64,000 nucleotides of DNA from Aeromicrobium sp. IC_218. Its GTDB lineage: Bacteria; Actinomycetota; Actinomycetes; Propionibacteriales; Nocardioidaceae. The stretch is from contig NZ_SJXM01000001.1 in assembly GCF_004336805.1 (NCBI RefSeq), positions 186,001 to 250,000 of the forward strand, read 5' to 3'. Each line of letters begins with the position of its first letter. Within the stretch, counting starts at the first letter, position 1. Of this stretch, positions 1 through 64,000 are shown in pieces. Both the position numbers and the translations under genes were made by a program. The notes beneath the pieces were generated by a model, which searched no databases, was not told where the DNA came from, and worked only from the letters and a program-made list of their open reading frames with translations.

Positions 1-95
1 AGCAGGGCTGGTTGAGCGACGCCGAGCTCGCCGAGCGGGCCGAGGCGCTCATGAAGAGCGGCTACGGGCGCTACCTCATGGGGCTGCTGCCCTGA
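1..95 (+). CDS. rmlA: Glucose-1-phosphate thymidylyltransferase, C-terminal end (partial)
   Basis: Only the last 30 codons are present; the gene begins before the window. The readable tail runs QGWLSDAELAERAEAL and ends KSGYGRYLMGLLP before TGA at 93-95. An aromatic-Gly pair, a helix and an SGYGxYL ending are characteristic of the C-terminus of bacterial RmlA, which makes dTDP-glucose from glucose-1-phosphate and dTTP, the first step of dTDP-rhamnose synthesis. The neighbouring UDP-glucose dehydrogenase, 42 bp downstream on the same strand, fits a nucleotide-sugar cluster for cell-wall or capsule polysaccharide. The call rests on a short tail, so another sugar nucleotidyltransferase is possible. 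Confidence 0.6.
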   Translation, partial: QGWLSDAELAERAEALMKSGYGRYLMGLLP

Positions 96-137
96 CGCGG
101 ACTGGCCGCCGCGGGGCGCTCGGATAGCCTGACCCCC

Positions 138-1445
138 ATGAAGATTTCGGTGATCGGTTGTGGCTACCTGGGTGCGGTGCACGCCGCGTGCATGGCGAGC
201 CTGGGGCACGAGGTCGTCGGCGTGGACGTCGACGAGCGCAAGGCGGCGGCGCTGAGCCGCGGCGAGGCTCCCTTCTTCGAGCCGGGCCTGCCCGAGCTGC
301 TCACCGAGGCGATGGCCACGGGCCGTCTGTCCTTCACGACCGACATGTCCGCCGTCCAGGGCGCGGACGTCCACTTCGTGTGCGTCGGCACCCCGCAGAA
401 GGCCGGCGAGTACGCCGCCGACATGACGTACGTGAACAGCGCGTTCACCGAGCTGCGTCCCTACCTGAGCGAGGGCAACGTCGTGGCGGGCAAGTCGACC
501 GTGCCGGTCGGCACGGCCGAGCGCCTCGCCGCCGAGCTCGAGGGCACCGGCGCCGTCCTGGTCTGGAACCCCGAGTTCCTGCGCGAGGGCTTCGCCGTCG
601 AGGACACCCTGCACCCGGACCGCCTGGTCTACGGCGTCGCCGCCAGCGAGGCCGGCCAGCGCTCGGTCGACGTGCTGGACGAGGTCTACGCGACCCCGAT
701 GTCTGAGGGCACGCCGCGCCTGGTCACCGACTACGCCACGGCGCAGCTGGTCAAGGTCGCGGCCAACTCGTTCCTGGCCACCAAGATCTCGTTCATCAAC
801 GCCATGGCCGAGCTGTGCGAGGCCACCGGCGCCGACGTCACGCAGCTGGCCGACGCGATCGGTCACGACGTGCGCATCGGCCGTCGCTTCCTCAACGCCG
901 GTCTCGGCTTCGGCGGCGGCTGCCTGCCCAAGGACATCCGCGCGTTCATGGCCCGCGCCGGGGAGCTCGGCGTCGACCAGGCGCTCACGTTCCTGCGCGA
1001 GGTCGACGCGATCAACCTGCGCCGCCGCGCCCGCATGCTCGACCTGGCCCGCGCCGAGCTCGGCGGCTCGGTCGTCAACCGCAAGGTCGCCGTGCTGGGT
1101 GCCGCGTTCAAGCCCAACAGCGACGACATCCGCGACTCGCCGGCGCTCGACGTCGCGGTGCAGCTGGGCAAGGAGGGCGCGAAGGTGACGCTCTTCGACC
1201 CCGAGGCCATGGCCAACGCCAAGGCGAAGGCGCCCGAGCTCGGCTACGCCGACAGCATCGAGGACGCCGTCGACGGCGCCGAGCTGGTGCTGCTGCTCAC
1301 CGAGTGGAAGCAGTTCGTGCAGATGGACCCCAAGGCGATCGGCGAGCTCGTCGACGGCCAGCGCATCCTGGACGGCCGCAACGTCCTGGTGCCCAGCGAG
1401 TGGCGCGAGGCCGGCTGGACCTACCGCGCGCTCGGCCGCCAGTAG
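138..1445 (+). CDS. ugd: UDP-glucose 6-dehydrogenase
   Basis: 435 aa, full length for the family. It oxidises UDP-glucose to UDP-glucuronate with two NAD+ for polysaccharide synthesis. The N-terminal Rossmann motif is GCGYLG at residues 7-12. A central helical domain follows, and the catalytic cysteine lies in GFGGGCLPKD (Cys near residue 262). The C-terminal UDP-binding domain contains AAFKPNSDDIRDSPA, typical of the UDP-glucose/GDP-mannose dehydrogenase family. FLREGFAVEDTLHPDRLVYG, around residues 150-170, matches the substrate-loop region. ATG at 138 is the natural start because the Rossmann strand begins at residue 2. It probably belongs to the same nucleotide-sugar group as the upstream rmlA fragment and ends at a strong terminator. 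Confidence 0.93.
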   Translation: MKISVIGCGYLGAVHAACMASLGHEVVGVDVDERKAAALSRGEAPFFEPGLPELLTEAMATGRLSFTTDMSAVQGADVHFVCVGTPQKAGEYAADMTYVNSAFTELRPYLSEGNVVAGKSTVPVGTAERLAAELEGTGAVLVWNPEFLREGFAVEDTLHPDRLVYGVAASEAGQRSVDVLDEVYATPMSEGTPRLVTDYATAQLVKVAANSFLATKISFINAMAELCEATGADVTQLADAIGHDVRIGRRFLNAGLGFGGGCLPKDIRAFMARAGELGVDQALTFLREVDAINLRRRARMLDLARAELGGSVVNRKVAVLGAAFKPNSDDIRDSPALDVAVQLGKEGAKVTLFDPEAMANAKAKAPELGYADSIEDAVDGAELVLLLTEWKQFVQMDPKAIGELVDGQRILDGRNVLVPSEWREAGWTYRALGRQ

Positions 1446-1456
1446 TCCCGGCCCGC

Positions 1457-1505
1457 ACACGACGAAGCCCGCCCCCTCGCGTCGAGGAGGCGGGCTTCGT
1501 CGTGT
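1457..1505. terminator. Bidirectional hairpin terminator between convergent ugd and merR
   Basis: A perfect 17-bp inverted repeat (ACACGACGAAGCCCGCC at 1457-1473, complement at 1489-1505) has a 15-nt loop that can itself form CCTCG/CGAGG. It fills the gap between two convergent stop codons. No U-tract follows, as is usual in GC-rich actinobacteria. Confidence 0.8.
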
Positions 1506-1511
1506 CGTGGC

Positions 1512-2510
1512 TCAGTCGAGGTGGTCGCGCACCAGCGACGCGGCGCCGCCGAGCGTCGGGCAGAACTCCACGCCGGTGGGCAGCTCGTGCTGCGCGGGGT
1601 CGCCCCATCCGGGGCCGCCGAGCACCACGTGCGGACGCGGGTCCAGGTTCCACAGCGGACGCCAGGGACCCAGGTGCAGCGGCTGGCGGGTGGACGCCCA
1701 CAGGAAGACCGCCTTGGACTCCAGCAGGCGGGCGGTCTCGGCGACCTCCTCCAGCGGCACGTAGGTGCCGAGGGTCGTGGACGCGATGCCGTTCTGCGCG
1801 AGCGCGGCCTGCAGGGCCAGCATGGGCAGCCAGTGCTCGTCGCGGCACGCGCTGGCCAGCAGCACGGCGCCGCCGCGGTCGGTGCGTGAGCGGGTCGCCC
1901 GCACGGCGCTGCCGAGCTCGACGGCGAGCTGCTGCGCGGCCAGGTGAGGCGCGGCGCGGGGGAGCGAGCCTTCCTTGCTGCGCCGTCCGATCTGGTCGAG
2001 CGCGGGAGCGAACACCTCCTGCCAGGCCTCGGCGACGTTGCGCTCCTGGATCACCTGGGCGCAGGTGCGGCCGATCTTGTCGACGTTGAGCTGGGCGGCG
2101 GCCATGACCAGGGTCTCGGTGGCGAGCTCGGGGGACAGGGCGCCACGCGTGGGGGCGTCGAGCTGGGCGACGTCCACGAGGGCCGCGGCGACGCCGGCGG
2201 GATCGAGGCTCAGCACGACCTTCGCGGCGTCCTGCGCGCCGATGCCGGCGTCCAGGAGCTGCTGCATGAGCTGGACGCGGTCCAGGTCGGCCCCGTTGTA
2301 GCGGCGGTGGCCGCCGGCCGTGCGGGCCGAGGGGCTCAGTCCGTAGCGGCGCTCCCACGTGCGCAGGGTGGAGGCGGAGATGCCGAACTTCTGCGACACG
2401 GTCGCGATCGTCCAGGCGTACTCCAGGCCGCCGGATGACGCCTCGCCCGGAGGCTGGTCGCCCCCCTCCGGCGTGGCCGTGGGAACGGCGGACTCGGGTG
2501 CCTCGGACAC
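1512..2510 (-). CDS. MerR-family regulator with cobalamin-binding-like domain (CarH/LitR-like)
   Basis: 332 aa from GTG at 2510, chosen because GAAGGGGG lies just upstream; an ATG 75 bp further up would add a low-complexity tail. The MerR winged helix spans about residues 33-100 (FGISASTLRTWERRYGL, then GGHRRY). A helical domain and a Rossmann-like B12-binding fold follow. DEHWLP (224-229) stands where cobalamin proteins have DxHxxG, and GGPGW stands for the GG loop. In CarH the linker domain carries a W-xxx-EH signature that caps adenosylcobalamin. Here that stretch reads GRRSKEG...APHLAAQ, so the cap residues are missing. It may sense a different cobalamin form, another ligand, or light by a divergent mode. 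Three 11-bp direct repeats lie upstream. The target is unknown; autoregulation is likely. Confidence 0.8.
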   Translation of the reverse strand: MSEAPESAVPTATPEGGDQPPGEASSGGLEYAWTIATVSQKFGISASTLRTWERRYGLSPSARTAGGHRRYNGADLDRVQLMQQLLDAGIGAQDAAKVVLSLDPAGVAAALVDVAQLDAPTRGALSPELATETLVMAAAQLNVDKIGRTCAQVIQERNVAEAWQEVFAPALDQIGRRSKEGSLPRAAPHLAAQQLAVELGSAVRATRSRTDRGGAVLLASACRDEHWLPMLALQAALAQNGIASTTLGTYVPLEEVAETARLLESKAVFLWASTRQPLHLGPWRPLWNLDPRPHVVLGGPGWGDPAQHELPTGVEFCPTLGGAASLVRDHLD

Positions 2511-2560
2511 GCGTTCCCCCTTCACTTCGTCGCCGGCACGGCCGCGAGGACCGTGCTGGA

Positions 2561-2593
2561 CAAGTTTTGCACAACTTGTGCGCAAGTTTGTGG
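2561..2593. promoter_or_regulatory. Three tandem 11-bp repeats upstream of the CarH-like merR gene
   Basis: CAAGTTTTGCA (2561-2571), CAACTTGTGCG (2572-2582) and CAAGTTTGTGG (2583-2593) lie head to tail with exact 11-bp spacing, 51 bp upstream of the chosen GTG start. The first six bases read CAA[G/C]TT in all three. The stretch is strikingly AT-richer than its surroundings. Tandem 11-bp repeats are the known operator style of tetrameric CarH-type MerR proteins. I infer it is this regulator's own operator overlapping its promoter. Confidence 0.6.
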
Positions 2594-2600
2594 ACGGAGC

Positions 2601-3563
2601 CTAGTCGCCCTCGGTCGTCGGATCGGCGACCAGGTCGGGCTGGTAGGCGAACAGCGCCGGCACGCCGCCAGTGTGCAGGAACACGGTCTCGGTGCGCGGA
2701 CCGGCCTCGTCCAGGTGGGCGTACGCCTTGGCGGTGTAGACCGGGTCGAGCAGGATCCCGCTCGCGGCGGCCAGCCGGCGGATCGCGTCGAGGCTCGCGG
2801 GGTCGGTCACGCCGTACCCGGGACCGAGGCCGGCGTGCACCGTCCAGGCCGTCCGGTCGACGCTCACGCCCAGGTCGTCGCCGAGCTCGGACACCAACCG
2901 CTCGACCCGGGCGGTGGCCGCGGCCACGTCCTCCATCACGGCGATGCCGTGGACCTCGCCCGCCCATCCGGCCGCGGCCAGCCCGGTGACCAGGCCGGCG
3001 ACCGTGCCGCCCGAGGACGTCGCGACGACGACCCGGCGGACGTGCGGGGCCTGCGCGTCGAGCTGGGCGGCCAGCTCGAGCGCCCCGGCGACGTAGCCGA
3101 GGGCGCCGACGCGGTCGCTGCCGCCAAGGGGGATGCTGCACAGCCGGTCGCCGTGCTGCCGGCGCAGGTGCTCGAGCTCGCGCTCGGCCGTGGCGTGGTC
3201 GGGCACGACGTGCACGGTGGCGCCGAACAGGTCGTCGAGCAGGACGTTGCCGCTCTCGCGGTAGTGCTGGTCGCTGCGGGGGACGGTGGCGACCAGCACC
3301 AGGTGGCAGGCCAGGCCCAGGCGGGCGCAGGCGGCGGCGGTGAGCCGGGCGTGGTTGGACTGGAGGGCGCCGGTCGTGACGACGGTGTCCTGCCCGGCCG
3401 CGGCGGCGGCGCCGAGCAGGAACTCCAGCTTGCGCAGCTTGTTGCCGCCCAGGCCGAGGCCCGAGAGGTCGTCGCGCTTGATCCAGGTGCCGTCGACCGG
3501 CTCCAGAGGGGTCGGCCAACGACCCAGGTCCACGAACGGGCGATCGGCGAGGACGTCCTGCAT
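2601..3563 (-). CDS. PLP-dependent D-cysteine desulfhydrase / ACC-deaminase family enzyme
   Basis: 320 aa from ATG at 3563; longer upstream in-frame sequence runs into the divergent lacI gene and was excluded. It is a fold-type II PLP enzyme. The PLP lysine is K42 in LGGNKLRKLEFL, the conserved Ser-Asn motif is LQSNHARL, and the phosphate-binding loop is SSGGTVAGL. The family includes 1-aminocyclopropane-1-carboxylate deaminase (product 2-oxobutyrate and ammonia) and D-cysteine desulfhydrase (pyruvate, sulfide and ammonia). Sequence alone does not separate them, but DcyD-like activity is commoner in such genes. It is divergent from a LacI regulator across a region with matching inverted 13-mers, so induction by an amino-acid or sugar-like effector is likely. 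Confidence 0.82.
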   Translation of the reverse strand: MQDVLADRPFVDLGRWPTPLEPVDGTWIKRDDLSGLGLGGNKLRKLEFLLGAAAAAGQDTVVTTGALQSNHARLTAAACARLGLACHLVLVATVPRSDQHYRESGNVLLDDLFGATVHVVPDHATAERELEHLRRQHGDRLCSIPLGGSDRVGALGYVAGALELAAQLDAQAPHVRRVVVATSSGGTVAGLVTGLAAAGWAGEVHGIAVMEDVAAATARVERLVSELGDDLGVSVDRTAWTVHAGLGPGYGVTDPASLDAIRRLAAASGILLDPVYTAKAYAHLDEAGPRTETVFLHTGGVPALFAYQPDLVADPTTEGD

Positions 3564-3585
3564 GTCCCGCACGCTACTGACGGCC

Positions 3586-3647
3586 GGCCGTTTTGGCATC
3601 GCAAAGCCGTGAGATTGGTCAAAACCTGACGGGCTGCCAAAACGGCC
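3586..3647. promoter_or_regulatory. Paired inverted operator half-sites between desulfhydrase and lacI genes
   Basis: GGCCGTTTTGGCA (3586-3598) and its exact reverse complement TGCCAAAACGGCC (3635-3647) flank the divergent promoter region. A related TTGGTCAAAACC lies between them near 3615-3626. The second copy is 20 bp before the LacI start codon; the first is 23 bp before the desulfhydrase start. Spacing of about 49 bp between copies would allow LacI-type looping or joint repression of both genes. Confidence 0.65.
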
Positions 3648-3666
3648 CGGTATCCTGGGCGGCACC

Positions 3667-4716
3667 ATGCCCGAGACGTCGAAACGACCGACCATCCGGG
3701 ACGTCGCTCGAGAGGCAGGCGTCTCGGTCACGACCGTCTCCCACGCCATGAACAACAAGGGTCGTCTGGACGTCCGGACCCGCGAGCGCGTCATCGAGGT
3801 CGCCAACCGCCTGGGGTACGTCCCGAACCGCGCCGCGCAGCGGCTGGTGAGCGGCAAGTCGCTCACGATCGGCCTGCTCATGCCCCCGTCGACGTCGGAC
3901 CAGGTGTTCTCGACCGACATGCACGCCCCGGCCATCACGGCGGCCGCGCACGCGGCGGTCGAGGCCGGCTACGCGCTGACGATCATGCCCCAGCTGCCGA
4001 CCGACGGGACCCTCGGACCGCACGTGGTCGACGGCGTCCTGGTGCTCGAGCCGCAGCCCGACGACCCGCGCGTCGCGGGCCTGCGCCGGCTGAACCTGCC
4101 CTTCGTCGCGGTCGGTGACAGCGTCCCGGACGCCCACTCGGTGCACGCGCACGAGGTCGACGGCGCCCGACAGCTGCTCGACCACCTGCGCTCGCTGGGC
4201 GCCCGCTCGATCGGCGTCCTGGCGCCCGAGCACCCCACGGCGTCCGTGCAGGAGTCGCTGCAGGCGCTGCAGGACCTCTGGACGCTACCGGAGGAGGAGA
4301 TCGTCGTCGAGCACGTGCCGCTGGCCGCGGTCGAGGCCGGCGACGTGTCCGCCTCGGCCGACCAGCTGCTGGCCGCCGCCGACGTCCACGCGCTCATCGG
4401 CCTGCACCCGACCTTCGGCGCCGCGCTCGTCCAGGCGGTCGCCGAGTCGGGCCGCTCGGTGCCCGGCGACGTGCTCGTCGCCCAGTACGTCGACGGCATC
4501 TCGGCGGCGGTCTCGAGCCCGGCGCTGACCGCGCTCGACGTGCGCCCGGCGCAGCAGGCCGCCCTCGGTCTCACGATGCTGCTGGAGATGCTCGCCGGCA
4601 AGGACACCCCGAAGGAGCGGATCATCCGCCCGCGGCTCACCGTCCGGACGTCCACCGTGGCCCGTCGCCGCGGCGACCGGATGCTCGCGCGTCGCGAGTC
4701 CGTGCAGGGTGGCTGA
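3667..4716 (+). CDS. LacI-family transcriptional regulator
   Basis: 349 aa. The N-terminal LacI helix-turn-helix (TIRDVAREAGVSVTTVSHAM, about residues 9-28) and hinge helix (YVPNRAAQRLVSGKS) are followed by a periplasmic-binding-protein-like effector domain: IGLLMPP at about 70, VDGVLVLEP, and the Asp-containing C-terminal part with RP[QR]LTVRTS. ATG at 3667 puts the HTH at the usual position near the N-terminus. It is divergent from the PLP enzyme and very probably represses it and itself through the 13-bp inverted sites. The ligand cannot be read from the sequence. Confidence 0.9.
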   Translation: MPETSKRPTIRDVAREAGVSVTTVSHAMNNKGRLDVRTRERVIEVANRLGYVPNRAAQRLVSGKSLTIGLLMPPSTSDQVFSTDMHAPAITAAAHAAVEAGYALTIMPQLPTDGTLGPHVVDGVLVLEPQPDDPRVAGLRRLNLPFVAVGDSVPDAHSVHAHEVDGARQLLDHLRSLGARSIGVLAPEHPTASVQESLQALQDLWTLPEEEIVVEHVPLAAVEAGDVSASADQLLAAADVHALIGLHPTFGAALVQAVAESGRSVPGDVLVAQYVDGISAAVSSPALTALDVRPAQQAALGLTMLLEMLAGKDTPKERIIRPRLTVRTSTVARRRGDRMLARRESVQGG

Positions 4717-4724
4717 CCCCGATT

Positions 4725-4753
4725 CGTCCTCCCGGCAGGGCGTGCGCTAGACT
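4725..4753 (+). promoter_or_regulatory. Candidate promoter of tRNA-Arg
   Basis: TAGACT at 4748-4753 is a good -10 hexamer (TANNNT) 22 bp before the tRNA 5' end. The -35 position at 4725-4730 (CGTCCT) is weak. It lies in the 58-bp gap after the lacI stop codon. Confidence 0.4.
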
Positions 4754-4774
4754 CGTCGAGGCCTTTGCGGCCGG

Positions 4775-4847
4775 GCGCCTGTAGCTCAACGGATAGAGCA
4801 TCTGACTACGGATCAGAAGGTTTGGGGTTCGAATCCCTACAGGCGCG
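4775..4847 (+). tRNA. tRNA-Arg, anticodon ACG
   Basis: Full cloverleaf of 73 nt: acceptor stem GCGCCTG/CAGGCGC, D-arm with AGCTCAACGGATAGAGC, anticodon stem TCTGA/TCAGA, loop CTACGGA giving anticodon ACG at 4808-4810, T-arm GGGGTTCGAATCCC, discriminator G. CCA is not encoded. ACG needs A34-to-inosine editing; the enzyme TadA is encoded at 42976-43425 in this window. Confidence 0.97.
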
Positions 4848-4853
4848 CAAGAC

Positions 4854-4889
4854 ACGAAGGGCCCCTCCCGCGCGGGAGGGGCCCTTCGT
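4854..4889. terminator. Perfect palindromic terminator after tRNA-Arg
   Basis: A 36-bp perfect palindrome (arm ACGAAGGGCCCCTCCCGC) centred at 4871/4872, directly after the tRNA and 17 bp before the stop codon of the convergent csoR-like gene. It should act on both strands. Confidence 0.85.
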
Positions 4890-4905
4890 CGTTCCCGAGC
4901 CACGT

Positions 4906-5175
4906 CTAGGCGAGCGACAGGAACAGCTTCTCCATCTTCTGCACGTCCACGCTCTCGAGGTCGCCGTCGTTGTCGGCGAGGCAGTGCTGCAGCCCGGTCG
5001 CGACGATCGCGTACCCGGCCCTCGACAGCGCCTTGTTGACGGCCGCGAGCTGGGTGAGGACGGACTCGCAGTCCGACCCCTCCTCCATCATGCGGATGAC
5101 GCTGGCGAGGTGACCGTTGGCGCGCTTCATGCGCGTGATGATCGCCTTGACCTCGGTCGGCTCCAGGTCCACCAT
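4906..5175 (-). CDS. CsoR/RcnR-family repressor, possibly CstR-like sulfur sensor
   Basis: 89 aa, the usual length of the all-helical CsoR/FrmR/RcnR family (DUF156). The conserved helix-1 stretch is KAIITRMKRANGHLASV, with Cys36 (GSDCES) and Cys65 (LQHCLAD). Copper-binding CsoR uses Cys-His-Cys (36/61/65); here position 61 is Gly and a His sits at 64. Loss of the middle His with two retained cysteines is the pattern of persulfide-sensing CstR rather than copper CsoR, although His64 could still ligate metal. It shares one base (TGATG) with the end of the DUF302 gene, so the two are translationally coupled. Its G-tract operators lie upstream of that pair. Confidence 0.88.
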   Translation of the reverse strand: MVDLEPTEVKAIITRMKRANGHLASVIRMMEEGSDCESVLTQLAAVNKALSRAGYAIVATGLQHCLADNDGDLESVDVQKMEKLFLSLA

Positions 5176-5573
5176 CAGCGGCCACCGCCCAGCGCCGCGA
5201 GGGCCTGCGTCAGCCGTCCCCGGGCGTCCGCCGCCACCGGTCCGAGCGCGTCGCCACCGAAGGTCGTCATCGCGGCGGGGTCGAAGGCCTCGACGACCGT
5301 GGTGGAGTCACCGGCCGAGCGCACCACGACGTTGCAGGGCAGCGGCGCGGCGACCGAGGGGTCGGCCTGCAGCGCACGGTGGGCCAGCTCGGGACGGCAC
5401 GCGCCCAGGATCACCTGCGGCGCGACGTCGACGCCGAGCTTCTGCTTCAGCGTCGAGCGCAGGTCGATCTCGGTGAGCACGCCGAAGCCGGCGCCCACCA
5501 GGTGCTCCCGCACCGCCTCGACGGTCTCGTCGTAGGGGCGCTCCACCGTCGTCCGGATCGTGTACTCGGCCAT
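5175..5573 (-). CDS. DUF302 domain protein
   Basis: 132 aa, a complete single DUF302 domain: N-terminal strand YTIRTTVERPYDETVEAVREHL, GFGVLTEIDL, then the family core VILGACRPELAHRAL, LPCNVVVR and a C-terminal helix. No signal peptide or membrane segment, so probably cytoplasmic. The family's biochemical role is not established; it recurs beside sulfur-trafficking or metal-stress genes. It is first in a two-gene operon with the CsoR/CstR-like repressor and is transcribed away from an MMPL exporter across two palindromic operators, so it should be induced by the same signal. Confidence 0.85.
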   Translation of the reverse strand: MAEYTIRTTVERPYDETVEAVREHLVGAGFGVLTEIDLRSTLKQKLGVDVAPQVILGACRPELAHRALQADPSVAAPLPCNVVVRSAGDSTTVVEAFDPAAMTTFGGDALGPVAADARGRLTQALAALGGGR

Positions 5574-5637
5574 GGGCAGGCACTCCTCGGTTCAGTCCGC
5601 GGCGCCCTCCGGCGCCCTCGGGTGCCACGGTACACCG

Positions 5638-5690
5638 AACCCCCCAGGGGGATGTTATGGTCGCAGTCGTATCCCCCCGGGGGGATACGA
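5638..5690. promoter_or_regulatory. Two CsoR-type G-tract operators in the divergent promoter
   Basis: Operator 1 (5638-5653) contains ACCCCCCAGGGGGAT. Operator 2 (5667-5690) is a perfect 24-bp palindrome with arm TCGTATCCCCCC. C-run/G-run palindromes flanked by A/T pairs are the known operator type of CsoR and CstR. TATGGT at 5656-5661 between them could be the -10 box of the rightward MMPL promoter, so operator 1 would cover the -35 side and operator 2 the transcription start. The same sites lie upstream of the leftward DUF302-csoR operon. Confidence 0.85.
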
Positions 5691-5721
5691 CACGTCCCCG
5701 ATCCAGAACGGAAGCCCCTCC

Positions 5722-7911
5722 ATGAGCGCCACCCCCACGCGTCCTCCCCGAAGTCGCCGCCGCGGGTCCACCACCGCGGCCGCCGCCGGCCCGCTCGGAC
5801 GTCTCGGCACCTGGGTCACGGACCACGCGCGTCTGGTCACGGTCGTGTGGGTGGTCGTCGTCGTCGGGTTGGGTGCGTTCGCGCCGAAGGTCGAGCACGA
5901 GCTGTCGGGGGCCGGGTGGCAGGCCGACGGCTCGGAGTCGGTGGAAGCTCGCGAGCTGGCGCGCGAGCACTTCGGCGGCAACGCCTCGTCCGCGATCCAG
6001 GTGGTCGTCCGCTCCGACGACGGCGCGGTCACGCAAGGTGAGGGTGCCGAGGTGCTGGACGCGGTCACCCGCGTGCTGGAGGACGAGCCGCGCATCGCCG
6101 ACGTCGTGCCTCCCGCCCCCGGGGCGACCTTGTCGCAGGACGGCTCGACCGCCGTCGTCCTGGCCGGCGCCGGTGCCGACACCAACGAGATGGTGCGCGT
6201 CGCGACCGACCTCAAGGACGAGCTCCAGGACCTCTCCACCCCCACGGTGTCGGTCGACCCGACCGGCTCGTCGCTGCTGTGGAGCGACTTCAACGAGGCC
6301 AACCTCGACGCGATGCTGGCGTCCGAGCTGATGTCGTGGCCGGTGACCCTGGGCATCCTCGTGCTCGCGTTCGGCGCCCTCGTCGCCGCCGGCCTGCCGC
6401 TGCTGCTGACCCTGGCCGGGCTCGTGGCCTCGGCGGGGTCGCTCGTCCTGATCAACGAGCTGGTCCCGGTCTCGATCTGGGCGATGAACTTCGCCATGAT
6501 GTTCGCGCTCGCCCTGGGCATCGACTACGCGCTGTTCGTCGTCGTCCGCTACCGCGCCGCCCGGGCCGCGCAGCGCGAGGCCGGCCGCGACGGACGGGAC
6601 GCCCGCCGGCTCGCGGTCGCCCAGACCATGGACACGGCCGGCAAGGCCGTCCTGCTCTCCGGGCTCACCGTCCTCGTCTCGCTGTCCGCGGTGATGCTCG
6701 TCCCGTCTCCGTCCTTCAGGTCGATGGCCGGCGGCATCATGCTCTCGGTCGTGTTCGTCCTGGCCGCCACGGTCACCCTGCTGCCCCTGGTGCTGTTCGC
6801 GCTCGACGACCGCATCGACAGGCTGTCGCTGCCGTGGGTCCGCTCGGGCGGACACCGCTCGGCGCGCTTCGCCGCCTGGGGCGAGCGACTCTGGCGGCGG
6901 CCCCTCGTGTGGGGTGGCGCCTCGCTCGTGGTGCTCGTGGCCCTCGCCGCACCGGTGCTCGGGCTGACGACCGCCATGCCCTCGATCAAGGTGCTGCCCG
7001 AGGACGCGTCCGCACGCATCGGCTACGACCGGGTGAAGGAGTCGTTCGGCGACGGGGCGCCCGGGACCCTGCAGGTCGTGGCGGACGAGGCCGACGTCCG
7101 CGCCGTCGTGTCCGTCCTGGCCTCCGACCCGGGTCTGCAGGCGTCGATGCCGGCGGTGCCGGCCGGCGACGACAGCGGGCTGGTGATGGTCCAGGCCGTC
7201 CCGACGGTCGACCCGTCCGAGCCCGCTCTCGCGCAGACCGTCGAACGACTGCGCGGCGACCTGCCGTCCTCCGCCCTGGTGGGCGGGGCGCCGGTCGAGA
7301 ACCTCGACCTCAAGGCCCAGCTCGACGAGTCCACGCCGCTGGTCGTCGGGGTCGTCCTCGTCCTGGGGTTCCTGCTGCTCCTGGTCGCCCTGCAGGCGCC
7401 ACTCATCGCCCTGCTCGGCACGCTGGCCAGCCTGCTGTCGACGGGCGCCGCGTTCGGCGTGGCCCGACTGGTGTTCCAGGAGGGGCACGGTGCCGACCTG
7501 CTCGGCTTCGAGGCCCAGGGATTCCTGGACGCCTGGGCGCCGGTGTTCTTCTTCGCCATGATCTTCGCCATCGCGATGGACTACACCGTCTTCCTCCTGG
7601 CGTCGGCCAAGGAGCACTTCGAGCGCAGCGGCGATCCCAAGGACGCCATGGTCGGGTCGCTGGCCCACTCCGGGCGGGTGATCTTCGCCGCCGGCGCGGT
7701 GATGGTCGCGGTGTTCTTCACCTTCGCCCTGTCGGGGCCGATCCCGCCCAAGGAGATGGGCGTCGTCCTGGGAGTCGCGGTCCTGCTGGACGCCTTCCTG
7801 GTCCGGCTCGTGCTCCTGCCCGTCATGCTCCGGCTCGCGGGCGGAGCCGCCTGGTACGTCCCCGCCTGGCTGCGCAAGGTCCTGCCGAGCATCACCTTCG
7901 CGCACGACTGA
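5722..7911 (+). CDS. MMPL/RND-family membrane exporter
   Basis: 729 aa from ATG 5722; upstream in-frame codons cross the operators and were excluded. Topology is that of actinobacterial MmpL/RND pumps: TM1 near residues 35-55 (LVTVVWVVVVVGLGAF), an extracellular domain, five TM segments with the proton-relay-like ALALGIDYALFVVVRYR, then a repeat half with a second domain and FAMIFAIAMDYTVFLLASAKE. The two DY motifs are hallmarks of the MMPL family. Substrate unknown: in this family lipids, dyes or small hydrophobic compounds. It is the first gene right of the G-tract operators and is followed by a DUF2892 protein, so export is tied to the sensed sulfur or metal stress. Confidence 0.9.
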   Translation: MSATPTRPPRSRRRGSTTAAAAGPLGRLGTWVTDHARLVTVVWVVVVVGLGAFAPKVEHELSGAGWQADGSESVEARELAREHFGGNASSAIQVVVRSDDGAVTQGEGAEVLDAVTRVLEDEPRIADVVPPAPGATLSQDGSTAVVLAGAGADTNEMVRVATDLKDELQDLSTPTVSVDPTGSSLLWSDFNEANLDAMLASELMSWPVTLGILVLAFGALVAAGLPLLLTLAGLVASAGSLVLINELVPVSIWAMNFAMMFALALGIDYALFVVVRYRAARAAQREAGRDGRDARRLAVAQTMDTAGKAVLLSGLTVLVSLSAVMLVPSPSFRSMAGGIMLSVVFVLAATVTLLPLVLFALDDRIDRLSLPWVRSGGHRSARFAAWGERLWRRPLVWGGASLVVLVALAAPVLGLTTAMPSIKVLPEDASARIGYDRVKESFGDGAPGTLQVVADEADVRAVVSVLASDPGLQASMPAVPAGDDSGLVMVQAVPTVDPSEPALAQTVERLRGDLPSSALVGGAPVENLDLKAQLDESTPLVVGVVLVLGFLLLLVALQAPLIALLGTLASLLSTGAAFGVARLVFQEGHGADLLGFEAQGFLDAWAPVFFFAMIFAIAMDYTVFLLASAKEHFERSGDPKDAMVGSLAHSGRVIFAAGAVMVAVFFTFALSGPIPPKEMGVVLGVAVLLDAFLVRLVLLPVMLRLAGGAAWYVPAWLRKVLPSITFAHD

Positions 7912-7938
7912 CCCGTGCCCCCAGCCGAGAGGAGCTCC

Positions 7939-8142
7939 ATGAACATCGACCGTGCCGTCATGCTGCTGGCCGGGACCCTCGTCCTCGTGAGCGTCGTGCT
8001 CGCCGTGACCGTCTCGACCCGGTGGCTCGTCCTCACCGCGTTCGTGGGCGCCAACCTGCTCCAGGCGAGCCTCACCGGCTTCTGCCCCGCGGCCAGCGTC
8101 CTACGCCGCTTCGGGGTCGCCAGCGGGTGCGCGCTGCGCTGA
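7939..8142 (+). CDS. DUF2892 family inner-membrane protein
   Basis: 67 aa from ATG 7939, preceded by GAGAGGAG. Two predicted TM segments (about residues 5-25 and 30-50) enclose the family core: IDRAVMLLAGTLVLVSV, then LLQASLTGFCPAASVLRRFGV with the conserved FCP. DUF2892 domains are often fused to or beside rhodanese and sulfide-handling genes. It lies 27 bp after the MMPL gene in the same transcript, so it joins the predicted CsoR/CstR regulon. Confidence 0.85.
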   Translation: MNIDRAVMLLAGTLVLVSVVLAVTVSTRWLVLTAFVGANLLQASLTGFCPAASVLRRFGVASGCALR

Positions 8143-8152
8143 CCCCCGGACG

Positions 8153-8193
8153 CGACGGCGCCCCGCCCGACGAGGTCGGACGGGGCGCCGTCG
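8153..8193. terminator. Bidirectional terminator between DUF2892 and MFS genes
   Basis: CGACGGCGCCCCG at 8153-8165 pairs with CGGGGCGCCGTCG further right, extended by GA/TC pairs with one mismatch, around the small loop CGAGG. It separates two convergent genes. Confidence 0.75.
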
Positions 8194-8205
8194 GGCGTGT
8201 CGGGG

Positions 8206-9798
8206 TCAGCCGACGTGGACGCCGCCCTCGGGGCCGTCCGTGGCCAGCTCCTCGTGCTTGACGTTGAGGAACGTCCAGATCGCGAGCGAGCCGATGGCGA
8301 TGAGCACGGCGCCGACCAGGAAGGCCGCCGTCGCGCCCTCGGTGAACGACCCGAGGAAGGCCAGCTGGCCGGCCGCGTCCGCGGGCATGCCCTGGGCGGT
8401 GAGGTCGCCGCCCAGCGAGTCCTTGGTGCCCTGGGCCGCCTGCAGGGCCACGGTGCTGAGGATGGCCAGGCCGAGCGCGCCGCCGACCTGCTGCATCGTG
8501 TTCAGGACGCCGGACCCGACACCCGAGTCCTCCGGACGCAGGTGGTGCACGGCCGTGAGGGTCAGCGGCACGAAGACCGCGCCCATGCCGACCGACATCA
8601 GGACGATGAACGGGAAGATCGACGCCCAGTAGTTCACGTCGGCGCCCAGGTGGCCACCGTTCGCGAGCGCCGCCAGGTCGGACGCGCCGTGCGGGACGTC
8701 CAGCCGCGAGAACCCGAACAGGGCCGCGGAGGCCATGAGCGTGCCGACGCCGGCGATGAAGCGCGGGTCGATGCGGTTGACCAGGTTCGACGAGACGCCG
8801 GCACCGATGACGATGCCCACCGAGAACGGCAGGAACGCGAAGCCGGTGTGCAGCGGGCTGTAGCCGACCACGAGCTGGATGAACAGGCTCAGGAAGTAGA
8901 ACATCGCGAACATCGCGGCCGGGACGATCATCATCACCAGGAAGCTCGTGGCGCGGGTGCGGTTGGCGAACACGCGCACGGGCAGCAGCGGGTGGGCCAC
9001 CCGCGACTCGATGACGGCGAACACCGCGAGCAGGACGACGCCCGCGGCCAGGGACGCGATCGTCCACGGGTCGCCCCAACCGTGGGCCTCCTCGCCGGCG
9101 CGGGAGAACCCGTAGACCAGGCCGAGCAGGCCGAGGGTGCCGGTGATGGCACCGGGCACGTCGAGCTCGCCCGGGTGCGACTCGGACTCGGGCAGGAAGC
9201 GCGGCGCCGCGAAGGCCGCCAGCAGGCCGATCGGGACGTTGATGAGGAAGGTCCAGCGCCAGCCCTCGAGCCCCAGGAGGGGGTCGAGACCGGTCAGCCA
9301 GCCGCCGAGGATGAGGCCGACGGCCGCGCCGGCGCCCGACATCGCCGCGTAGACGGCGAACGCGCGGTTGCGGGCGGGTCCGGCCGGGAACGTCGTCGTG
9401 ATGAGCGCGAGCGCGGCGGGGGAGGCCAGCGCGGCGCCCAGGCCCTGCAGGCCGCGGGCCGCGAGCAGCAGGCCCTCGTTCGCGGCGAAGCCGCCGAGCA
9501 GCGAGGCGATGGCGAAGACGGCCAGGCCGATCATGAACACGCGGCGGCGTCCGTACAGGTCGCCGAGGCGGCCGCCGAGCAGCAGCAGTCCGCCGAAGGC
9601 GAGGGCGTAGCCGGTGACGATCCAGGTGAGGTTGGCGTCGTCGATGCCCAGGTCGGCACCGATGAAGGGCAGCGCGATGTTGGCGATGGAGGCGTCCAGC
9701 ACCACCATCAGCTGCGCCACCGAGATGAGCAGCAGCGCCCATCCCAGGTGGAGCTCGCGGCCCGAGGACTGGGCCTCGGGCGTGGTCGTGTCGGTCAT
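8206..9798 (-). CDS. MFS drug exporter, DHA2 (14-TM, EmrB/QacA) family
   Basis: 530 aa. The N-terminus has LMVVLDASIANIALPFI (DHA2 motif D1), motif A GGRLGDLYGRRRVFMIG, motif C in GAGAAVGLILGGWLTG, and TM-rich sequence to the end consistent with 14 TM segments. Proton-driven efflux of hydrophobic drugs is the family role. RBS AAGGA lies 12 bp upstream of ATG. The next gene upstream on the same strand is a TetR repressor; the 74-bp gap contains a short tetranucleotide repeat. The pair looks like an autoregulated tetR-exporter operon controlled from the palindrome at 10484-10510. Confidence 0.92.
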   Translation of the reverse strand: MTDTTTPEAQSSGRELHLGWALLLISVAQLMVVLDASIANIALPFIGADLGIDDANLTWIVTGYALAFGGLLLLGGRLGDLYGRRRVFMIGLAVFAIASLLGGFAANEGLLLAARGLQGLGAALASPAALALITTTFPAGPARNRAFAVYAAMSGAGAAVGLILGGWLTGLDPLLGLEGWRWTFLINVPIGLLAAFAAPRFLPESESHPGELDVPGAITGTLGLLGLVYGFSRAGEEAHGWGDPWTIASLAAGVVLLAVFAVIESRVAHPLLPVRVFANRTRATSFLVMMIVPAAMFAMFYFLSLFIQLVVGYSPLHTGFAFLPFSVGIVIGAGVSSNLVNRIDPRFIAGVGTLMASAALFGFSRLDVPHGASDLAALANGGHLGADVNYWASIFPFIVLMSVGMGAVFVPLTLTAVHHLRPEDSGVGSGVLNTMQQVGGALGLAILSTVALQAAQGTKDSLGGDLTAQGMPADAAGQLAFLGSFTEGATAAFLVGAVLIAIGSLAIWTFLNVKHEELATDGPEGGVHVG

Positions 9799-9810
9799 GC
9801 GGGGGGTCCT

Positions 9811-9827
9811 TGTCTGTCTGTCTGTCT
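9811..9827. repeat. Tetranucleotide repeat (TGTC x4) in leader of the exporter gene
   Basis: TGTCTGTCTGTCTGTCT, a little over four units, lies 13 bp before the exporter start codon on the transcribed side (GACA units in the mRNA sense). Its place next to the ribosome-binding site could make translation sensitive to slippage, but four units is short. Confidence 0.7.
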
Positions 9828-9872
9828 CGGAGGTCCGGCGCGGGGGAGGGCCGGACGAGGAGGGAGGTGCGC

Positions 9873-10463
9873 TCAGCGCGTGGCGGAGGGCACGATGATC
9901 TGGTCGATCACGCGGGAGATGAGGCCGGGGTCGGCCGCCTCTCCCATCACGATCACGTGCTGCAGGACGATGCCGGCGAGGGCCGGCTCGAAGAGCTCGA
10001 GGTCGATGTCGTCACGGAGCTCGCCGCGGGCGGCGGCTCGCTCCCAGATGAGCCGCGACGCGGCGATCTTGGGCCCGAGGACGTCGCGGCGGAAGGCCTC
10101 GGCGAACTCGGGGTCACGGGCCAGGGCCGTCACGACGGCCCCGAACGCCCCGATCGTGGTCTGGTCCGTCAGGCCGCCCATGCCGCAGAAGACGGCCTCG
10201 AGGTCGCCCTTGAGCGTGCCGGTGTCGGCGATGCTCGTCGGTCCCTTCGAGTGGACGAGGGCCTCGATGACGAGTCCCACCTTGCTGCTCCACCGGCGGT
10301 ACAGCGTCGCCTTGGACGCCTTGGCCCGCGTGGCCACGGCGTCCATGGTCAGCCGGTCGTAGCCCACGTCGGCCAGCACCTCGAGCGTGGCGGCGAGGAT
10401 CTCCAGCTCGCGGTCGCCCTCGATGCGGGGGCGGACGGAGCCGGGGTCGGCGGGGCAGGTCAT
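9873..10463 (-). CDS. TetR-family repressor of the adjacent exporter
   Basis: 196 aa. The TetR HTH lies near residues 20-65 (ILAATLEVLADVGYDRLTMD, then ASKATLYRRWSSKVGLV). The C-terminal ligand domain includes a TetR_C-like stretch GIVLQHVIVMGEAADPG. RBS GAAGG precedes ATG. It is the first gene of a tetR-MFS operon and has a 27-bp palindromic operator 20 bp upstream. The ligand is probably an exporter substrate. Confidence 0.92.
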   Translation of the reverse strand: MTCPADPGSVRPRIEGDRELEILAATLEVLADVGYDRLTMDAVATRAKASKATLYRRWSSKVGLVIEALVHSKGPTSIADTGTLKGDLEAVFCGMGGLTDQTTIGAFGAVVTALARDPEFAEAFRRDVLGPKIAASRLIWERAAARGELRDDIDLELFEPALAGIVLQHVIVMGEAADPGLISRVIDQIIVPSATR

Positions 10464-10483
10464 GGTGGATACCTTCGGGACGA

Positions 10484-10510
10484 GATGAAACGGAACCGTT
10501 CCGTTTCATC
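10484..10510. promoter_or_regulatory. 27-bp palindromic TetR operator
   Basis: Arm GATGAAACGGAAC at 10484-10496, centre C, and the exact complement to 10510. It lies 20 bp upstream of the TetR start and should block the tetR-MFS promoter. The remainder of the gap to 10734 shows no further gene or clear signal. Confidence 0.85.
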
Positions 10511-10734
10511 GACACGCTACGGGGTCCGCGCCCCGGCCCGCCACCCCCCGGCCGGTGAATTCTGGGTGACGCGACGTGACGTCCGACACGATCGGCGGCG
10601 GCGTGCCTTCGGCGTGGCCGAGAGCCGCCCTGGATCGCCCGGCATGGGAGGATGCGGACGCAGAGATCGGCCAGGGCTTCGCGCGCCGCGCGACCGGACG
10701 AGGTGGAGACCGTGGAGGGACGTGTGAGCGCGCG

Positions 10735-12936
10735 ATGACGTCGCCCGAGGACCGGTCCCGTCGCAGCCTGCTGACCGGCACCGCGAGCGACCTGGACCAC
10801 CGGCTCTGGGAGGTCGCGGTCGGCGCGGCCGGCGTCGGCGTCTTCGTGTGGGACCTGGAGTCCCGCCAGCTGCGGTGGGACGGGTCGCTGCTGGAGATCT
10901 TCGGCCTCGACGACGCGACGTTCGACGGATCGATCGACACGTTCTTCGCCTCCGTCCACCCCGAGGATCGCGAGCGAGTCTCCGCCGCGCTCGAGAAGGC
11001 CATCGACGCCCTGGGCGCCTACGAGGCCGAGTACCGCATCAACACGCCGGCCGGCGAGCTGCGCTGGATCACGGCCCGCGGCATCGTGGTGCCGGGGCCG
11101 GAGGGCCGTCCGGCCCACCTGCTCGGTGCCGCGTTCGACAGCACCGCCGAGCGTGACGAGGACGCGCGCGTCACCCAGGTGCTCGAGGCCATGCCGATGG
11201 CGTTCTTCAGCCTCGACCGCGAGTGGCGGTTCACCTACGCCAACCCGGTCGCGCAGCGCCTGCTGGGCGCCGTGAGCCTGGACGTCGTCGGGTCCGTGAT
11301 CTGGGAGCTGTTCCCCGCGGCCGTCGGGTCGGACTTCGAGAAGGCGTACCGCGAGGCGATGGAGACCCAGCGCCCGGTCATGTTCGAGGCGTACTACCCG
11401 CCGCCGCTGGACGACTGGTACGAGGTGCGAGCCTGGCCGACGCCGAACGGGCTGTCGGTGTACTTCCTCGACATCACCGAACGCCGCCGGCTCCAGGAGG
11501 AGCTCGTCCGCTCGTCCCGGGTCAGCTCGCTGCTCGCCGACATCACCGGCGCGTTGAACGAGACGATGGAGGCCGAGGAGGCCGTCGCCGTCCTCGCCGA
11601 GCTGGTCGCCCCGACCCTCGCCGACTGGTGCATCGTCACGCTCGTCGAGGGCGAGGGGGCGCTGGCCACCAGCCACTGGCGCGAGCGCCTGCGCGACCTG
11701 GCCACCTGGCACGGCGACCCGGCCAGGCGCGCCCTGGTCGAGCGGTACGCCGAGGTGCGCATCTCCGCGCTCAGCGACGAGTCGTTCGTCCGGCGTGGCC
11801 TGGAGAGCCTGGACCCGGTCGTCCTGGAGAGCCAGGCCGAGGAGGCCGTCGGCGTGGGCCTGCAGTCGGACGAGGCGCGTCGCGTGCTCGCCGAGCTCGC
11901 GCCCGAGTCCGCCGTCGCCGTCCCGCTGCGCGGCCGGGGGCGCACGGTCGGTCTGCTGACCGCCTACCGGTCGGCCGACCGACCCACCTTCGGCGACGAG
12001 GACCTCGACGTCCTGCGCGAGGTGGCCGCGCGAGCCGGCCTGGCGCTCGACAACGCCCGCGTCTTCGCCGAGCAGCGCAAGCTGTCCGAGGCGCTGCAGC
12101 GCAGCCTGCTGACCGACCCGCCCGAGCCCGACCACCTGCACGTCTCGGTCCGGTACGAGCCGGCCGCCGAGGGGGCCGAGGTCGGCGGCGACTGGTACGA
12201 CTCGTTCATCCAGGAGGACGGCGCGACGAACGTCGTCATCGGTGACGTCGTCGGCCACGACACCGCGGCGGCGACGGCCATGGGCCAGCTGCGCGGCCTG
12301 CTGCGTGGCATCGCGATCACCACCGGCGAGGGCCCGGCCGAGGTGCTGCGCCGGGTCGACTCGGCGATGCAGCTGCTGCAGATCGAGACCACGGCCACGG
12401 TCGTCGCCGCTCGGTTCGAGCAGCTGGCCGACCAGCGGGCCGAGGGCGTCGTGAGCCTGCGCTGGTCCAGCGCCGGGCACCCGCCGCCGCTGGTGGCGGT
12501 CGTGCGCGACCCGGACCACCCCGCGCAGGGTGTCGACGTCGCCGAGGTCGGCCCCGGCTCGGCCCTCGACGTCGACGCGCACGAGCTCGACCAGGACCCC
12601 GACGTCCTGCTCGGCCTGGACCCGCGGTCCCCGCGGCACGAGGCGGTCGTCACCCTGCCGCGCGGCGCGACCGTGCTGTTCTACACCGACGGGCTCGTCG
12701 AGCGGCGCGGCGAGGACATCGACGCCGGCATCGAGCGGCTGCGCCGGGCGTTCGCGGACGTCGTGGGCCGCGGGCTGGCCGCCGACCTGGCCTGCGACGC
12801 GATCCTGCGCGAGCTGCGCCCGGACGTGCCCGAGGACGACGTCGCGCTCGTCATGGTGCGTCTGCACCGCGAGGACAAGCCGCGCCCGCCCGAGGCCGGT
12901 CCGCAGCGCACGCCGCCCGGGCTCAACCCCTCCTGA
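10735..12936 (+). CDS. PAS-PAS-GAF-SpoIIE (PP2C-type) serine phosphatase
   Basis: 733 aa from ATG 10735; upstream in-frame sequence is not protein-like. Two PAS folds come first: VGVFVWDLESRQLRWDGSLL with a PAC-like EYRINTPAGELRWITARG, then LEAMPMAFFSLDREWRFTYA. A GAF domain follows (about 270-440). The PP2C/SpoIIE domain has all metal-binding motifs: EVGGDWYDSF, IGDVVGHDTAAATAMGQ, YTDGLVERR and DDVALVMVRL. Such proteins dephosphorylate anti-anti-sigma factors in response to small ligands, light or redox state. No anti-sigma gene is adjacent, but a SigB/F-type sigma factor is encoded at 23311. No TM segments, so a soluble sensor. A second SpoIIE phosphatase with the same ERKLSEALQ linker is at 56209. 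Confidence 0.9.
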   Translation: MTSPEDRSRRSLLTGTASDLDHRLWEVAVGAAGVGVFVWDLESRQLRWDGSLLEIFGLDDATFDGSIDTFFASVHPEDRERVSAALEKAIDALGAYEAEYRINTPAGELRWITARGIVVPGPEGRPAHLLGAAFDSTAERDEDARVTQVLEAMPMAFFSLDREWRFTYANPVAQRLLGAVSLDVVGSVIWELFPAAVGSDFEKAYREAMETQRPVMFEAYYPPPLDDWYEVRAWPTPNGLSVYFLDITERRRLQEELVRSSRVSSLLADITGALNETMEAEEAVAVLAELVAPTLADWCIVTLVEGEGALATSHWRERLRDLATWHGDPARRALVERYAEVRISALSDESFVRRGLESLDPVVLESQAEEAVGVGLQSDEARRVLAELAPESAVAVPLRGRGRTVGLLTAYRSADRPTFGDEDLDVLREVAARAGLALDNARVFAEQRKLSEALQRSLLTDPPEPDHLHVSVRYEPAAEGAEVGGDWYDSFIQEDGATNVVIGDVVGHDTAAATAMGQLRGLLRGIAITTGEGPAEVLRRVDSAMQLLQIETTATVVAARFEQLADQRAEGVVSLRWSSAGHPPPLVAVVRDPDHPAQGVDVAEVGPGSALDVDAHELDQDPDVLLGLDPRSPRHEAVVTLPRGATVLFYTDGLVERRGEDIDAGIERLRRAFADVVGRGLAADLACDAILRELRPDVPEDDVALVMVRLHREDKPRPPEAGPQRTPPGLNPS

Positions 12937-12940
12937 ACGA

Positions 12941-12979
12941 CGACGAGGCCCCTCCCCACACGGGGAGGGGCCTCGGTCG
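12941..12979. terminator. Bidirectional terminator between phosphatase and marR
   Basis: GAGGCCCCTCCCC (12945-12957) pairs perfectly with 12962-12974 around an ACAC loop, extended by CGAC/GTCG with a bulge. It lies between convergent genes. Confidence 0.85.
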
Positions 12980-12983
12980 TCGC

Positions 12984-13454
12984 CTAGGAGCGCTCGTCGT
13001 CGTTGAGCCGGCGCAGCAGCTCGGCCAGCTCGCGGACGTCGTCGAGCTGCCACCCGCCCAGCCGCTCGTGCAGCATCCGGCGCTGCGGCCAGCCGACCTC
13101 GTCGATGCGGCGGCGGGCCTGGTCGGTCGCGGCGACGGTCATCGCGCGCCGGTCGGCCGGGTCGGGCTCGCGCACCACCAGGCCGAGGTCCACCAGCTGG
13201 GTGACCAGCCGGCTGACCTGGCCCTTGTCGGCGTGCAGCACCGCCGCGAGCGCGCCCTGGGGCTGCTCGCCCTCGCGGACGAGGTGGATCAGCAGCGCGA
13301 GCGACGGGGCGTGCAGGTCCGGGTGCACCTGCGTGGCCAGGTCGCGGAACCGGCGCTTGCTGTCGGACATCATCCGGACGAGCTGGCGCTCGACGTCCTC
13401 GACCGCGTCGCGACGGGCGCTCGGCCCGGTCGCCGGCTCACTGGTGGTGGTCAC
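12984..13454 (-). CDS. MarR-family regulator
   Basis: 156 aa. Winged-helix core LALLIHLVREGEQPQGALAA, recognition helix HADKGQVSRLVTQLVDLGLV, and wing REPDPADRRAMTVAATDQ are classic MarR. Dimerisation helices lie at both ends. Its first 17 bp overlap the end of the upstream MFS gene, so exporter and regulator are one operon with the regulator second. Probably a repressor of that operon, released by an exporter substrate. Confidence 0.92.
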   Translation of the reverse strand: MTTTSEPATGPSARRDAVEDVERQLVRMMSDSKRRFRDLATQVHPDLHAPSLALLIHLVREGEQPQGALAAVLHADKGQVSRLVTQLVDLGLVVREPDPADRRAMTVAATDQARRRIDEVGWPQRRMLHERLGGWQLDDVRELAELLRRLNDDERS

Positions 13455-15129
13455 GGCCGTCCCCGGGGTGGTCGGGACCGGTCTGGGCGGCGACGGCCTC
13501 GGCGGCCTGGGCGACCCGGGTGGCCGCCGTCTCCTCGTCCTGGCTGGTCTGCTTCTCGTGCCGGGTCTGGGTGCCGAGCGCCTTGTTCGGCAGCATGGCC
13601 ACGGCGAGCAGGCTGAGCAGTCCCAGCGGCGCGGCGTACAGGAAGATGTCGGCGACCGACTGGCCGTAGACCGACTCCACGATCTCGCGCACCGGACCGG
13701 GCAGGCTGCTGACCGACGGGATGGTGCCGTTGTGCAGCGCCTCGGCGACCGAGCGGCCCTGCTCGCCGAGCGAGGCGATGGCCTGCCCGAGCGCGTCCCG
13801 CTTCTCGCCCATGTGGGTGACGACCTTGTCGCCCAGGATCGAGCCGAGGACCGAGACGCCCACCGTGCCGCCGACCGAGCGGAAGAACGTGACGCCCGAG
13901 CTGGCGACGCCGAGGTCGCGCGGCTCGACGTCGTTCTGGACGACGAGCACCAGGTTCTGCATGACGATGCCGACGCCCGCGCCGAGCACGAACATGTACA
14001 CCGAGACCAGCACGAACGGGGTGTCGTACTCGATCGAGCCCATGGCCAGCAGGCCGACGGTGAGCGCGATCGCGCCGCCGACGAGGTAGCCCTTCCAGCG
14101 TCCGCTCGCGGTGATGCGACGGCCGATCACGGCGCTCGCGCCGAGCAGGCCGACCATCATCGGGATGGTCATGAGGCCGGACTGGGTGGCGGACGCGCCG
14201 CGAGCGAGCTGCATGTACTGCGACAGGAACACCGAGGTGCCGAACATCGCGACGCCGACCGCGAGGCTGCCGACGACCGACCAGCTGAACGTCCGGTTGC
14301 GGAACAGGTGCAGGGGCAGCAGCGGCTCGCTGTGGCGCACCTCGACGGCGACGAAGGCCGCGAGACCCAGGACCGAGCCAATCACCATGTACGCGCTGGT
14401 CGCGCTGATCCAGTCGAAGTCCTTGCCGACCAGGGTGACCCAGATGAGCAGGGTCGAGACCGAGGCCGCGAGCAGCACGATGCCGACGTAGTCGATCTTC
14501 ACGACGCGCTTGGGCAGCGGGGGCAGGTGCAGGGTGCGCTGGATCATGACCAGCGCGACGACGGCCAGCGGCACGGCGATGAAGAAGTTCCAGCGCCAGC
14601 TGATCGCGTCGGTGACGACGCCGCCCAGCAGCGGGCCACCGACGGTGGCCAGGGCCATGACGCCGCCGAACAGGCCCATGTACCGGCCACGCTCGCGCGG
14701 GGACACGATGTCGGCCATGACGATCTGGGTCAGGGCGCCCAGGCCGCCGGCGCCGATGCCCTGCACGGCGCGCATCGCGATGAGCCAGCCCGCGCCCTCG
14801 GCGAAGCCGGCGGACGCGCTGGCGACGATGAAGATCGTGATGGCGAGCTGCAGCAGCAGCTTGCGGTTCACCAGGTCGGCCAGCTTGCCCCAGATCGGGG
14901 TGGAGACCGCGGTGGTCAGCAGGGTCGCCGTGACGACCCAGGTGAAGGCGGTCTGGCCGCCGTGGAGGTCGGCCAGGATGATCGGCAGCGACGAGCTGAC
15001 CACGGTCGTGGCCAGCATCGACACGAACATGCCGAGCAGCAGTCCGGTGAGGACCTTGAGGATGGCGCGGTGGCGCGCGGCGTCGGCGTCCGCCTCGGCC
15101 TGCGTCCGCTCGGGATCAGGGGTGGTCAT
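13438..15129 (-). CDS. MFS drug exporter, DHA2 family (MDR)
   Basis: 563 aa with 14 TM character. Motifs: LLLGMFVSMLATTVVSSSLPIIL (TM1), motif A GKLADLVNRKLLLQLAI, motif C GVMALATVGGPLLGGVVTD. A long hydrophilic C-terminal tail (about 500-563) is rich in Ala, Gln and His, ending DHPGDGRDHHQ. This is the lead gene of an MFS-marR operon. Export of toxic hydrophobic compounds is the family role; no specific substrate can be named. Confidence 0.92.
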   Translation of the reverse strand: MTTPDPERTQAEADADAARHRAILKVLTGLLLGMFVSMLATTVVSSSLPIILADLHGGQTAFTWVVTATLLTTAVSTPIWGKLADLVNRKLLLQLAITIFIVASASAGFAEGAGWLIAMRAVQGIGAGGLGALTQIVMADIVSPRERGRYMGLFGGVMALATVGGPLLGGVVTDAISWRWNFFIAVPLAVVALVMIQRTLHLPPLPKRVVKIDYVGIVLLAASVSTLLIWVTLVGKDFDWISATSAYMVIGSVLGLAAFVAVEVRHSEPLLPLHLFRNRTFSWSVVGSLAVGVAMFGTSVFLSQYMQLARGASATQSGLMTIPMMVGLLGASAVIGRRITASGRWKGYLVGGAIALTVGLLAMGSIEYDTPFVLVSVYMFVLGAGVGIVMQNLVLVVQNDVEPRDLGVASSGVTFFRSVGGTVGVSVLGSILGDKVVTHMGEKRDALGQAIASLGEQGRSVAEALHNGTIPSVSSLPGPVREIVESVYGQSVADIFLYAAPLGLLSLLAVAMLPNKALGTQTRHEKQTSQDEETAATRVAQAAEAVAAQTGPDHPGDGRDHHQ

Positions 15130-15146
15130 GGGGTCTCCAGCGCTTC

Positions 15147-15180
15147 GTTGTGAACGTCAATAGTTGCGACTGTTCAACGA
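15147..15180. promoter_or_regulatory. Candidate MarR operator region
   Basis: Two inverted arrangements of TTG/CAA lie 18-51 bp upstream of the MFS start: TTGTGAACGTCAA (15148-15160) and GTTG-N8-CAAC at about 15163-15178. AT-rich TTGA/TCAA dyads are the common MarR operator style. The assignment is by position. Confidence 0.45.
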
Positions 15181-15215
15181 TACACCGTTGCGTGACGGAA
15201 CCAAAGTCTTCTGCG

Positions 15216-16055
15216 TCACGCGTCGCCGGTCTCCACCGGCCGGATCCCGGGACGTCCCCAGTCCGCCCACGACCCGTCGTAGACCCGGTACGGACGTCCG
15301 GTGAGCTCGGCCGCGAGGCCGACGACGCACGCCGTGACGCCGGAGCCGCAGCTCACGACCACCGGCACGTCGGGACCGGCGACCGCGTCGAGCGCGGCCC
15401 GCAGCGCGTCGACCGGACGCAGTCGTCCGTCGTCCAGCAGGTCGGTGAAGGGAAGGTTCACGCTGCCCGGCACGTGACCGCCGCGCAGCCCCGGCCGCGG
15501 CTCGGGGTCGCGCCCGGCGAAGCGTCCCGTGCTGCGCGCGTCGACCAGCACCGCGGCGCCGGAGTCGAGCACCGCCTGCACCCCGTCGGCGTCCACGACG
15601 ACCCCGTCCGCGGCCCGGGGCACGAAGTCGCCCGGCGCGACGCTCTCCTGCGGCGCGTCCGCCGGCTCGGTGGGCAGTCCGGCGTCCAGCCAGGCGGGCA
15701 GTCCTCCGTCCAGCACCGAGACGTGCGCGTGACCCGCGGTCGTCAGCATCCAGCGCACGCGGGCGCTGGCGTAGACGCTGTGCGCGTCGTAGACGACGAC
15801 GTGGTGCGCGGCGTCCACGCCGAGGTCGCGCACGGCGACGCCGAGCCGCTCGGCGTCCGGTCGCGTGTGCGGCAGGTCGGACGCCGGGTCCGAGAGGCTG
15901 CCGTCGAGGTCGGCCCGTCGGGCACCGGGGACGCGCCGGTCGGCCGGCGGCAGGGTGCCGACGACGGCCTCGAGGACGATCACGCGCGGGTCGCCGAGGT
16001 GCGCGGCGAGCCAGGTGGCGTCGACGAGGGCGGGGGAGCGGTCGGTCGGGCTCAT
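15216..16055 (-). CDS. sseA: Sulfurtransferase (3-mercaptopyruvate / thiosulfate type, two rhodanese domains)
   Basis: 279 aa, the usual length. The N-terminal inactive rhodanese domain (about 5-125) carries VVVYDAHSVYASARVRWML, with Asp at the cysteine position. The C-terminal active domain has VDARSTGRFAG and the catalytic loop CGSGVTA (Cys near 236). CG[S/A]GVTA marks 3-mercaptopyruvate sulfurtransferases rather than the CRxGxR of thiosulfate rhodaneses. It transfers sulfane sulfur from mercaptopyruvate to acceptors. Cytoplasmic; no signal peptide. It is a single gene ahead of a terminator. It may produce the persulfide that the CstR-like sensor at 4906 would detect, but that link is inference. 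Confidence 0.9.
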   Translation of the reverse strand: MSPTDRSPALVDATWLAAHLGDPRVIVLEAVVGTLPPADRRVPGARRADLDGSLSDPASDLPHTRPDAERLGVAVRDLGVDAAHHVVVYDAHSVYASARVRWMLTTAGHAHVSVLDGGLPAWLDAGLPTEPADAPQESVAPGDFVPRAADGVVVDADGVQAVLDSGAAVLVDARSTGRFAGRDPEPRPGLRGGHVPGSVNLPFTDLLDDGRLRPVDALRAALDAVAGPDVPVVVSCGSGVTACVVGLAAELTGRPYRVYDGSWADWGRPGIRPVETGDA

Positions 16056-16085
16056 CGGGCCACCCTAGGGCGCGCCCACGACGTG

Positions 16086-16120
16086 CGAGAGCCCCCGTCC
16101 CGGTGGGACGAGGGCTCTCG
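16086..16120. terminator. Hairpin terminator upstream of sseA
   Basis: CGAGAGCCC (16086-16094) pairs with 16112-16120, and an inner stem CGTCCC/GGGACG closes on loop GGT. It stops leftward transcription from the small GPGG membrane protein before sseA. Confidence 0.7.
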
Positions 16121-16133
16121 AGAGCGCTGGGGA

Positions 16134-16295
16134 CTAGGCCCTGGCGCCTCCACGGTTGAAGATGCTCCAACCACCGGGGCCCACGGCGAGGCCGACGATG
16201 ATGAGCACGATGCCGAGCAGGATGCTGCCCTGGATCAGGGTGATGATGCCCCAGATCACGAGGATGACAGCGGCGATCCACAACAGGAATCCCAT
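16134..16295 (-). CDS. Small GPGG-motif membrane protein
   Basis: 53 aa from the ATG at 16295, preceded by GAGAGG. Almost all of it is two hydrophobic helices (FLLWIAAVILVIWGIITLI, then ILLGIVLIIVGLAVGPGG), followed by SIFNRGG and a basic end. Small proteins with this GPGG-then-SIFNR tail recur in actinobacteria; their function is unknown. Monocistronic, closed by the hairpin at 16086-16120. Confidence 0.75.
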   Translation of the reverse strand: MGFLLWIAAVILVIWGIITLIQGSILLGIVLIIVGLAVGPGGWSIFNRGGARA

Positions 16296-16442
16296 GATGG
16301 TGACCTCTCTTCTGCCGCTCCGTTGCGACGAGTCGACTCTGGCAGCGTCCGGAGGGGTCCGCACCTCGAGATCGGGGGTTGACGGGTGAGGGTTCTCTTA
16401 GCCAGGCGTGCCGAGGCCGTCCGGACGCGGCACGATCGAGGC

Positions 16443-16847
16443 ATGCGCAGCGAGACCTTCGACCTGACCACCGGCGGCTCGGCCGTCGTCCGCGACGTCA
16501 CCGACCGATGCGCGGCGTTCGTCCGCGACGAGGCGGACGGGCTGCTCCACGTGTTCGTGCCGCACGCGACGGCGGGCCTGGCCATCATCGAGACCGGGGC
16601 CGGCAGCGACGACGACACGCTGACCGCGCTGGACGACCTGCTGCCGCGCGACAGCCGCTGGATCCACCAGCACGGCACGCCCGGTCACGGCCGCGACCAC
16701 GTCGTCCCCGCGTTCCTGTCCCCGTCGCTCACCGTGCCCGTGCTCGGCGGGCGCCTCGCGCTGGGCACCTGGCAGTCGGTGTGCGTCGTCGACACGAACG
16801 TCGACAACCCCGAGCGGCAGGTGCGGCTCAGCTTCCTGGCCGGCTAG
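16443..16847 (+). CDS. yjbQ: YjbQ / UPF0047 family protein
   Basis: 134 aa from ATG 16443 (GAGG just upstream). Family signatures: [34 protein letters not shown] with the conserved histidines, and the strong [20 protein letters not shown]. The family is a trimeric beta-structured enzyme with reported secondary thiamin-phosphate-synthase activity; its true cellular role is unsettled. Its last 4 bp overlap the end of the convergent F420 ligase gene, leaving no room for a terminator. Confidence 0.9.
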
Positions 16848-17620
16848 CGCCCCTCGCCGTCGCGCTCGGCCCGCCCGTCGGCCAGCCCCTGGGCGTACGC
16901 CTCGTCCGAGCCCAGGCGGAACATGTCGCGCTCGGCGTCGCGGACGAGCGCCGCCGCGCCGGGTCCGTCGTCCTCGGTGACGTGCCGGGCGAGCCCGCGG
17001 ACGACGGCGACCGGGCACTGGCTGGCCTTGCCCATCACCAGCTCCGCCGCACCCGCGACCTGGTCGGCGACGGCGGTCTGGGTGACGTGCAGCTCGCGGC
17101 CGTGGGCGTCGCGGGTGCCGGCGAGGTCGAGCACGGGCACGAGCCCGGCGACCCCGAGCGCGACGTCGGTCTGGCCCACGCGCCACGGACGTCCGAAGGT
17201 GTCGGTGACGACCACCGCGACCCGGACGCCGAGCCGGTCCTGCAGCGCCGCGCGCAGGGCGCGGGCAGACGCGTCGGGGTCGAGCGGCAGGAGCAGCACG
17301 GTGCCCTCGGGGGTGTTGCTGGCGTCCACGCCCGCGGCGGCCATGACGAAGCCCTGCCGGTTCTGCACGATGCGGGTCACCCCGCCGGGGTGCTCGCGCC
17401 GGGCGACGACCCGGACGGTCTCGGCGGTGATTGCGTCCTCGCGGTCGTCGGCCGCGACGACGCGGCCCTCGGCCTTCGAGACCACCTTGCTGGAGACCGC
17501 GACGACGTCGCCGTCGCGCAGCGTCGGGCCGGCCGCCTCGGCCACGAGCGCGGCCAGGTCGTCACCGGGGGAGACCTCGGGGATGCCGCGCAGCGGCCAG
17601 ATCGTCAGGGCGTCGTCCAC
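16844..17620 (-). CDS. fbiB: Coenzyme F420-0:L-glutamate ligase (single-domain FbiB/CofE)
   Basis: 258 aa. Signatures of the CofE fold: [18 protein letters not shown] at the N-terminus, [38 protein letters not shown], and [21 protein letters not shown]. It adds glutamates to F420-0 using GTP. Mycobacterial FbiB is about 450 aa with a C-terminal nitroreductase-like FMN domain; here only the ligase half exists, as in archaeal CofE, so the FMN domain must be elsewhere or absent. F420 users fit the LLM oxidoreductase at 51027. Confidence 0.9.
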
Positions 17621-17632
17621 GCCCCCAGCATG

Positions 17633-17668
17633 CCGAGGACCCCGTGGCCGGTGCCACGGGGTCCTCGG
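17633..17668. terminator. Hairpin terminator upstream of fbiB
   Basis: CCGAGGACCCCGTGGC (17633-17648) pairs perfectly with 17653-17668 around a 4-nt loop. It ends the leftward two-gene operon at 17687-18506. Confidence 0.85.
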
Positions 17669-17686
17669 TCGAGCGTCGTCGAGCGA

Positions 17687-18229
17687 CTACTTCTCGTTGA
17701 TCTTCAGCTCGCTGGTGAGCGCGTCGTCGAGCGCGCCGTTGCCGGTCTGGCCGTTGGTGCTGGCCGAGGCGGGCGGGACGGTGGCGCCCGTGCCGGTCGG
17801 GGCCGGAGCCGGCGGCGGCACCGGGGCGCCGGCCGAGCGACGCTTCAGCACGACGAAGGCGCCGGCGGCGGCGCCACCGAGCAGGGCGAACAGCGCGACG
17901 GTGCGCTTGCCGCCCTTCTTCTTCGGCGGCTGGCTGATCGAGTCGGGCAGACGCTCGCCGACCGAGTCGGGCAGCTTGGCCACCAGCTCGGGCAGACGGC
18001 GCTGGGCCTCGGCCGCGAGCGCCGCGGCCTGGGCCTTGGCCTTCGGGCCGTGCTCGGAGGCCAGGTCGGTCGCGTGGTCGCGGACGTGCTTGGCCTGCTC
18101 GATCGCGTCGTCGCGCCAGCCCGGCGCGGACTCGACCACGGCGTCCTTCACGTCGACGAGCTGCGTGCGCAGCCCGCTCAGGCTGTCCTCGAGCTTGTCC
18201 TTCGTGGTCTTCTTCCTGAACACACCCAT
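17687..18229 (-). CDS. Unknown single-TM protein with Pro/Ala-rich tail
   Basis: 180 aa, family not recognised. The N-terminal 100 residues are charged and helical, with amphipathic heptad-like stretches (LEDSLSGLRTQLVDVKDAVV; AKAQAAALAAEAQRRLPELV). A basic patch PPKKKGGKR precedes one TM segment (TVALFALLGGAAAGAFVVL, about 109-127). The rest is a Pro/Ala/Thr-rich tail. RBS GAGAGGAA lies upstream of ATG. It is 10 bp behind the DUF7218-like gene and shares its transcript. The coiled, DNA-friendly N-terminus and membrane anchor suggest an envelope-associated stress protein, but function is unknown. Confidence 0.7.
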   Translation of the reverse strand: MGVFRKKTTKDKLEDSLSGLRTQLVDVKDAVVESAPGWRDDAIEQAKHVRDHATDLASEHGPKAKAQAAALAAEAQRRLPELVAKLPDSVGERLPDSISQPPKKKGGKRTVALFALLGGAAAGAFVVLKRRSAGAPVPPPAPAPTGTGATVPPASASTNGQTGNGALDDALTSELKINEK

Positions 18230-18239
18230 GGGGTTCCTC

Positions 18240-18506
18240 TCAGTGGTCGCGCAGTGCCTTGATCAGCTCGGACTTCTTCTTGCTCGAGTAGTTGCCGAGC
18301 CCGAGCTCCTTGGCCCGCTTGCGCAGCTCGTCGACGGTCCAGTCCTCGTAGGAGCCGGACTGTCCGCCCTTGCTGCCGACGGACTCGGTGCCCTGCTTGG
18401 CGGCGGCGTTGGAGATGCGTGCCGCCTTCTCCTTGCTCGCGCCGTCGTCCCGGAGCGACTCATACATCTCCGGGTTCTTCAGGCTGTTCTCGCGGTTGCT
18501 GGGCAT
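18240..18506 (-). CDS. DUF7218-like small protein with Rho-N/SAP-type module
   Basis: 88 aa. The N-terminal half has the actinobacterial pattern NPEMYESLRDDGASKEKAAR followed by ISNAAAK and a KGG-type linker (SVGSKGGQSGSYEDWT). The C-terminal 35 residues form a Rho-N/SAP-like helix-extended-loop-helix (TVDELRKRAKELGLGNYSSK), which usually binds nucleic acid. Similar proteins are abundant in actinobacteria and often near stress genes. It leads an operon with the TM protein at 17687 and sits next to a stress-type SDR. Confidence 0.75.
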   Translation of the reverse strand: MPSNRENSLKNPEMYESLRDDGASKEKAARISNAAAKQGTESVGSKGGQSGSYEDWTVDELRKRAKELGLGNYSSKKKSELIKALRDH

Positions 18507-18569
18507 CGTCGTACCTTCCTACACCTCCGAGCACGGGGTGGCACCCCGAGCACGGCGACTTCTCAGGTT

Positions 18570-19430
18570 CTAGAAGACGGGCTTGCCGCCGGTGACGCCG
18601 AGGACGGTGCCCGACACGTAGCTGGCGTCGCGGTCGGAGGCCAGGAAGACGAACGCCGGGGCCACCTCGGCCGGTTGGCCCGGACGTCCCAGGGGCGTGT
18701 CCTGGCCGAACTTCTCGATCTTCTCCGGCGGCTGCGTCGCCGGCTGGAGCGGCGTCCAGATCGGGCCGGGCGCGACGGCGTTGACGCGGATGCCGCGCGG
18801 GCCGAGCTCGCTGGCCAGGTTGACCGTGATGTTGTTGATCGCGGCCTTGGTGGCGGCGTAGTCGAGCAGGGCCTCGCTGGGGTCGTAAGCCTGGATCGAC
18901 GTGTTGTTGATGATCGAGCCGCCCTCGGGCAGGTGTCGCGACGCCGCGCGGGTCAGCCAGAACAGCGCGTAGAGGTTCGTCTTGAGCGTGCGGTCGAGGC
19001 GCTCGTCGCTCATCTCGTCCAGGCCGCCCTCGCGCGGCATCTGGTAGCCGGCGTTGTTGACCAGGACGTCCAGGCCGCCGAGCGCGGCGATCGTGTCGCG
19101 CACGACGCGGTCGCACTCGTCGCGCTCGCGCAGGTCGACCTCGATCGCCACGGCCTTGCGGCCGGCCGCCTCGACGACGGCGCACGTGGACTCGGCGTCG
19201 TCCTTCTCCTCGGGCAGGTGGGTGATCGCCACGTCGGCGCCCTCGCGGGCGTACGCGATCGCGACCGCGCGGCCGATGCCTGAGTCGCCGCCGGTGATGA
19301 GGGCGCGCTTGCCCTCGAGCTTGCCGGAGCCGACGTAGGAGCGCTCGCCGTGGTCGGGCACGGGGTTCATGTCCTGCGTGCGGCCCGGGGGCTCCTGCTG
19401 CTGTGCGGGGTAGGTCGTCTCGTCGCTCAT
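18570..19430 (-). CDS. SDR-family oxidoreductase (general-stress YhdF/YghA type)
   Basis: 286 aa. After a hydrophilic leader with PDHGERSYVGSGKLEGK, typical of this subgroup, come the cofactor loop TGGDSGIGRA (about residues 47-56), NNAGYQ, the catalytic Ser near NNTSIQAYDP, YxxxK in DYAATKAAI, and PGPIWTPLQP. This long-leader SDR class is often annotated as general stress protein 39 or glucose 1-dehydrogenase; the true substrate is unknown. It stands among stress-type genes (DUF7218, LigD/Ku). Confidence 0.9.
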   Translation of the reverse strand: MSDETTYPAQQQEPPGRTQDMNPVPDHGERSYVGSGKLEGKRALITGGDSGIGRAVAIAYAREGADVAITHLPEEKDDAESTCAVVEAAGRKAVAIEVDLRERDECDRVVRDTIAALGGLDVLVNNAGYQMPREGGLDEMSDERLDRTLKTNLYALFWLTRAASRHLPEGGSIINNTSIQAYDPSEALLDYAATKAAINNITVNLASELGPRGIRVNAVAPGPIWTPLQPATQPPEKIEKFGQDTPLGRPGQPAEVAPAFVFLASDRDASYVSGTVLGVTGGKPVF

Positions 19431-19467
19431 GCCCGGGAGGTTCCCCCTGACGGCGGGGGCGAAACAC

Positions 19468-21870
19468 CTACTCGGGGCGGACGTCCTCGGGCGTCTTGTC
19501 CGGGCGCAGGCCCCGCCAGGCGGGATGCCGCAGGCTGCCGTCGGCCGTCCACTCGGTGAAGGTCACCTCGCCGACGAGCCGGGGCGTGACCCAGTGGGCG
19601 TCCTTGGCGGCGTCGCGCGGGACGTCCACGAAGGGGGACGTCTTGCGCTCGAGCCGGTTCAGCCGGCGCAGCAGGTCCTCCAGCACCTGCTCGCTGAACC
19701 CGGTGCCGACCCGGCCCGCGTAGTGCAGGCCGTCCTCACCTGGGATGCCCAGCAGCAGCGAGCCGATCGTGCCGCTGCGCGCCCCGTTGCCCGGCCGCCA
19801 TCCGCCGACCACCACCTCCTGCATCCGCTGGTGCTTGAGCTTGAGCCAGGCGTCGGAACGCCTGCCGGGGCGGTAGCGGCTGTCGGCGACCTTGGCCACG
19901 ACGCCCTCGAGGCCGAGCCGGTGGGACTCCTCGACCGCCTGCTCCAGGTCGCCGGCGAACGCCTCTGGCACCTGGACGACGTCGCCGTCGGGCACGAGCT
20001 CGCGCAGGAGCTCGCGCCGGGCGGTGTACGGCTGGTCGGTCACGTCCTGCCCGTCCGCCCGCAGGACGTCGAAGACCTCGTACCGCAGGTCGACCCCGCC
20101 CGAGCCGGCGTTCTGCAGCAGCCCGAACCGGGGGACGCCCTTCTCGTCCAGCGCGACGACCTCGCCGTCCAGCACGGTGGCGGGCAGGTCGAGGGCGGCC
20201 AGCGCGTCGGCGACGACCGGGTAGTTGCCGGTGTAGTCCTTGCCGTTGCGGCTGGTGAGGCGCACGGCGTCCCCGTCGACCGAGGCCACGATGCGGTAGC
20301 CGTCCCACTTCATCTCGAAGGCCCACTCGTGGTCGTCGTCGACGGCGCCGGGCTTGGCCAGCGTCGCCAGCATGGGCGCGACCGTGGGCGGCGGGGTGCC
20401 GCGACGTCCGGCGCGGGCCCCGCCCTTCGGCGCGTCGGCGTGCGACGGGCGTCCGGACCTCCGGCGAACGGACTCCGGCTGGTCCTTCATGAGGTGGATG
20501 AGCCACTGGTCCTTCTTGCCCGAGCGGCCGGTGCGGATGAGCGCGTAGCGCCGCGTGCCGCCGATGCCGCCCGGCTTGGTGCCGGTCAGGACGGCGATGA
20601 CCTCGTCGTCGCGCCACTTCTCCAGCTCGTAGGTGCCGGTGTCCCAGATGGTCACCTCGCCGCCGCCGTACTCGGCGGCCGGGATGGAGCCCTCGAACGT
20701 CCCGTACTCCATCGGGTGGTCCTCGGTCTGCACCGCGAGGTGGTTCTGCTTCACGTCCGTCGGGACGCCCTTGGGCAGCGCCCACGAGACGAGCACGCCG
20801 TCGTGCTCGAGCCGGAAGTCCCAGTGCAGGCGGCTCGCGTGGTGCTCCTGGACGACGAAGGACAGCTCGCCGGTGGCCGAGCCGGGCATCGCCTCGCCCT
20901 CGCCGGGCACCGGCTCGGGGGTGCGGGCGGCGTCCCGCTTGGAGCGGTAGACGTCGAGCTTGTCCGACCCCGACGGTGCCGCCTCGCCGTAGATGCCGGC
21001 CATCGGGTCGTCGCGCTCGCGCATGCGCTCGAGCACCTCGTCGAACGTCAGGTGGCGCAGCTCGGGGTCGTCGAGCTCGTCCCACGCCCGCGGCACCGCG
21101 ACGGTGGGGTGCAGGCGTCCGCGCAGGGAGTACGGCGCGATCGTCGTCTTCGCCGCGTTGTTCTGGCTCCAGTCGACCAGCACCTTGCCGCCGCGCAGCG
21201 ACTTCTTCATCGAGCTGACCACGAGGTCGGGCAGCTCGGACTCCAGCGCGAGCGCCATCTGGTGGGCGAACTCGCGGACGTAGTCCGAGTCGTGCTCGCC
21301 GTCCAGGCCGGCGTAGAGGTGGATGCCCTTGCTGCCGCTGGTGACCGGGAAGGCGTCCAGCCCGACGTCGGACAGGATCGCCCGCGCGTGCTTGGCCACC
21401 TCGACGCACTCGGGCAGCCCGGCGCCCGGACCCGGGTCGAGGTCGACCACGAGCCGGTCGGGGTTCAGCGCCACGCCCTGCGCGTCGACCCGCCACTGCG
21501 GGACGTGGATCTCGAGCGCGGCGACCTGCGCCGTCCAGGCCAGGTCGGCCTCGCTGGCGAGCACCGGGTACTCGCTCACGCGCTTCTTGTGCTCGATGGT
21601 CACGCGGCGGATCCAGTCCGGTGCGGAGTCGGGCAGGTTCTTCTCGAAGAACACCTCGCCGGGCGCGTCGTCGGTGCCCACGCCGTTGACCCACCGCTTG
21701 CGCGTCGCGACCCGGTCGGCCACGTGCGGCAGCAGGTACGGGGCGATCTCGACGTAGTAGGCGATGACGTCCGCCTTGGTGGTGCCGGTCGCGGGGTACA
21801 GCACCTTGTCGGGGTTCGTCAGGCGCAGGTGGCGGCCCGCGATGCTGACGGTCTGCTTCGTCTCGGCCAC
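19468..21870 (-). CDS. ligD: Multifunctional non-homologous end-joining DNA ligase LigD
   Basis: 800 aa from GTG 21870; upstream in-frame codons enter the divergent ku promoter. Domain order is POL-PE-LIG as in mycobacteria. The primase-type polymerase (about 10-290) starts RHLRLTNPDKVLYP and has catalytic VVDLDPGPG. The 3'-phosphoesterase (about 325-440) has LSFVVQEHHASRLHWDFRLE with the conserved His and Arg. The ATP-dependent ligase (about 490-790) has nucleotidyl-lysine EMKWDGYR (Lys near 521), TVLDGEVVALD, and a C-terminal OB fold. It repairs double-strand breaks together with Ku, encoded divergently 85 bp away. Overlapping open frames on the other strand are compositional shadows. Confidence 0.96.
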   Translation of the reverse strand: MAETKQTVSIAGRHLRLTNPDKVLYPATGTTKADVIAYYVEIAPYLLPHVADRVATRKRWVNGVGTDDAPGEVFFEKNLPDSAPDWIRRVTIEHKKRVSEYPVLASEADLAWTAQVAALEIHVPQWRVDAQGVALNPDRLVVDLDPGPGAGLPECVEVAKHARAILSDVGLDAFPVTSGSKGIHLYAGLDGEHDSDYVREFAHQMALALESELPDLVVSSMKKSLRGGKVLVDWSQNNAAKTTIAPYSLRGRLHPTVAVPRAWDELDDPELRHLTFDEVLERMRERDDPMAGIYGEAAPSGSDKLDVYRSKRDAARTPEPVPGEGEAMPGSATGELSFVVQEHHASRLHWDFRLEHDGVLVSWALPKGVPTDVKQNHLAVQTEDHPMEYGTFEGSIPAAEYGGGEVTIWDTGTYELEKWRDDEVIAVLTGTKPGGIGGTRRYALIRTGRSGKKDQWLIHLMKDQPESVRRRSGRPSHADAPKGGARAGRRGTPPPTVAPMLATLAKPGAVDDDHEWAFEMKWDGYRIVASVDGDAVRLTSRNGKDYTGNYPVVADALAALDLPATVLDGEVVALDEKGVPRFGLLQNAGSGGVDLRYEVFDVLRADGQDVTDQPYTARRELLRELVPDGDVVQVPEAFAGDLEQAVEESHRLGLEGVVAKVADSRYRPGRRSDAWLKLKHQRMQEVVVGGWRPGNGARSGTIGSLLLGIPGEDGLHYAGRVGTGFSEQVLEDLLRRLNRLERKTSPFVDVPRDAAKDAHWVTPRLVGEVTFTEWTADGSLRHPAWRGLRPDKTPEDVRPE

Positions 21871-21873
21871 GGG

Positions 21874-21932
21874 CCGAGTGTGACGCGCCGGCCCTCGAGT
21901 CGCCACTGCATGCCCGGACACGCCACACTCGG
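21874..21932. promoter_or_regulatory. Mirror-placed 9-bp sites in the ligD/ku divergent promoter
   Basis: CCGAGTGTG (21874-21882) and its exact complement CACACTCGG (21924-21932) are 41 bp apart. Each lies close to one of the two start codons (3 bp before ligD, 23 bp before ku). One protein could bind both ends, or each could be one promoter's site. No known NHEJ regulator can be assigned. Confidence 0.5.
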
Positions 21933-21955
21933 TGCAAGCCGAGGGAAGGATGGCC

Positions 21956-22978
21956 ATGCGGTCGATCTGGAAGGGCGCGATCAGCTTCGGGCTCGTCAAC
22001 GTCCCCGTGCGCGTCTACAGCGCCACGCAGAGCCACGACGTCTCGCTGCACCAGGTGCACTCCGCCGACGGCGGGCGCATCCGGTACCAGCGCCGCTGCG
22101 AGATCTGCGGCAAGGTCGTGAAGTTCGAGGACATCGACAAGGCCTACGACGACGGCAACCGCACCGTCGTCCTCACCGACGAGGACTTCGCCAGCCTGCC
22201 CGCCGAGCAGAGCCGCGAGATCGACGTCGTCGAGTTCGTCCCCGACGACCAGATCGACCCGCTGCACTACGACAAGGCGTACTACCTGGAGCCGGACGAG
22301 AAGGCGCTCAAGGCGTACTCGCTGCTGCGCCAGGCGCTGGAGGAGACCGACCGCACCGCGATCGTCACGTTCGCGCTGCGCCAGAAGACCCGGCTGGCCG
22401 CGCTGCGGGTGCGCGGCGACGTGCTCGTGCTGCAGACGCTGCTGTGGCAGGACGAGGTGCGCGAGGCCGAGTTCGACGTGCTGCAGGGCTCGCCCAAGGT
22501 GAGCCCCAAGGAGCGTGACATGGCCGCCCAGCTCGTGGAGTCGATGGCCGCCGACTTCGACCCGGGCGAGTTCGAGGACGACTACCAGGTGCAGCTGCGC
22601 CAGCTCGTCGACGCCAAGCTCGAGCAGGGCGACAGCCTCGACACCGACGCCACCTTCGGCGAGCAGCCCGAGGAGTCCGGCGGCGCCGACGTCGTCGACC
22701 TCATGGAGGCGCTCAAGCGCAGCGTCGACCGACGGTCGGCGGCCAAGCGCGGCGGCTCCTCGTCGTCCTCGGACGAGGACGACGAGAAGCCGGCGCGGAA
22801 GACGTCGACCCGCAAGACCGCGGCCACGAAGTCCGCGAGCGCGGAGAAGAAGGCACCGGCCAAGAAGACCGCGGCGAAGAAGACCGCCGCGAAGAAGGCA
22901 CCGGCCAAGAAGACGGCCGCCAAGAAGACCGCCGCCAAGAAGACGTCCAGCACGCGCCGGACGGCGAAGGGCGCCTAG
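21956..22978 (+). CDS. ku: Ku DNA end-binding protein
   Basis: 340 aa from ATG 21956; the ATG 6 bp upstream leaves almost no spacing to GAGGGAAGG. The Ku core (1-260) begins MRSIWKGAISFGLVNVPVRV and contains RRCEICGKVV and LHYDKAYYLEPDEKALKAY. Residues after about 260 form an Asp/Ser-rich stretch and then a Lys/Ala tail with repeated PAKKTAAKK units, resembling the basic C-terminal extensions of actinobacterial Ku that contact DNA. It encircles broken ends and recruits LigD, encoded divergently. Its TAG stop abuts the stop of the convergent 65-aa gene with no space. Confidence 0.96.
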   Translation: MRSIWKGAISFGLVNVPVRVYSATQSHDVSLHQVHSADGGRIRYQRRCEICGKVVKFEDIDKAYDDGNRTVVLTDEDFASLPAEQSREIDVVEFVPDDQIDPLHYDKAYYLEPDEKALKAYSLLRQALEETDRTAIVTFALRQKTRLAALRVRGDVLVLQTLLWQDEVREAEFDVLQGSPKVSPKERDMAAQLVESMAADFDPGEFEDDYQVQLRQLVDAKLEQGDSLDTDATFGEQPEESGGADVVDLMEALKRSVDRRSAAKRGGSSSSSDEDDEKPARKTSTRKTAATKSASAEKKAPAKKTAAKKTAAKKAPAKKTAAKKTAAKKTSSTRRTAKGA

Positions 22979-23176
22979 CTACTCGGCGACGACCCAGGAC
23001 GCGACGTTCGTCCAGCTCGAGCCGTCCTGGCGCTCGAGGTGGTGCGGACGCGTGCCGCGGCTGGGTCCGCCTTCCAGCACCCACCCGGTGAACCACTGGT
23101 CAGCCTGCTCGTCGCGGGCGTGCTCGGTGGTGGCCTCCACGGCCTGCTTGTCGTCGATGATCCGGTACTGGGGCAC
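22979..23176 (-). CDS. Small unknown protein
   Basis: 65 aa from GTG 23176, family not recognised. It has a balanced, soluble composition: a beta-like start PQYRIIDDKQAVEATTEHA, then QWFTGWVLEG, and SSWTNVASWVV at the end. Three tryptophans and sensible codon use favour a real gene. Its stop directly touches the stop codon of ku (0-bp gap). No neighbour on its strand, so it may be monocistronic. Confidence 0.6.
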   Translation of the reverse strand: MPQYRIIDDKQAVEATTEHARDEQADQWFTGWVLEGGPSRGTRPHHLERQDGSSWTNVASWVVAE

Positions 23177-23310
23177 CCGCGGATCATGCTCCTCAGGTCC
23201 CCCTCCCGCAAGCCCATCCGCTTCGTGTTGCCCGGGTCTTTGCCCCGTGCGACGGTGGCGAGGAGGGCCCGTTCCGTGGCCCCGAGGACCGTGCTGGGGG
23301 GCATCCGACG

Positions 23311-24051
23311 ATGGTCGACGACACCGAGATCCGCGAGCTTCTGCACCAGGCGCGCACCGCGTCCGACCTCGGGCGGCGCCGCCGCGCCGAGAACGAGGTG
23401 GTCGAGCGTCATCTCGGCCTGGCCCGCTCGCTGGCCGCCCGCTACGCGAACCGCGGCCAGGACATCGAGGACCTGCGCCAGGTGGCCCAGCTCGGGCTGG
23501 TGAAGGCGGTCCGGCGATTCGACCCCGAGCGCGGCGACTTCGTCGGCTACGCCGTCCCGACCATCCTCGGCGAGATCAAGCGTTACTTCCGCGACGAGGG
23601 CTGGACGATCCGCCCGCCGCGACGCATCCAGGAGATGCTGCCCGACATCGTCGAGGCCACCGCCCGCTTCCAGCAGCAGGACGCGCACGAGCCCACCACC
23701 GCCGAGATCGCGGCCGACCTCGGCGTGCCCGAGGCCGAGGTGCGCGAGGCGCTCACCGCCCGGTCGGGCTTCGCGCCGGTCTCGCTCGACGAGCGCGACA
23801 GCGACCCGGTCGACTCCACGCACGAGGCCTACGAGATGATCGAGTCCCTCGTCACGCTGTCGCCGGCCTGCCGCGACCTGTCGCCGCGCGACCGCAAGCT
23901 GCTGTGGCTGCGCTTCTTCTGCGAGATGAGCCAGCAGCAGATCGCCGACGAGCTCGGGGTGTCGCAGATGCAGGTCTCGCGCCTGCTGCGCCGCCTGCTC
24001 GACGACCTGCGGACCGCCGTCACCGTCCCGAACGCGCCGAAGGCGGCGTGA
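23311..24051 (+). CDS. Sigma-70 family sigma factor, SigB/SigF/SigG type
   Basis: 246 aa. Region 2 (about 25-95) includes VERHLGLARSLAARYANRGQ, DIEDLRQVAQLGLVKAVRRF and DPERGDFVGYAVPTILGEIKRYFRD. Region 3 includes EPTTAEIAADLGVPEAEVRE. Region 4 is DRKLLWLRFFCEMSQQQIAD with the HTH LGVSQMQVSRLLRRLL. This is the stress/sporulation sigma class controlled by anti-sigma and anti-anti-sigma partners, whose usual phosphatases are SpoIIE-type; two are encoded at 10735 and 56209. No anti-sigma gene is beside it. Its 3' end overlaps the convergent lrp gene by 32 bp. Confidence 0.93.
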   Translation: MVDDTEIRELLHQARTASDLGRRRRAENEVVERHLGLARSLAARYANRGQDIEDLRQVAQLGLVKAVRRFDPERGDFVGYAVPTILGEIKRYFRDEGWTIRPPRRIQEMLPDIVEATARFQQQDAHEPTTAEIAADLGVPEAEVREALTARSGFAPVSLDERDSDPVDSTHEAYEMIESLVTLSPACRDLSPRDRKLLWLRFFCEMSQQQIADELGVSQMQVSRLLRRLLDDLRTAVTVPNAPKAA

Positions 24052-24565
24052 CCGGGTCCGTCCCGGCGGCCCCGCCGCGGACGTGCTCGAAGATCAGGTG
24101 GGTCTCGGTGCTCGCCACCACCGGACGTCCGCTCACGTCCTCGACCAGCACCTTGCGCAGCGCCTCGGTGTCCGACGTCGCGACGTGCATGAGGAAGTCG
24201 TACGACCCGGAGACGAAGTAGACGTTCAGCACCTCGGGCAGCTGGGCGACGCTGCGGGCGAAGGTCTGCAGCGCGCCGCGCGCGTCGGGCCGCAGCCGGA
24301 CGGCGATCATCGCCTGCACCGGACGGCCGAGCCAGGCCGGGTCGACCTCGGCGTGCACCCCGCGGATCGCCCCGATCTCGCGCAGCCGACGCACCCGGTT
24401 CAGGCAGGTCGACGGTGCGATGCCGGCCTGCTCGGCGAGCAGGTTGTTGGGCGTGCGTCCGTCGGCCTGCAGCAGCGACAGCAGGTGCAGGTCGACCTCG
24501 TCCAGGCGGGGGCGAACATCGTTCGGCGGCAGGGGCACGGTCGCTCGTCTCGGTCGAAGCATCAT
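24020..24565 (-). CDS. Lrp/AsnC-family regulator
   Basis: 181 aa from ATG 24565 (a second ATG follows at once; neither has a clear RBS). The asnC-type HTH covers about 20-65 (LDEVDLHLLSLLQADGRTPN, then AGIAPSTCLNRVRRLREIGAI), followed by the RAM ligand/oligomerisation domain (VQAMIAVRLRPDARGALQTF, then YFVSGSYDFLMHVATSD). It is divergent from a D-amino-acid dehydrogenase with a palindrome between them, so it likely activates or represses dadA in response to an amino acid, as Lrp-type regulators do elsewhere. Its last 32 bp overlap the sigma factor gene. Confidence 0.92.
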   Translation of the reverse strand: MMLRPRRATVPLPPNDVRPRLDEVDLHLLSLLQADGRTPNNLLAEQAGIAPSTCLNRVRRLREIGAIRGVHAEVDPAWLGRPVQAMIAVRLRPDARGALQTFARSVAQLPEVLNVYFVSGSYDFLMHVATSDTEALRKVLVEDVSGRPVVASTETHLIFEHVRGGAAGTDPVTPPSARSGR

Positions 24566-24590
24566 CACTGGTCGGCCTGATCGGTGAAGA

Positions 24591-24613
24591 TCATGCGGTC
24601 GTAACCCGCATGA
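24591..24613. promoter_or_regulatory. Palindromic operator between lrp and dadA
   Basis: TCATGCGG (24591-24598) and its complement CCGCATGA (24606-24613) are separated by 7 bp, total 23 bp. It lies 26 bp from the Lrp start and 55 bp from the dadA start, suited to control of both. Confidence 0.65.
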
Positions 24614-24668
24614 CACGTCCGAGTATTCATCCTGGGACCTCTGGAGTCACGCGTCACGGAGGAGCGTC

Positions 24669-25925
24669 ATGCCGCACAGCAGCCCGCGCAGGGTGGTCGT
24701 CGTCGGAGCCGGGATGGTCGGGCTGGCCACGGCCTGGCACCTGCAGGAGGAGGGCGTCGAGGTCACCGTGCTCGATCGCCAGGGCGTCGCGGCGGGCTCG
24801 TCGTGGGGGAACGCCGGCTGGCTGGCTCCCGCGCTGACGCTGCCGCTCAACGACCCGGCCATCCTCGCGTCCGGCATGCGCTCGATGCTCAAGTCGTCGT
24901 CGCCGGTCTACGTGCCCCCGACCGCCGACCCGCGTCTCGTGCGCTTCCTGGTCGGGTTCGTCCGGCACTGCACGCCCGGTCGCTGGCGCGCGGCCATGGA
25001 GGTCTTCAACCGGGTCAACGCGCACGCCCTGGACGCCTTCGCCCAGCTCGACGTGGCCGAGGCGACGAAGCCGGCCGAGCCGTTCCTGGCCGGCTTCGCC
25101 TCCGAGTCCGACCGTCAGGTGCTGGAGACCGAGTTCGAGCACGTCCGGGAGTGGGGCGGCACGACCGACTACGAGCTGCTCACCGAGGACGAGATCAAGA
25201 AGCTCGAGCCGACGCTCGGCGCCGGCGTCACGCACGGCATCGCACTGCACGGCCAGCGCTTCATCAACCCGGGCCGCTACGTCCACGCGCTCGCCGATGC
25301 CGTGGTGGCGCGCGGCGCCACGTTGCGCACCGACGTCGTGGTCGAGCGGGTCGACGACACCGGCGCCGCGGCACGCGTCGTCGCCGCGGGTGGCGAGACG
25401 TTCGAGACCGACCACGTGGTCGTCGCGACCGGCGCCTGGCTCGGCGGCTTGGTGCGTCCGCACGGCGTGAAGGCGATCGTGCAGGCCGGACGCGGCTACA
25501 GCTTCACCGTGCAGCCCGAGGTCATGCCGACCAACCCGGTCTACTTCCCGATCCAGCGCGTGGCCTGCACCCCGCTGGGCACCCCGGACGCGCCCGCCGG
25601 GTTCCGCGTCGCGGGGATGATGGAGTTCCGCAAGCCCGACGCCGCGCTCGACCCGCGCCGCATCCAGGCCATCGTCGACGCCGCCCGTCCGATGCTCACC
25701 GGTGTCGACTGGGAGGCGCGCACCGACGAGTGGGTGGGCTCGCGTCCCTGCACGGTCGACGGCCTGCCGCTGATCGGACGCACGCGCTCGCCCCGGGTCT
25801 CGGTCAACGGCGGCCACGGCATGTGGGGCATCGCGCTCGGCCCGCTGTCGGGCCGGCTGCTCGCCCGCGACATCACCGGCCGCGAGACCGAGCCGGTGCT
25901 CGCGTCCTTCGACCCGCTGCGCTGA
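24669..25925 (+). CDS. dadA: D-amino-acid dehydrogenase (FAD-dependent, DadA type)
   Basis: 418 aa with RBS GGAGGAG. The FAD Rossmann motif VVVVGAGMVGLATAW lies at about 9-23. SSWGNAGWLAPALTLPL is the DadA-type FAD/substrate loop, and the C-terminus has SRPCTVDGLPLIGRT and NGGHGMWGIALGPLSGRLLA. It oxidises D-amino acids (classically D-alanine) to 2-oxo acids and ammonia, passing electrons to the respiratory chain. The dedicated Lrp gene divergent to it is the usual arrangement. No alanine racemase lies nearby. Confidence 0.9.
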   Translation: MPHSSPRRVVVVGAGMVGLATAWHLQEEGVEVTVLDRQGVAAGSSWGNAGWLAPALTLPLNDPAILASGMRSMLKSSSPVYVPPTADPRLVRFLVGFVRHCTPGRWRAAMEVFNRVNAHALDAFAQLDVAEATKPAEPFLAGFASESDRQVLETEFEHVREWGGTTDYELLTEDEIKKLEPTLGAGVTHGIALHGQRFINPGRYVHALADAVVARGATLRTDVVVERVDDTGAAARVVAAGGETFETDHVVVATGAWLGGLVRPHGVKAIVQAGRGYSFTVQPEVMPTNPVYFPIQRVACTPLGTPDAPAGFRVAGMMEFRKPDAALDPRRIQAIVDAARPMLTGVDWEARTDEWVGSRPCTVDGLPLIGRTRSPRVSVNGGHGMWGIALGPLSGRLLARDITGRETEPVLASFDPLR

Positions 25926-25950
25926 GCGGCCTGGGGAGTGACCGGCCGCG

Positions 25951-26304
25951 TCAGGCGGCGACGGGGGCGTCGGCGCGGCGCTGCAGCAGGCCCTTGGCGT
26001 CCGCCTTGCGCTCGAAGACGATGCTCACGAACGGCGGGATCGCCGAGAGGCCGGCCAGCACCGCGACCTTGAACGACCAGCGGAACTGGCGCCAGGCGAC
26101 CAGGCACATGACGGCGTAGGCGACGAAGACCGCGCCGTGGACCGCGCCCATGACCGGGACGCCGCCCTCGATGCCGCTGTGCGGGTCCTCCTGCACGACC
26201 CACTTGAAGAACATGGCGACCAGCAGGCCGCCCCACGAGAAGGCCTCGGCGATCGCGACGACGCGGAAGGCGGTGCGGGTACGGGACGGGGCTGACGCGC
26301 TCAC
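25951..26304 (-). CDS. DUF3817 membrane protein
   Basis: 117 aa from GTG 26304. Three TM segments: RVVAIAEAFSWGGLLVAMFF, then GAVHGAVFVAYAVMCLVAW, then VAVLAGLSAIPPFVSIVF. The central GxxHGxxFxxY pattern defines DUF3817 integral membrane proteins, function unknown. The start codon abuts a 19-bp palindrome (26304-26322; arm CGCCGCTAC), and no Shine-Dalgarno is visible, so leaderless or operator-controlled expression is possible. Confidence 0.8.
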   Translation of the reverse strand: MSASAPSRTRTAFRVVAIAEAFSWGGLLVAMFFKWVVQEDPHSGIEGGVPVMGAVHGAVFVAYAVMCLVAWRQFRWSFKVAVLAGLSAIPPFVSIVFERKADAKGLLQRRADAPVAA

Positions 26305-26359
26305 GCCGCTACCGTAGCGGCGACATACAACCGAAACCCGGTCAGGGGATGATGGCGCC

Positions 26360-27004
26360 ATGGCCTTCCTGCTGCGCGTGGAGCTCCCGGACGTCCCCGG
26401 CTCGCTCGGCATGCTCGCGAGCGCGCTGGGTGCTGCGGGAGCGGACATCGAGGCGCTCGAGATCGTCGAGCACCGGCCCGACGGCACGGCGCTGGACGAC
26501 GTCCTGTGCGAGCTGCCGCCGCAGATCATGCCCGACGCGCTGGTGACGGCCTGCCACGAGCTCGAGGGCGTCCGCGTCCACTGGATCTCGCGCTACAACG
26601 CCGGCGCGAGCCTGTCGCTGGACCTCGAGGCGATCGAGCGCTTCACCGAGGACCCCGACGTCGCGCTCGCCCGCCTGGTCGAGGTGCTGCCCGACACGTT
26701 CCGCGTCGACTGGGCGATGATCGTCCACCACCGCGACGGCCGGCTCGAGGTCCGCGAGGAGTCCCCGTCCGCCCCCGAGCTCGTCCCCGCGTGCGAGGAG
26801 TGGCTCGGGGTCGCGGCGGCCACCCTGCTGCCGGACGTCCCGGCGTGGGACTCCACGGTGCTGGCCGGCGCCCCGGGCAAGGACCGCTCGGGCCGCCCGT
26901 TCGTCCTCGTGGTGGGACGGCACGGCGGCCCGGCGATCCTGCCCTCGGAGCTGGCGCGGCTCAACCACATGGTGTCGCTCGCCGCCTCCGTGCAGTCGGT
27001 CTAG
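26360..27004 (+). CDS. ACT-domain protein
   Basis: 214 aa. The N-terminal ACT domain (1-80) starts FLLRVELPDVPGSLGMLASA, with the ligand-site Gly in DVPGSLG and ADIEALEIVE. The remainder (about 90-214) resembles a GAF-like or second regulatory fold: PDTFRVDWAMIVHHRDGRLE, then RPFVLVVGRHGGPAIL. Proteins with this layout are annotated as amino-acid-binding ACT proteins; no catalytic domain is present. Its last 4 bp overlap the convergent gene's end. Confidence 0.8.
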   Translation: MAFLLRVELPDVPGSLGMLASALGAAGADIEALEIVEHRPDGTALDDVLCELPPQIMPDALVTACHELEGVRVHWISRYNAGASLSLDLEAIERFTEDPDVALARLVEVLPDTFRVDWAMIVHHRDGRLEVREESPSAPELVPACEEWLGVAAATLLPDVPAWDSTVLAGAPGKDRSGRPFVLVVGRHGGPAILPSELARLNHMVSLAASVQSV

Positions 27005-27309
27005 ACGGCGTCGGGGGAGCGGCGGCGCGCCTTCACGAGCGCGACCACGCCGGTGCCGACGCCGGCCACGACGAGCACGAGCCCGGCGATGTTGTCCCAG
27101 CGCGGGCCGGAGGCCCAGTCGTTGTACTCGTTGGCGCTCTCGATCGTCACCGGGCAGTCGTCCTGGTCGCCGTCGGCGTAGCCGGACGACGGGGCGCCGT
27201 CGGGGGCGCAGACGAGATCGGGCTCGCCCGGGGTCGGCATGACCATGAGCACCACCCCCAGCACGACCATGACGGCGGCTGCTGCGAGCAGGACCTTGGA
27301 CTTCTTCAT
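27001..27309 (-). CDS. Unknown small membrane protein (two TM)
   Basis: 102 aa from ATG 27309. TM1 at about 4-25 (SKVLLAAAAVMVVLGVVLMV) is followed by a short external loop containing two cysteines (LVCAPDGAPSS and DDCPVTIE), probably a disulfide. TM2 at about 72-92 (NIAGLVLVVAGVGTGVVALV) is followed by a basic RRRS tail. Family not recognised. The gene overlaps the ACT gene end by 4 bp. Confidence 0.65.
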   Translation of the reverse strand: MKKSKVLLAAAAVMVVLGVVLMVMPTPGEPDLVCAPDGAPSSGYADGDQDDCPVTIESANEYNDWASGPRWDNIAGLVLVVAGVGTGVVALVKARRRSPDAV

Positions 27310-27391
27310 GCGCCCTCCTTGGCACGACGACTTCGGCACGCGGACGCTATCGGTGCGCGCAGCAACCTGCATGCCGAAGCCGGAGGGACGC

Positions 27392-28285
27392 TCAGGAGGT
27401 GGCGGTCCCGCGGCCGGTCGGCACGTGGTTGCTGTGCTGGCGGCCCAGGGCCTCGACCTCGCGCTCCATCTGCGGCACGAGCGGCCCCACGACGCGGCGC
27501 AGGTACGGCCAGGCCGCCTTGGAGGTGACGAACGCCTTGCTCCAGGCGGCGGCGGCGACCTTGCCCGGCACGTACACGCGGGTCTTGCGCCGGGCCATGC
27601 CGCGCAGGATCAGCTGGACCGCCAGGTCGACGTCGGCGGTGCCGTTCGCCGGCCACGGCATGCGCTGACGAGCCTGCTTGAACGACGGCAGGTCGTCCTC
27701 GGCGCCCCGGACGATGTCGGTGTCGACCCAGCCCGGGTGGCACGAGCCGACGGTGATGCCGAGATGGGCGACCTCCTGGCGGGTCGCGACGGCCAGGTTC
27801 TCGGCCCCGGCCTTGCTGGCGGTGTAGGCGCCGAGCCCCGCAGCCGGGGTGAACGCGGCGAGCGAGGAGACGACCAGGGCGTAGCCGCGGGTGCGCTCCA
27901 GGTGGGGGATGGCGTGCTTGAGGGTGCGGAAGACGCCGTTGAGGTTGATGTCGACGACGCGCTCGAACGTGGCGTCCTCGGTCTGCCGCACGGTGCCGTA
28001 CGAGGCGATGCCGGCGTTGGCCAGCACGTGGTCGAGCCGGCCGAAGTGCGTGGCGGCGGCGTCGATCGCCGCCTTCAGCGACGCGCTGTCGCGGACGTCG
28101 GCCTCCCACCACGCGGCGGCGGGGCCGAGCTCGTCGGCGAGCGCGGCGAGGCGGTCGGGCTCGAGGCCGACGAGCGCCACGCGTCCGCCGCGCTCGACGT
28201 AGCCGCGGGCCACGCCGGCGCCGATGCCGCGGGCCGCGCCGGTGACCAGCGCGACCTGTCCGTCGAAGCGTTCGGTTGCAGTCAT
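27392..28285 (-). CDS. SDR-family NAD(P) oxidoreductase
   Basis: 297 aa from ATG 28285. Cofactor loop TGAARGIGAGVA near 16-27, NAG in LANAGIASYG, catalytic Ser in VVSSLAAF, YxxxK in YTASKAGAEN. The C-terminal 70 residues extend past the core SDR and are basic (ARRKTRVYVPGKVAAAAWSK), as in actinobacterial SDRs acting on large lipids; a membrane-associated lipid substrate is possible. It is divergent from pntAB with a 33-bp dyad between them. Confidence 0.88.
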   Translation of the reverse strand: MTATERFDGQVALVTGAARGIGAGVARGYVERGGRVALVGLEPDRLAALADELGPAAAWWEADVRDSASLKAAIDAAATHFGRLDHVLANAGIASYGTVRQTEDATFERVVDINLNGVFRTLKHAIPHLERTRGYALVVSSLAAFTPAAGLGAYTASKAGAENLAVATRQEVAHLGITVGSCHPGWVDTDIVRGAEDDLPSFKQARQRMPWPANGTADVDLAVQLILRGMARRKTRVYVPGKVAAAAWSKAFVTSKAAWPYLRRVVGPLVPQMEREVEALGRQHSNHVPTGRGTATS

Positions 28286-28300
28286 GAGGGCACCGTACCC

Positions 28301-28333
28301 GTGACATCGTGAATGTGCCACTACCGATGTCAC
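28301..28333. promoter_or_regulatory. Dyad between SDR and pntAB
   Basis: GTGACATCG (28301-28309) and its exact complement CGATGTCAC (28325-28333) are separated by 15 bp. It is 16 bp from the SDR start and 71 bp from pntA. The regulator is not encoded next to it. Confidence 0.6.
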
Positions 28334-28404
28334 ATGGGTCCCGCCCGTCGGACGGGTGGTCCAGGTCACAGAGGACGGCCCTGCGCAACGGCTACGGTCA
28401 CCCC

Positions 28405-29937
28405 ATGTTGATCGCGGTCGTCGCAGAGACGAGTCCCGGCGAGACCAGGGTCGCGGGCACGCCCGCGACGGTCCGCCAGCTCATCGCGCTCGGATACGAG
28501 GTCGTCGTCGAGGCCGGGGCCGGCCGCCACGCCGACTTCCCCGACGAGGCCTACGCCGAGGCGGGGGCCGAGGTCGTCGACGCCCAGCAGGCCTGGGCCG
28601 CCGACGTGGTGCTCAAGGTCGTCGCGCCCAGCGAGGCCGAGATCGCCCGCATGTCGGAGCGGGCGACGGTCGTGGGCATCTTCGCCCCGGCGCAGAACCC
28701 CGAGCTGGTCGAGGCGCTGTCGCGCCGGCCGATCACCGCGCTGGCCATGGACGCGGTGCCGCGCATCTCGCGGGCCCAGTCCATGGACGTGCTCAGCTCG
28801 ATGGCCAACATCGCCGGCTACCGCGCCATCGTCGAGGCGGCGCACGAGTTCGGACGCTTCTTCACCGGCCAGGTGACCGCCGCGGGCAAGGTGCCGCCGG
28901 CCACCGTGCTGGTCGCCGGTGCCGGCGTCGCCGGCCTGGCGGCGATCGGTGCGGCCAGCAGCCTCGGCGCCGTCGTCCGCGCCACCGACCCGCGTCCCGA
29001 GGTCGCCGACCAGGTGCGCTCGATCGGCGGCGAGTACCTCGCCGTGGAGGTCGAGGAGCAGATGGAGAGCAGCGACGGGTACGCCAAGGCCACCAGCGAG
29101 GCCTACGACCGCCGGGCCGCGGAGATCTACTCCGAGCAGGCCCGCGAGGTCGACATCGTCATCACCACCGCGCTCATCCCCGGACGTCCCGCGCCGCGCC
29201 TGCTGACCGCCGCGGACGTGGCCAGCATGAAGCCCGGCAGCGTGGTCGTCGACATGGCGGCCGCGCAGGGCGGCAACGTCGAGGGCAGCGTCGCCGGCCA
29301 GAAGATCGTCACGGAGAACGGCGTGACGATCCTGGGCTACACCGACCTGGCCGGACGCCTGCCCGCCCAGGCGTCCCAGCTGTACGGCACCAACCTGGTG
29401 AACCTGCTCAAGCTGCTGACCCCCGAGAAGGACGGCCGCCTCGTGCTGGACCTCGAGGACGTCGTGCAGCGCTCGATCACCGTCGTGCACGAGGGCGACA
29501 CGCTCTGGCCGCCCCCGCCGGTGCAGGTCTCGGCCGCGCCGGCCGCGCAGCCCGTCGCCACGCCCGAGCCAGCCCCGGCCAAGCAGCCGATGGCCGCGTC
29601 GACGAAGCTCGGCCTGGCCGTCGCCGGACTGGTCGCGTACTTCCTCGTCGTCGCCGCGGCGCCGGACCCGCTGCCGCAGCACTTCACCGTCTTCATGCTG
29701 GCCGTCGTCATCGGCTACTACGTCATCGGCAAGGTGCACCACGCGCTGCACACGCCGCTCATGAGCGTCACCAACGCCATCAGCGGCATCATCGTCGTCG
29801 GCGCCATGCTCCAGCTGGTCGACGACGACGCCGTGATCCGCACCCTCGCGTTCGCGGCCGTGCTCCTGGCCAGCATCAACGTCTTCGGCGGCTTCGCCGT
29901 GACCCGACGCATGCTCAGCATGTTCTCGAAAGGCTGA
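28405..29937 (+). CDS. pntA: Proton-translocating NAD(P)+ transhydrogenase subunit alpha (fused)
   Basis: 510 aa from ATG 28405. Domain I (1-380) is the NAD(H)-binding part: [18 protein letters not shown] at the start, the RQD-loop region, [20 protein letters not shown] for NAD. A Pro/Ala linker at about 370-400 leads to four TM helices ([64 protein letters not shown]). Many actinobacteria split this into two subunits; here alpha-1 and alpha-2 are one chain as in E. coli. With PntB it uses the proton gradient to reduce NADP+ from NADH. Confidence 0.95.
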
Positions 29938-29943
29938 CCGCCC

Positions 29944-31350
29944 GTGGACGTCTTCAGTCTCGCCACCGCGGCCTACGTCGTCGCCGCGCTCCTGTTCATC
30001 CTCAGCCTCGCCGGGCTGAGCAAGCACGAGACCGCCCGCGGCGGCCTGTCGTTCGGGATCGCCGGCATGGCGCTCGCGCTCGTCGCGACGTTCATGGTCG
30101 TCGTCGACGTGTCGGCCGACCGCGACGAGGTGCTGCCGGTCCTGCTGCTGCTCGTGGCCGTCGTGGCCGGCGCCGCGATCGGCCTGTGGCGCGCGCGCAT
30201 CGTCGAGATGACGCAGATGCCCGAGCTCATCGCGCTGCTGCACAGCTTCGTCGGCCTGGCCGCGGTGCTCGTGGGCTGGAACGCGTACCTGGAGTACCGG
30301 GACCGCCACTGGAGTCTGGGCGACCTGGCGGGCGTCCACGACGCGGAGGTGTTCATCGGCGTCTTCATCGGCGCGGTGACGTTCACCGGCTCGATCGTGG
30401 CGTTCCTCAAGCTGTCGGGACGGATGAAGTCGAGCCCGCTCATGCTGCCGGGCAAGAACTACCTCAACCTCGGCGCGCTCGGCCTGTTCGTGCTGCTGAC
30501 CATCTGGTTCGTGGCCGACCCGCACCTGTGGCTGCTCGTGCTGGTGACGCTGCTGGCGCTCGCGCTCGGCTGGCACCTGGTGGCGTCCATCGGCGGCGGC
30601 GACATGCCCGTGGTCGTGTCGATGCTCAACAGCTACTCGGGCTGGGCCGCGGCGGCGTCGGGCTTCCTGCTCAACAACGACCTGCTGATCGTCACCGGCG
30701 CGCTCGTCGGCTCCTCGGGCGCCTACCTGAGCTACATCATGTGCCAGGCGATGAACCGCTCGTTCATCTCGGTCATCGCCGGTGGCTTCGGCATCGAGGC
30801 CGGCCCGGCGTCCGACACCGACTACGGCGACCACCGCGAGGTCGACGCCGCCGACACCGCCGAGCTGCTCAAGAACGCGCGGTCGGTCGTCATCACCCCC
30901 GGCTACGGCATGGCCGTCGCCCAGGCGCAGTACCCCGTCGCCGACCTGGTGCGGAAGCTGCGCGAGCGCGGCGTGGACGTCCGCTTCGGCATCCACCCGG
31001 TCGCCGGACGCCTGCCCGGGCACATGAACGTGCTGCTCGCCGAGGCCAAGGTGCCCTACGACATCGTGCTGGAGATGGACGAGGTCAACGACGACCTGGC
31101 CGACACGTCCGTCGTGCTGGTCATCGGCGCCAACGACACGGTGAACCCGGCGGCGGCCGAGGACCCGTCCAGCCCGATCGCCGGCATGCCGGTGCTGCGG
31201 GTCTGGGAGGCCGAGAACGTCGTGGTGTTCAAGCGCTCGATGGCCGCGGGCTACGCGGGCGTGCAGAACCCGCTGTTCTTCCGCGACAACACCCAGATGC
31301 TGTTCGGCGACGCCAAGGAGCGGGTCGAGGACATCCTGCGCGCCCTCTGA
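29944..31350 (+). CDS. pntB: NAD(P)+ transhydrogenase subunit beta
   Basis: 468 aa from GTG 29944, 6 bp after pntA. The N-terminal 270 residues form 8-9 TM helices with [20 protein letters not shown], the conserved domain II signature. The C-terminal NADP(H)-binding domain III has [35 protein letters not shown] and [14 protein letters not shown]. It completes the membrane transhydrogenase with PntA. Confidence 0.96.
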
Positions 31351-31364
31351 CCCCCGAGGGTCAG
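31347..31364. terminator. Compact hairpin spanning both convergent stop codons
   Basis: CTGACCC (31347-31353), loop CCGA, GGGTCAG (31358-31364). The pntB TGA and the opposing MFS stop lie inside the two arms, which lets a 10-bp gap still hold a small bidirectional hairpin. Confidence 0.5.
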
Positions 31365-32815
31365 GCGGCGACCGGCGTCCGCCGGGCGGTGCGCCAGGCG
31401 ACGACCGCGGCGGCGAGCGCCAGCGACAGGACGGCCAGGGCGGTCGCCAGCGCGGTGCGGAAGCCGGCGTCGCCACCCTGGTCGGCCGCGACGACCTGGT
31501 AGACGGTCATGAGCAGCGCGGCGCCGATCGACGAGCCGATGCGCTGTCCGGTCTGCAGGGCGCCGCCGGCCGCGCCGCCCATGCGCGGCGGCACCTCGCT
31601 CAGCGTGAGCGTGATGTTGGGACTGACGACGGCGCCGCCGCCCAGCCCGGCCAGGAACAGGAACGGGGCGAACGCCCAGGCCAGCTCGGGAGTCGTGCGT
31701 CCGGGCCCGATCGCGGCCGCAGCGGCCACGGCGGCCATCATCGCCGCGATGGCGACGACCGTGAGCGGACGTCCGACGCGGTTCACGAACCGTCCGGCCA
31801 GCGGCGACGAGATCGCCGAGCCGGCGGCGAACGGAGTGAGCAGGAGGCCGGCGTGCAGCGCGCTGACGTCGCGCGAGTCCTGCAGCCAGACCGATGCCGT
31901 CAGGAAGACGCCGGTGAAGCCGGTGAAGTACAGCGTGCCGATGAGCATCCCGCTGCCGTAGCCCGGCAGTCGGCGCAGCAGGTCGAGGTCGAGGAGCGGC
32001 GAGTGGCCGCGGCGGACGAGGCGGCGCTCCCAGCGGCCGAAGGCGTAAGCGAACAGCGGCACCCCGACGAGCAGGACGAGCGGCAGCCGGCGTCCGGCCT
32101 CGATGCTCACCAGCGGGTACAGCAGGCACAGCACGCTGAGGCCCAGCAGCACGGCCCCGGCGACGTCGATGCGGTCGGGGGACGCGCCGTCGTCGGGCGG
32201 CGGCACCAGCCGGGCGACTGCGACCATGGCGACCAGCCCGATCGGGACGTTGATGAGGAACAGCAGGCGCCAGCCGAGCTCGGGCCCCGCGGCGGCGATG
32301 ATGAGGCCGCCCAGCAGCGGTCCGGCGGCCGAGGCGATCGACACGGTGAGCCCGAAGTAGCCGAACGCGCGGCCGCGCTCGGAGCCGGAGAACAGCTCCT
32401 GGATGAGGCCCGAGCTCTGCGGCGTCAGCAGCCCGGCGGCGGCGCCCTGCAGGAGCCGGGCGACGATGACCAGCTCGGCGGTGGGGGCGAGGCCGACCGC
32501 CGCGCTCGAGAGCACGAACCCGACGAGCCCGCCGAGCATGAGCCGGCGACGTCCGTACGCGTCGCCGAGGCGTCCGCCGGCGACCAGGGTCAGGCCGAAC
32601 GCGAGCGCGTAGCCCGAGACGACCCACTGCACCGTGGACGCGGAGGAGTCCAGGCCCTCCTGGATCGAGGGGATGGCGACGTTGACGATCGTGACGTCCA
32701 GCAGCGACATGAAGCCGACCACCAGGGTCACCGCCAGGATGCGCCAGCGGCGGGGGTCGGGGGTCTCGGCGGTGCAGGGCACGCCGGTGTCGAGGGCCTC
32801 GTCGCTCACCCCCAC
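31361..32815 (-). CDS. MFS transporter, DHA2 family
   Basis: 484 aa from GTG 32815 (a further GTG 6 bp inside is possible). SLLDVTIVNVAIPSIQEGL is the DHA2 motif D1, GGRLGDAYGRRRLMLGG motif A, and SAAGPLLGGLIIAAAG motif C. 14 TM segments. It is a third DHA2 exporter in the window, without an adjacent regulator. Its stop lies in a hairpin shared with pntB. Confidence 0.9.
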   Translation of the reverse strand: MGVSDEALDTGVPCTAETPDPRRWRILAVTLVVGFMSLLDVTIVNVAIPSIQEGLDSSASTVQWVVSGYALAFGLTLVAGGRLGDAYGRRRLMLGGLVGFVLSSAAVGLAPTAELVIVARLLQGAAAGLLTPQSSGLIQELFSGSERGRAFGYFGLTVSIASAAGPLLGGLIIAAAGPELGWRLLFLINVPIGLVAMVAVARLVPPPDDGASPDRIDVAGAVLLGLSVLCLLYPLVSIEAGRRLPLVLLVGVPLFAYAFGRWERRLVRRGHSPLLDLDLLRRLPGYGSGMLIGTLYFTGFTGVFLTASVWLQDSRDVSALHAGLLLTPFAAGSAISSPLAGRFVNRVGRPLTVVAIAAMMAAVAAAAAIGPGRTTPELAWAFAPFLFLAGLGGGAVVSPNITLTLSEVPPRMGGAAGGALQTGQRIGSSIGAALLMTVYQVVAADQGGDAGFRTALATALAVLSLALAAAVVAWRTARRTPVAA

Positions 32816-32946
32816 ACTCTGTCGCCCTCGCCCAAGCGCCGCACGGCGGCCCAGGGACGTCCAGCAGGCGTCACGTCCCTGCGCCGGGACCGGCGCTGCC
32901 CTAGGCTGGCCGCGCGGAGGGAGCCGTTCGAGACCAGGGAGTCCCG

Positions 32947-33078
32947 ATGGACAAGGACCAGTACGACCGCCCCGAGGGCGATGACGAGGTCTGGGGCCGC
33001 GGCATCGGCCTGCTGATCGGCGCGATCGCGATCGTCGTCATCTTCTGGGTCATCTTCAACACCGACGTGCTCGGCTGA
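32947..33078 (+). CDS. 43-aa single-TM protein
   Basis: ATG 32947 with AGGGAG about 7 bp upstream; 43 codons to TGA. An acidic N-terminus (DKDQYDRPEGDDEVW) is followed by one TM helix (GLLIGAIAIVVIFWVIFN) and TDVLG. It is a convincing tiny membrane protein: good RBS, strong charge/hydrophobic partition, and the only gene in a 290-bp gap. Function unknown. It is convergent with upp (28-bp gap). Confidence 0.65.
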   Translation: MDKDQYDRPEGDDEVWGRGIGLLIGAIAIVVIFWVIFNTDVLG

Positions 33079-33106
33079 CCCGCGCCGGCCGCCTGGACGG
33101 CGAGCG

Positions 33107-33745
33107 TCAGACGACGCCGTACAGGCGGTCGCCCGCGTCGCCCAGGCCCGGCACGATGTAGCCGTTCTCGTCGAGGCGCTCGTCCAGGCCGGCCGTCACC
33201 AGCGTGACCGGCACGCCGACGTCGGCCAGGTCGCGCTCGACGCGCGCCACGCCCTCGGGCGCCGCCAGCAGGCACACCGCCGTGATGTGGTCGGCGCCGC
33301 GCTTCACCAGGAAGTCGATGGCCGCCGCGAGCGTGCCGCCGGTGGCCAGCATCGGGTCGAGCACGTAGCACTGGCGCCCGGCCAGGTCGTCGGGCAGGCG
33401 CTCGGCGTAGGTGTCGGCCTCGAGCGTCTCCTCGTTGCGGATCATGCCCAGGAACCCGACCTCGGCGGTCGGCAGCAGGCGCTGCATGCCCTCGAGCATG
33501 CCCAGGCCCGCGCGCAGGATCGGGACGACGAGCGGACGCGGCGACGTGAGCCGCACGCCGGTGGCCGTGGCGACGGGCGTCTGCACGTCGACCGGCTCGA
33601 CGCGCACGTCGCGGGTCGCCTCGTACGCCAGCAGGGTCACGAGCTCCTCGGCGAGCCTGCGGAACGTGGGGGAGTCGGTCTCGCGGTCGCGCAGCACGGT
33701 GAGCTTGTGCGAGATCAACGGGTGGTCGGCGACGTGGACGTGCAT
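33107..33745 (-). CDS. upp: Uracil phosphoribosyltransferase
   Basis: 212 aa, normal length. PRPP site [19 protein letters not shown] (about 126-144), [10 protein letters not shown], and the C-terminal uracil loop [16 protein letters not shown]. It salvages uracil with PRPP to UMP in the cytoplasm. Start ATG 33745 gives the family N-terminus [19 protein letters not shown]. It appears monocistronic. Confidence 0.97.
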
Positions 33746-33817
33746 GCGTCGAGCCTAGCGGTGACGGGCGTCCCCCGGCGCCGCGGCAGGACGCGCCCGC
33801 CGGCGTGACGGGGGTCA

Positions 33818-33870
33818 CGGACTTGGACGTCCGTGCGAGGGCCCCGGGGGTCGGCTTGGACGTCCGTGCA
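33818..33870 (+). promoter_or_regulatory. Two direct copies of the putative AraC-regulator site
   Basis: CGGACTTGGACGTCCGTGCG (33818-33837) and CGGCTTGGACGTCCGTGCA (33852-33870) share an exact 15-mer, CTTGGACGTCCGTGC, 33 bp (about three helical turns) apart and 72 bp before the aldehyde dehydrogenase. A 19/20 copy in reverse orientation lies before the AraC gene at 41408-41427. Sites in tandem on one DNA face fit AraC-family activation of the 33942-41397 operon. Confidence 0.75.
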
Positions 33871-33941
33871 GCAGCGCGTCCGCCCCCTCGTCGCGTGCCT
33901 AGATTCCGGCTCGACGCACACCGACGAGCAGGAGCGACACC

Positions 33942-35405
33942 GTGACATTCCTCGACCGGGCCCCGTGGCAGGGGCGGATCTTCGTGGACGGCGACTGGCG
34001 TCCGGGTGCCGGCGGCACGGTGCCCGTCGTCGAGCCGGCGACCGGCGCCGAGCTGGCCCAGGCCGGTCTCGCGAGCCCCGACGACGTCCGGGACGCGGCA
34101 CGCTCGGCGCACGAGGCCCAGCGGGCCTGGGCCGCGCTGCCCCACCCGGCCCGGGCCGCGGTGCTGCGACGGGCCGGCGACCTGTTCGCCGAGCACGCGG
34201 CCGAGCTGTCCGGCTGGAACGTCCGCGAGGTCGGCGCCGTGCCGATGATGGCCGGCTTCTCGCTGCACGTCGCCGCCGAGGAGTGCTGGGCCGCGGCTGC
34301 GCTGCCGTCCGCCCCGCAGGGCGAGGTGCTGGCCAGCGAGGACGACCGGCTGTCGTTCTCGCGCCGCCTGCCCGCGGGCGTCGTCGGCGTCATCTCCCCG
34401 TTCAACGTGCCGCTGATCCTGAGCATCCGGTCCGTGGCCCCCGCCCTCGCGCTCGGCAACGCGGTGCTGCTCAAGCCGGACCCCCGCACCGTCGTCACCG
34501 GCGGCGTGCTCATCGCCCGGGTGCTCGCCGAGGCCGGCCTGCCCGCCGGGCTGCTGCAGCTCGTGCCGGGCGGCGCGGACGTCGGGCAGGCGATCGTCGA
34601 GGACCCGCACGTGCGCGTCGTCTCCTTCACCGGCTCGACCGCGGCCGGCCGGGCGGTCGGCGCGACCGCCGCCGAGCACCTGACGCGCGCCCACCTCGAG
34701 CTCGGCGGCAACTCCGCGCTCGTCGTGCTCGAGGACGCCGACGTCGCCGAGGCCGTCGAGCAGGCCGCGTGGGGCTCGTTCTTCCACCAGGGCCAGGTCT
34801 GCATGACCGTCGGCCGTCACCTGGTGCACGAGAGCGTCCACGACGAGTTCGTCAGCCGGCTCGCGGCCAAGGCCGAGACGCTGGTCGTCGGCGACCCGAC
34901 GAGCGAGGGCGTCGCCCTCGGCCCGGTCATCGACGCCGGCCAGCGCGACCGCATCCACGCCCTGGTCGAGGAGAGCGAGCGCCGCGGCGCGAAGGTGCAC
35001 GCGGGCGGCTGGTTCGACGAGCTCTTCTACCGACCCACCGTGCTCGGCGACGTGCCGCACGACGCCCCGGCGTTCGCCGAGGAGGTCTTCGGACCGGTCG
35101 CCGCGGTGGTCCCGTTCCGCGACGACGACGAGGCGGTCGCGATCGCGGCGGCCAGCGAGTACGGCCTCGCCCTGGGCATCGTCACCCGCGACGTCATGCG
35201 CGGGCTCGCGCTCGCCGAGCGCATCCCCACCGGCATCGTCCACGTCAACGACCAGACCGTGAACGACGAGGCGAACGCCCCGTTCGGCGGCGTCCGTGCC
35301 TCCGGCACCGGGGCGCGGTTCGGCGGCGCCACCGCCAACGTCGAGGCCTTCACCGAGACCCGGTGGATCACCGTGCGGCGCACCCCGCCCGCCCGTCAGC
35401 TCTGA
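33942..35405 (+). CDS. NAD(P)-dependent aldehyde dehydrogenase (benzaldehyde-dehydrogenase-like)
   Basis: 487 aa from GTG 33942, RBS CAGGAG. It has all ALDH residues: Asn in VISPFNVPLIL, catalytic Glu253 in LELGGNSALV, nucleophile Cys287 in FHQGQVCMTVGR, and the C-terminal EEVFGPVAAVVPF and NDQTVNDEANAPFGG. The sequence style is closest to aromatic aldehyde (benzaldehyde, vanillin) dehydrogenases, though that is a family impression. It leads an operon with a Liv-type importer and an amidase, so its aldehyde probably comes from an imported compound. Twin AraC-type sites precede it. Confidence 0.9.
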   Translation: MTFLDRAPWQGRIFVDGDWRPGAGGTVPVVEPATGAELAQAGLASPDDVRDAARSAHEAQRAWAALPHPARAAVLRRAGDLFAEHAAELSGWNVREVGAVPMMAGFSLHVAAEECWAAAALPSAPQGEVLASEDDRLSFSRRLPAGVVGVISPFNVPLILSIRSVAPALALGNAVLLKPDPRTVVTGGVLIARVLAEAGLPAGLLQLVPGGADVGQAIVEDPHVRVVSFTGSTAAGRAVGATAAEHLTRAHLELGGNSALVVLEDADVAEAVEQAAWGSFFHQGQVCMTVGRHLVHESVHDEFVSRLAAKAETLVVGDPTSEGVALGPVIDAGQRDRIHALVEESERRGAKVHAGGWFDELFYRPTVLGDVPHDAPAFAEEVFGPVAAVVPFRDDDEAVAIAAASEYGLALGIVTRDVMRGLALAERIPTGIVHVNDQTVNDEANAPFGGVRASGTGARFGGATANVEAFTETRWITVRRTPPARQL

Positions 35406-35434
35406 CCGTCCCTCCGACCCCTGCAGGAGCAGCC

Positions 35435-36751
35435 ATGTCCCCCACGTCCTCCAGCTCGTCCTCCGGCGTCGACCGCCGGCGCTTCCTCCAGCTCGCCGGC
35501 CTCGGCGCGGCCGCCGTCGGCGGCGGCACGCTGCTCAGCGCGTGCGGCGGCCTCAAGGGCTCCAGCGCGTCCGACGCGGACGTGCTGAAGATCGGCCTCG
35601 TCACCCCCAAGACCGGGGCGCTCGCCAGCTTCGCCACGTCCGACGCGTTCGTCGTCGAGCAGGTGCGCGAGGCGATGCGCGGCGGGCTCAAGGCGGGTGG
35701 GAAGAAGCGCACGATCGAGATCGTGGTGAAGGACACCCAGTCCAGCCCCACGCGCGCCACCGAGGTCACCAAGCAGCTCATCACCCGCGACAAGGTCGAC
35801 CTGGTCGTCGCCTCCGGCACGCCCGACACCACGAACCCCGTGGCCGACCAGTGCGAGGCGGCCGGCGTCCCGAACGTCACGACCATCGCCCCGTGGGAGG
35901 CGTGGTTCCACGGCCGCGGCGGGAAGTCCGGCGAGGGCTTCCAGTACACGACGATGTTCTTCTTCGGCATGCAGCAGTTCGCCGACTGCTTCTTCCCGAT
36001 GTGGGACCGCATCGGCGCCTCGTCGCAGGAGGTCGCCGCGCTGTGGCCCGACGACACCGACGCCAACGCCTTCCGCAACGGCCTCGGGCCGCTCATGAAG
36101 GACGCCGGTTACAACCCGGTCGACGGCGGCAAGTACCAGGACGGCACGACGGACTTCAGCGCCCAGATCAACACGTTCAAGCGGTCGGGTGCCGAGCTGT
36201 TCACCACGACGCCCATCCCGCCGGACTTCCAGACCTTCTGGAAGCAGGCGCAGCAGCAGGACTTCCGCCCGCGCCTGGCCACCGTGGCCAAGGTGATGCT
36301 GTTCCCGGCCGAGGCGGACGCCCTGGGACGCCTGTCGAACAACATCGCCACCGACTGCTGGTGGAGCTCGTCGCACCCGTACGAGTCCAGCATCGACGGC
36401 ACCAGCGCGAAGGACCTCGCCGCGGCGTTCTCGCAGAGCACGGGCAAGCAGTGGACGCAGGCCCTGGGCTCGGTCTACTCGCTGTTCGAGATCGCGATCG
36501 AGGCGTTCAAGCAGGCCGACGACCCCAAGGACAAGGACGACGTCGCCGCGAAGCTGCGGAGCATGTCGTACCGCGGCATGAGCGGGCCGCTGGACTTCAC
36601 GAAGGGCCCCGAGCCGGGCATCGCGATCCAGCACCCGGTCGGCGTCCAGTGGCGCCCGGGCAAGGAGTTCGACTGGGAGGTCGTCGTCGTCGACAACACC
36701 CCCAACCCCGACGTGCCGGTCGGCGGCGACCTCGAGCCGACGAACGCCTGA
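35435..36751 (+). CDS. Liv-type ABC importer substrate-binding lipoprotein (Tat exported)
   Basis: 438 aa from ATG 35435 with GCAGGAGC upstream. The N-terminus has a twin-arginine signal (VDRRRFLQLAGLGAAA) and lipobox LLSAC with Cys37, so a folded lipoprotein on the outer face of the membrane. The mature part is a type I periplasmic-binding fold (Peripla_BP_6): LKIGLVTPKTGALASF, DTQSSPTRATEVTKQLI, VDLVVASGTPDTTNP. Two aromatic-rich stretches (APWEAWFHGRGG, QYTTMFFFGM) may shape an aromatic ligand pocket. Partner genes for the importer follow at once. Confidence 0.92.
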   Translation: MSPTSSSSSSGVDRRRFLQLAGLGAAAVGGGTLLSACGGLKGSSASDADVLKIGLVTPKTGALASFATSDAFVVEQVREAMRGGLKAGGKKRTIEIVVKDTQSSPTRATEVTKQLITRDKVDLVVASGTPDTTNPVADQCEAAGVPNVTTIAPWEAWFHGRGGKSGEGFQYTTMFFFGMQQFADCFFPMWDRIGASSQEVAALWPDDTDANAFRNGLGPLMKDAGYNPVDGGKYQDGTTDFSAQINTFKRSGAELFTTTPIPPDFQTFWKQAQQQDFRPRLATVAKVMLFPAEADALGRLSNNIATDCWWSSSHPYESSIDGTSAKDLAAAFSQSTGKQWTQALGSVYSLFEIAIEAFKQADDPKDKDDVAAKLRSMSYRGMSGPLDFTKGPEPGIAIQHPVGVQWRPGKEFDWEVVVVDNTPNPDVPVGGDLEPTNA

Positions 36752-37494
36752 TGGCCGACGCCCTGCTGCGGCTCGAGGGCCTCAGCAAGAAGTTCGGCCA
36801 GGTCGTCGTCGCCGACGGGCTGGACCTCGAGGTCGGTCCGCACGAGGCGCTGGGCATCGTGGGGCCGAACGGCGCCGGCAAGTCGTCGCTGTTCGCGATG
36901 ACCGGCGGCGACCTGGCCCCGGACGCGGGCCGGGTCGTGCTGGACGGCCGGGACGTCACGCGCACGTCCGTGCACCAGCGCACCCGCGCCGGTCTCGGGC
37001 GGACGTACCAGGTGCCGCGGCCCTTCGGAGGCATGACGACGTTCGCGACCACGCTGCTCGCGGCGACCGAGGGGGCCGGTGCGCGGGGGGACGAGGCGCT
37101 GAGCCTCGCGCACGACGCGCTGAAGCGCTGCGGGCTGGCCCACCTGGCCAACACCCGCGGCGACGCGCTGTCGCTGCTGCAGCGCAAGCGGCTCGAGGTG
37201 GCGCGCGCCCTGGCCAGCCGGCCGCGGGTCCTGCTGCTCGACGAGGTCGCCGGCGGGCTCACCGAGCCCGAGGTGGCCGAGCTGGTCGAGCTGGTCCGCG
37301 CGGTGCACGCCGACGGCGTCGCCGTGGTCTGGATCGAGCACGTCGTCCACGCCCTGCTGGCGACGGTCGACCGGCTGGCCTGCCTGGCCGGCGGGCGTCT
37401 GGTCGCCGACGGCGACCCCGAGCAGGTGCTGCGCGACCCGGTGGTCCGGGAGATCTACCTGGGCCAGGACCCGTCCGAGGAGGGAGCCGCATGA
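36751..37494 (+). CDS. livG: ABC importer ATPase, LivG-like, with degenerate signature
   Basis: 247 aa; its ATG shares a base with the preceding TGA. Walker A GPNGAGKSS, Walker B VLLLDEVAGGL, and the switch His in WIEHVVHALL are intact. The ABC signature, normally LSxGQ or LPYGQ, reads ALSLLQRKRLEVARAL, lacking both glycines. The family partner LivF next door has a normal LSGGQ, so one composite ATP site may be weak. Its C-terminal DPVVREIYLGQD is typical of LivG. Confidence 0.9.
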   Translation: MADALLRLEGLSKKFGQVVVADGLDLEVGPHEALGIVGPNGAGKSSLFAMTGGDLAPDAGRVVLDGRDVTRTSVHQRTRAGLGRTYQVPRPFGGMTTFATTLLAATEGAGARGDEALSLAHDALKRCGLAHLANTRGDALSLLQRKRLEVARALASRPRVLLLDEVAGGLTEPEVAELVELVRAVHADGVAVVWIEHVVHALLATVDRLACLAGGRLVADGDPEQVLRDPVVREIYLGQDPSEEGAA

Positions 37495-38201
37495 GCGCGG
37501 TGCTGCAGGTGCACGACCTGGACGTCCACCACGGCCAGCTGCGGGCCGTGAGCGGGCTGGACCTCGAGCTCGACGCGGGCGGGAAGGTCGCCGTCATCGG
37601 CGCGAACGGCGCGGGCAAGACGACGCTGCTGCGCTGCCTGGCCGGCGCCCTGCCCGCGTCCTCGGGCCGGGTGCTGCTGGACGGCGAGGACGTCACGGAG
37701 CTCCCGGCGCACCGCCGGGTGCGCCGCGGGGTCGCGCTCGTGCCCGAGGGCCGCCGGCTCTTCCCCTCGCTCACCGTGGAGGAGAACCTGCTCACCGGGC
37801 GCAACGCCGGCCGGTCGGGGTCGTGGGACCTCGCCGCCGTCTACGAGCTGTTCGACTGGATGCCCGAGCGGCGTCGCCAGCCGTCCGGGTCGCTGTCCGG
37901 CGGCCAGCAGCAGGCCGTGGCCATCGGCCGCGCACTCATGACCAACCCCCGCGTGCTCATGCTCGACGAGCTCTCGCTGGGCCTCGCGCCCGTCGTCGTC
38001 CGCCGCATCTACGAGACCCTGCCGCGCATCGTCGCGGAGGGCTGCGCCGTCCTGCTCGTCGAGCAGGACGTGTCCCAGGCGATGGCCGTCGCCGATCACG
38101 TGCACTGCCTCCTGGAAGGACGCACCACCTTGGCCGGACCACCGTCCCAGCTCGACCGCGCCGCGGTCGAGGCCGCCTACTTCGGACTCGCGGAGGCCTA
38201 G
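37491..38201 (+). CDS. livF: ABC importer ATPase, LivF-like
   Basis: 236 aa, overlapping livG by 4 bp (ATGA). Walker A GANGAGKTT, Q-loop region ALVPEGRRLFPSLTVEENL (a LivF hallmark), signature LSGGQQQAVAIGRAL, Walker B VLMLDELSLGLAP, switch His-equivalent region VEQDVSQAM. It energises the importer with LivG. Confidence 0.95.
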   Translation: MSAVLQVHDLDVHHGQLRAVSGLDLELDAGGKVAVIGANGAGKTTLLRCLAGALPASSGRVLLDGEDVTELPAHRRVRRGVALVPEGRRLFPSLTVEENLLTGRNAGRSGSWDLAAVYELFDWMPERRRQPSGSLSGGQQQAVAIGRALMTNPRVLMLDELSLGLAPVVVRRIYETLPRIVAEGCAVLLVEQDVSQAMAVADHVHCLLEGRTTLAGPPSQLDRAAVEAAYFGLAEA

Positions 38202-39065
38202 ATGGACGTCGTCAACGCTCTCGCCCAGGGGCTGCTGCTGGGCGGCCTCTACGCCCTGTTCGCCTGCGGCCTGTCGGTCGTGTTCGGCGTCATGCGCATC
38301 GTCAACCTCGCCCACGGCGACCTGGCGATCGTCGCGGCGTTCTGCGCGTTCGTGACGCTGAGCGCCACGTCGCTGCCGCTGTGGCTCGTCGCGGTCGTCA
38401 CCGTGCCGGTGTTCAGCGTGGTCGGCTACCTGACGCAGCGGCTGCTGCTGCAGCGCAGCCTGCAGTCCGGCCCGCTCGCCACGCTGCTGGTGACGTTCGG
38501 CCTGTCCGTCGTCATCCAGAACCTGCTGCTCGAGCTGTTCTCGGCCGACACCCGCACGCTGGACGCCGGCTCGTTCGCGACGTCCGCCCTCGAGGTCGGC
38601 GACGTGTCGCTGTCGTACGTGGGCATCACGGGGCTGGTGCTGGCCGTCGGGTCGATCGTCGCGATCCAGCTGTTCCTGAGCCGGACGTCCAGCGGCCGCA
38701 TCATGCGCGCCACCTCCGACGACCCGCAGACCGCGGCGCTCGTCGGTGCCGACGCCCGCCGGGTCTACGGCATCGCGTCGGCGATCGCGTTCGCCACCGT
38801 GGCGATGGCCGGCATCGTCATGGCTATCCGCTCGTCGTTCGACCCGTCGCTCGGCCCGGCCCAGCTGCTGTTCGCGTTCGAGGCCGTGGTCATCGGCGGC
38901 CTGGGGTCGCTGTGGGGGACGCTGCTCGGCGGCCTGGCCCTCGGTGTCGTCCAGAGCCTCGTCGCGGTCGCCGACCCGTCCAGCTCGGTGCTGGCCGGCC
39001 ACCTGCTGTTCCTGCTCGTGCTCGCGTTCCGCCCGCAGGGCCTCGTCCCGGCGAGGGCCTCGTGA
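38202..39065 (+). CDS. livH: ABC importer permease, LivH-like
   Basis: 287 aa; ATG directly follows the livF stop. About eight TM helices; signature LLLGGLYALFACGLSVVFGV and MRIVNLAHGDL (conserved NLAHG), EAVVIGGLGSLWGTLLGGL near the end. It forms the membrane channel with LivM. Confidence 0.95.
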   Translation: MDVVNALAQGLLLGGLYALFACGLSVVFGVMRIVNLAHGDLAIVAAFCAFVTLSATSLPLWLVAVVTVPVFSVVGYLTQRLLLQRSLQSGPLATLLVTFGLSVVIQNLLLELFSADTRTLDAGSFATSALEVGDVSLSYVGITGLVLAVGSIVAIQLFLSRTSSGRIMRATSDDPQTAALVGADARRVYGIASAIAFATVAMAGIVMAIRSSFDPSLGPAQLLFAFEAVVIGGLGSLWGTLLGGLALGVVQSLVAVADPSSSVLAGHLLFLLVLAFRPQGLVPARAS

Positions 39066-40087
39066 GTGCCGGGGTGCCGGCGGTCAGCCGGTCCGGCCGC
39101 TCGACCCGGCCCACCTCCGTGGTCGGCGCCGTGCTGCTGCTCGTGCTCGTCGCCCTGCCGTTCCTGGTCTACGAGGACGTCACGAGCTCGCTGGTCTCGC
39201 TGTTCGTGCTGATCGTCATCGCCAGCATGTGGAACCTGCTCGCCGGCTTCGGCGGACTGGTGTCGGTCGGCCAGCAGGCGTTCATCGGCGTCGGGGCGTA
39301 CACGGTCGTGGCGCTGGCGGACGCCGGGGTGCCCCCGTACCTGGGCGTCCTCATGGCGGCGGTGACCGCCGCGGCCCTGGCCCTGCCGACCTCGTTCCTG
39401 GCCTTCCGCCTGCGCGGCGACTACTTCGCCGTCGGCACCTGGGTGATCGCCGAGGTCTACCGACTCGTGCTGGTCAAGATCGACTCGCTCGGCGGCCCCA
39501 GCGGTCGCTCGCTGACCGGCATGAACGACGTCGACGCCACCATGCGGGCCGCGTTCACCTACTGGCTGGCGCTCGGCGTGGCGGTGGTGTCGGTGGCGAC
39601 CTGCTTCTGGCTCCTGCGCGGACGCATCGGGCTCGCCCTGACCGCCGTGCGCGACGACGAGGTCGCGGCCCGGGCGAGCGGCGTGGACGTCACCCGGGCC
39701 AAGCGGGTCATGTACCTCGTCTCGGCGGCCGGCTGCGGCGCGGCCGGTGGCGTGCTCGTGGTCGACGCGCTGAGCGTCCAGCCGAACGCCATCTTCAGCG
39801 TCCAGTGGTCGGCGTCGATGATCTTCATCGTCGTGATCGGCGGCATCGGCTACCTCGAGGGACCGATCGTCGGGGCGATCGTCTACTTCCTGCTCCAGCA
39901 GGTGCTGGCCGACGCCGGCTCCTGGTACCTGGTGCTGCTGGGCTGCGTGGCGATCCTGGTCGCGACGCGACTGCCGCGTGGGCTGTGGGGCACCGTGCAC
40001 GACCGCTGGGGCCTCTCGCTCTTCCCGGTCGACTACCGGGTGACCCGCGCTCCGGCGGCCGAGCCGTGTCCGGCGGTGCGCACGTGA
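39062..40087 (+). CDS. livM: ABC importer permease, LivM-like
   Basis: 341 aa from GTG 39062, 4-bp overlap with livH. Conserved WNLLAGFGGLVSVGQQAF and FRLRGDYFAVGTWVIAEV, EGPIVGAIVYFLLQQVL; about nine TM helices. The C-terminal tail after about 315 is short and polar. It is the second permease of the importer. Confidence 0.95.
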   Translation: MSAGVPAVSRSGRSTRPTSVVGAVLLLVLVALPFLVYEDVTSSLVSLFVLIVIASMWNLLAGFGGLVSVGQQAFIGVGAYTVVALADAGVPPYLGVLMAAVTAAALALPTSFLAFRLRGDYFAVGTWVIAEVYRLVLVKIDSLGGPSGRSLTGMNDVDATMRAAFTYWLALGVAVVSVATCFWLLRGRIGLALTAVRDDEVAARASGVDVTRAKRVMYLVSAAGCGAAGGVLVVDALSVQPNAIFSVQWSASMIFIVVIGGIGYLEGPIVGAIVYFLLQQVLADAGSWYLVLLGCVAILVATRLPRGLWGTVHDRWGLSLFPVDYRVTRAPAAEPCPAVRT

Positions 40088-41397
40088 GCGACCTGGTCGA
40101 CCTCGACCTGGTCGCGGCGGCGGCCGCCCTGGAGCGCGGCGACGTGGGGGCGGTCGAGCTCACCGAGGCCTACCTGGCGCAGGTCGAGCGGACCGAGCCC
40201 AGGGTGCACGCCTGGACGACGGTGGACGCCGACGGGGCGCTCGCCCAGGCCCGGGCTGCGCAGGCCGCGCTGAGCCGGGGTGAACGTCGTGGCCCGCTGC
40301 ACGGCATCCCGGTCGGGGTGAAGGACCTCGTCGACACCGCCGGCCTGCGGACGACGTACGGCAGCCCGCGCTTCGAGCGCCACGTGCCGTCGCGCGACGC
40401 CGCCGTCGTGGAGCGGTTGCGCGCGTGCGGGGCGGTGGTGCTGGGCAAGCAGGCGACGCACGAGCTCGCCTGGGGCGGTCGCACCGACAGCGCGCACTTC
40501 GGGCCCACCCGCAACCCGCACGACGCCGACCGGGTGCCGGGCGGCTCGTCCGGGGGCGGGGCGGCGTCCGTCGTCGTCCGCAGCTGCCTGCTGGCGATCG
40601 GCACCGACACCGCCGGCAGCGCTCGCATCCCCGCCGCGCTCAGCGGGTGCGTGGGCTACAAGCCGTCCCGCGACTGGCTGCCGATGACCGGCGTCATGCC
40701 GCTGGCGGCGTCGCTCGACCACGTCGGCCTGCTCGGGCGCACCGTGGCCGACGTCTCCGTGGCGCGCGCCGCGCTGCTCGGGGGGCGGGGGACCGGGACC
40801 GCCGGCCCCCCGCTCGGGCGCGTCGCGCTCGTGGACGACGCGGACGCCTGGGACCCGGCCGTCGCCGAGGGCGTGGAGCGTGCCGCGAGGGTGCTGGCCG
40901 ACGCGGGGCTGGACGTCCGCCGCGTGACGCCGGAGCCGCCGGCCGCCGAGCGGGCCATGGCGGTGCTGACCCGTGTCCGCCGGGAGGCCGAGCGGGTCCA
41001 CCGGGACGCGTACGCGCGCGAGCCGGGCGGCTTCGGTGCCGACGTCGCCGCGCTCATGGACCTCGGGCCGGTCACGGACGCCGAGGCGGCCCGGGCGGAC
41101 GCGGTCGCGGCACGCGCCGTCGCCTGGGTGGCGGACGTCTGGCGCGACGCCGACGTCCTGCTCGGCGCCACCGTGCCGGTCACCGCGCCGCGCATCGGCG
41201 AGCACGAGGTCGAGCTGGCCGGACGCCGGTGGCCGGTCGAGCCGGTGCTGACCCGCGAGACCTCGATCGCCAACGTCCTGGGCGCCCCGTCGGTGAGCGT
41301 GCCGGTGCCGCGCGACGGGCTGCCGGTCGGCGTCCAGCTCGTGGCGCGCCCGGGCGCCGAGGACGTGCTGGAGGGCGTCGCGAGCCGGCTCGGCTGA
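40084..41397 (+). CDS. Amidase-signature family hydrolase
   Basis: 437 aa from GTG 40084, 4-bp overlap with livM. The Ser-cisSer-Lys triad is complete: Lys80 in GIPVGVKDLVDTAG, cis-Ser155 in PGGSSGGGAAS, nucleophile Ser179 in GTDTAGSARIP. It hydrolyses an amide to acid and ammonia. Its place at the end of a Liv importer/aldehyde dehydrogenase operon suggests the imported compound is an amide (aryl or arylalkyl amide is my inference). GatA-type function is unlikely because gatB/gatC are absent and the operon is catabolic. Confidence 0.92.
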   Translation: MSDLVDLDLVAAAAALERGDVGAVELTEAYLAQVERTEPRVHAWTTVDADGALAQARAAQAALSRGERRGPLHGIPVGVKDLVDTAGLRTTYGSPRFERHVPSRDAAVVERLRACGAVVLGKQATHELAWGGRTDSAHFGPTRNPHDADRVPGGSSGGGAASVVVRSCLLAIGTDTAGSARIPAALSGCVGYKPSRDWLPMTGVMPLAASLDHVGLLGRTVADVSVARAALLGGRGTGTAGPPLGRVALVDDADAWDPAVAEGVERAARVLADAGLDVRRVTPEPPAAERAMAVLTRVRREAERVHRDAYAREPGGFGADVAALMDLGPVTDAEAARADAVAARAVAWVADVWRDADVLLGATVPVTAPRIGEHEVELAGRRWPVEPVLTRETSIANVLGAPSVSVPVPRDGLPVGVQLVARPGAEDVLEGVASRLG

Positions 41398-41407
41398 GCG
41401 TTCCGCC

Positions 41408-41427
41408 CGCACGGATGTCCAAGTCCG
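41408..41427 (-). promoter_or_regulatory. Third copy of the AraC-regulator motif, upstream of araC
   Basis: Read on the minus strand it is CGGACTTGGACATCCGTGCG, one mismatch from the copy at 33818-33837 over 20 bp. It lies 66 bp before the AraC start codon and 11 bp after the amidase stop, in reverse orientation to the first two. Confidence 0.75.
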
Positions 41428-41493
41428 GACACGGGCGACCGGGCTATGATCCACGTCACATCGGGGGTGCTGCTGCGAAGGGAGGTCGTGACC

Positions 41494-42438
41494 ATGACTG
41501 CGCAGTCCGTCCTGGCCTACGACGAGTTCGACACGCGCCGCTCACCCGTGCCCAAGACCCTGCGGTCCTGGGCCGAGGCCAGCTCGCGGATGCTGGTGCC
41601 GCTGCGCATCACCGGCGCCCAGAGCGTCGTGCAGGGCAACATGACGATGCACCAGCGGGACGAGGCGCGGTTCTGCGCGCTGCACGCGACGGCCCACGTC
41701 GCCCGCCGCACGCCGGAGCTGGCGTCCGGGTTCGGCCGCGACAAGGTGAAGTTCGCGCTCAACCTGGGCGGCCACATCGGCCTGCGCCAGCACGGCCGGC
41801 TGGCCATGCTGCAGCGCGGCGACATCGCGCTCTACGACACGTCCGACCCCTACGACGTCGGCAGCGCGATGCCGTTCGGCATCCTCGTGACCCTGGTGCC
41901 GCGCGACGCCCTGACCGTCTCGCACGACCAGATCGCGGCGACCGCGGCGACGGCCCTGCGCAGCCCGGCGCTCGACCAGCTGCGGGCCGCGATGGTGGCC
42001 GAGTCGCGCGGGCGTCCGCTCATGTCCGTCGCCCAGCTGGCCGACCTGGCGTCGCGCGTCGTCGCCGACACGCCCCGCCACCGGCTCCCGGCCAGCACCG
42101 AGCACGCCGTCATCGTCGAGCAGGCCCGCGCCTACATCGAGGAGCACCTCGACGACCCCGAGCTCGAGCCGTCGCGCGTGGCGGTCGTCGTCGGCGTCTC
42201 GCGCCGCCGGCTCTACGACGCCTTCGCCGCCGAGGTCGGTCCGGTCGCGCGCTACGTGCGCGCTCGTCGCATCGACCGGGCGTGCTCCCTGCTGCTGGAC
42301 GCCGAGCGGTCGTACCTCTCCGTCGCGGACGTCGCCCAGCTGTGCGGCTTCGAGGATCCGGCCCACTTCAGCCGGGTGTTCAGCCGCGCCCTCGGCGTGC
42401 CGCCGCGCACCTACCGCGAGCGCGGCCTCGCCGGCTGA
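41494..42438 (+). CDS. AraC-family regulator of the uptake/amidase operon
   Basis: 314 aa from ATG 41494, RBS AGGGAGG. The N-terminal AraC-binding-like domain (about 15-190) includes FALNLGGHIGLRQHGRLAML and DTSDPYDVGSAMPFGILVTL, of the type seen in FeaR/NphR activators of aromatic-aldehyde and phenol genes. The C-terminal double HTH (about 215-310) has ARAYIEEHLDDPELEPSRVA, VVGVSRRRLYDAFAAE and VADVAQLCGFEDPAHFSRVF. The motif triad upstream of the operon and of this gene points to activation of the operon and autoregulation. Confidence 0.92.
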   Translation: MTAQSVLAYDEFDTRRSPVPKTLRSWAEASSRMLVPLRITGAQSVVQGNMTMHQRDEARFCALHATAHVARRTPELASGFGRDKVKFALNLGGHIGLRQHGRLAMLQRGDIALYDTSDPYDVGSAMPFGILVTLVPRDALTVSHDQIAATAATALRSPALDQLRAAMVAESRGRPLMSVAQLADLASRVVADTPRHRLPASTEHAVIVEQARAYIEEHLDDPELEPSRVAVVVGVSRRRLYDAFAAEVGPVARYVRARRIDRACSLLLDAERSYLSVADVAQLCGFEDPAHFSRVFSRALGVPPRTYRERGLAG

Positions 42439-42514
42439 CCGCGAGGCCGTCGTCACCCTGGCGGCCCGGTGCGCACTCTGACATCCTCGACGCAGGACCA
42501 GGAGAGGGTGTGAC

Positions 42515-42979
42515 ATGGCCGACGACGACGTCGACTTCGCAGTAGCCGCGTACCGCGACCAGGGCGTCTGGCAGGTCGCCGAGCTCAAGACGGGCGTCAC
42601 CCAGGACGTCGGCGACCTGGTGGAGGCGCTGCGGCGCTTCCCGTCGGACGTGGGCGTGCTCGGCATGGTCGCGGTCGACGAGGAGTTCTTCGTCCTCGTG
42701 CGCGTCTCGGGCCCCTACACGCGGTTCATGCTCTCCGACGTCACGGCCGTGACCGACTACGACCTGGCCGCCGACGTCGCCGACCAGCTCGACCTGGCCG
42801 ACCCGGCGCCGGACGCCGACGCCGACCCCGCCGGCGACCTCGACATCGTCAGCGACCTGGGCCTGTCCGGCAGCGAGCTCGACCTGCTCTGCGACCCCGA
42901 CGCCTACCCCGACGAGACGCTGCTGGAGATCGCCGAGCGGCTCGGGTTCGGCGACGAGCTCAACGCCCTGGTCGGGTGA
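42515..42979 (+). CDS. TadA-associated actinobacterial protein
   Basis: 154 aa, RBS CAGGAGAGGG. FAVAAYRDQGVWQVAELKTG, then LRRFPSDVGVLGMVAVDEEF and RFMLSDVTAVTDYDLAADV are the pattern of the actinobacterial 'tRNA adenosine deaminase-associated protein' family. A conserved acidic C-terminal third (DADADPAGDLDIVSDLGLSG) follows. No catalytic motif; a role as TadA partner is inferred only from constant adjacency. It overlaps tadA by 4 bp. Confidence 0.88.
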   Translation: MADDDVDFAVAAYRDQGVWQVAELKTGVTQDVGDLVEALRRFPSDVGVLGMVAVDEEFFVLVRVSGPYTRFMLSDVTAVTDYDLAADVADQLDLADPAPDADADPAGDLDIVSDLGLSGSELDLLCDPDAYPDETLLEIAERLGFGDELNALVG

Positions 42980-43425
42980 ACGACGCCGAGGCGATGCGCC
43001 GCGCGCTGGCGCTCGCGGAGCGGGCCGCGGCCGACTCCGACGTGCCGGTGGGCGCCGTCGTGCTCGACCCGGCCGGTGCCGTCGTCGGCGAGGGTCGCAA
43101 CCTGCGCGAGGTCGACGCCGACCCGCTGGCCCACGCCGAGGTCGTCGCGCTGCGCGAGGCGGCGCAGGCGCTCGGCTCGTGGCGGCTCGACGGCTGCACC
43201 CTGGTCGTGACGCTGGAGCCGTGCACCATGTGCGCCGGGGCGCTCGTCCAGGCCCGCGTGGCGCGGCTCGTGTTCGGCGCCTTCGACGAGAAGGCCGGCG
43301 CCGTCGGCTCGCTGTGGGACGTCGTCCGCGACCGCCGGCTCCCGCACCGTCCGGAGGTGGCGTCGGGCGTCCTGGCCGAGGAGTCCGCGACCCTGCTCCG
43401 GACGTTCTTCGCCGCCCACCGCTGA
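42976..43425 (+). CDS. tadA: tRNA-specific adenosine(34) deaminase
   Basis: 149 aa from GTG 42976. Zinc/catalytic motif HAEVVALREAA (HAE) and PCTMCAGALV (PCxxC), with the TadA-type tail GSLWDVVRDRRLPHRPEV. It converts A34 to inosine in tRNA-Arg(ACG); that tRNA is encoded at 4775-4847. Cytoplasmic, essential in most bacteria. Confidence 0.95.
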   Translation: MNDAEAMRRALALAERAAADSDVPVGAVVLDPAGAVVGEGRNLREVDADPLAHAEVVALREAAQALGSWRLDGCTLVVTLEPCTMCAGALVQARVARLVFGAFDEKAGAVGSLWDVVRDRRLPHRPEVASGVLAEESATLLRTFFAAHR

Positions 43426-43462
43426 GCGTCCGGCCCGGTGAGGTTTCCCGGGACGCGGCCTG

Positions 43463-43491
43463 TGGACGTAATAGAGCAGCCGCTCTACTAT
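43463..43491 (+). promoter_or_regulatory. Leaderless promoter with palindromic operator for the isomerase-tetR operon
   Basis: -35 TGGACG (43463-43468), 17-bp spacer, -10 TACTAT (43486-43491), ATG at 43498 about where transcription should start. Inside the spacer lies the palindrome TAGAGC-AGCC-GCTCTA (43472-43487). An operator between -35 and -10 fits repression by the TetR encoded as second gene. Confidence 0.75.
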
Positions 43492-43497
43492 GGCGCC

Positions 43498-44175
43498 ATG
43501 ACGCAGACACGCACGCCCGGCGTGACCGTCGACGGTCCGGTCTGGACGATCGACCTCGGTGACGACGAGAACCGCTTCAGCCCGTCCTGGCTGACCGCGA
43601 TGGAGGACGTGCTCGCCGAGGTGGCCGGCTCGACCGAGCCCGCGGTCGTCGTGACCACCGGGTCCGGACGCTTCTACTCCAACGGCCTGGACCTGGACCA
43701 CCTCGGTGCGCACCCCGAGCAGCTGGGCGCCTACGTCGAGCGGGTGCAGGGCGTGCTCGCGACGATGCTGACGCTCCCCGTCCCGACCGTCGCGGCGGTG
43801 AACGGCCACGCGTTCGGGGCCGGCGCGATGCTCGCGACCGCGCACGACTTCCGGGCCATGCGCACCGACCGCGGCTACTTCTGCTTCCCCGAGGTCGACA
43901 TCCACATCCCGTTCACGCCGGGCATGGCCGCGCTCATCCAGGCCAAGACGAGCGCCGGCACCGCCGTCGAGGCGATGACGACGGGTCGCCGCTACGGCGG
44001 CGCCGAGGCGGTCGAGGCGGGGCTCGTCGACGTCCACGCCCCGCTGGAGGAGCTGCGCGAGGCGGCCGCGGCCCGGGTGCGCGACCTGGCCGGCAAGGAC
44101 CGCACCACGCTCGGCGCGATCAAGGCCACGATGTTCGCCACGGCCGTCGCCGCGCTGCGCGAGCCGCAGGGCTGA
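43498..44175 (+). CDS. Enoyl-CoA hydratase/isomerase family protein
   Basis: 225 aa from ATG 43498, probably leaderless. Crotonase fold: oxyanion-hole regions RFYSNGLDLDHL and NGHAFGAGAMLATAHDFRAM, and YFCFPEVDIHIPFTPGMAAL, whose Glu matches delta3,delta2-enoyl-CoA isomerases (the short plant ECI-like type). Likely isomerises unsaturated acyl-CoA in beta-oxidation. It is in an operon with a TetR repressor 4 bp downstream. Confidence 0.85.
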   Translation: MTQTRTPGVTVDGPVWTIDLGDDENRFSPSWLTAMEDVLAEVAGSTEPAVVVTTGSGRFYSNGLDLDHLGAHPEQLGAYVERVQGVLATMLTLPVPTVAAVNGHAFGAGAMLATAHDFRAMRTDRGYFCFPEVDIHIPFTPGMAALIQAKTSAGTAVEAMTTGRRYGGAEAVEAGLVDVHAPLEELREAAAARVRDLAGKDRTTLGAIKATMFATAVAALREPQG

Positions 44176-44179
44176 ACCG

Positions 44180-44800
44180 GTGGGCCGGCCGCGCGAGCAC
44201 GACCTCGACGCGCTGATCGACCGGGCGACCGCGCTCATGGTCGAGCGCGGCGTCCACGGACTGACCCTGCGCGAGCTGGCGCGGGAGTCGGGGGCGTCCA
44301 ACGGGGCCATCTACCACGCGTTCGGCTCCCGGGCCGGGCTGGTCGCACGGGCGTACCTGCGCGAGGCCGAACGCTTCCTGGTCGTCCAGCAGGAGGTGGT
44401 CGAGGAGGCGGTCGAGCGGGACCCGGACGATGCGTTCGGCCCCGTCGTCGCGGCTGCCCAGGCGGCGAGCGTCGTGGCCGAGCGGTCGCCCACCAGCGCG
44501 TCGTTCCTGCTCCTGGTCCGGCTGGACGAGCTGCTCGAGGAGGACGTCCCGGACGACCTGCGCGAGCGGCTCCGCGGACTGCGGCGGCAGGTGGGCACGG
44601 TCCTGACCCGGCTGGCCGGGCTCGCCCTCGGCCGCGACGACGCCCTGGCCGTCGACGCGGTCCGTGCCTGCGTGGTGGACGTCCCGACCGGGCTGCTGCT
44701 CCGCGGCGGACGCCTGACGGACCCGCACGCCGTCGCGCGGGTCGAGGCGGCCGTCCGCGGGATCATGGCGGCCGTCCCGCCGGCGCCGCGGGACGCCTGA
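44180..44800 (+). CDS. TetR-family repressor
   Basis: 206 aa from GTG 44180. HTH about 10-55: LDALIDRATALMVERGVHGL, then ESGASNGAIYHAFGSRAGLV. The ligand domain is helical and Ala/Leu-rich. It is coupled to the enoyl-CoA isomerase 4 bp upstream, so an acyl-CoA is a reasonable effector (inference). Probable binding site at 43472-43487. Confidence 0.9.
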   Translation: MGRPREHDLDALIDRATALMVERGVHGLTLRELARESGASNGAIYHAFGSRAGLVARAYLREAERFLVVQQEVVEEAVERDPDDAFGPVVAAAQAASVVAERSPTSASFLLLVRLDELLEEDVPDDLRERLRGLRRQVGTVLTRLAGLALGRDDALAVDAVRACVVDVPTGLLLRGGRLTDPHAVARVEAAVRGIMAAVPPAPRDA

Positions 44801-44870
44801 GCGGCGCCCGCGGACCCGTCCCGGGGGACCCGGCGGTGCGCGGCTGCCAAACGTTTTCTAGGCTCGGCGC

Positions 44871-45272
44871 GTGACGACCACCAGCGAGACGCCCTCCACC
44901 AGCGCCATCGTCGAGGCCTACGCCGAGGCGCTGTGCGCGGCCCTGGGCGTCGATCCGGCCGCCGCGTCCCGCGCCTACGGGGACGACCGTTGCGACGACG
45001 CGCAGCTCGAGGTCTGGCGCCTGCACCACGCGACGACCATCGCCGGGTACCGCGCCCAGGACGTCGAGGGCCGCTCGGACCTGCCGGCCGTGTTCACCGA
45101 TCCCGAGGTCGTCCGTCGCGACGCCGCGATGATCGACGACCGGCTGGCCGTGCGCGTGCAGGCCACGACCTGGGAGAAGCACCCCGAGCACGCCACCCTC
45201 GCCGGCCAGGACGGACCGTGGCAGGTCGGCTGCGCCGTGGCCGCCCTGCGCGACGTCGTCGACGCCTTCTAG
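44871..45272 (+). CDS. Unknown 133-aa protein
   Basis: GTG start at 44871; family not recognised. Soluble, acidic, mostly helical (SAIVEAYAEALCAALGVDPA, then LEVWRLHHATTIAGYRAQDV), and a C-terminal half with TWEKHPEHATLAG and WQVGCAVAALRDVVDAF. No signal peptide or metal motif apart from scattered His. It stands alone between a TetR gene and the flavin monooxygenase promoter. Confidence 0.6.
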   Translation: MTTTSETPSTSAIVEAYAEALCAALGVDPAAASRAYGDDRCDDAQLEVWRLHHATTIAGYRAQDVEGRSDLPAVFTDPEVVRRDAAMIDDRLAVRVQATTWEKHPEHATLAGQDGPWQVGCAVAALRDVVDAF

Positions 45273-45293
45273 CGGGCTGTGACGCACCTCCTC

Positions 45294-45338
45294 TTGTCCC
45301 GGGAACATCTGTGCCCGTATGGTGGTTGAAGATTCAAC
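45294..45338 (+). promoter_or_regulatory. Promoter with palindrome upstream of the LLM/FMN-reductase operon
   Basis: -35 TTGTCC (45294-45299), 18-bp spacer, -10 TATGGT (45318-45323). The perfect palindrome GTTGAA-GA-TTCAAC (45325-45338) follows at the expected transcription start, as for a MarR-type repressor site. The regulator is not adjacent. Confidence 0.7.
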
Positions 45339-45368
45339 AAGAACGTTGGACGAGCTGAGGAGCAGGCC

Positions 45369-46499
45369 ATGGCTGGCATGGAGTTCGGGATCTTCACGGT
45401 CGGGGACGTCACCGAGGACCCCACCACGGGGATCACGCCCACCGAGCACGAGCGCATCAAGGCGACCGTCGCGATCGCGCGCAAGGCCGAGGAGGTGGGC
45501 CTGGACGTGTTCTCGACCGGCGAGCACCACAACCCGCCGTTCCACCCCTCCAGCCCCACGACCCTGCTGGCCCACATCGGCGCGCTGACCGAGCGCATCA
45601 AGCTCTCGACGTCCACCACGCTGATCACGACCAACGACCCGGTCAAGATCGCCGAGGACTACTCGAACCTGCAGCACCTGGTCGACGGCCGCATGGACCT
45701 CATGCTCGGCCGTGGCAACACCGCGCCGGTCTACCCGTGGTTCGGCTACGACGGCCGCAAGGCGGTCGAGCTGACCGTCGAGCACTACCACCTGCTGCGC
45801 AAGCTCTGGGACGAGGAGGTCGTGAACTGGAGCGGTGAGTTCCGCTCGCCGCTGCAGGGCTTCACGCTCGCCCCGCGCCCGCTCGACGGCGTCGCGCCGT
45901 TCGTGTGGCACGGCTCGATCCGGACGCCGGAGGTCGCCGAGCTGGCCGCGTTCTACGGCGACGGCTACTTCGCGAACAACATCTTCTGGCCGAAGGAGCA
46001 CTACATCCGGCTGATCAACTTCTACCGCCAGCGCTACGCGCACTACGGCCACGGCGACCCGCACCAGGCGATCGTCGGCCTGGGTGGCCAGTTCTACCTG
46101 GCGCGCAACAGCCAGGACGCGGTGAAGGAGTTCCGTCCGTACTTCGACAACGCGCCGGTCTACGGCCACGGCCCGAGCCTGGAGGACTTCACCGAGCAGA
46201 CGCCGCTGACCGTCGGCAGCCCGCAGGAGTTCGTCGAGAAGACGCTCACCTTCGCGGACTACTTCGGTGACTACCAGCGCCAGCTGTTCCTGGTCGACCA
46301 CGCCGGCCTGCCGCTGAAGACCGTCCTGAACCAGCTCGACCTGCTCGGCGAGGTGCTGCCCACGCTGCGCGCCGAGTTCGCCGCCCGCCGTCCGGCGGAC
46401 GTGCCCGACACCCCCGACCACGCCTCGCGCGTCGCGGCCAAGATGGTCGCCGACGCGAAGGCCGCCGAGGACACCAGCACCGAGGAGGTGCACGCATGA
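45369..46499 (+). CDS. LLM-class flavin-dependent monooxygenase
   Basis: 376 aa, RBS GAGGAG. Luciferase-like TIM-barrel: FGIFTVGDVTEDPTTGITPT, STGEHHNPPF, ISTSTTLITTND-type strand (KLSTSTTLITTNDPVKIAED), DLMLGRGNTAPVYPWFG, and a C-terminal FADYFGDYQRQLFLVDHAGL. The family uses FMNH2 and oxygen on small organic substrates. It overlaps a dedicated FMN reductase by 4 bp, so this is a two-component monooxygenase. Substrate unknown; a palindrome-controlled promoter suggests inducible expression. Confidence 0.9.
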   Translation: MAGMEFGIFTVGDVTEDPTTGITPTEHERIKATVAIARKAEEVGLDVFSTGEHHNPPFHPSSPTTLLAHIGALTERIKLSTSTTLITTNDPVKIAEDYSNLQHLVDGRMDLMLGRGNTAPVYPWFGYDGRKAVELTVEHYHLLRKLWDEEVVNWSGEFRSPLQGFTLAPRPLDGVAPFVWHGSIRTPEVAELAAFYGDGYFANNIFWPKEHYIRLINFYRQRYAHYGHGDPHQAIVGLGGQFYLARNSQDAVKEFRPYFDNAPVYGHGPSLEDFTEQTPLTVGSPQEFVEKTLTFADYFGDYQRQLFLVDHAGLPLKTVLNQLDLLGEVLPTLRAEFAARRPADVPDTPDHASRVAAKMVADAKAAEDTSTEEVHA

Positions 46500-47098
46500 C
46501 CAAGGTCGTCGCCCTCACCAGCGGGCTCAGCGAGCCGTCCAGCTCGACCATGCTCGGCGAGCAGGTGCTCGCCGCCGTCCGGGCGCAGATCCCGGACGCG
46601 GAGACCGAGATCCACTCGCTGCGGGCCTACGCCCACGACGTCACGGACGCGATGCTGACCGGCTTCCCGAACGGGAACCTGCGCCCGGTCGTCGACGCGG
46701 TGACCGGCGCGGACGCGCTCGTCGTCGTCACGCCGATCTTCAAGGCGTCCTACCCGGGCCTGTTCAAGTCGTTCCTGGACGGCCTGGAGCCGGACGCCCT
46801 CACCGGCAAGCCCGTCCTGCTGGCCGCCACCGGCGGCACGGCGCGGCACTCGCTGGCGATCGACTTCGCGCTGCGTCCGCTGTTCGCCTACCTGCAGGCG
46901 CTGGTCGTCCCGACCGGCATCTTCGCCAGCCCGCACGACTGGGGCAGCGAGGGCAAGGGCGCGCTGACCTCGCGCATCGACCGCGCGGTCGGCGAGCTCG
47001 CGAGCATCCTCGGCGGGGGCGGCAGCGGCCGCGGGCCGAGCGACGACTTCGACCTGTTCAGCGACACGTTCCTGGCGGCGAGCCGTCCACCGCAGTGA
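46496..47098 (+). CDS. NAD(P)H-dependent FMN reductase (flavodoxin fold)
   Basis: 200 aa. Starts KVVALTSGLSEPSSSTML, the phosphate-binding loop of the CE1759-type FMN reductases found beside LLM enzymes. VVVTPIFKASYPGLFKSFLD and LLAATGGTARHSLAIDFALR complete the flavin site. It supplies FMNH2 to the monooxygenase encoded just upstream. Confidence 0.92.
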   Translation: MTKVVALTSGLSEPSSSTMLGEQVLAAVRAQIPDAETEIHSLRAYAHDVTDAMLTGFPNGNLRPVVDAVTGADALVVVTPIFKASYPGLFKSFLDGLEPDALTGKPVLLAATGGTARHSLAIDFALRPLFAYLQALVVPTGIFASPHDWGSEGKGALTSRIDRAVGELASILGGGGSGRGPSDDFDLFSDTFLAASRPPQ

Positions 47099-47106
47099 CG
47101 CACGCA

Positions 47107-47142
47107 TGACGAAGGGCCGGGACCACGAGGTCCCGGCCCTTC
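47107..47142. terminator. Strong bidirectional terminator
   Basis: ACGAAGGGCCGGGACC (47107-47122) pairs perfectly with 47127-47142 over a 4-nt loop. It separates the FMN reductase from the convergent secreted-protein gene. Confidence 0.88.
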
Positions 47143-47155
47143 GTGCGTCCGGACG

Positions 47156-48295
47156 TCAGCGGGTGACGGTGAGCCGCGCCGGTCGCGAGGTCGAGCCGGC
47201 GTACGTGCCGGCGATGGCGGGCCGGAAGACCGCCGTGATGCGGTGCTTGCCCGCCTTGAGCGTGCGGGGGAGCGTGTACGTGGCGCGGCCGTCGTTCACG
47301 CGGACGACCTTCAGCCGGCGTCGTCCGTCGAGGATGGTCACGGTGCCGGACGCGCGTCCGGAGACGGTCACGGCCAGGCGCGCGGGCTTGCCCCGGTACT
47401 TCTGCTTGCTCTTGGAGACGCGGACGGTCGTCGTGGTCGGCTGCGCGGACACGGTCAGCCACGTGGCCGCGGTGCTGGGGGAGTACCGGACGCGGTCGGT
47501 GGGGGCGAAGGTCGCGGTGAGCGTGTGGACGCCGGCGCGCAGCGCGCGCGGCAGGCTGAGGCGGGCGACGCCGCCGACCTGCTTGACGGTGCCGAGGGTC
47601 GTGGCGCCGTCGCGGAACGTCACCGAGCCGGCGGCGCCGGCGGGCACCGTGGCCGTGAGGACGGTGGCGCGAGCCTGGCCGTAGACCTGCCAGGGCGCCG
47701 ACAGGCTGAGGGCGGTCGTCGTCGGGTCGGCGGCCGTGGTGACCGGTCCGAGGAAGGTCGGGAACACCCCGAAGCCTGTCGGGGCCGACTCGGCGATGAA
47801 GCGAGTGCTTCCTGCGCGGTCGTCGAGCTGGCCGCCGACGTGGATCGCCCCGGTCCAGGGCAGGAGCGACGTGCGCACCCCGAGCGTGACGTCCGCGCCG
47901 CGGCGGCTGAAGGCCAGTGCGTCCGCGGGGAGCTGGGTCACGTTGACCTCCTCCGTGACGTCGGGCATCGAGGAGCCGTGCAGCGAGGTCAGCACCCCGT
48001 CGCGGACCTCGGCGCGCATCATGAGGCCGTGACCGCCATCGGGGACCTTCCGCTGAGCGAGGTAGACCTCGGCGTCGAAGTCGTCACCCAGGTTCTCGGT
48101 GCGCATCGTCATCTGCACCGTCGAGCGGTTCGCGTCGACCGAGACGCGCGGGACGTCGGTGTCGGTCGGCACGCCGTGGGTGGCCAGGCCGTTGGTGAAG
48201 TCGCGCTGCTGGGCGGTCGCGGGGGAGGCGACGAGGGCGCCTCCCAGCAGGGCGGCGCCGAGGGTGGCGGCGACGATCCGGGTGCGTGGGGTCAT
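47156..48295 (-). CDS. Secreted Ig-like-repeat protein A
   Basis: 379 aa from ATG 48295. A Sec signal peptide (RTRIVAATLGAALLGGALVA, cleavage near SPATA-QQ) leads to an N-terminal beta domain of about 165 residues of unknown family (FTNGLATHGV, then a conserved NLGDDFDAEVYLAQ). Two Ig-like (Big_3-type) domains of about 85 residues follow (ATVLTATVPAGAAGSVTFRD and RLAVTVSGRASGTVTILDGR). No cell-wall anchor or TM at the C-terminus, so secreted or loosely attached. It is a paralogue of the next gene, 19 bp upstream on the same strand. Confidence 0.8.
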   Translation of the reverse strand: MTPRTRIVAATLGAALLGGALVASPATAQQRDFTNGLATHGVPTDTDVPRVSVDANRSTVQMTMRTENLGDDFDAEVYLAQRKVPDGGHGLMMRAEVRDGVLTSLHGSSMPDVTEEVNVTQLPADALAFSRRGADVTLGVRTSLLPWTGAIHVGGQLDDRAGSTRFIAESAPTGFGVFPTFLGPVTTAADPTTTALSLSAPWQVYGQARATVLTATVPAGAAGSVTFRDGATTLGTVKQVGGVARLSLPRALRAGVHTLTATFAPTDRVRYSPSTAATWLTVSAQPTTTTVRVSKSKQKYRGKPARLAVTVSGRASGTVTILDGRRRLKVVRVNDGRATYTLPRTLKAGKHRITAVFRPAIAGTYAGSTSRPARLTVTR

Positions 48296-48314
48296 GACGG
48301 TGCTCCTGGTGGGG

Positions 48315-49445
48315 TCAGCGGCGGACGGTGAGGGTGCGGGAGGCGGACGTGGACGCGCGGAAGGTGCCGGCAGTCGCGGGACGGAACGTGGCCTTGATGC
48401 GGTGCTTGCCGGCCGCGAGGGTGCGGGGGAGCGTGTACGTGGCACGGCCGTCCTTCACGCGGACGGTCTTCAGCCTCCGGCGGCCGTCGAGGACGGTCAC
48501 GGTGCCGGTCGGACGGCCGGAGACGGTGACGGTGACCCGTACCGGCTCGCCCCGGTACGTCTGCCTGCCGCTGGACAGGCGGACGGTCGTCCTCGTCGCC
48601 TGGGCCGTCACGCTGAGCGAGGTGCTGGCGGTGCTGGTGGAGTACCGGACGCGGTCGGTGGGGACGAACGTGGCGGTCACCGTGTGCATGCCGGCGCGCA
48701 GGGTGCGCGGCAGGCTGAGCCGGGCGACGCCCCCGGCCGGCTTGACGGTGCCGAGGGGCGTGGCGCCGTCGCGGAACACGACCGAGCCGGCGACCGCCGC
48801 GGGCACCTTCGCGGTGACGACGGTCGGCCGGGCCTGGCCGTAGACCTGCCGGGCCGCCGACCGGCCCAGCGTGGTCGTCGTCGCGTCGGCAGCCGTGGTG
48901 ATCGGCCCGAAGAACGTCGGGGCGTCGTCCGTCCCGGGGTCGTAGGAGACCGCGGCCATGCCACCGCCGACCATTGACTGCAGGTTGCCGCCGGCGTGCA
49001 GCGGGCCGCTCCAGGTCAGGTGGCGGGTGTCGACGGAGAGCACGACGTCGGCACCCTGACGGGCGTAGCGCACCGTCCCGGCCGGGAGCTCGGTGGAGCC
49101 TCCCTGGAACACGTTCGCCACGGACGTGCCGGACGTGCCTCGGAGCACGCCGCCCTCGACGCCCGCGTCGAGGATCAGCAGACCGCCGTGGTCCGCGTAG
49201 CGGTGCTGGGTCAGGTAGGCCGAGACGCGGAAGTCGCCGGGCAGGTTCTCGGTCCGCAGACGGACGCTGACCGTCGTCGGCGTCGCGTCGACCCCGACCG
49301 ACACGATGCCGGCGTCGGTGCGGTCCGGCGTCGCCATCGGGTTGGTGTAGCTCCGCTGCTGCGCCGTGGCCGGCGTCGCGGCGAGCACCCCGGCAGCCAG
49401 GGCGGTCGCGATGGACAGGGCGGCGAGTCGGCTGCGTGCCGTCAT
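48315..49445 (-). CDS. Secreted Ig-like-repeat protein B (paralogue of A)
   Basis: 376 aa from ATG 49445. Same layout as protein A: signal peptide (RLAALSIATALAAGVLAATP, cleavage before QQRSYTNPMA), unknown N-terminal beta domain (NLPGDFRVSAYLTQHRYADH), then two Ig-like domains (TVVTAKVPAAVAGSVVFRDG; VRVTVTVSGRPTGTVTVLDG). The Ig-like parts are much more alike between A and B than the N-terminal parts, where even length-conserved blocks differ. The pair is a tandem duplication, probably one operon, with diverged functional heads. Confidence 0.8.
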   Translation of the reverse strand: MTARSRLAALSIATALAAGVLAATPATAQQRSYTNPMATPDRTDAGIVSVGVDATPTTVSVRLRTENLPGDFRVSAYLTQHRYADHGGLLILDAGVEGGVLRGTSGTSVANVFQGGSTELPAGTVRYARQGADVVLSVDTRHLTWSGPLHAGGNLQSMVGGGMAAVSYDPGTDDAPTFFGPITTAADATTTTLGRSAARQVYGQARPTVVTAKVPAAVAGSVVFRDGATPLGTVKPAGGVARLSLPRTLRAGMHTVTATFVPTDRVRYSTSTASTSLSVTAQATRTTVRLSSGRQTYRGEPVRVTVTVSGRPTGTVTVLDGRRRLKTVRVKDGRATYTLPRTLAAGKHRIKATFRPATAGTFRASTSASRTLTVRR

Positions 49446-49546
49446 CGGCGTCTCCTCGTGTCGTGGGGCCCCCGCGCGCACGGTAGCGGCGCGACACCGT
49501 CCTCCGCGGCGGAATCGCCGATCTGCCGGCCCGTCCGGACGCACGA

Positions 49547-49587
49547 CGGCGGCCCCCTCGAGGTCTTGGGGGACGAGGGGGCCGCCG
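49547..49587. terminator. Terminator between saccharopine-dehydrogenase-like and secreted-protein genes
   Basis: CGGCGGCCCCCTCG (49547-49560) pairs perfectly with 49574-49587. It ends leftward transcription from 49638 before the secreted-protein operon. Confidence 0.8.
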
Positions 49588-49637
49588 GGTCGAGCATGGT
49601 CCGTCAGCGTGCGGCGGGCCATCCCACGAACGTGGGG

Positions 49638-50855
49638 TCAGTCGGACTCGCGCAGGCCCCAGGGCGAGCCGTACGCGGTGAGCAGGTCCAGGAACGGCTT
49701 CGGCTCGAGCGCCTCGGGGCCGAGCACGCCGGTTCCCTGCCAGGCGCCCGTCGCCAGGAGCTCGAGCGCGACGACCGGGTTGATCGCGGTCTGCCACACC
49801 ACGGCCTGACTGCCGTACTCGCGCATCGACCACTCGTTGTCGACCACGTGGTAGAGGTACACCTCGCGGGGCCGGCCGTCCTTCGTGCCGGTGACCCAGG
49901 TGCCGGCGCAGGTCTTGCCCGACATGCGCTCGCCCAGCGTCGCCGGGTCCGGCAGGCAGGCGGCCACGACGTCGCGCGGCGAGACCTGCACGGGTCCGTC
50001 CGCGCTGGGCACCGTGACCGGCTCGGTCGAGTCCAGGCCCAGCTCGTGCAGGGTCTTGAGCTTGGCGATGAAGTCGTCGCCGAGGCCGTACTTGAAGGTG
50101 ACGCGGCGGGCGTCCACCCAGCGCGGCACGAGCAGCACCTCCTCGTGCTCGACGTTGACGCACTCGACCGGTCCGATGCCCTCGGGGAAGTCGAACACCT
50201 CGGGCTCGCTGAACGGCGGCGTCGTGAACCAGCCGCGGTCGCGCTCGTAGACGACCGGCGGGTTGAGGCACTCCTCGATCGTCGTCCAGATGCTGAAGGA
50301 CGGGGCGAAGTCGTAGCCCTCGACGCTGAGGTTCGCGCCGTCACGGACGCCGATCTCGTCGATCTCGTCGAACAGCTCGTCGGCGGCGTAGCGGGCGAAG
50401 ACGTCCGCGAGGCCGGGCTCGATGCCCATGCCCACGAGCGCCAGGCGCCCGGACGCCTCCCACTGCCGGGCGAGCTCGAACTGCTCGTCGCCGAGCTTGA
50501 CCCCGACCTCCTCGTGCGGACGCTCGGGGTGCGGGACGGACAGCGACATCGCCATGTCGAGGTAGTGCGTGCCGGCGGCGAGCGCGGCCCGGAACAGCGG
50601 CATGACGAAGCGCGGGTCGGTGGCGTTCAGCAGCACGTCGCAGCGCTCGGACTCCAGTGCGGCGCGGACGGCGTCCTCGTCCGTGGCGTCCAGGCGGGCG
50701 GCGGTGAAGCGGGCGTCGTCCACGGCCGCGACGGCCGCCTCGGCGCGGGCCAGGTCGTAGTCGGCCACGACCATGTGGGTCAGGAAGTCGCGCCGGGCGG
50801 CGATGCGCACCACGGCGGATCCCACGCCGCCGGCGCCCACGAGCAGCACTCGCAT
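49638..50855 (-). CDS. Saccharopine-dehydrogenase-family protein
   Basis: 405 aa from ATG 50855. N-terminal Rossmann motif RVLLVGAGGVGSAVVRIAAR, then VLLNATDPRFVMPLFRAALA and YLDMAMSLSVP. The mid region SGRLALVGMGIEPGLADVFA and the C-terminal domain match the saccharopine dehydrogenase/carboxynorspermidine synthase family. Members reduce imines formed from amino acids or polyamines and oxo acids; the particular substrate is open. A 14-bp palindrome lies 18 bp upstream. Confidence 0.85.
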   Translation of the reverse strand: MRVLLVGAGGVGSAVVRIAARRDFLTHMVVADYDLARAEAAVAAVDDARFTAARLDATDEDAVRAALESERCDVLLNATDPRFVMPLFRAALAAGTHYLDMAMSLSVPHPERPHEEVGVKLGDEQFELARQWEASGRLALVGMGIEPGLADVFARYAADELFDEIDEIGVRDGANLSVEGYDFAPSFSIWTTIEECLNPPVVYERDRGWFTTPPFSEPEVFDFPEGIGPVECVNVEHEEVLLVPRWVDARRVTFKYGLGDDFIAKLKTLHELGLDSTEPVTVPSADGPVQVSPRDVVAACLPDPATLGERMSGKTCAGTWVTGTKDGRPREVYLYHVVDNEWSMREYGSQAVVWQTAINPVVALELLATGAWQGTGVLGPEALEPKPFLDLLTAYGSPWGLRESD

Positions 50856-50873
50856 GTCGAACCTTTCGTCGGT

Positions 50874-50887
50874 GAGGCGATCGCCTC
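50874..50887. promoter_or_regulatory. Short palindrome upstream of the saccharopine-dehydrogenase-like gene
   Basis: GAGGCGA (50874-50880) and TCGCCTC (50881-50887) form a perfect 14-bp palindrome 18 bp before the start codon on the minus strand, in a divergent gap shared with an LLM gene. Operator role is inferred from position. Confidence 0.45.
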
Positions 50888-51026
50888 GGTGCCTCGATGG
50901 AACCGGCCGGACGCGATGGAGGTCAACGGTGTTGGCGTAAGCCCCCGGAGTCGTGGGAGGTGCTGGCGGTGGCGGACGTCCTACGGTCCTCGGGCACCGG
51001 CCGCCGGTGCGAGGAGAGGAGCCCTC

Positions 51027-51890
51027 ATGTCGTCCACGCCCACCGTCGACGCCGTCATGTGGCCGGACCGGTCCTGGGCGAGCAGCGCCGCCGAGTGGCG
51101 CCTGGCCGAGGAGATCGGGATCGGCCGGGGCTGGGTCTACGACCACCTCAACCTGCAGCCGCAGCACGAGCGCTGGCACGAGGCCACGACCCACCTGGCC
51201 GCCGTCGCCGCCACGACCCGCCGCATCGGCGTCGGCACGATGGTGATGACCCCGAACTTCCGTCATCCCGCTCCCAGCGCGAAGGCGGCGACCACGCTCC
51301 ACGACGTCTCGGGCGGCCGCTTCGTCCTCGGCGTCGGTGCCGGTGGTCCCGGCGCCGACTCGGACGCGCTCGGCGGGCCGGTGCTCGACCGGCGTGACCG
51401 GATGAGCCGCTTCGCCGAGTGGACCGGCGCGCTGTCGCGGCTGCTCGACGGCGGGCCCGTGGACGTCGAGGGACGGTTCACGACCGTCCGTTCGACCGTC
51501 GTCACCCGCGGTGCGTCCGGACGTCCGCCGCTGGCCGTCGCGGCCACGGGAGCCCGCGGCATGCGGGTGGCGGTCGAGCACGCCGACCTCTGGATCACCC
51601 AGGACGTCTCGCAGGACCCGCGGGTCTACGCCGGCACCGCGCAGGCCGAGGTCGAGCGCCAGCTGCGGCTGCTCGACGAGACGTCCCGGGCGGCCGGGCG
51701 CGATCCGTCGACCCTGGCCCGGCTGGTCGTGCTGGGCTACGGGTGCGAGCGTCCGCTCGCGTCGGAGGAGGCGCTCCGCGACGCCCTCGGGCGCTACGGC
51801 GAGCTCGGGGCCGGCACGGTCGCCGTCCTGTGGCCGCGTGGCGAGGACGCGACGCGCCGGCTCGACGTGCTGGGGTCGGTGCTCGGGTGA
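51027..51890 (+). CDS. LLM-class oxidoreductase, F420-dependent type
   Basis: 287 aa, RBS GAGGAGAGG. TIM-barrel signatures: EEIGIGRGWVYDHLNLQP, RRIGVGTMVMTPNFRHPAPS, GRFVLGVGAGGPGADSDALG, VEGRFTTVRSTVVTRGA, VAATGARGMRVAVEHADLWI. This pattern belongs to the F420-dependent subfamily common in actinobacteria; an F420 ligase is encoded at 16844. Substrate unknown. It is followed by a TetR gene 49 bp on, likely its regulator. Confidence 0.85.
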   Translation: MSSTPTVDAVMWPDRSWASSAAEWRLAEEIGIGRGWVYDHLNLQPQHERWHEATTHLAAVAATTRRIGVGTMVMTPNFRHPAPSAKAATTLHDVSGGRFVLGVGAGGPGADSDALGGPVLDRRDRMSRFAEWTGALSRLLDGGPVDVEGRFTTVRSTVVTRGASGRPPLAVAATGARGMRVAVEHADLWITQDVSQDPRVYAGTAQAEVERQLRLLDETSRAAGRDPSTLARLVVLGYGCERPLASEEALRDALGRYGELGAGTVAVLWPRGEDATRRLDVLGSVLG

Positions 51891-51939
51891 CGGGCGGGCG
51901 CGGTCCACGATGACCCTGGACGACGGACGAGGAGGGGAC

Positions 51940-52644
51940 ATGGCGAAGCAGGTCGTCACCGAGGCGCAGCGGCGCCGTCGCCGGCCGACACGGTCGGGCG
52001 CCGTGCTGTCCGAGGAGCTCATCGTCACCACCGCCCTCCGCGTCCTGCACGAGCACGGAGCCGGCGGGCTGACCGCACGCCGGCTGGGCGCGGCGCTCGG
52101 TGCCGACCCCAGCACGCTGTACCGCTACTTCGCCGGCATGGACGACCTCGTGCGCGCGATCGGCGAGGAGCTCGTCGGCCGCGCCCGCGAGACGTGGCGT
52201 CCCACCGGCGAGTGGCGGACCGACCTGCGTGACCTCGGGCTGGCCGTCCACGCGTCCTACCTGGAGCACCCGCACGCGGCGGTGCTGACCGCCAGCCGCG
52301 TCACCGGACGTCCGCGTGAGATCGCGGTCGACGAGGCGATCCTCGGCCTGCTGCGCGAGGCCGGGTTCCCCGACGCCGGCGCGGTGCGGCTGTTCCACGC
52401 GTTCATCGACCTGACCCTCGCCTTCGCCGCGCTCGACGCCGGGGCGCTCACGCTCGGTGACGACGCCCGCGAGGCCGACGAGGCGATGTGGACGTCCACC
52501 TACGCCCGCCTGCCCGCCGGCGAGTACCCGCACATCGCCGCGACCGCGCACCTGCTCGCCGCCCGGATGCCGCACAGCGCGTACCCGATGGTGCTGGGCG
52601 TCCTGCTCGACTCCGCTGCCGGGCAGCTCGACCGCTCGAGGTGA
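51940..52644 (+). CDS. TetR-family regulator
   Basis: 234 aa from ATG 51940, preceded by GGAGGGG; an ATG 30 bp upstream is less well placed. Basic N-terminal arm (RRRRRPTRSG), HTH ALRVLHEHGAGGLTARRLGA with ADPSTLYRYFAGMDDLVRAI, and a TetR_C_1-like ligand domain. Likely controls the F420-type oxidoreductase upstream. Confidence 0.9.
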   Translation: MAKQVVTEAQRRRRRPTRSGAVLSEELIVTTALRVLHEHGAGGLTARRLGAALGADPSTLYRYFAGMDDLVRAIGEELVGRARETWRPTGEWRTDLRDLGLAVHASYLEHPHAAVLTASRVTGRPREIAVDEAILGLLREAGFPDAGAVRLFHAFIDLTLAFAALDAGALTLGDDAREADEAMWTSTYARLPAGEYPHIAATAHLLAARMPHSAYPMVLGVLLDSAAGQLDRSR

Positions 52645-52675
52645 GCCCGCGGCCGGGTCGCCCTACCGTGGCGGG

Positions 52676-53641
52676 ATGCGCGTCGGACTCACTGCCGTCC
52701 TGGACGACCTCGACCGCGAGGGCGTCCGCGTCGACGTGCCCGCGAGGGCCGCGGTCGACGGGTTCACCTGGGACGCCCGTGACCGGGCGACTCGTCGCTG
52801 GTGGCCGCAGGGCCTGACGACGTCCGCCCACGGCCGCTGGAGCGGACGCCCGGTGATGATCGCCAGCTGGTACGCCAAGGGCCTGCTCGGGCTGCTCGGC
52901 CTGGGTTCCCGCGTCACCGTGATCGACCCGGCCGGCGAGCGGCCCCGCTACCGGCACGTGCGGCTCGTCCACCGGCCCGGCCCCCGCTGGCTCGGCCCGT
53001 TGCGCCCGATGCTGACCGTCCGCGTCCACGCCGGCGGCCTGGCCTGGGAGGGCACGCGGCTGTACGTCGCGGCCGGCCCGTTCGGGTTCCGCGTCTTCGA
53101 CCTCGACGACGTGGAGCGGGTCGCGCGCTGGCGCGGCCGCGGCTACCGGTACGTCCTGCCGCTGCACTCGGCCCACCGCACGCGTCCGCGCCGCGACCGC
53201 TCGGAGATGACCTGGTCGTTCCTCACCTTCGACCGCAGCGGCGACACCCCGCGCCTGGTCGCCGGCGAGTACGGCACCAAGGCCGCCGCCCGGCACCGCA
53301 TGGTGCGCCACGCACTGGACGACCTCGGGCTGCCGGCGTCCGCCGACCCGGAGTGGTTCGACGACCAGCCGCACCGGATGCAGGGCACCTGCCAGGTCGG
53401 CTCGACCTGGTTCGTCACGGCCAGCGCGGGGGAGGGCAAGGCGGGAGCGCTCTGGGCCGGCGCGCCCGGACGCTGGCGCAAGCACGCCGGCGTCCTGGCC
53501 ACCGGCGCCGAGGACATCACGTACTGGCCCGAGCGCCACCAGCTGTGGACGCTGACCGAGTGGCCGCACCGCCGCTGGGTCTACGCGATCGACCCGGACG
53601 CCTGGCCCGGCCCCGATTTCGAGGACACCCCGTCCCTCTAG
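52676..53641 (+). CDS. Unknown 321-aa beta-rich protein
   Basis: ATG 52676; family not recognised. It has no signal peptide or TM. The sequence shows repeated short strand-turn-strand units with aromatic endings (RVHAGGLAWEGTRLYVAAGP, TWSFLTFDRSGDTPRLVAGE, CQVGSTWFVTASAGEGKAGA, EDITYWPERHQLWTLTEWPH), spaced about 50-60 residues, which suggests a beta-propeller. Its last bases likely hold the promoter of the tRNA-Ser gene, which starts 13 bp later. Confidence 0.7.
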   Translation: MRVGLTAVLDDLDREGVRVDVPARAAVDGFTWDARDRATRRWWPQGLTTSAHGRWSGRPVMIASWYAKGLLGLLGLGSRVTVIDPAGERPRYRHVRLVHRPGPRWLGPLRPMLTVRVHAGGLAWEGTRLYVAAGPFGFRVFDLDDVERVARWRGRGYRYVLPLHSAHRTRPRRDRSEMTWSFLTFDRSGDTPRLVAGEYGTKAAARHRMVRHALDDLGLPASADPEWFDDQPHRMQGTCQVGSTWFVTASAGEGKAGALWAGAPGRWRKHAGVLATGAEDITYWPERHQLWTLTEWPHRRWVYAIDPDAWPGPDFEDTPSL

Positions 53642-53644
53642 TAA
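53617..53644 (+). promoter_or_regulatory. Candidate tRNA-Ser promoter inside the end of the preceding gene
   Basis: -35 TTTCGA (53617-53622), 16-bp spacer, -10 TAGTAA (53639-53644), the latter overlapping the TAG stop codon. The expected start is a few bases before the tRNA. Confidence 0.4.
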
Positions 53645-53654
53645 GGTCTTCCGC

Positions 53655-53745
53655 GGTGGCGTGTCCGAGTGGCCTAAGGAGCACGCCTCGAAAGCGTGTG
53701 TGGGTTAACAGCCCACCGTGGGTTCAAATCCCACCGCCACCGCCA
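53655..53745 (+). tRNA. tRNA-Ser, anticodon CGA
   Basis: Acceptor stem GGTGGCG/CGCCACC, anticodon stem CACGC/GCGTG with loop CTCGAAA (anticodon CGA at 53689-53691), a long variable arm (TGTGGGTTAACAGCCCACC) typical of serine tRNAs, T-arm GTGGGTTCAAATCCCAC, discriminator G, and CCA encoded at 53743-53745. Confidence 0.97.
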
Positions 53746-53747
53746 GC

Positions 53748-53779
53748 AGAGCCCCGGTCCCGTCAGGGACCGGGGCTCT
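53748..53779. terminator. Terminator after tRNA-Ser
   Basis: AGAGCCCCGGTCCC (53748-53761) pairs perfectly with 53766-53779 over loop GTCA, directly after the tRNA and before the end of the convergent EamA gene. Confidence 0.88.
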
Positions 53780-53793
53780 CGTGCGTCATGGGG

Positions 53794-54705
53794 TCAGCGC
53801 CGAGTGCGCACGGCGAGGGCCGCACACGCGACGACCGCCCCGGCGCCCAGCAGCGTGGTGGCCGCGACGTCCTCGCCCAGCAGCAGGACGGCCCAGCCGA
53901 TGCTCAGCACCGGCTGGACGAGCTGGACCTGGCTGACCTGGGCCATCGGTCCGAGCCCCAGCCCGCGGTACCAGGCGAAGAACGCCAGGAACATGCTGAC
54001 GACCGACAGGTAGGCGAACGCACCCCACTCGGCGGCGCCCGCCGCGGGCCGCCCGTCCGCCAGGGCCAGGACGGTCAGCCCGGCCATCACGGGCGCGCAC
54101 GTCACCAGCGCCCACGACACGGTCTGCCACGCCCCGAGCTCGCGGGCGAGCAGTCCGCCCTCCGCATACCCCACCGCGGCCGCCGCGACGGCCGCGAGCA
54201 GCAGGACGTCGGCTCGGTGCAGCGCCCCCAGGCCGTCGCCCTGCAACGACGCGAAGACGACAGCGGCCGCGGCGCCGGACCCGGCCGCGAGCCAGAACGC
54301 AGGTCGCGGACGCTCGCCGGTGCGCAGCACCACCGCGACGGCTGTCGCGGCTGGCAACAACGCCACCACCATGGCGCCGTGGCTGGCCGGAGCGGTGCGC
54401 AGGGCGAAGGACGTGAGGACGGGGAAGCCCACGACCACGCCGCCGCCCACGACGGCCAGCCGGGCCCACTGGACGCCCCGCGGGCGCCGCTGCCGGGTCC
54501 AGGCGAGCGCTATCGCGGCGAGGAACGCCGCCACGATGCCGCGAGCGGCGCTGACGAACAGCGGCGACAGCGACTCGACGGCGACACGGGTCAGCGGGAC
54601 GGTCAGGGAGAAGCCGAGCACGCCCAGCGCGCCCCAGCGCAGCCCGCTCGTCTCCGGTAGAAGCGGCGCGGGCCGAGAGACGGTAGCGCTACTATTGTCT
54701 GTCAT
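53794..54705 (-). CDS. EamA-family (DMT) transporter
   Basis: 303 aa from ATG 54705. Ten TM helices in two EamA repeats: LGVLGFSLTVPLTRVAVESL, RGIVAAFLAAIALAW, HGAMVVALLPAATAVAVVLR; then VLLLAAVAAAAVGYAEGGLL, AYLSVVSMFLAFFAWYRGLG and QVQLVQPVLSIGWAVLLLGE. Family members export amino acids or metabolites. Its start codon overlaps that of the divergent MocR gene, so it is probably the MocR target and probably translated from a leaderless mRNA. Confidence 0.92.
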   Translation of the reverse strand: MTDNSSATVSRPAPLLPETSGLRWGALGVLGFSLTVPLTRVAVESLSPLFVSAARGIVAAFLAAIALAWTRQRRPRGVQWARLAVVGGGVVVGFPVLTSFALRTAPASHGAMVVALLPAATAVAVVLRTGERPRPAFWLAAGSGAAAAVVFASLQGDGLGALHRADVLLLAAVAAAAVGYAEGGLLARELGAWQTVSWALVTCAPVMAGLTVLALADGRPAAGAAEWGAFAYLSVVSMFLAFFAWYRGLGLGPMAQVSQVQLVQPVLSIGWAVLLLGEDVAATTLLGAGAVVACAALAVRTRR

Positions 54706-54719
54706 GACAAACAGTAGCA
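54688..54719. promoter_or_regulatory. Divergent leaderless promoters with palindrome centred on overlapped start codons
   Basis: The bases CATG (54703-54706) contain both ATG codons, one per strand. Around them lies an imperfect 32-bp palindrome (13 of 16 positions match). -10 boxes: TACTAT (54690-54695) for the rightward MocR gene and TACTGT (54716-54711, minus) for the leftward EamA gene. With 8 and 5 bp from -10 to ATG, both mRNAs are probably leaderless, and one bound repressor would cover both promoters. Confidence 0.75.
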
Positions 54720-56116
54720 GCGGCCGCTTGGTCGAGGTGCTGACTGCGTGGGTGCGTGACGCTCCGGCAGGGGCACGACTGCCTTCCACCCGCTCGCTGG
54801 TTGCCGAGCACGGCGTCGGTCCGGCCACGGTGCAGCAGGCACTGCGAGCGCTGGCCGGCCGCGGTCTCGTCGAGAGCCGCCCGGGCGTGGGGACGTTCGT
54901 GCGGCCGCGGCACGCGCCGCGAGCCGTGGACTACAGCTGGCAGATCGCCGCGCTCGGGGCCCCTCGTACGGACCTCGGGTCCCTCCCGGCGACCATGCGC
55001 ACCGGCGCTCCGGACGCCATCGCGCTGCACTCGGGCTACCCGGACCCCGGCCTGCTCCCCGAGCGACTCGTGCGGTCCGCCTTCGCCAGGGCTGCCCGTC
55101 AGGAGGCGGCCCTGCAACGTCCCGACGCCACCGGCCTGTCCGAGCTGCGGGCGTGGTTCGCCGCCGAGCTGGCCGCCACCGCACCGGACGGGGTCGCACC
55201 TCCGACGTTCAAGGACGTCCTCGTGGTGCCGGGCTCGCAGAGCGGCCTGGTCGCCGTCTTCCGCTCGCTGGTGCCGGTCGGGGGCGTGCTGCTCATGGAG
55301 TCGCCCACGTACTGGGGGGCCATCCTGGCCGCGAAGCAGGCCGGCGTCCGAGCGGTGCCGGTGCCTCACGGTCCGGAGGGTCCCGACGTCGACGCGCTGG
55401 CCCGGGCCTTCGCCGAGACAGGGGCTCGTGCGTTCTACGGCCAGCCGACCTTCGCCAACCCGACCGGCGCGCAGTGGTCGCCCACCGTCGGTCAGGCCGT
55501 CCTGGACGTGGTGGCGAAGCACGGTGCCTTCCTGGTCGAGGACGACTGGGCGCACGACTTCGGCATCGACGACGACCCCCGACCGTTGGCCTCCCTGGAC
55601 GGCGACGGGCGGGTCGTCTACCTGAGGTCGTTGACCAAGAGCGTGTCGCCGTCGGTCCGGGTCGCGGCGGTCGTGGCGCGCGGGCCGGTGCAGGAGCGCG
55701 TCCGGGCAGTAGCCGGGGCGGAGAACCTCTACGTGAGCGGGCTGCTGCAGGCGGCGGCGCTCGACGTCGTGACGCAGCCCGGGTGGACGGCGCACCGGCG
55801 TGCGCTGCGTCAGCGGCTGCGCGAGCGACGCGACCTGCTGCTGGCCAGCCTGGCCCAGCACGCGCCGGCGGTCGAGGTCGAGTCCGTTCCGGCGGGCGGC
55901 CTGCACGCCTGGGTCAGGCTCCCCGACGGCACCGACGTGGCGGCTCTGGCCCGGGACTGCGAGGCGCACGGCCTGCTGGTCGCGCCGGGCTCCGGCTGGT
56001 TCGTCGCGGAGCCGACCGGGGCGTACCTGCGTCTGGGGTTCGCCGGTCCCGACCCGGGCGCCTTCGGGCGGGCCGCGCGGATCCTCGGAGAACGGATGGC
56101 GGCAGCCGCCCCCTGA
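54704..56116 (+). CDS. MocR-type regulator (GntR HTH plus aminotransferase domain)
   Basis: 470 aa. N-terminal GntR winged HTH (about 5-70): SGRLVEVLTAWVRDAPAGAR, LPSTRSLVAEHGVGPATVQQ, LAGRGLVESRPGVGTFVRPR. The rest is a fold-type I aminotransferase domain with PGSQSGLVAVFRSLVPVG, PTFANPTGAQWS, VEDDWAHDFGID, and the PLP lysine in YLRSLTKSVSPSVRV. MocR proteins sense PLP or amino-group compounds. It likely controls the divergent EamA exporter. Confidence 0.93.
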   Translation: MTNSSSGRLVEVLTAWVRDAPAGARLPSTRSLVAEHGVGPATVQQALRALAGRGLVESRPGVGTFVRPRHAPRAVDYSWQIAALGAPRTDLGSLPATMRTGAPDAIALHSGYPDPGLLPERLVRSAFARAARQEAALQRPDATGLSELRAWFAAELAATAPDGVAPPTFKDVLVVPGSQSGLVAVFRSLVPVGGVLLMESPTYWGAILAAKQAGVRAVPVPHGPEGPDVDALARAFAETGARAFYGQPTFANPTGAQWSPTVGQAVLDVVAKHGAFLVEDDWAHDFGIDDDPRPLASLDGDGRVVYLRSLTKSVSPSVRVAAVVARGPVQERVRAVAGAENLYVSGLLQAAALDVVTQPGWTAHRRALRQRLRERRDLLLASLAQHAPAVEVESVPAGGLHAWVRLPDGTDVAALARDCEAHGLLVAPGSGWFVAEPTGAYLRLGFAGPDPGAFGRAARILGERMAAAAP

Positions 56117-56208
56117 CCGGACGACCTCATGAATCGCCAGGCGTGCCAGGGGATGGGATGCTTGCGCCGACGCCGGACCCGCCGGCCCGTGGACGTCCAG
56201 GAGGTGCC

Positions 56209-57804
56209 GTGCCCGAGCGCACGTGGGAGCGCGGCCCCGGCTTCGCGGACGTCGACTGGGCGACCACCCCGCTCGGCCCGGTCGAGACCTGGTCGGACCC
56301 GCTGCGCCAGGCCGTCGACCTCGTCGTCAACACCGAGTACGCCGCGACGCTGCTGTGGGGCCCGGAGTTCGTGCTGGTCTACAACGAGGCGTACGTCCCG
56401 ATCCTGGGCGACAAGCACCCCTGGGCCCTCGGGCGTCCCTGCCAGGAGGTCTTCCCCGAGGCCTGGCACCTCATCGGCGACACGATGCAGGCCGTCCTCG
56501 ACGGCAAGGGCTCGTTCTACTTCGAGGACCAGCTCGTGCCCCTCGTGCGCGACGGATTCCTGCAGGACAGCTACTTCACCTACTCCTACTCGCCCGTGCG
56601 CAGCCTCGACGGCACCGTCGAGGGCGTCATCGACATCGTCTCGGAGAAGACCCGCGAGGTCGTGGCGCTGCGCCGGCTCGCCCTCCTCGCCGAGCTGCGC
56701 ACGCAGCTGGCCGAGGTGGAGGGCGTGGACGACCTGGCGTCCGTCGTGACGGGGGTGCTGGGCGGTGACCGCCCCGACCTGCCGGTGCTGGAGTACCGGC
56801 CCTCGTCCTCGCGCGTCGACGGCTCGCGGCTCCCGGTCCAGCCGCCGCGCTCGCTGCGCGGCACCGACCTGCTGCTCGAGGACGCCGGCGACCGGCACGT
56901 GGCCTGGATGCCGATCCGTTCCGCCGGTGTCGACCCGGCCGACCCGCCGGTGCTGGTCGTCGGCCTGAACCCCGGCCTCAAGCCCGACCACGACTACCTC
57001 AGCTTCCTCAACCTGGTCAGCACCGCGGTCACCCAGACGCGCAACCGGCTCGAGGCCCGCGAGGTCGAGCGCCGCATCGCGCTGAGCGAGCGCAAGCTGT
57101 CCGAGGCGCTGCAGCACAGCCTGCTGACCCCGCCCGCGCAGGTACCGGGCGCGCACGTCGCGGTGCGCTACCGCGCCAGCGCCGAGCAGGCCGAGGTCGG
57201 AGGCGACTGGTACGACGCCTTCGTCGCCGCGGACGGCGTGCTGACGCTCACGGTCGGCGACGTGTCGGGGCACGACCGCACGGCCGCGGCCGGCATGGCG
57301 CAGGTCCGCAACGTGCTGCGCGGCCTGGCGTACACGATGAAGGAGCCGCCCTCGCGGGTCATGACCGCCCTGGACGAGGCCCTCGACGGCCTCGGCCTCG
57401 GCGTGCTGGCCACCGCGATGCTCGCCCGCGCCGAGCGCGACGACTCGGGCGCCTGGACGCTGTCCTGGACCAACGCCGGAAGCCTGCCGCCGGTGCTCGT
57501 GCACGCGGACGGGCGCGCCGAGCTGCTCGACCCGCCGGCGGACCTCATGCTCGGCGTCGACGAGACGTCCGACCGTCACGACCACCGCGTGACGCTCGAG
57601 CCCGGCGCCAGCGTCGTCCTGTACAGCGACGGCCTGGTCGAACGACGTGACCGGTCGCTGACCGAGAGCATCGGGCGCCTGACCCGGACGCTCGAGGGTC
57701 GCGACGGCCTGGACGCCGAGCAGCTCGCCGAGCACCTGCTGGCGCACGTGACCACCAGCGAGGACGACGACATCGCCCTGCTGGTGCTCCGGCTCGACCG
57801 CTGA
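56209..57804 (+). CDS. PAS-type sensor with SpoIIE (PP2C) serine phosphatase domain
   Basis: 531 aa from GTG 56209 with AGGAGG 6 bp upstream; an ATG at 56158 is in frame but poorly spaced. The N-terminal part (about 1-150) is a PAS fold typical of this group: TWSDPLRQAVDLVVNTEYAA, WGPEFVLVYNEAYVPILGDK, FTYSYSPVRSLDGTVEGVID. A GAF-like middle domain (about 160-290) follows, then SpoIIE: ERKLSEALQHSLLTPPAQ, EVGGDWYDAFVA, VGDVSGHDRTAAAGMAQ, YSDGLVERR, DDIALLVLRL. Soluble. Likely acts on an anti-anti-sigma factor of the stress-sigma pathway. Confidence 0.9.
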   Translation: MPERTWERGPGFADVDWATTPLGPVETWSDPLRQAVDLVVNTEYAATLLWGPEFVLVYNEAYVPILGDKHPWALGRPCQEVFPEAWHLIGDTMQAVLDGKGSFYFEDQLVPLVRDGFLQDSYFTYSYSPVRSLDGTVEGVIDIVSEKTREVVALRRLALLAELRTQLAEVEGVDDLASVVTGVLGGDRPDLPVLEYRPSSSRVDGSRLPVQPPRSLRGTDLLLEDAGDRHVAWMPIRSAGVDPADPPVLVVGLNPGLKPDHDYLSFLNLVSTAVTQTRNRLEAREVERRIALSERKLSEALQHSLLTPPAQVPGAHVAVRYRASAEQAEVGGDWYDAFVAADGVLTLTVGDVSGHDRTAAAGMAQVRNVLRGLAYTMKEPPSRVMTALDEALDGLGLGVLATAMLARAERDDSGAWTLSWTNAGSLPPVLVHADGRAELLDPPADLMLGVDETSDRHDHRVTLEPGASVVLYSDGLVERRDRSLTESIGRLTRTLEGRDGLDAEQLAEHLLAHVTTSEDDDIALLVLRLDR

Positions 57805-58055
57805 GCGGAGCCGCCCGGCTACCCCGAGGTCGCCCGCCCGGTCTGTGACGTTCGACACGTCGATCCTCCGTGCTTCCCGTCGGTCCGAGGCGCCTCTCGG
57901 GGGCCGGTCGTCCGGCCGGCCCAGCCGCCTCGTGGTGCCCGCAGTGCCCGCGTTCCCGGGGATTCCGCCGCCCGCGCCGGACGGGATCGGCGTGCCGGGC
58001 CCGGTCCTCGGCAGACGCTCGGACGGCGCGCGACGCAACCGATTTGGCGAGTGAC

Positions 58056-58071
58056 GAGAACGAACGTTCTC
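58056..58071. promoter_or_regulatory. Palindrome GAGAACG-AA-CGTTCTC upstream of the receptor gene
   Basis: Perfect 7-bp arms with a 2-bp spacer. Its core GAAC-N4-GTTC equals the inner part of actinobacterial SOS boxes, but the flanks (GA/TC instead of TC/GA) do not. It probably marks the promoter operator of the GAF-MCP gene. Confidence 0.5.
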
Positions 58072-58096
58072 TTTCGCCGCGCGATGTTCACTACCC

Positions 58097-58199
58097 GCTG
58101 GTACGTTCCCCGCTACCAGCACTGATCGGGCCGGCTCAGGCTCCCCCGCTTCGACACCTGCGCCGATCAGCACCCAGCCGGTGACAACGAGGTCGCCGG
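58097..58199 (+). other. Structured 5' leader with three hairpins
   Basis: Hairpin 1: GCTGGTA/TACCAGC (58097-58120). Hairpin 2: CTGATCGG (58122-58129) with CCGATCAG (58163-58170) enclosing a 33-nt apical part. Hairpin 3: CCGGTGAC/GTCGCCGG (58178-58199, one G-U pair). AAGGAG follows at about 58204-58209, then ATG. It does not match a riboswitch class I can recognise by eye (not GEMM or ydaO consensus). Confidence 0.45.
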
Positions 58200-58214
58200 G
58201 TCGAAGGAGCACGG

Positions 58215-59510
58215 ATGCCCGCACTGCTCGGTCGGCGACGCCACGCCGCCGCCCCCATCGTCCACACCCCCGTCGTGGATCCCGCGACCCTCGCCGACGC
58301 CGTCGACGAGCTCGCCGGCGCCGCGGATCGCGCCGGTCTCGAGCGCGCGCTGCGCAGCCTGTCGAACCGCCTGGACGGCATCGACGTCCGGCTCGACGGG
58401 GTCGACGACCAGGACCTGCGCGTCGAGGTCGACGGCCCCGCCGACGTCGCCACCCCCCTCGAGCGCGTGCTGGCCTCGACGCTCGCCACCACCCTCGACC
58501 GCTGGCGCGCGAACGCCCGCGCCGCCGAGGTCGACCTCGACCTCGACACGATGGGCCGCATCCTGCGCCAGGTGTCGGAGTCGTCCTCGCGCGACGAGGC
58601 GCTGCGCCTCGCCCTCGACGGCATCCGCGTCGGCTTCGGCTGGGCGTACGGCTCGTTCTGGGCCGTCGACCCGGACGCCGGCGTGCTCCGGTTCGCGGTC
58701 GAGTCCGGTGACGCCGGGCCCGCCTTCCGCGAGGTCACGCTCCGTTCGACCTTCGCACCGGGTGTCGGCCTGTCCGGACGTACGTGGGCCCGTCGCGACA
58801 TGGTCTTCGTCAGCGACCTGGGCGAGATGGTCGACTGCGTCCGCGCGCCCGTCGCGCAGGCGGCCGGCGTGAAGTCCGGCGTGTGCCTGCCGATCATCGT
58901 CGGCGGCGAGGTCGTCGGCACCATGGACTTCTTCGCGACCGAGACCCTCACGCTGCAGCGCAGCCGCGAGGAGGCCCTGCGCAACACCGCGTTCCTGGTG
59001 AGCCAGGCGCTCGAGCGGCTCGCCGTCGGCCAGCGCCTGCAGCGCGCCGGCGAGACGATCCAGGGCTCGATCCGCACCGTCGAGGAGAACGTCGCGGTGG
59101 CGTCCTCGGTCGCCGAGGAGGGCCGCCGCGTCACCCACGAGGCGTCCGAGCTCGTCACCGGCCTGGGTCGCTCCAGCGCCGAGATCGGTGACGTCGTCGG
59201 CACGATCCGCAAGATCGCCGCGCAGACCAACCTGCTCGCGCTGAACGCGACCATCGAGGCAGCCCGCGCCGGCGAGGCCGGCAAGGGCTTCGCCGTCGTG
59301 GCCAGCGAGGTCAAGGAGCTCGCGGTCGCCACCGCCGACGCGACCAAGCAGGTCGACGAGCAGGTGACGTCGATCCAGCAGCAGGTCTCCGACGTGGTCA
59401 GCGCCCTGGAGGGCCTGCGCACGTCCGTCGAGCGGGTCAACGAGACGCAGGAGACGATCGGCGCGGTGCTGGCCGACCAGTCGCAGGCCACCCGGGCGAT
59501 CCTGGCCTGA
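58215..59510 (+). CDS. Soluble GAF-domain methyl-accepting chemotaxis-type receptor
   Basis: 431 aa, RBS AAGGAG. N-terminal 105 residues are helical and unrecognised. A GAF domain (about 115-270) has [55 protein letters not shown] and [20 protein letters not shown]. The MCP signalling domain (about 275-430) contains the highly conserved hairpin tip [20 protein letters not shown] and [15 protein letters not shown]. No TM, so a cytoplasmic receptor. No che genes are near. It may signal to a distant CheA or work in a non-motility path. Confidence 0.92.
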
Positions 59511-59512
59511 GG

Positions 59513-60280
59513 TCAGGGGCGCTGCCCGGCGAGCCAGTCCGCGAACGTCGGGCCCACCAGGTCGGCTGCGTCCGGGCCGGGCAGCAGCGTCCCGCTGCGC
59601 ATCGCGCGCCCGAGCGGTCCCGGCAGCGGGACCCCGACGACCCGTCCGCTCCCGCCGCCGGCCACGTCCCACTGCCGCACCAGGTCGGGCAGCCACTCCT
59701 CCCGCGGGCCGGCCAGCTCGCGGGCCCGGCCGGCGGGTTCACCCACGGCGAGGTCCGCGAGCCGGCGTCCCACCTCGGCGGCGGCCACCGGCTGCGTGCG
59801 CATGCGCGGGGAGAGGTGCCAGGGTCCGGCCTTCATCGCCTGGTGCATCTGCATGGCGAACTCGTGGAACTGCGTGGCCCGCAGGATCGTCCACGGCACC
59901 GGACCGTGCTCGACGAGGTCCTCCTGCGCGAGCTTGCCGGCGTAGTGACCCGTGCGTCCCCGGTCGACGCCCACGATCGAGAGCGCAACGTGGTGCCCGA
60001 CGCCCGCCCGCTGCCCGGCGGCGAGCAGACGGCTCGTGACCGCCGTGAAGAAGTCGCGGGACGTCCGCGACGACATACTCGGGACCGACGTGACGTCCAC
60101 GACGGCGTCGACCCCGGCCAGCGCGGCGTCCAGCCCGGTGCCGTCGACCAGGTCCACCCCGGTGCCCCGGCTCAGCACCACCGCGTCGTGGCCCGACGCC
60201 TCCAGCGCCGCCACCACGTGGCGTCCGACCGTTCCCGTGCCGCCCGCGACGGCGACCTTCCTGCTCTGGTTCTCGTCCAT
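59513..60280 (-). CDS. NmrA-like NAD(P)-binding oxidoreductase
   Basis: 255 aa. N-terminal GGTGTVGRHVVAALEASG (Rossmann, about 13-30), VVDVTSVPSM, VGVDRGRTGHYAGKLAQEDL (YxxxK-like) and ATQFHEFAMQM, all of the atypical SDR/NmrA family. It follows an ECF41-type sigma gene by 37 bp. ECF41 sigma factors are characteristically linked to a gene for a carboxymuconolactone decarboxylase, oxidoreductase or epimerase, so this is the cognate COE partner. Confidence 0.9.
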   Translation of the reverse strand: MDENQSRKVAVAGGTGTVGRHVVAALEASGHDAVVLSRGTGVDLVDGTGLDAALAGVDAVVDVTSVPSMSSRTSRDFFTAVTSRLLAAGQRAGVGHHVALSIVGVDRGRTGHYAGKLAQEDLVEHGPVPWTILRATQFHEFAMQMHQAMKAGPWHLSPRMRTQPVAAAEVGRRLADLAVGEPAGRARELAGPREEWLPDLVRQWDVAGGGSGRVVGVPLPGPLGRAMRSGTLLPGPDAADLVGPTFADWLAGQRP

Positions 60281-60317
60281 GTCCCTCTGACGACGCAGCC
60301 CTCCGGAACGTGAGGGC

Positions 60318-61193
60318 TCAGGACCAGGCGGTGAGCTTGTGCGGGTTGCGCACGATCCACACGTCGGTGACGACGCCGTCCGTGACGCCCAGCGCCAGCA
60401 CCGAGTCGACGGCGTCGTCCTCGGCGACGACCGCGACGAGTCGGCCGCCGACCTCGGCCGGACGCACCTCGAAGCGCGGGTGACGGGCGAGCAGCCCGAG
60501 CAGGAAGCGGGCCACGGCGTCGGCGCCGCGCACCGGACGCCGGGCGGCGCTGACGAGACCGCCGCCGTCGGACGTCAGGACGACGCTCGGGTCGAGGACG
60601 GCGACGAGTGCGTTCACGTCACCGGTCAGGCAGGCGGCCTGGAAGGCGGCGACCGCCCGGGCGTGCTCGTCGCGGGACGCCGCGACCCGCCGGTCCGACC
60701 TCAGGGCGCGCCGGGCGGCGGCCGCGAGGGCCCGGCAGGCCTGTGGGGTGCGCCCGACCGCCTCGGCCACCTGGTCGAACGGCACCGCGAAGACGTCGTG
60801 CAGCACCCACGCGACCCGCTGGGCCGGGGTGAGCGCCTCGAGCGCCACCAGCACGGCGAGGTCCACCGACTCACCGAGCACGGCCAGGTCGGCCGGGTCG
60901 GGCGCGACGACGGGGGAGTGGGCCGGCAGCGGCTCGGGCAGCCACGGCCCGACGTACGTCTCGCGGCGGTGCCGGGCCGACCCCAGCACGTCCAGGCAGA
61001 TGCGCGACGTCACCGTCGTCAGCCACGCGGCGGGCTCGCGGACGTCGGCGCGCTCGGCGTCGGTCAGCCGGAACCAGCGGGCGTAGGCCTCCTGGACGGC
61101 GTCCTCGGCCTCGCCCGCGTCGCCGAGCATGCGGAAGGCGACGGCGAGCAGGCGCGGTCGCGCGTCCTCGGCCGGCGGCACGGTGGTGGTCAT
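60318..61193 (-). CDS. sigJ: ECF41-group sigma factor (SigJ-like) with SnoaL-like C-terminus
   Basis: 291 aa from ATG 61193. Sigma-2 (about 11-75: LAVAFRMLGDAGEAEDAVQE) and sigma-4 (about 115-165: VFAVPFDQVAEAVGRTPQAC) are followed by a 110-residue SnoaL-like extension. All three ECF41 hallmarks are visible: WLPEPL (84-89), DGGG (209-212), and NPHKL (283-287). The extension replaces an anti-sigma factor as an in-built regulator. It probably transcribes itself and the oxidoreductase that follows. Confidence 0.95.
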   Translation of the reverse strand: MTTTVPPAEDARPRLLAVAFRMLGDAGEAEDAVQEAYARWFRLTDAERADVREPAAWLTTVTSRICLDVLGSARHRRETYVGPWLPEPLPAHSPVVAPDPADLAVLGESVDLAVLVALEALTPAQRVAWVLHDVFAVPFDQVAEAVGRTPQACRALAAAARRALRSDRRVAASRDEHARAVAAFQAACLTGDVNALVAVLDPSVVLTSDGGGLVSAARRPVRGADAVARFLLGLLARHPRFEVRPAEVGGRLVAVVAEDDAVDSVLALGVTDGVVTDVWIVRNPHKLTAWS

Positions 61194-61210
61194 GTCCCTC
61201 CCGGAGACGA

Positions 61211-61246
61211 CGGAGCCCCACGAACCATACGGTCCGTGGGGCTCCG
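61211..61246. terminator. Terminator after pckG
   Basis: CGGAGCCCCACG (61211-61222) pairs with 61235-61246, with ACC/GGT inside. It lies 15 bp after the pckG stop in the direction of transcription. Confidence 0.78.
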
Positions 61247-61261
61247 GGTCGTGCGTGCGGC

Positions 61262-63094
61262 TCAGGCCTGGTCGAGGGCGGCGGCCACGCGGCGGTGGGC
61301 CTCCCAGATCTCCTCGGGCAGGTTCGCGAACGCCTTCAGGTGCTCCTCGCGGAAGCCCATCTCCTGCTTCCAGCGGTCCACGTCGATCGACAGGATCGTC
61401 TCGAGGTCCTTCTCGGTGATGTCCATGCCCTCGAGCTTGAGCTCCTCCTTGAGCGGCAGGACGCCCACCGGGGTCTCGCGACCGGTGACCTCGCCGTTCT
61501 TGTACTCCATGAGCCACAGCAGCGCGCGCAGGTTGTCGCGGTAGCCGTGCCACAGGAAGTGGCCGTCCTCGGGGTCACGCTGGAACCAGTTGACGTGCGC
61601 GAACAGCGGCTGCTCGCTGGCCGCGCCGACGATCTTGAGCCAGTGCGCCGCGTACGGACCCTCCGGGTACGACATGAACGGACGCATCGACATCGGGTCG
61701 TAGCGCAGCTGGCCCTCGACGCCCTCGGCCGCGAACGTGGCCTCGGCACCGAGCGTCAGGCCGTCGTAGACGCCCTCGGCCAGGTCGTGGATGGCGCGCA
61801 CCAGCGGCTCGCGGTCGCGCGTGCGGCCACCGAAGATGATCGCGTCGATCGGCACGCCCTGCGGGTCCTCGAAGTCACCGGCGATGTTCGGGACGTTCGC
61901 CAGCGTCGTGGTGAAGCGGCTGTTCGGGTGCGCCCACGGAGCGTCGGCACCCTCGGCCCGGTCGGCGATGCGGTCGCCCTTCCAGTCCAGCCAGCCGTCC
62001 AGGTCGGCCGGGTGCTCGGGCGTCTTGCCCTCCCACCAGACCTCCTGGGTCTTCTCGTTGTAGGCGATGTTGGTGAAGATCGCGCCCGTGCCCGCGTCGA
62101 CCGAGTGCAGGGCACCGGGGTTGGTGACCTCGTTGGTGTCCTTCGCGACGCCGAAGACGCCGTTCTCGGGGTTCATGCCGTACAGGCGGCCGTCCTCGCC
62201 GACCCACAGCCAGGCGATGTCGTCGCCGTAGAACTCGACGTAGTACCGGTCGCCCAGGGCGTCCGGCGCCAGCGTCATGGCCAGGTTCGTCTTGCCCGAC
62301 GCGCTCGGGAAGCCGCCACAGATGTGGTACTTCTTCCCGGTCTCCTTGTCGGTAATGCCCAGCAGCATGAACTGCTCGGCCAGGAACTCGCCGGACGCGT
62401 AGCCGTCGTAGGCGGCCTGGCGCAGGCCGTGGGCGATCTTGCCGAGCAGCGCGTTGCCGCCGTACGACGAGCCGAAGTGCAGGATCGTGCGCTCGTCGGC
62501 GACGGTGACGAAGTACCGCTGGTCGTCCGCGGTGCCGTGGCCGAGCGTCTCCAGGTCGCCCGTCACGTGCACGGCGCGGACGAAGTGGTCCGGCTCCGCC
62601 AGCTCGTTGATGTACTTCACGCCCACGCGCGCCATGCGGATCATGTGCAGCACGACGGTGCGCGTGTCGGTGAGCTCCACGCCCGCGGCGTACTTCTCCA
62701 GCGGCGAGCCCTGCGGCGCCATCAGGTAGGGGACGACGTACATCGTCTTGCCCTGCGACGCGCCCTTCATCTTGCTCTCGAGCAGCGGCTTCATCTCCGA
62801 GGACGGACGCCAGTTGTTGTAGGCGCCGGCGTCGTCGGGGTTGCTCGTGGCCACGATCGTGCGCTCCTCGGAGCGCGCGGTGTCCTTGTGGTAGCTGCGC
62901 GAGTAGTACAGGCCCTCGCCCGCCGGCAGCAGCTCGCCGGCGTCCAGCGACTCCTGGACCAGGCGCGCGTCGTCGGACGCGTCGACCACCTCGACCCGCT
63001 CGGCCCCCGTCAGTGCCGCCCAGTACTGCACGTACTCGCGCACGTGCGGATTGGTCAGCCCGGCCTCGTCGAGCACCGACTCCACGTCAGTCAT
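61262..63094 (-). CDS. pckG: Phosphoenolpyruvate carboxykinase (GTP)
   Basis: 610 aa from ATG 63094, family length. PEPCK-GTP signatures: YNNWRPSSEMKPLL, FGSSYGGNALLGKIAHGLR, the P-loop GGFPSASGKTNLAMT, DDIAWLWVGEDGRLYGMNPE, and GGRTRDREPLVRAIHD. The P-loop residue near 266 is Ser where most family members have a hyper-reactive Cys (FPSACGKTN). It converts oxaloacetate and GTP to PEP in gluconeogenesis. Monocistronic; promoter region shared with a divergent ArsR gene carries two dyads. Confidence 0.97.
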   Translation of the reverse strand: MTDVESVLDEAGLTNPHVREYVQYWAALTGAERVEVVDASDDARLVQESLDAGELLPAGEGLYYSRSYHKDTARSEERTIVATSNPDDAGAYNNWRPSSEMKPLLESKMKGASQGKTMYVVPYLMAPQGSPLEKYAAGVELTDTRTVVLHMIRMARVGVKYINELAEPDHFVRAVHVTGDLETLGHGTADDQRYFVTVADERTILHFGSSYGGNALLGKIAHGLRQAAYDGYASGEFLAEQFMLLGITDKETGKKYHICGGFPSASGKTNLAMTLAPDALGDRYYVEFYGDDIAWLWVGEDGRLYGMNPENGVFGVAKDTNEVTNPGALHSVDAGTGAIFTNIAYNEKTQEVWWEGKTPEHPADLDGWLDWKGDRIADRAEGADAPWAHPNSRFTTTLANVPNIAGDFEDPQGVPIDAIIFGGRTRDREPLVRAIHDLAEGVYDGLTLGAEATFAAEGVEGQLRYDPMSMRPFMSYPEGPYAAHWLKIVGAASEQPLFAHVNWFQRDPEDGHFLWHGYRDNLRALLWLMEYKNGEVTGRETPVGVLPLKEELKLEGMDITEKDLETILSIDVDRWKQEMGFREEHLKAFANLPEEIWEAHRRVAAALDQA

Positions 63095-63129
63095 CGTATT
63101 CTTCCTCTCGCTGCGGTCACGCGAACGCG

Positions 63130-63176
63130 CTTGCACGGTCCTTGATTGAAGAACCGTGCAAGTGACAGTACCGTCA
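63130..63176. promoter_or_regulatory. Two adjacent dyads between pckG and arsR
   Basis: CTTGCACGGT (63130-63139) and its exact complement (63153-63162) enclose 13 bp. Next to it TGACAGTACCGTCA (63163-63176) is a near-perfect 14-bp palindrome. On the minus strand TTGACG in that palindrome could be the pckG -35. The binding protein is unknown; the ArsR encoded to the right is one candidate. Confidence 0.6.
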
Positions 63177-63260
63177 AGCACTGCCCTGGCAGTCAGGGTG
63201 GCACAGAAGCGGTCTCTCGCAGAGTGGCACAGATCGCACTTCCCTCATGAGGAGCGACCC

Positions 63261-63563
63261 GTGCACGACCCCGAGCACCAGCGGGCAGCGGACTTCTTCC
63301 GCACCCTCGGTCATCCCACCCGGATGCGCATCCTGGAGCTGCTCGCCGTCCGCGACCACGCCGTCCACGAGATGCTCGAGGCGCTCGACGCCGAGCCCAG
63401 CAACCTCTCCCACCAGCTCGCCGTGCTGCGCCGTGCGGGGCTCGTCGCGTCGCGACGCCAGGACGGCGAGGTGGTCTACTCCGCGACCGTCCCGGAGGCC
63501 AGCAAGCTGGTCGCCGCGGCGCGCGCGATCGTCGGGGATCTGTCGGGCCGGGGCCGGGCATGA
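63261..63563 (+). CDS. ArsR-family regulator without metal-binding motif
   Basis: 100 aa from GTG 63261, RBS GAGGAG. Winged HTH RAADFFRTLGHPTRMRILEL, LDAEPSNLSHQLAVLRRAGL, SRRQDGEVVYSATVPEASKL. The alpha-3 CxC (ELCVCD) of metal-sensing ArsR is replaced by AVRDHAVHEM, so probably not a thiol-metal sensor. Its stop overlaps the start of the next membrane gene by 4 bp. Confidence 0.92.
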   Translation: MHDPEHQRAADFFRTLGHPTRMRILELLAVRDHAVHEMLEALDAEPSNLSHQLAVLRRAGLVASRRQDGEVVYSATVPEASKLVAAARAIVGDLSGRGRA

Positions 63564-64000
63564 GGAACCGGCCGGTCGCCCCGACGACCGACCGTCTGCG
63601 CGAGGCGCCGCAGCTCCCGTTCGTGACCGCCCTGCTGTTCGGCTGCGGTGGCCTGGCGCTGGGCACGAACGTGCTGATCCCCGTCGACGGCACCAACCCG
63701 CCCGAGGTGCTGGGCACGCTCGCCGTGCTGTCGCTCGCCTGCGCGGCCTACGCCGCCGTCCGCGGACCGCGCTTCACCCGGGCCGAGGCGACCGTGCTGC
63801 TCGTCCCGCTCATGGCGGCGGTGACGGTGCTGACCGTGACGACCGACCTGCCCGTCGCGGCGCTCGGCAACGGCCTCGTGCTCCCGGTCGTGGGCGCGTA
63901 CACGGTCTGGTTCGTGCCCGGCCGCCTGCCGCGGACGATCCACCTCGTCGGCGTGGCCACCTGGTTCGTCGCCATCGTGATGCGCGACGAGGGGCTGGCC
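63560..64000 (+). CDS. Multi-pass membrane protein, N-terminal part (cut by window end)
   Basis: 147 codons from ATG 63560 to the window end with no stop. At least four or five TM helices: VTALLFGCGGLALGTNVLIP, VLGTLAVLSLACAAYAAV, EATVLLVPLMAAVTVLTV, LGNGLVLPVVGAYTVWFV, TIHLVGVATWFVAIVM. Such N-terminal membrane domains are common in diguanylate cyclases and histidine kinases, but no catalytic domain is visible here, so function is open. It is translationally coupled to the ArsR gene. Confidence 0.75.
   Translation, partial: MRNRPVAPTTDRLREAPQLPFVTALLFGCGGLALGTNVLIPVDGTNPPEVLGTLAVLSLACAAYAAVRGPRFTRAEATVLLVPLMAAVTVLTVTTDLPVAALGNGLVLPVVGAYTVWFVPGRLPRTIHLVGVATWFVAIVMRDEGLA

Follow-up and report, generated by a model that had tools for sequence, protein, structure and literature searches.

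A probable CstR-type sulfur switch that appears to turn on a cysteine-free membrane pump in Aeromicrobium

What does a CsoR-family repressor sense when the gene it faces encodes an MMPL exporter, and what would such an exporter move? We addressed this question in a 64,000-nucleotide stretch of the Aeromicrobium sp. IC_218 genome (hereafter the window), where genes for a repressor and DUF302 are transcribed away from a second pair, encoding an MMPL exporter and DUF2892 (Table 1), an arrangement that our analysis confirmed. All four protein products exceed the Pfam gathering scores, the stop codon of duf302 overlaps the start codon of the repressor gene (TGATG), and the DUF2892 frame may start at 7939 (ATG) rather than at the earlier-proposed 7915 (GTG). 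The module is bounded by two strong hairpins, both likely terminators, and flanked by LacI-, MFS- and TetR-type genes.

Table 1. Features of the divergent module; positions are those of the window.
Feature	Position	Strand	Basis
Strong hairpin past cstR, ahead of convergent tRNA-Arg; likely terminator	4854..4889	-	fold -38.4 kcal/mol, z -4.2
CstR-like CsoR-family repressor, 89 aa; Cys36, Gly61, Cys65	4906..5175	-	PF02583 1.3e-21, residue typing, ML tree
DUF302 protein, 132 aa	5175..5573	-	PF03625
Predicted -10 promoter element of duf302-cstR (TACCGT), 5 nt past the proximal operator	5627..5632	-	sequence
Operator 1 (AACCCCCCAGGGGGAT), duf302-cstR-proximal	5638..5653	.	predicted G-tract palindrome
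Operator 2 (ATCCCCCCGGGGGGAT), mmpL-proximal, within a perfect 26-bp palindrome (5666-5691)	5671..5686	.	predicted
MMPL/RND exporter, 729 aa	5722..7911	+	PF03176 8.2e-61, orthologs, predicted MmpL3-like fold
YgaP-like TM protein (DUF2892), 67 aa	7939..8142	+	PF11127 9.1e-12
Strong hairpin past DUF2892; likely terminator	8143..8205	+	fold -53 kcal/mol, z -4.7

Translation and alignment of the repressor confirmed the residues named in the first-pass annotation, Cys36, Gly61, His64 and Cys65: two cysteines occupy the sensing positions and the copper-ligand histidine is replaced, as in CstR-type members, so that the Cys-His-Cys Cu(I) site of copper CsoR is incomplete. Glycine is found at residue 61 in all 77 distinct rows aligned with the repressor as query, in 9/9 rows from loci with a persulfide dioxygenase-rhodanese (PDO) gene and in 16/18 MMPL-locus rows (the other two carry Ser and Ala), with eight Gly and one Asn among nine further MMPL-locus rows, whereas five metal-sensor references, 6ahx and 28/28 copper-paralog rows all carry His61. 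The proposal that the histidine had shifted to position 64 does not hold: residue 64 is variable in the window clade (among 77 rows, 36 have His and 29 Gln), and a histidine there is likewise seen in two copper CsoRs that retain His61 and in most copper-paralog rows, and because of this variability we dropped His64 as a relocated ligand. A maximum-likelihood tree of 139 rows and few columns, from which the window's own repressor (L115), nine MMPL-locus rows and the copper paralog of the same genome (L126) were left out, places 27 copper paralogs, together with the metal-sensor references, on one side of a 100/91 branch and the window clade with 7mq1 on the other. The PDB names 7mq1 copper-sensing; we take it to be a CsoR-family member with a role in persulfide sensing. 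The repressor is thereby placed, through its clade, with sulfur-linked CsoRs, apart from the metal-sensing members and outside copper CsoR. Together with operator type and the neighbours seen in relatives, the tree and residue 61 support the earlier assignment as CstR-like, a predicted class that is upheld by comparison across the family.

Could the protein nonetheless be a copper CsoR and the module a copper defence? It does share with such sensors the Pfam family, G-tract operators and two retained cysteines; the PDB labels close relatives as copper repressors, and the TbD1 (mmpS6-mmpL6) locus has been described, in passages of PMC9048740, as influencing the copper response of M. bovis. However, not only is His61 missing and the tree position apart from the copper-sensor references, but the same genome encodes a second CsoR, with His61, beside the genes for an HMA protein and a copper-translocating P-type ATPase (TIGR01511, 540 bits; cut-off 397). 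This paralog has the family and a G-tract palindrome in common with the window repressor but differs in its Cys-His-Cys set, its copper-ATPase neighbour and its TACCCC..GGGGTA operator, its locus (L001/L126) carrying ATACCCCCGGGGGGTAT; copper ATPase and chaperone genes are its neighbours, whereas those of the window repressor are DUF302, MMPL and the flanking genes named above. The two operator types hardly overlap: with searched regions that differ between the two sets, the copper type occurs in 26/30 copper loci and in 2/80 loci of the window repressor clade, and the AWCCCC-N4-GGGGWT 16-mer in 0/30 copper loci. On residue, tree, operator and context we reject the copper reading, which we regard as highly improbable.

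Both G-tract palindromes that had been described between the operons are indeed present; they are spaced 33 bp apart, share the 16-bp consensus AWCCCC-N4-GGGGWT and are the only sites in the window with zero or one mismatch. When up to three mismatches are tolerated, the window shows no enrichment of the pattern, with 4 matches where 3.6 are expected. In the whole genome, an 18-bp version of the operator searched with up to two mismatches matches the module locus with none and five other places with two each. Among 80 related loci, the 16-mer AWCCCCNNNNGGGGWT occurs 132 times in the 265-bp upstream regions and three times in the remaining ~914 kb, and two sites are present in 46/49 loci with divergent MMPL, PDO or rhodanese genes; no operator of the AWCCCC-N4-GGGGWT type was found in 8/80 repressor loci. 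A TAnnnT motif begins 0-6 nt past the proximal operator in 48/72 loci (raw count), and a sigma-70 promoter scan returned 0 sites. The operator pair lies upstream of MMPL even where cstR is located elsewhere (L187 and L260), in support of the earlier view that MMPL is a target of the sensor. Comparison among loci thus supports the predicted operator, the promoter geometry and the membership of MMPL in the regulon.

The exporter combines family PF03176 with two Asp-Tyr pairs (D268-Y269 and D620-Y621) and a predicted MmpL-type fold, the features of proton-driven MMPL/RND exporters, transport itself being predicted. The pairs, which lie in the TM core and are kept in 71/71 aligned sequences of this MMPL branch, are presumably equivalent to those of MmpL3, whose role is known from MmpL3 work. 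MmpL3 also provides the closest solved structures by sequence, and the predicted fold is MmpL3-like (TM about 0.78, 23-24% identity); against the NCBIfam MmpL3 model NF052608, however, the protein scores 165 bits, below the cut-off of 1400. While it shares the predicted fold and both Asp-Tyr pairs with MmpL3, the trehalose monomycolate exporter, the window protein is shorter, nearly free of cysteine as a branch and set in another gene context. It contains no cysteine itself, as do 64/70 of its orthologs, compared with 3/33 control MMPLs (34 loci taken and 33 aligned, one gene being present twice as L125/L277). In simulations at the paralog-like frequencies of 0.0033 and 0.0016, 0/200 runs each were as low in cysteine as observed, whereas 35/200 were at an arbitrary frequency of 0.0008, so the depletion is valid relative to paralog-like frequencies and not to any low frequency.

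Where, then, does the sulfur connection come from? In relatives, the genes facing the repressor clade are either those for rhodanese, PDO-rhodanese and TauE or an MMPL(-DUF2892) cassette, and in some cases the two sets together; MMPL and PDO genes stand together on the repressor-divergent side in 17/80 loci. Plasmid clusters feature TauE, MBL, rhodanese and SQR (sulfide:quinone oxidoreductase) genes, with SQR included in the MMPL cluster of Rhodococcus plasmid pRhX5 and a sulfide-dehydrogenase/SQR-like gene in that of a Tsukamurella plasmid. Within 6 kb of MMPL orthologs we found a CsoR-family gene in 30/38 cases, DUF302 in 23/38 and PDO in 13/38; control flanks extend ~1.5 kb beyond the domain match, and the like-for-like comparison is therefore that of ~1.5-kb flanks, where a CsoR-family gene adjoins 11/29 orthologs vs. 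0/30 other MMPLs and any module gene 26/29 vs. 0/30. No CsoR-family gene was found in 8/38 MMPL loci, two of which are at contig ends; in three of the eight, an ArsR-like gene precedes MMPL in its place. By hand count, PDO is moderately commoner in genomes with MMPL (18/36) than in those without (119/357), a weak association on which strict co-occurrence is rejected. Some modules adjoin cadmium or cation-ATPase genes.

At the window locus itself, none of the PDO, sulfurtransferase and SQR genes of a cst-type sulfide oxidation operon were found, and query searches of the genome returned no matching PDO-rhodanese and no matching SQR, an empty result that by itself shows little. Sulfide and persulfide metabolism genes adjoin the repressor in many relatives and are absent beside the window copy; since this genome has no matching PDO-rhodanese or SQR, the sulfur link comes from relatives and not from the repressor's own neighbours. 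The first-pass annotation, which had an MMPL exporter replacing rhodanese or SQR, is only half right: in many relatives MMPL joins these genes, and the 17 loci and two plasmid clusters above lead us to reject replacement as a general rule. The window module is a reduced form of the arrangement in relatives, and of the earlier interpretation, which also suggested that a sulfur-containing or oxidized lipid-like compound may be exported, the CstR-like class, the sulfur context and the MMPL target are supported. Gene context also supports the sulfur link once suggested for DUF302 and DUF2892. Cys59 and Cys80 of DUF302 are kept in 63/63 aligned sequences, both cysteines being present in the PDB relatives 1j3m and 1q9u, and Cys49 of the YgaP-like protein in 23/23.

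In light of these results we consider it probable that the module is a CstR-type switch responsive to reactive sulfur species (RSS), with an RND pump and thiol proteins as its output in this genome. The reduced repressor is predicted to bind the two 16-bp operators, roughly three helical turns apart, and would thereby block both divergent promoters; modification of Cys36, with Cys65, by per- or polysulfide would release it, as reported for ScCsoR (PMC7533328), and derepress both divergent units, duf302-cstR and mmpL-DUF2892. The exporter would act as a proton-driven, MmpL3-like inner-membrane pump, nearly free of cysteine, that most likely either removes from the cell a hydrophobic or amphiphilic compound arising from sulfide or sulfane-sulfur stress or supplies envelope lipid under such stress. 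The most likely task of DUF302, with two invariant cysteines, and of the YgaP-like protein, with one, is to hold sulfane sulfur or hand it on. Going further, and only tentatively, the MMPL branch could be a dedicated exporter of sulfane sulfur, as hydrophobic S8, organic polysulfanes or persulfidated thiol conjugates, so that, under control of the same sensor, transport would take the place of persulfide dioxygenase, with its cysteine-free make-up an adaptation to a cargo that would persulfidate thiols.

A serious contender, though we place it somewhat short of even, is that the pump belongs to the RSS regulon yet moves ordinary envelope lipid for membrane repair or sealing and exports no sulfur compound at all; its likelihood overlaps with that of the RSS switch because it is one branch of that explanation. 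In its favour, the relatives with solved structures that come nearest to the pump export lipid (MmpL3), but the scarcity of cysteine is left unexplained, and MMPL and PDO cassettes, singly or together, are outputs of one repressor clade. It is unlikely, in our estimate, that the sensor answers to thiol oxidants and electrophiles generally (HOCl, quinones, hydroperoxides, HNO), with MMPL and DUF302 as a general thiol-stress output. In relatives from Nocardia and Aeromicrobium, genes for AhpD-like CxxC proteins (CMD family) are divergent from members of the repressor clade. Such genes face the repressor in 18 of the 33 loci that lack both a full MMPL and a PDO gene, and more general thiol stress is therefore conceivable; HNO is, moreover, reported to react with the CstR of S. 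aureus (PMC5480029). The rhodanese, PDO-rhodanese, TauE and SQR neighbours nevertheless indicate sulfide and sulfane sulfur. Carriage on metal-resistance islands, with Cd or Hg tolerance achieved through sulfide, would fit the CadD gene adjoining the A. massiliense locus, the cation ATPase, lspA or cadmium genes adjoining two plasmid copies and the alkylmercury lyase gene on pNF2, but the LacI-, MFS- and TetR-type surroundings of the window module speak against it and we find it very unlikely.

Bacteria are known to respond to sulfide and persulfide by oxidizing, transferring or reducing sulfane sulfur, or by exporting small oxyanions via TauE-type proteins. The presence of MMPL beside sulfide-detoxifying genes in many relatives points to an unrecognized branch of this defence, in which the RSS switch appears to turn on a cysteine-free membrane pump. 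If so, the known sulfide responses would be extended by lipid-type RND export, through an MMPL pump that is conserved, widely shared and also carried on plasmids, and there would be a way into the function of DUF302, DUF2892 and an MMPL subfamily that has no name so far.

Known systems place the module in context. Within the portions of text covered by our literature search, no paper links MMPL to CstR or persulfide control (including PMC7533328, PMC5480029, PMC9048740, PMC6305408, PMC5037610, PMC9405070, PMC10318464, PMC12175524, PMC11722801 and PMC6304351). The SUL module of Arthrobacter plasmids (pA40H2; passages of PMC6305408), known from annotation, shares CsoR and DUF302 and also holds a sulfur dioxygenase, two rhodaneses and TauE, but has an MFS transporter and no MMPL. 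As in the window, a CsoR-like dithiol repressor, with the cysteine pair C31/C60, adjoins its targets in the cst operon of Staphylococcus aureus (CstR, cstA, cstB, sqr, tauE), the output of which differs in being enzymatic sulfide oxidation; the direct targets given in the consulted part of PMC5480029 include no MMPL. Also close is the circuit of ScCsoR, PDO, rhodanese and a sulfite transporter in Streptomyces coelicolor, described in PMC7533328, whose main text nowhere uses the term MMPL. The window locus differs from it in having no PDO, rhodanese or TauE, but ScCsoR is an actinobacterial CsoR-like sensor of sulfane sulfur, the role proposed here for the window repressor; its sensor residues Cys37/Cys66 are 29 residues apart, as are Cys36 and Cys65, and the gene types of its circuit recur in the window's relatives.

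The divergent four-gene layout claimed in the first-pass annotation is borne out by translation and Pfam matches, and the two G-tract palindromes it placed between the operons are present, spaced 33 bp apart. The stop codon of DUF302 overlaps the start codon of the repressor, and the two are therefore probably translated as one unit; by folding, strong hairpins close the outer ends of both module transcripts. One flank carries a tRNA-Arg(acg) gene (4775-4848), with a LacI-type gene beyond. The same tRNA flanks the MMPL module of a second species of the genus (locus L187, 8380-8455), the gene content of the two modules differs, and the tRNA is a possible integration site. On the opposite flank, MFS-type transporter and TetR-type regulator genes adjoin the module on the other strand (8206-10463), a stretch in which no module-type operator was found with up to three mismatches allowed.

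Module features in the window, the host copper-type locus and plasmid-borne gene orders
Feature	Position	Strand	Family, context or gene order
Repressor	4906-5175	minus	PF02583
DUF302	5175-5573	minus	PF03625
Operator 1 palindrome	5638-5653		148-bp divergent region; predicted from sequence
Operator 2 palindrome	5671-5686		148-bp divergent region; predicted from sequence
MMPL pump	5722-7911	plus	PF03176
Small membrane protein (DUF2892/YgaP-like)	7939-8142	plus	PF11127
Copper-type CsoR paralog locus	L126 2229-5086 / L001 (G000:C11, own genome)		
Tsukamurella plasmid			CsoR-DUF302 opposite MMPL-DUF2892-DsbA-FAD oxidoreductase
pBD2			MMPL-YgaP-DUF302-TauE-CsoR-MBL
pRhX5			DUF2892 opposite MMPL-CsoR; nearby FAD oxidoreductase, MBL, rhodanese, TauE
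pNF2			DUF2892 opposite MMPL-CsoR-DUF2892-DUF302

Among related loci retrieved with the repressor as query, of which the best 80 of 100 confirmed ones were counted, the 16-mer AWCCCCNNNNGGGGWT occurs 132 times in 265-bp upstream regions versus three times elsewhere, with two operators in 60 loci, one in 12 and none in eight, and a pair spacing of 30-39 bp. Within these best 80, the 49 loci with a divergent MMPL, persulfide dioxygenase (PDO) or rhodanese gene have two sites in 46 cases, one in two and none in one; without such a gene, 14 of 31 have two. In 48 of 72 loci (raw count), a TAnnnT box begins 0-6 nt past the operator on the side of the repressor, which fits promoter occlusion as the way in which the repressor would act.

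The regulator had been called CstR-like as opposed to a copper CsoR, and the phylogeny agrees: in a maximum-likelihood tree of 139 rows, built on few columns and with long branches for the references, a branch at 100/91 parts 27 copper paralogs, five metal-sensor references and the untyped 6ahx from the window clade plus 7mq1. The PDB lists the latter as a copper repressor; we take it to be the S. pneumoniae persulfide sensor CstR. In an alignment of distinct rows, residue 36 is Cys in all repressor rows, and Cys65 is absent from two rows only, one of them from an MMPL locus and the other truncated. Residue 61 is His in the metal-sensor references and in 28/28 copper-paralog rows, Asn in 7mq1, and Gly in 77/77 repressor-query, 9/9 PDO-locus and 16/18 MMPL-locus rows (the other two being Ser and Ala); nine further MMPL-locus rows hold eight Gly and one Asn. 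The probable CstR-type class stands on comparison, and we infer the inducer of the switch from homologs.

The host does possess a second CsoR-family gene, adjoining a P-type ATPase that scores over the cut-off of a copper-translocating model and a heavy-metal-associated (HMA) domain protein. Its site, ATACCCCCGGGGGGTAT, is a 17-bp one, unlike the 16-bp type of the window. TACCCC..GGGGTA-type sites occur in 26 of 30 copper-paralog loci and the window 16-mer in none of the 30, in searches spanning ~3.2 kb each, against copper-type sites in two of 80 window-clade loci (best 80 of 100) over the unequal span of 800 bp upstream. Across relatives there is hardly any overlap between the two operator codes, so operator sequence and spacing seem to keep the paralogs insulated from each other.

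In the same best 80 of 100 loci, with genes named from Pfam/NCBIfam scans of members of L046, L037 and L033, DUF302 lies ahead of the repressor in 43; 35 loci have a divergent MMPL (18 without PDO, 17 with PDO on that side), 12 have PDO but no MMPL, and 33 have neither, the last group including two loci with MMPL fragments (L057, L100) and a rearranged one (L059), some loci being cut at contig ends. The survey for the four-gene order upheld its core, DUF302-repressor/MMPL without PDO, in 14 of these 80, and the small membrane gene was detected in four of the 14 by tblastn, which so short a gene may escape. In A. massiliense (L033), counted among the 18, a rhodanese and a decayed PDO gene follow cstR on the other side from MMPL (6328-7567), with a CadD gene next (8050-8643); loss of the enzyme arm seems to be under way in this module. 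A divergent AhpD-like gene, of the CMD family in two members scanned, occupies 18 of the 33 loci with neither MMPL nor PDO. AhpD-like CxxC proteins lie divergent from members of this repressor clade in six loci of the genus (L254-L258, L260), most with paired operators, and in Nocardia loci within L074-L109; we read these proteins as a putative third output of the sensor.

MMPL matches were found in 37 of 393 class genomes, 36 of them, own genome included, with an ortholog (identity 52% or more; one match at 38% left out). Of 38 other ortholog loci, 30 have a CsoR-family gene within 6 kb, the one in L193 being a 25-residue remnant; over the same distance DUF302 is present in 23, PDO in 13, rhodanese in 12, a YgaP-like gene in 12 and TauE in 11. 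None of the queried module genes flanks any of 30 control MMPLs, which were picked out of the family with Pfam; among 29 ortholog loci with flanks of similar extent, 26 carry one or more of these genes and 11 carry CsoR-family genes. In another genome of the genus (G070), the MMPL-DUF2892 pair (L187) has two operators despite a distant repressor (L260), which itself faces an AhpD-like gene with two operators; this is an independent sign of MMPL as a likely target, and its apparent regulon membership stands on comparison. Three orthologs without CsoR have an ArsR-like stretch in front (L203 5412-5750, L208 5550-5924, L214 8372-8581), two confirmed as ArsR-type by Pfam. A C-x3-C near the C-terminus marks those of L203 and L208, and perhaps another thiol sensor has taken over there. 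MMPL matches at E 1e-100 or better occur in 43 of 72,556 plasmid records, 40 of them Rhodococcus; gene orders were read for four of the 43, and pA40H2 was examined as well because of the SUL module described in the literature. On pRhX5 the oxidoreductase has a match at 3e-98 to mitochondrial sulfide:quinone oxidoreductase (SQR), all 15 matches of the Tsukamurella one at 1e-10 are sulfide dehydrogenase/SQR chains (1e-17 or weaker), and the pNF2 stretch shown holds no sulfur enzyme.

In the host genome, a PDO-rhodanese query yielded no more than a partial match at 33% and a fragment resembling rhodanese, and two SQR queries one 32% partial match and nothing, respectively, which makes the window copy a reduced form of the module. 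By hand count, PDO is present in 18 of 36 MMPL genomes (the decayed A. massiliense gene included) versus 119 of 357 others. The pump orthologs are poor in cysteine: 64 of 70 have none, five have one and one has two, or 0.14 per 1000 residues versus 3.29 in 33 aligned control MMPLs. In simulations that began without Cys at the root and used a control-like frequency, a mean of 66 cysteines arose and none of 200 runs stayed at or below the seven observed; with the frequency cut to one quarter, 35 of 200 did. Two cysteines are kept in DUF302 (63/63), one in the YgaP-like protein (23/23) and a C-x-C in TauE (35/36; cluster of, for example, L046 2857-3687 and relatives). Asp-Tyr pairs, which would have a role in proton relay as in MmpL3, stand at 268/269 and 620/621 in 71/71 MMPL sequences. 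Export of a sulfur cargo in the strict sense is, in our view, unlikely; supply of an envelope lipid under sulfur stress is conceivable, and we hold it tentatively.

By sequence and by predicted fold (27-sequence alignment, mean pLDDT 78.5, pTM 0.76), the pump is nearest to MmpL3 (TM about 0.78), and it scores below the curated MmpL3 cut-off. The available portions of the literature searched hold no report linking MMPL to CstR-type or persulfide control. ScCsoR of S. coelicolor keeps PDO, rhodanese and sulfite transporter genes repressed until Cys37 is persulfidated, a release in which Cys66 takes part (PMC7533328); in S. aureus, cstA, cstB and sqr are under the control of CstR (PMC5480029); a Thermus CsoR-family protein governs sulfur oxidation via a different, non-G-tract site (PMC10318464); DUF302 is found within sox clusters (PMC5037610); and the Arthrobacter SUL module joins CsoR, DUF302, PDO, rhodaneses and TauE (PMC6305408).
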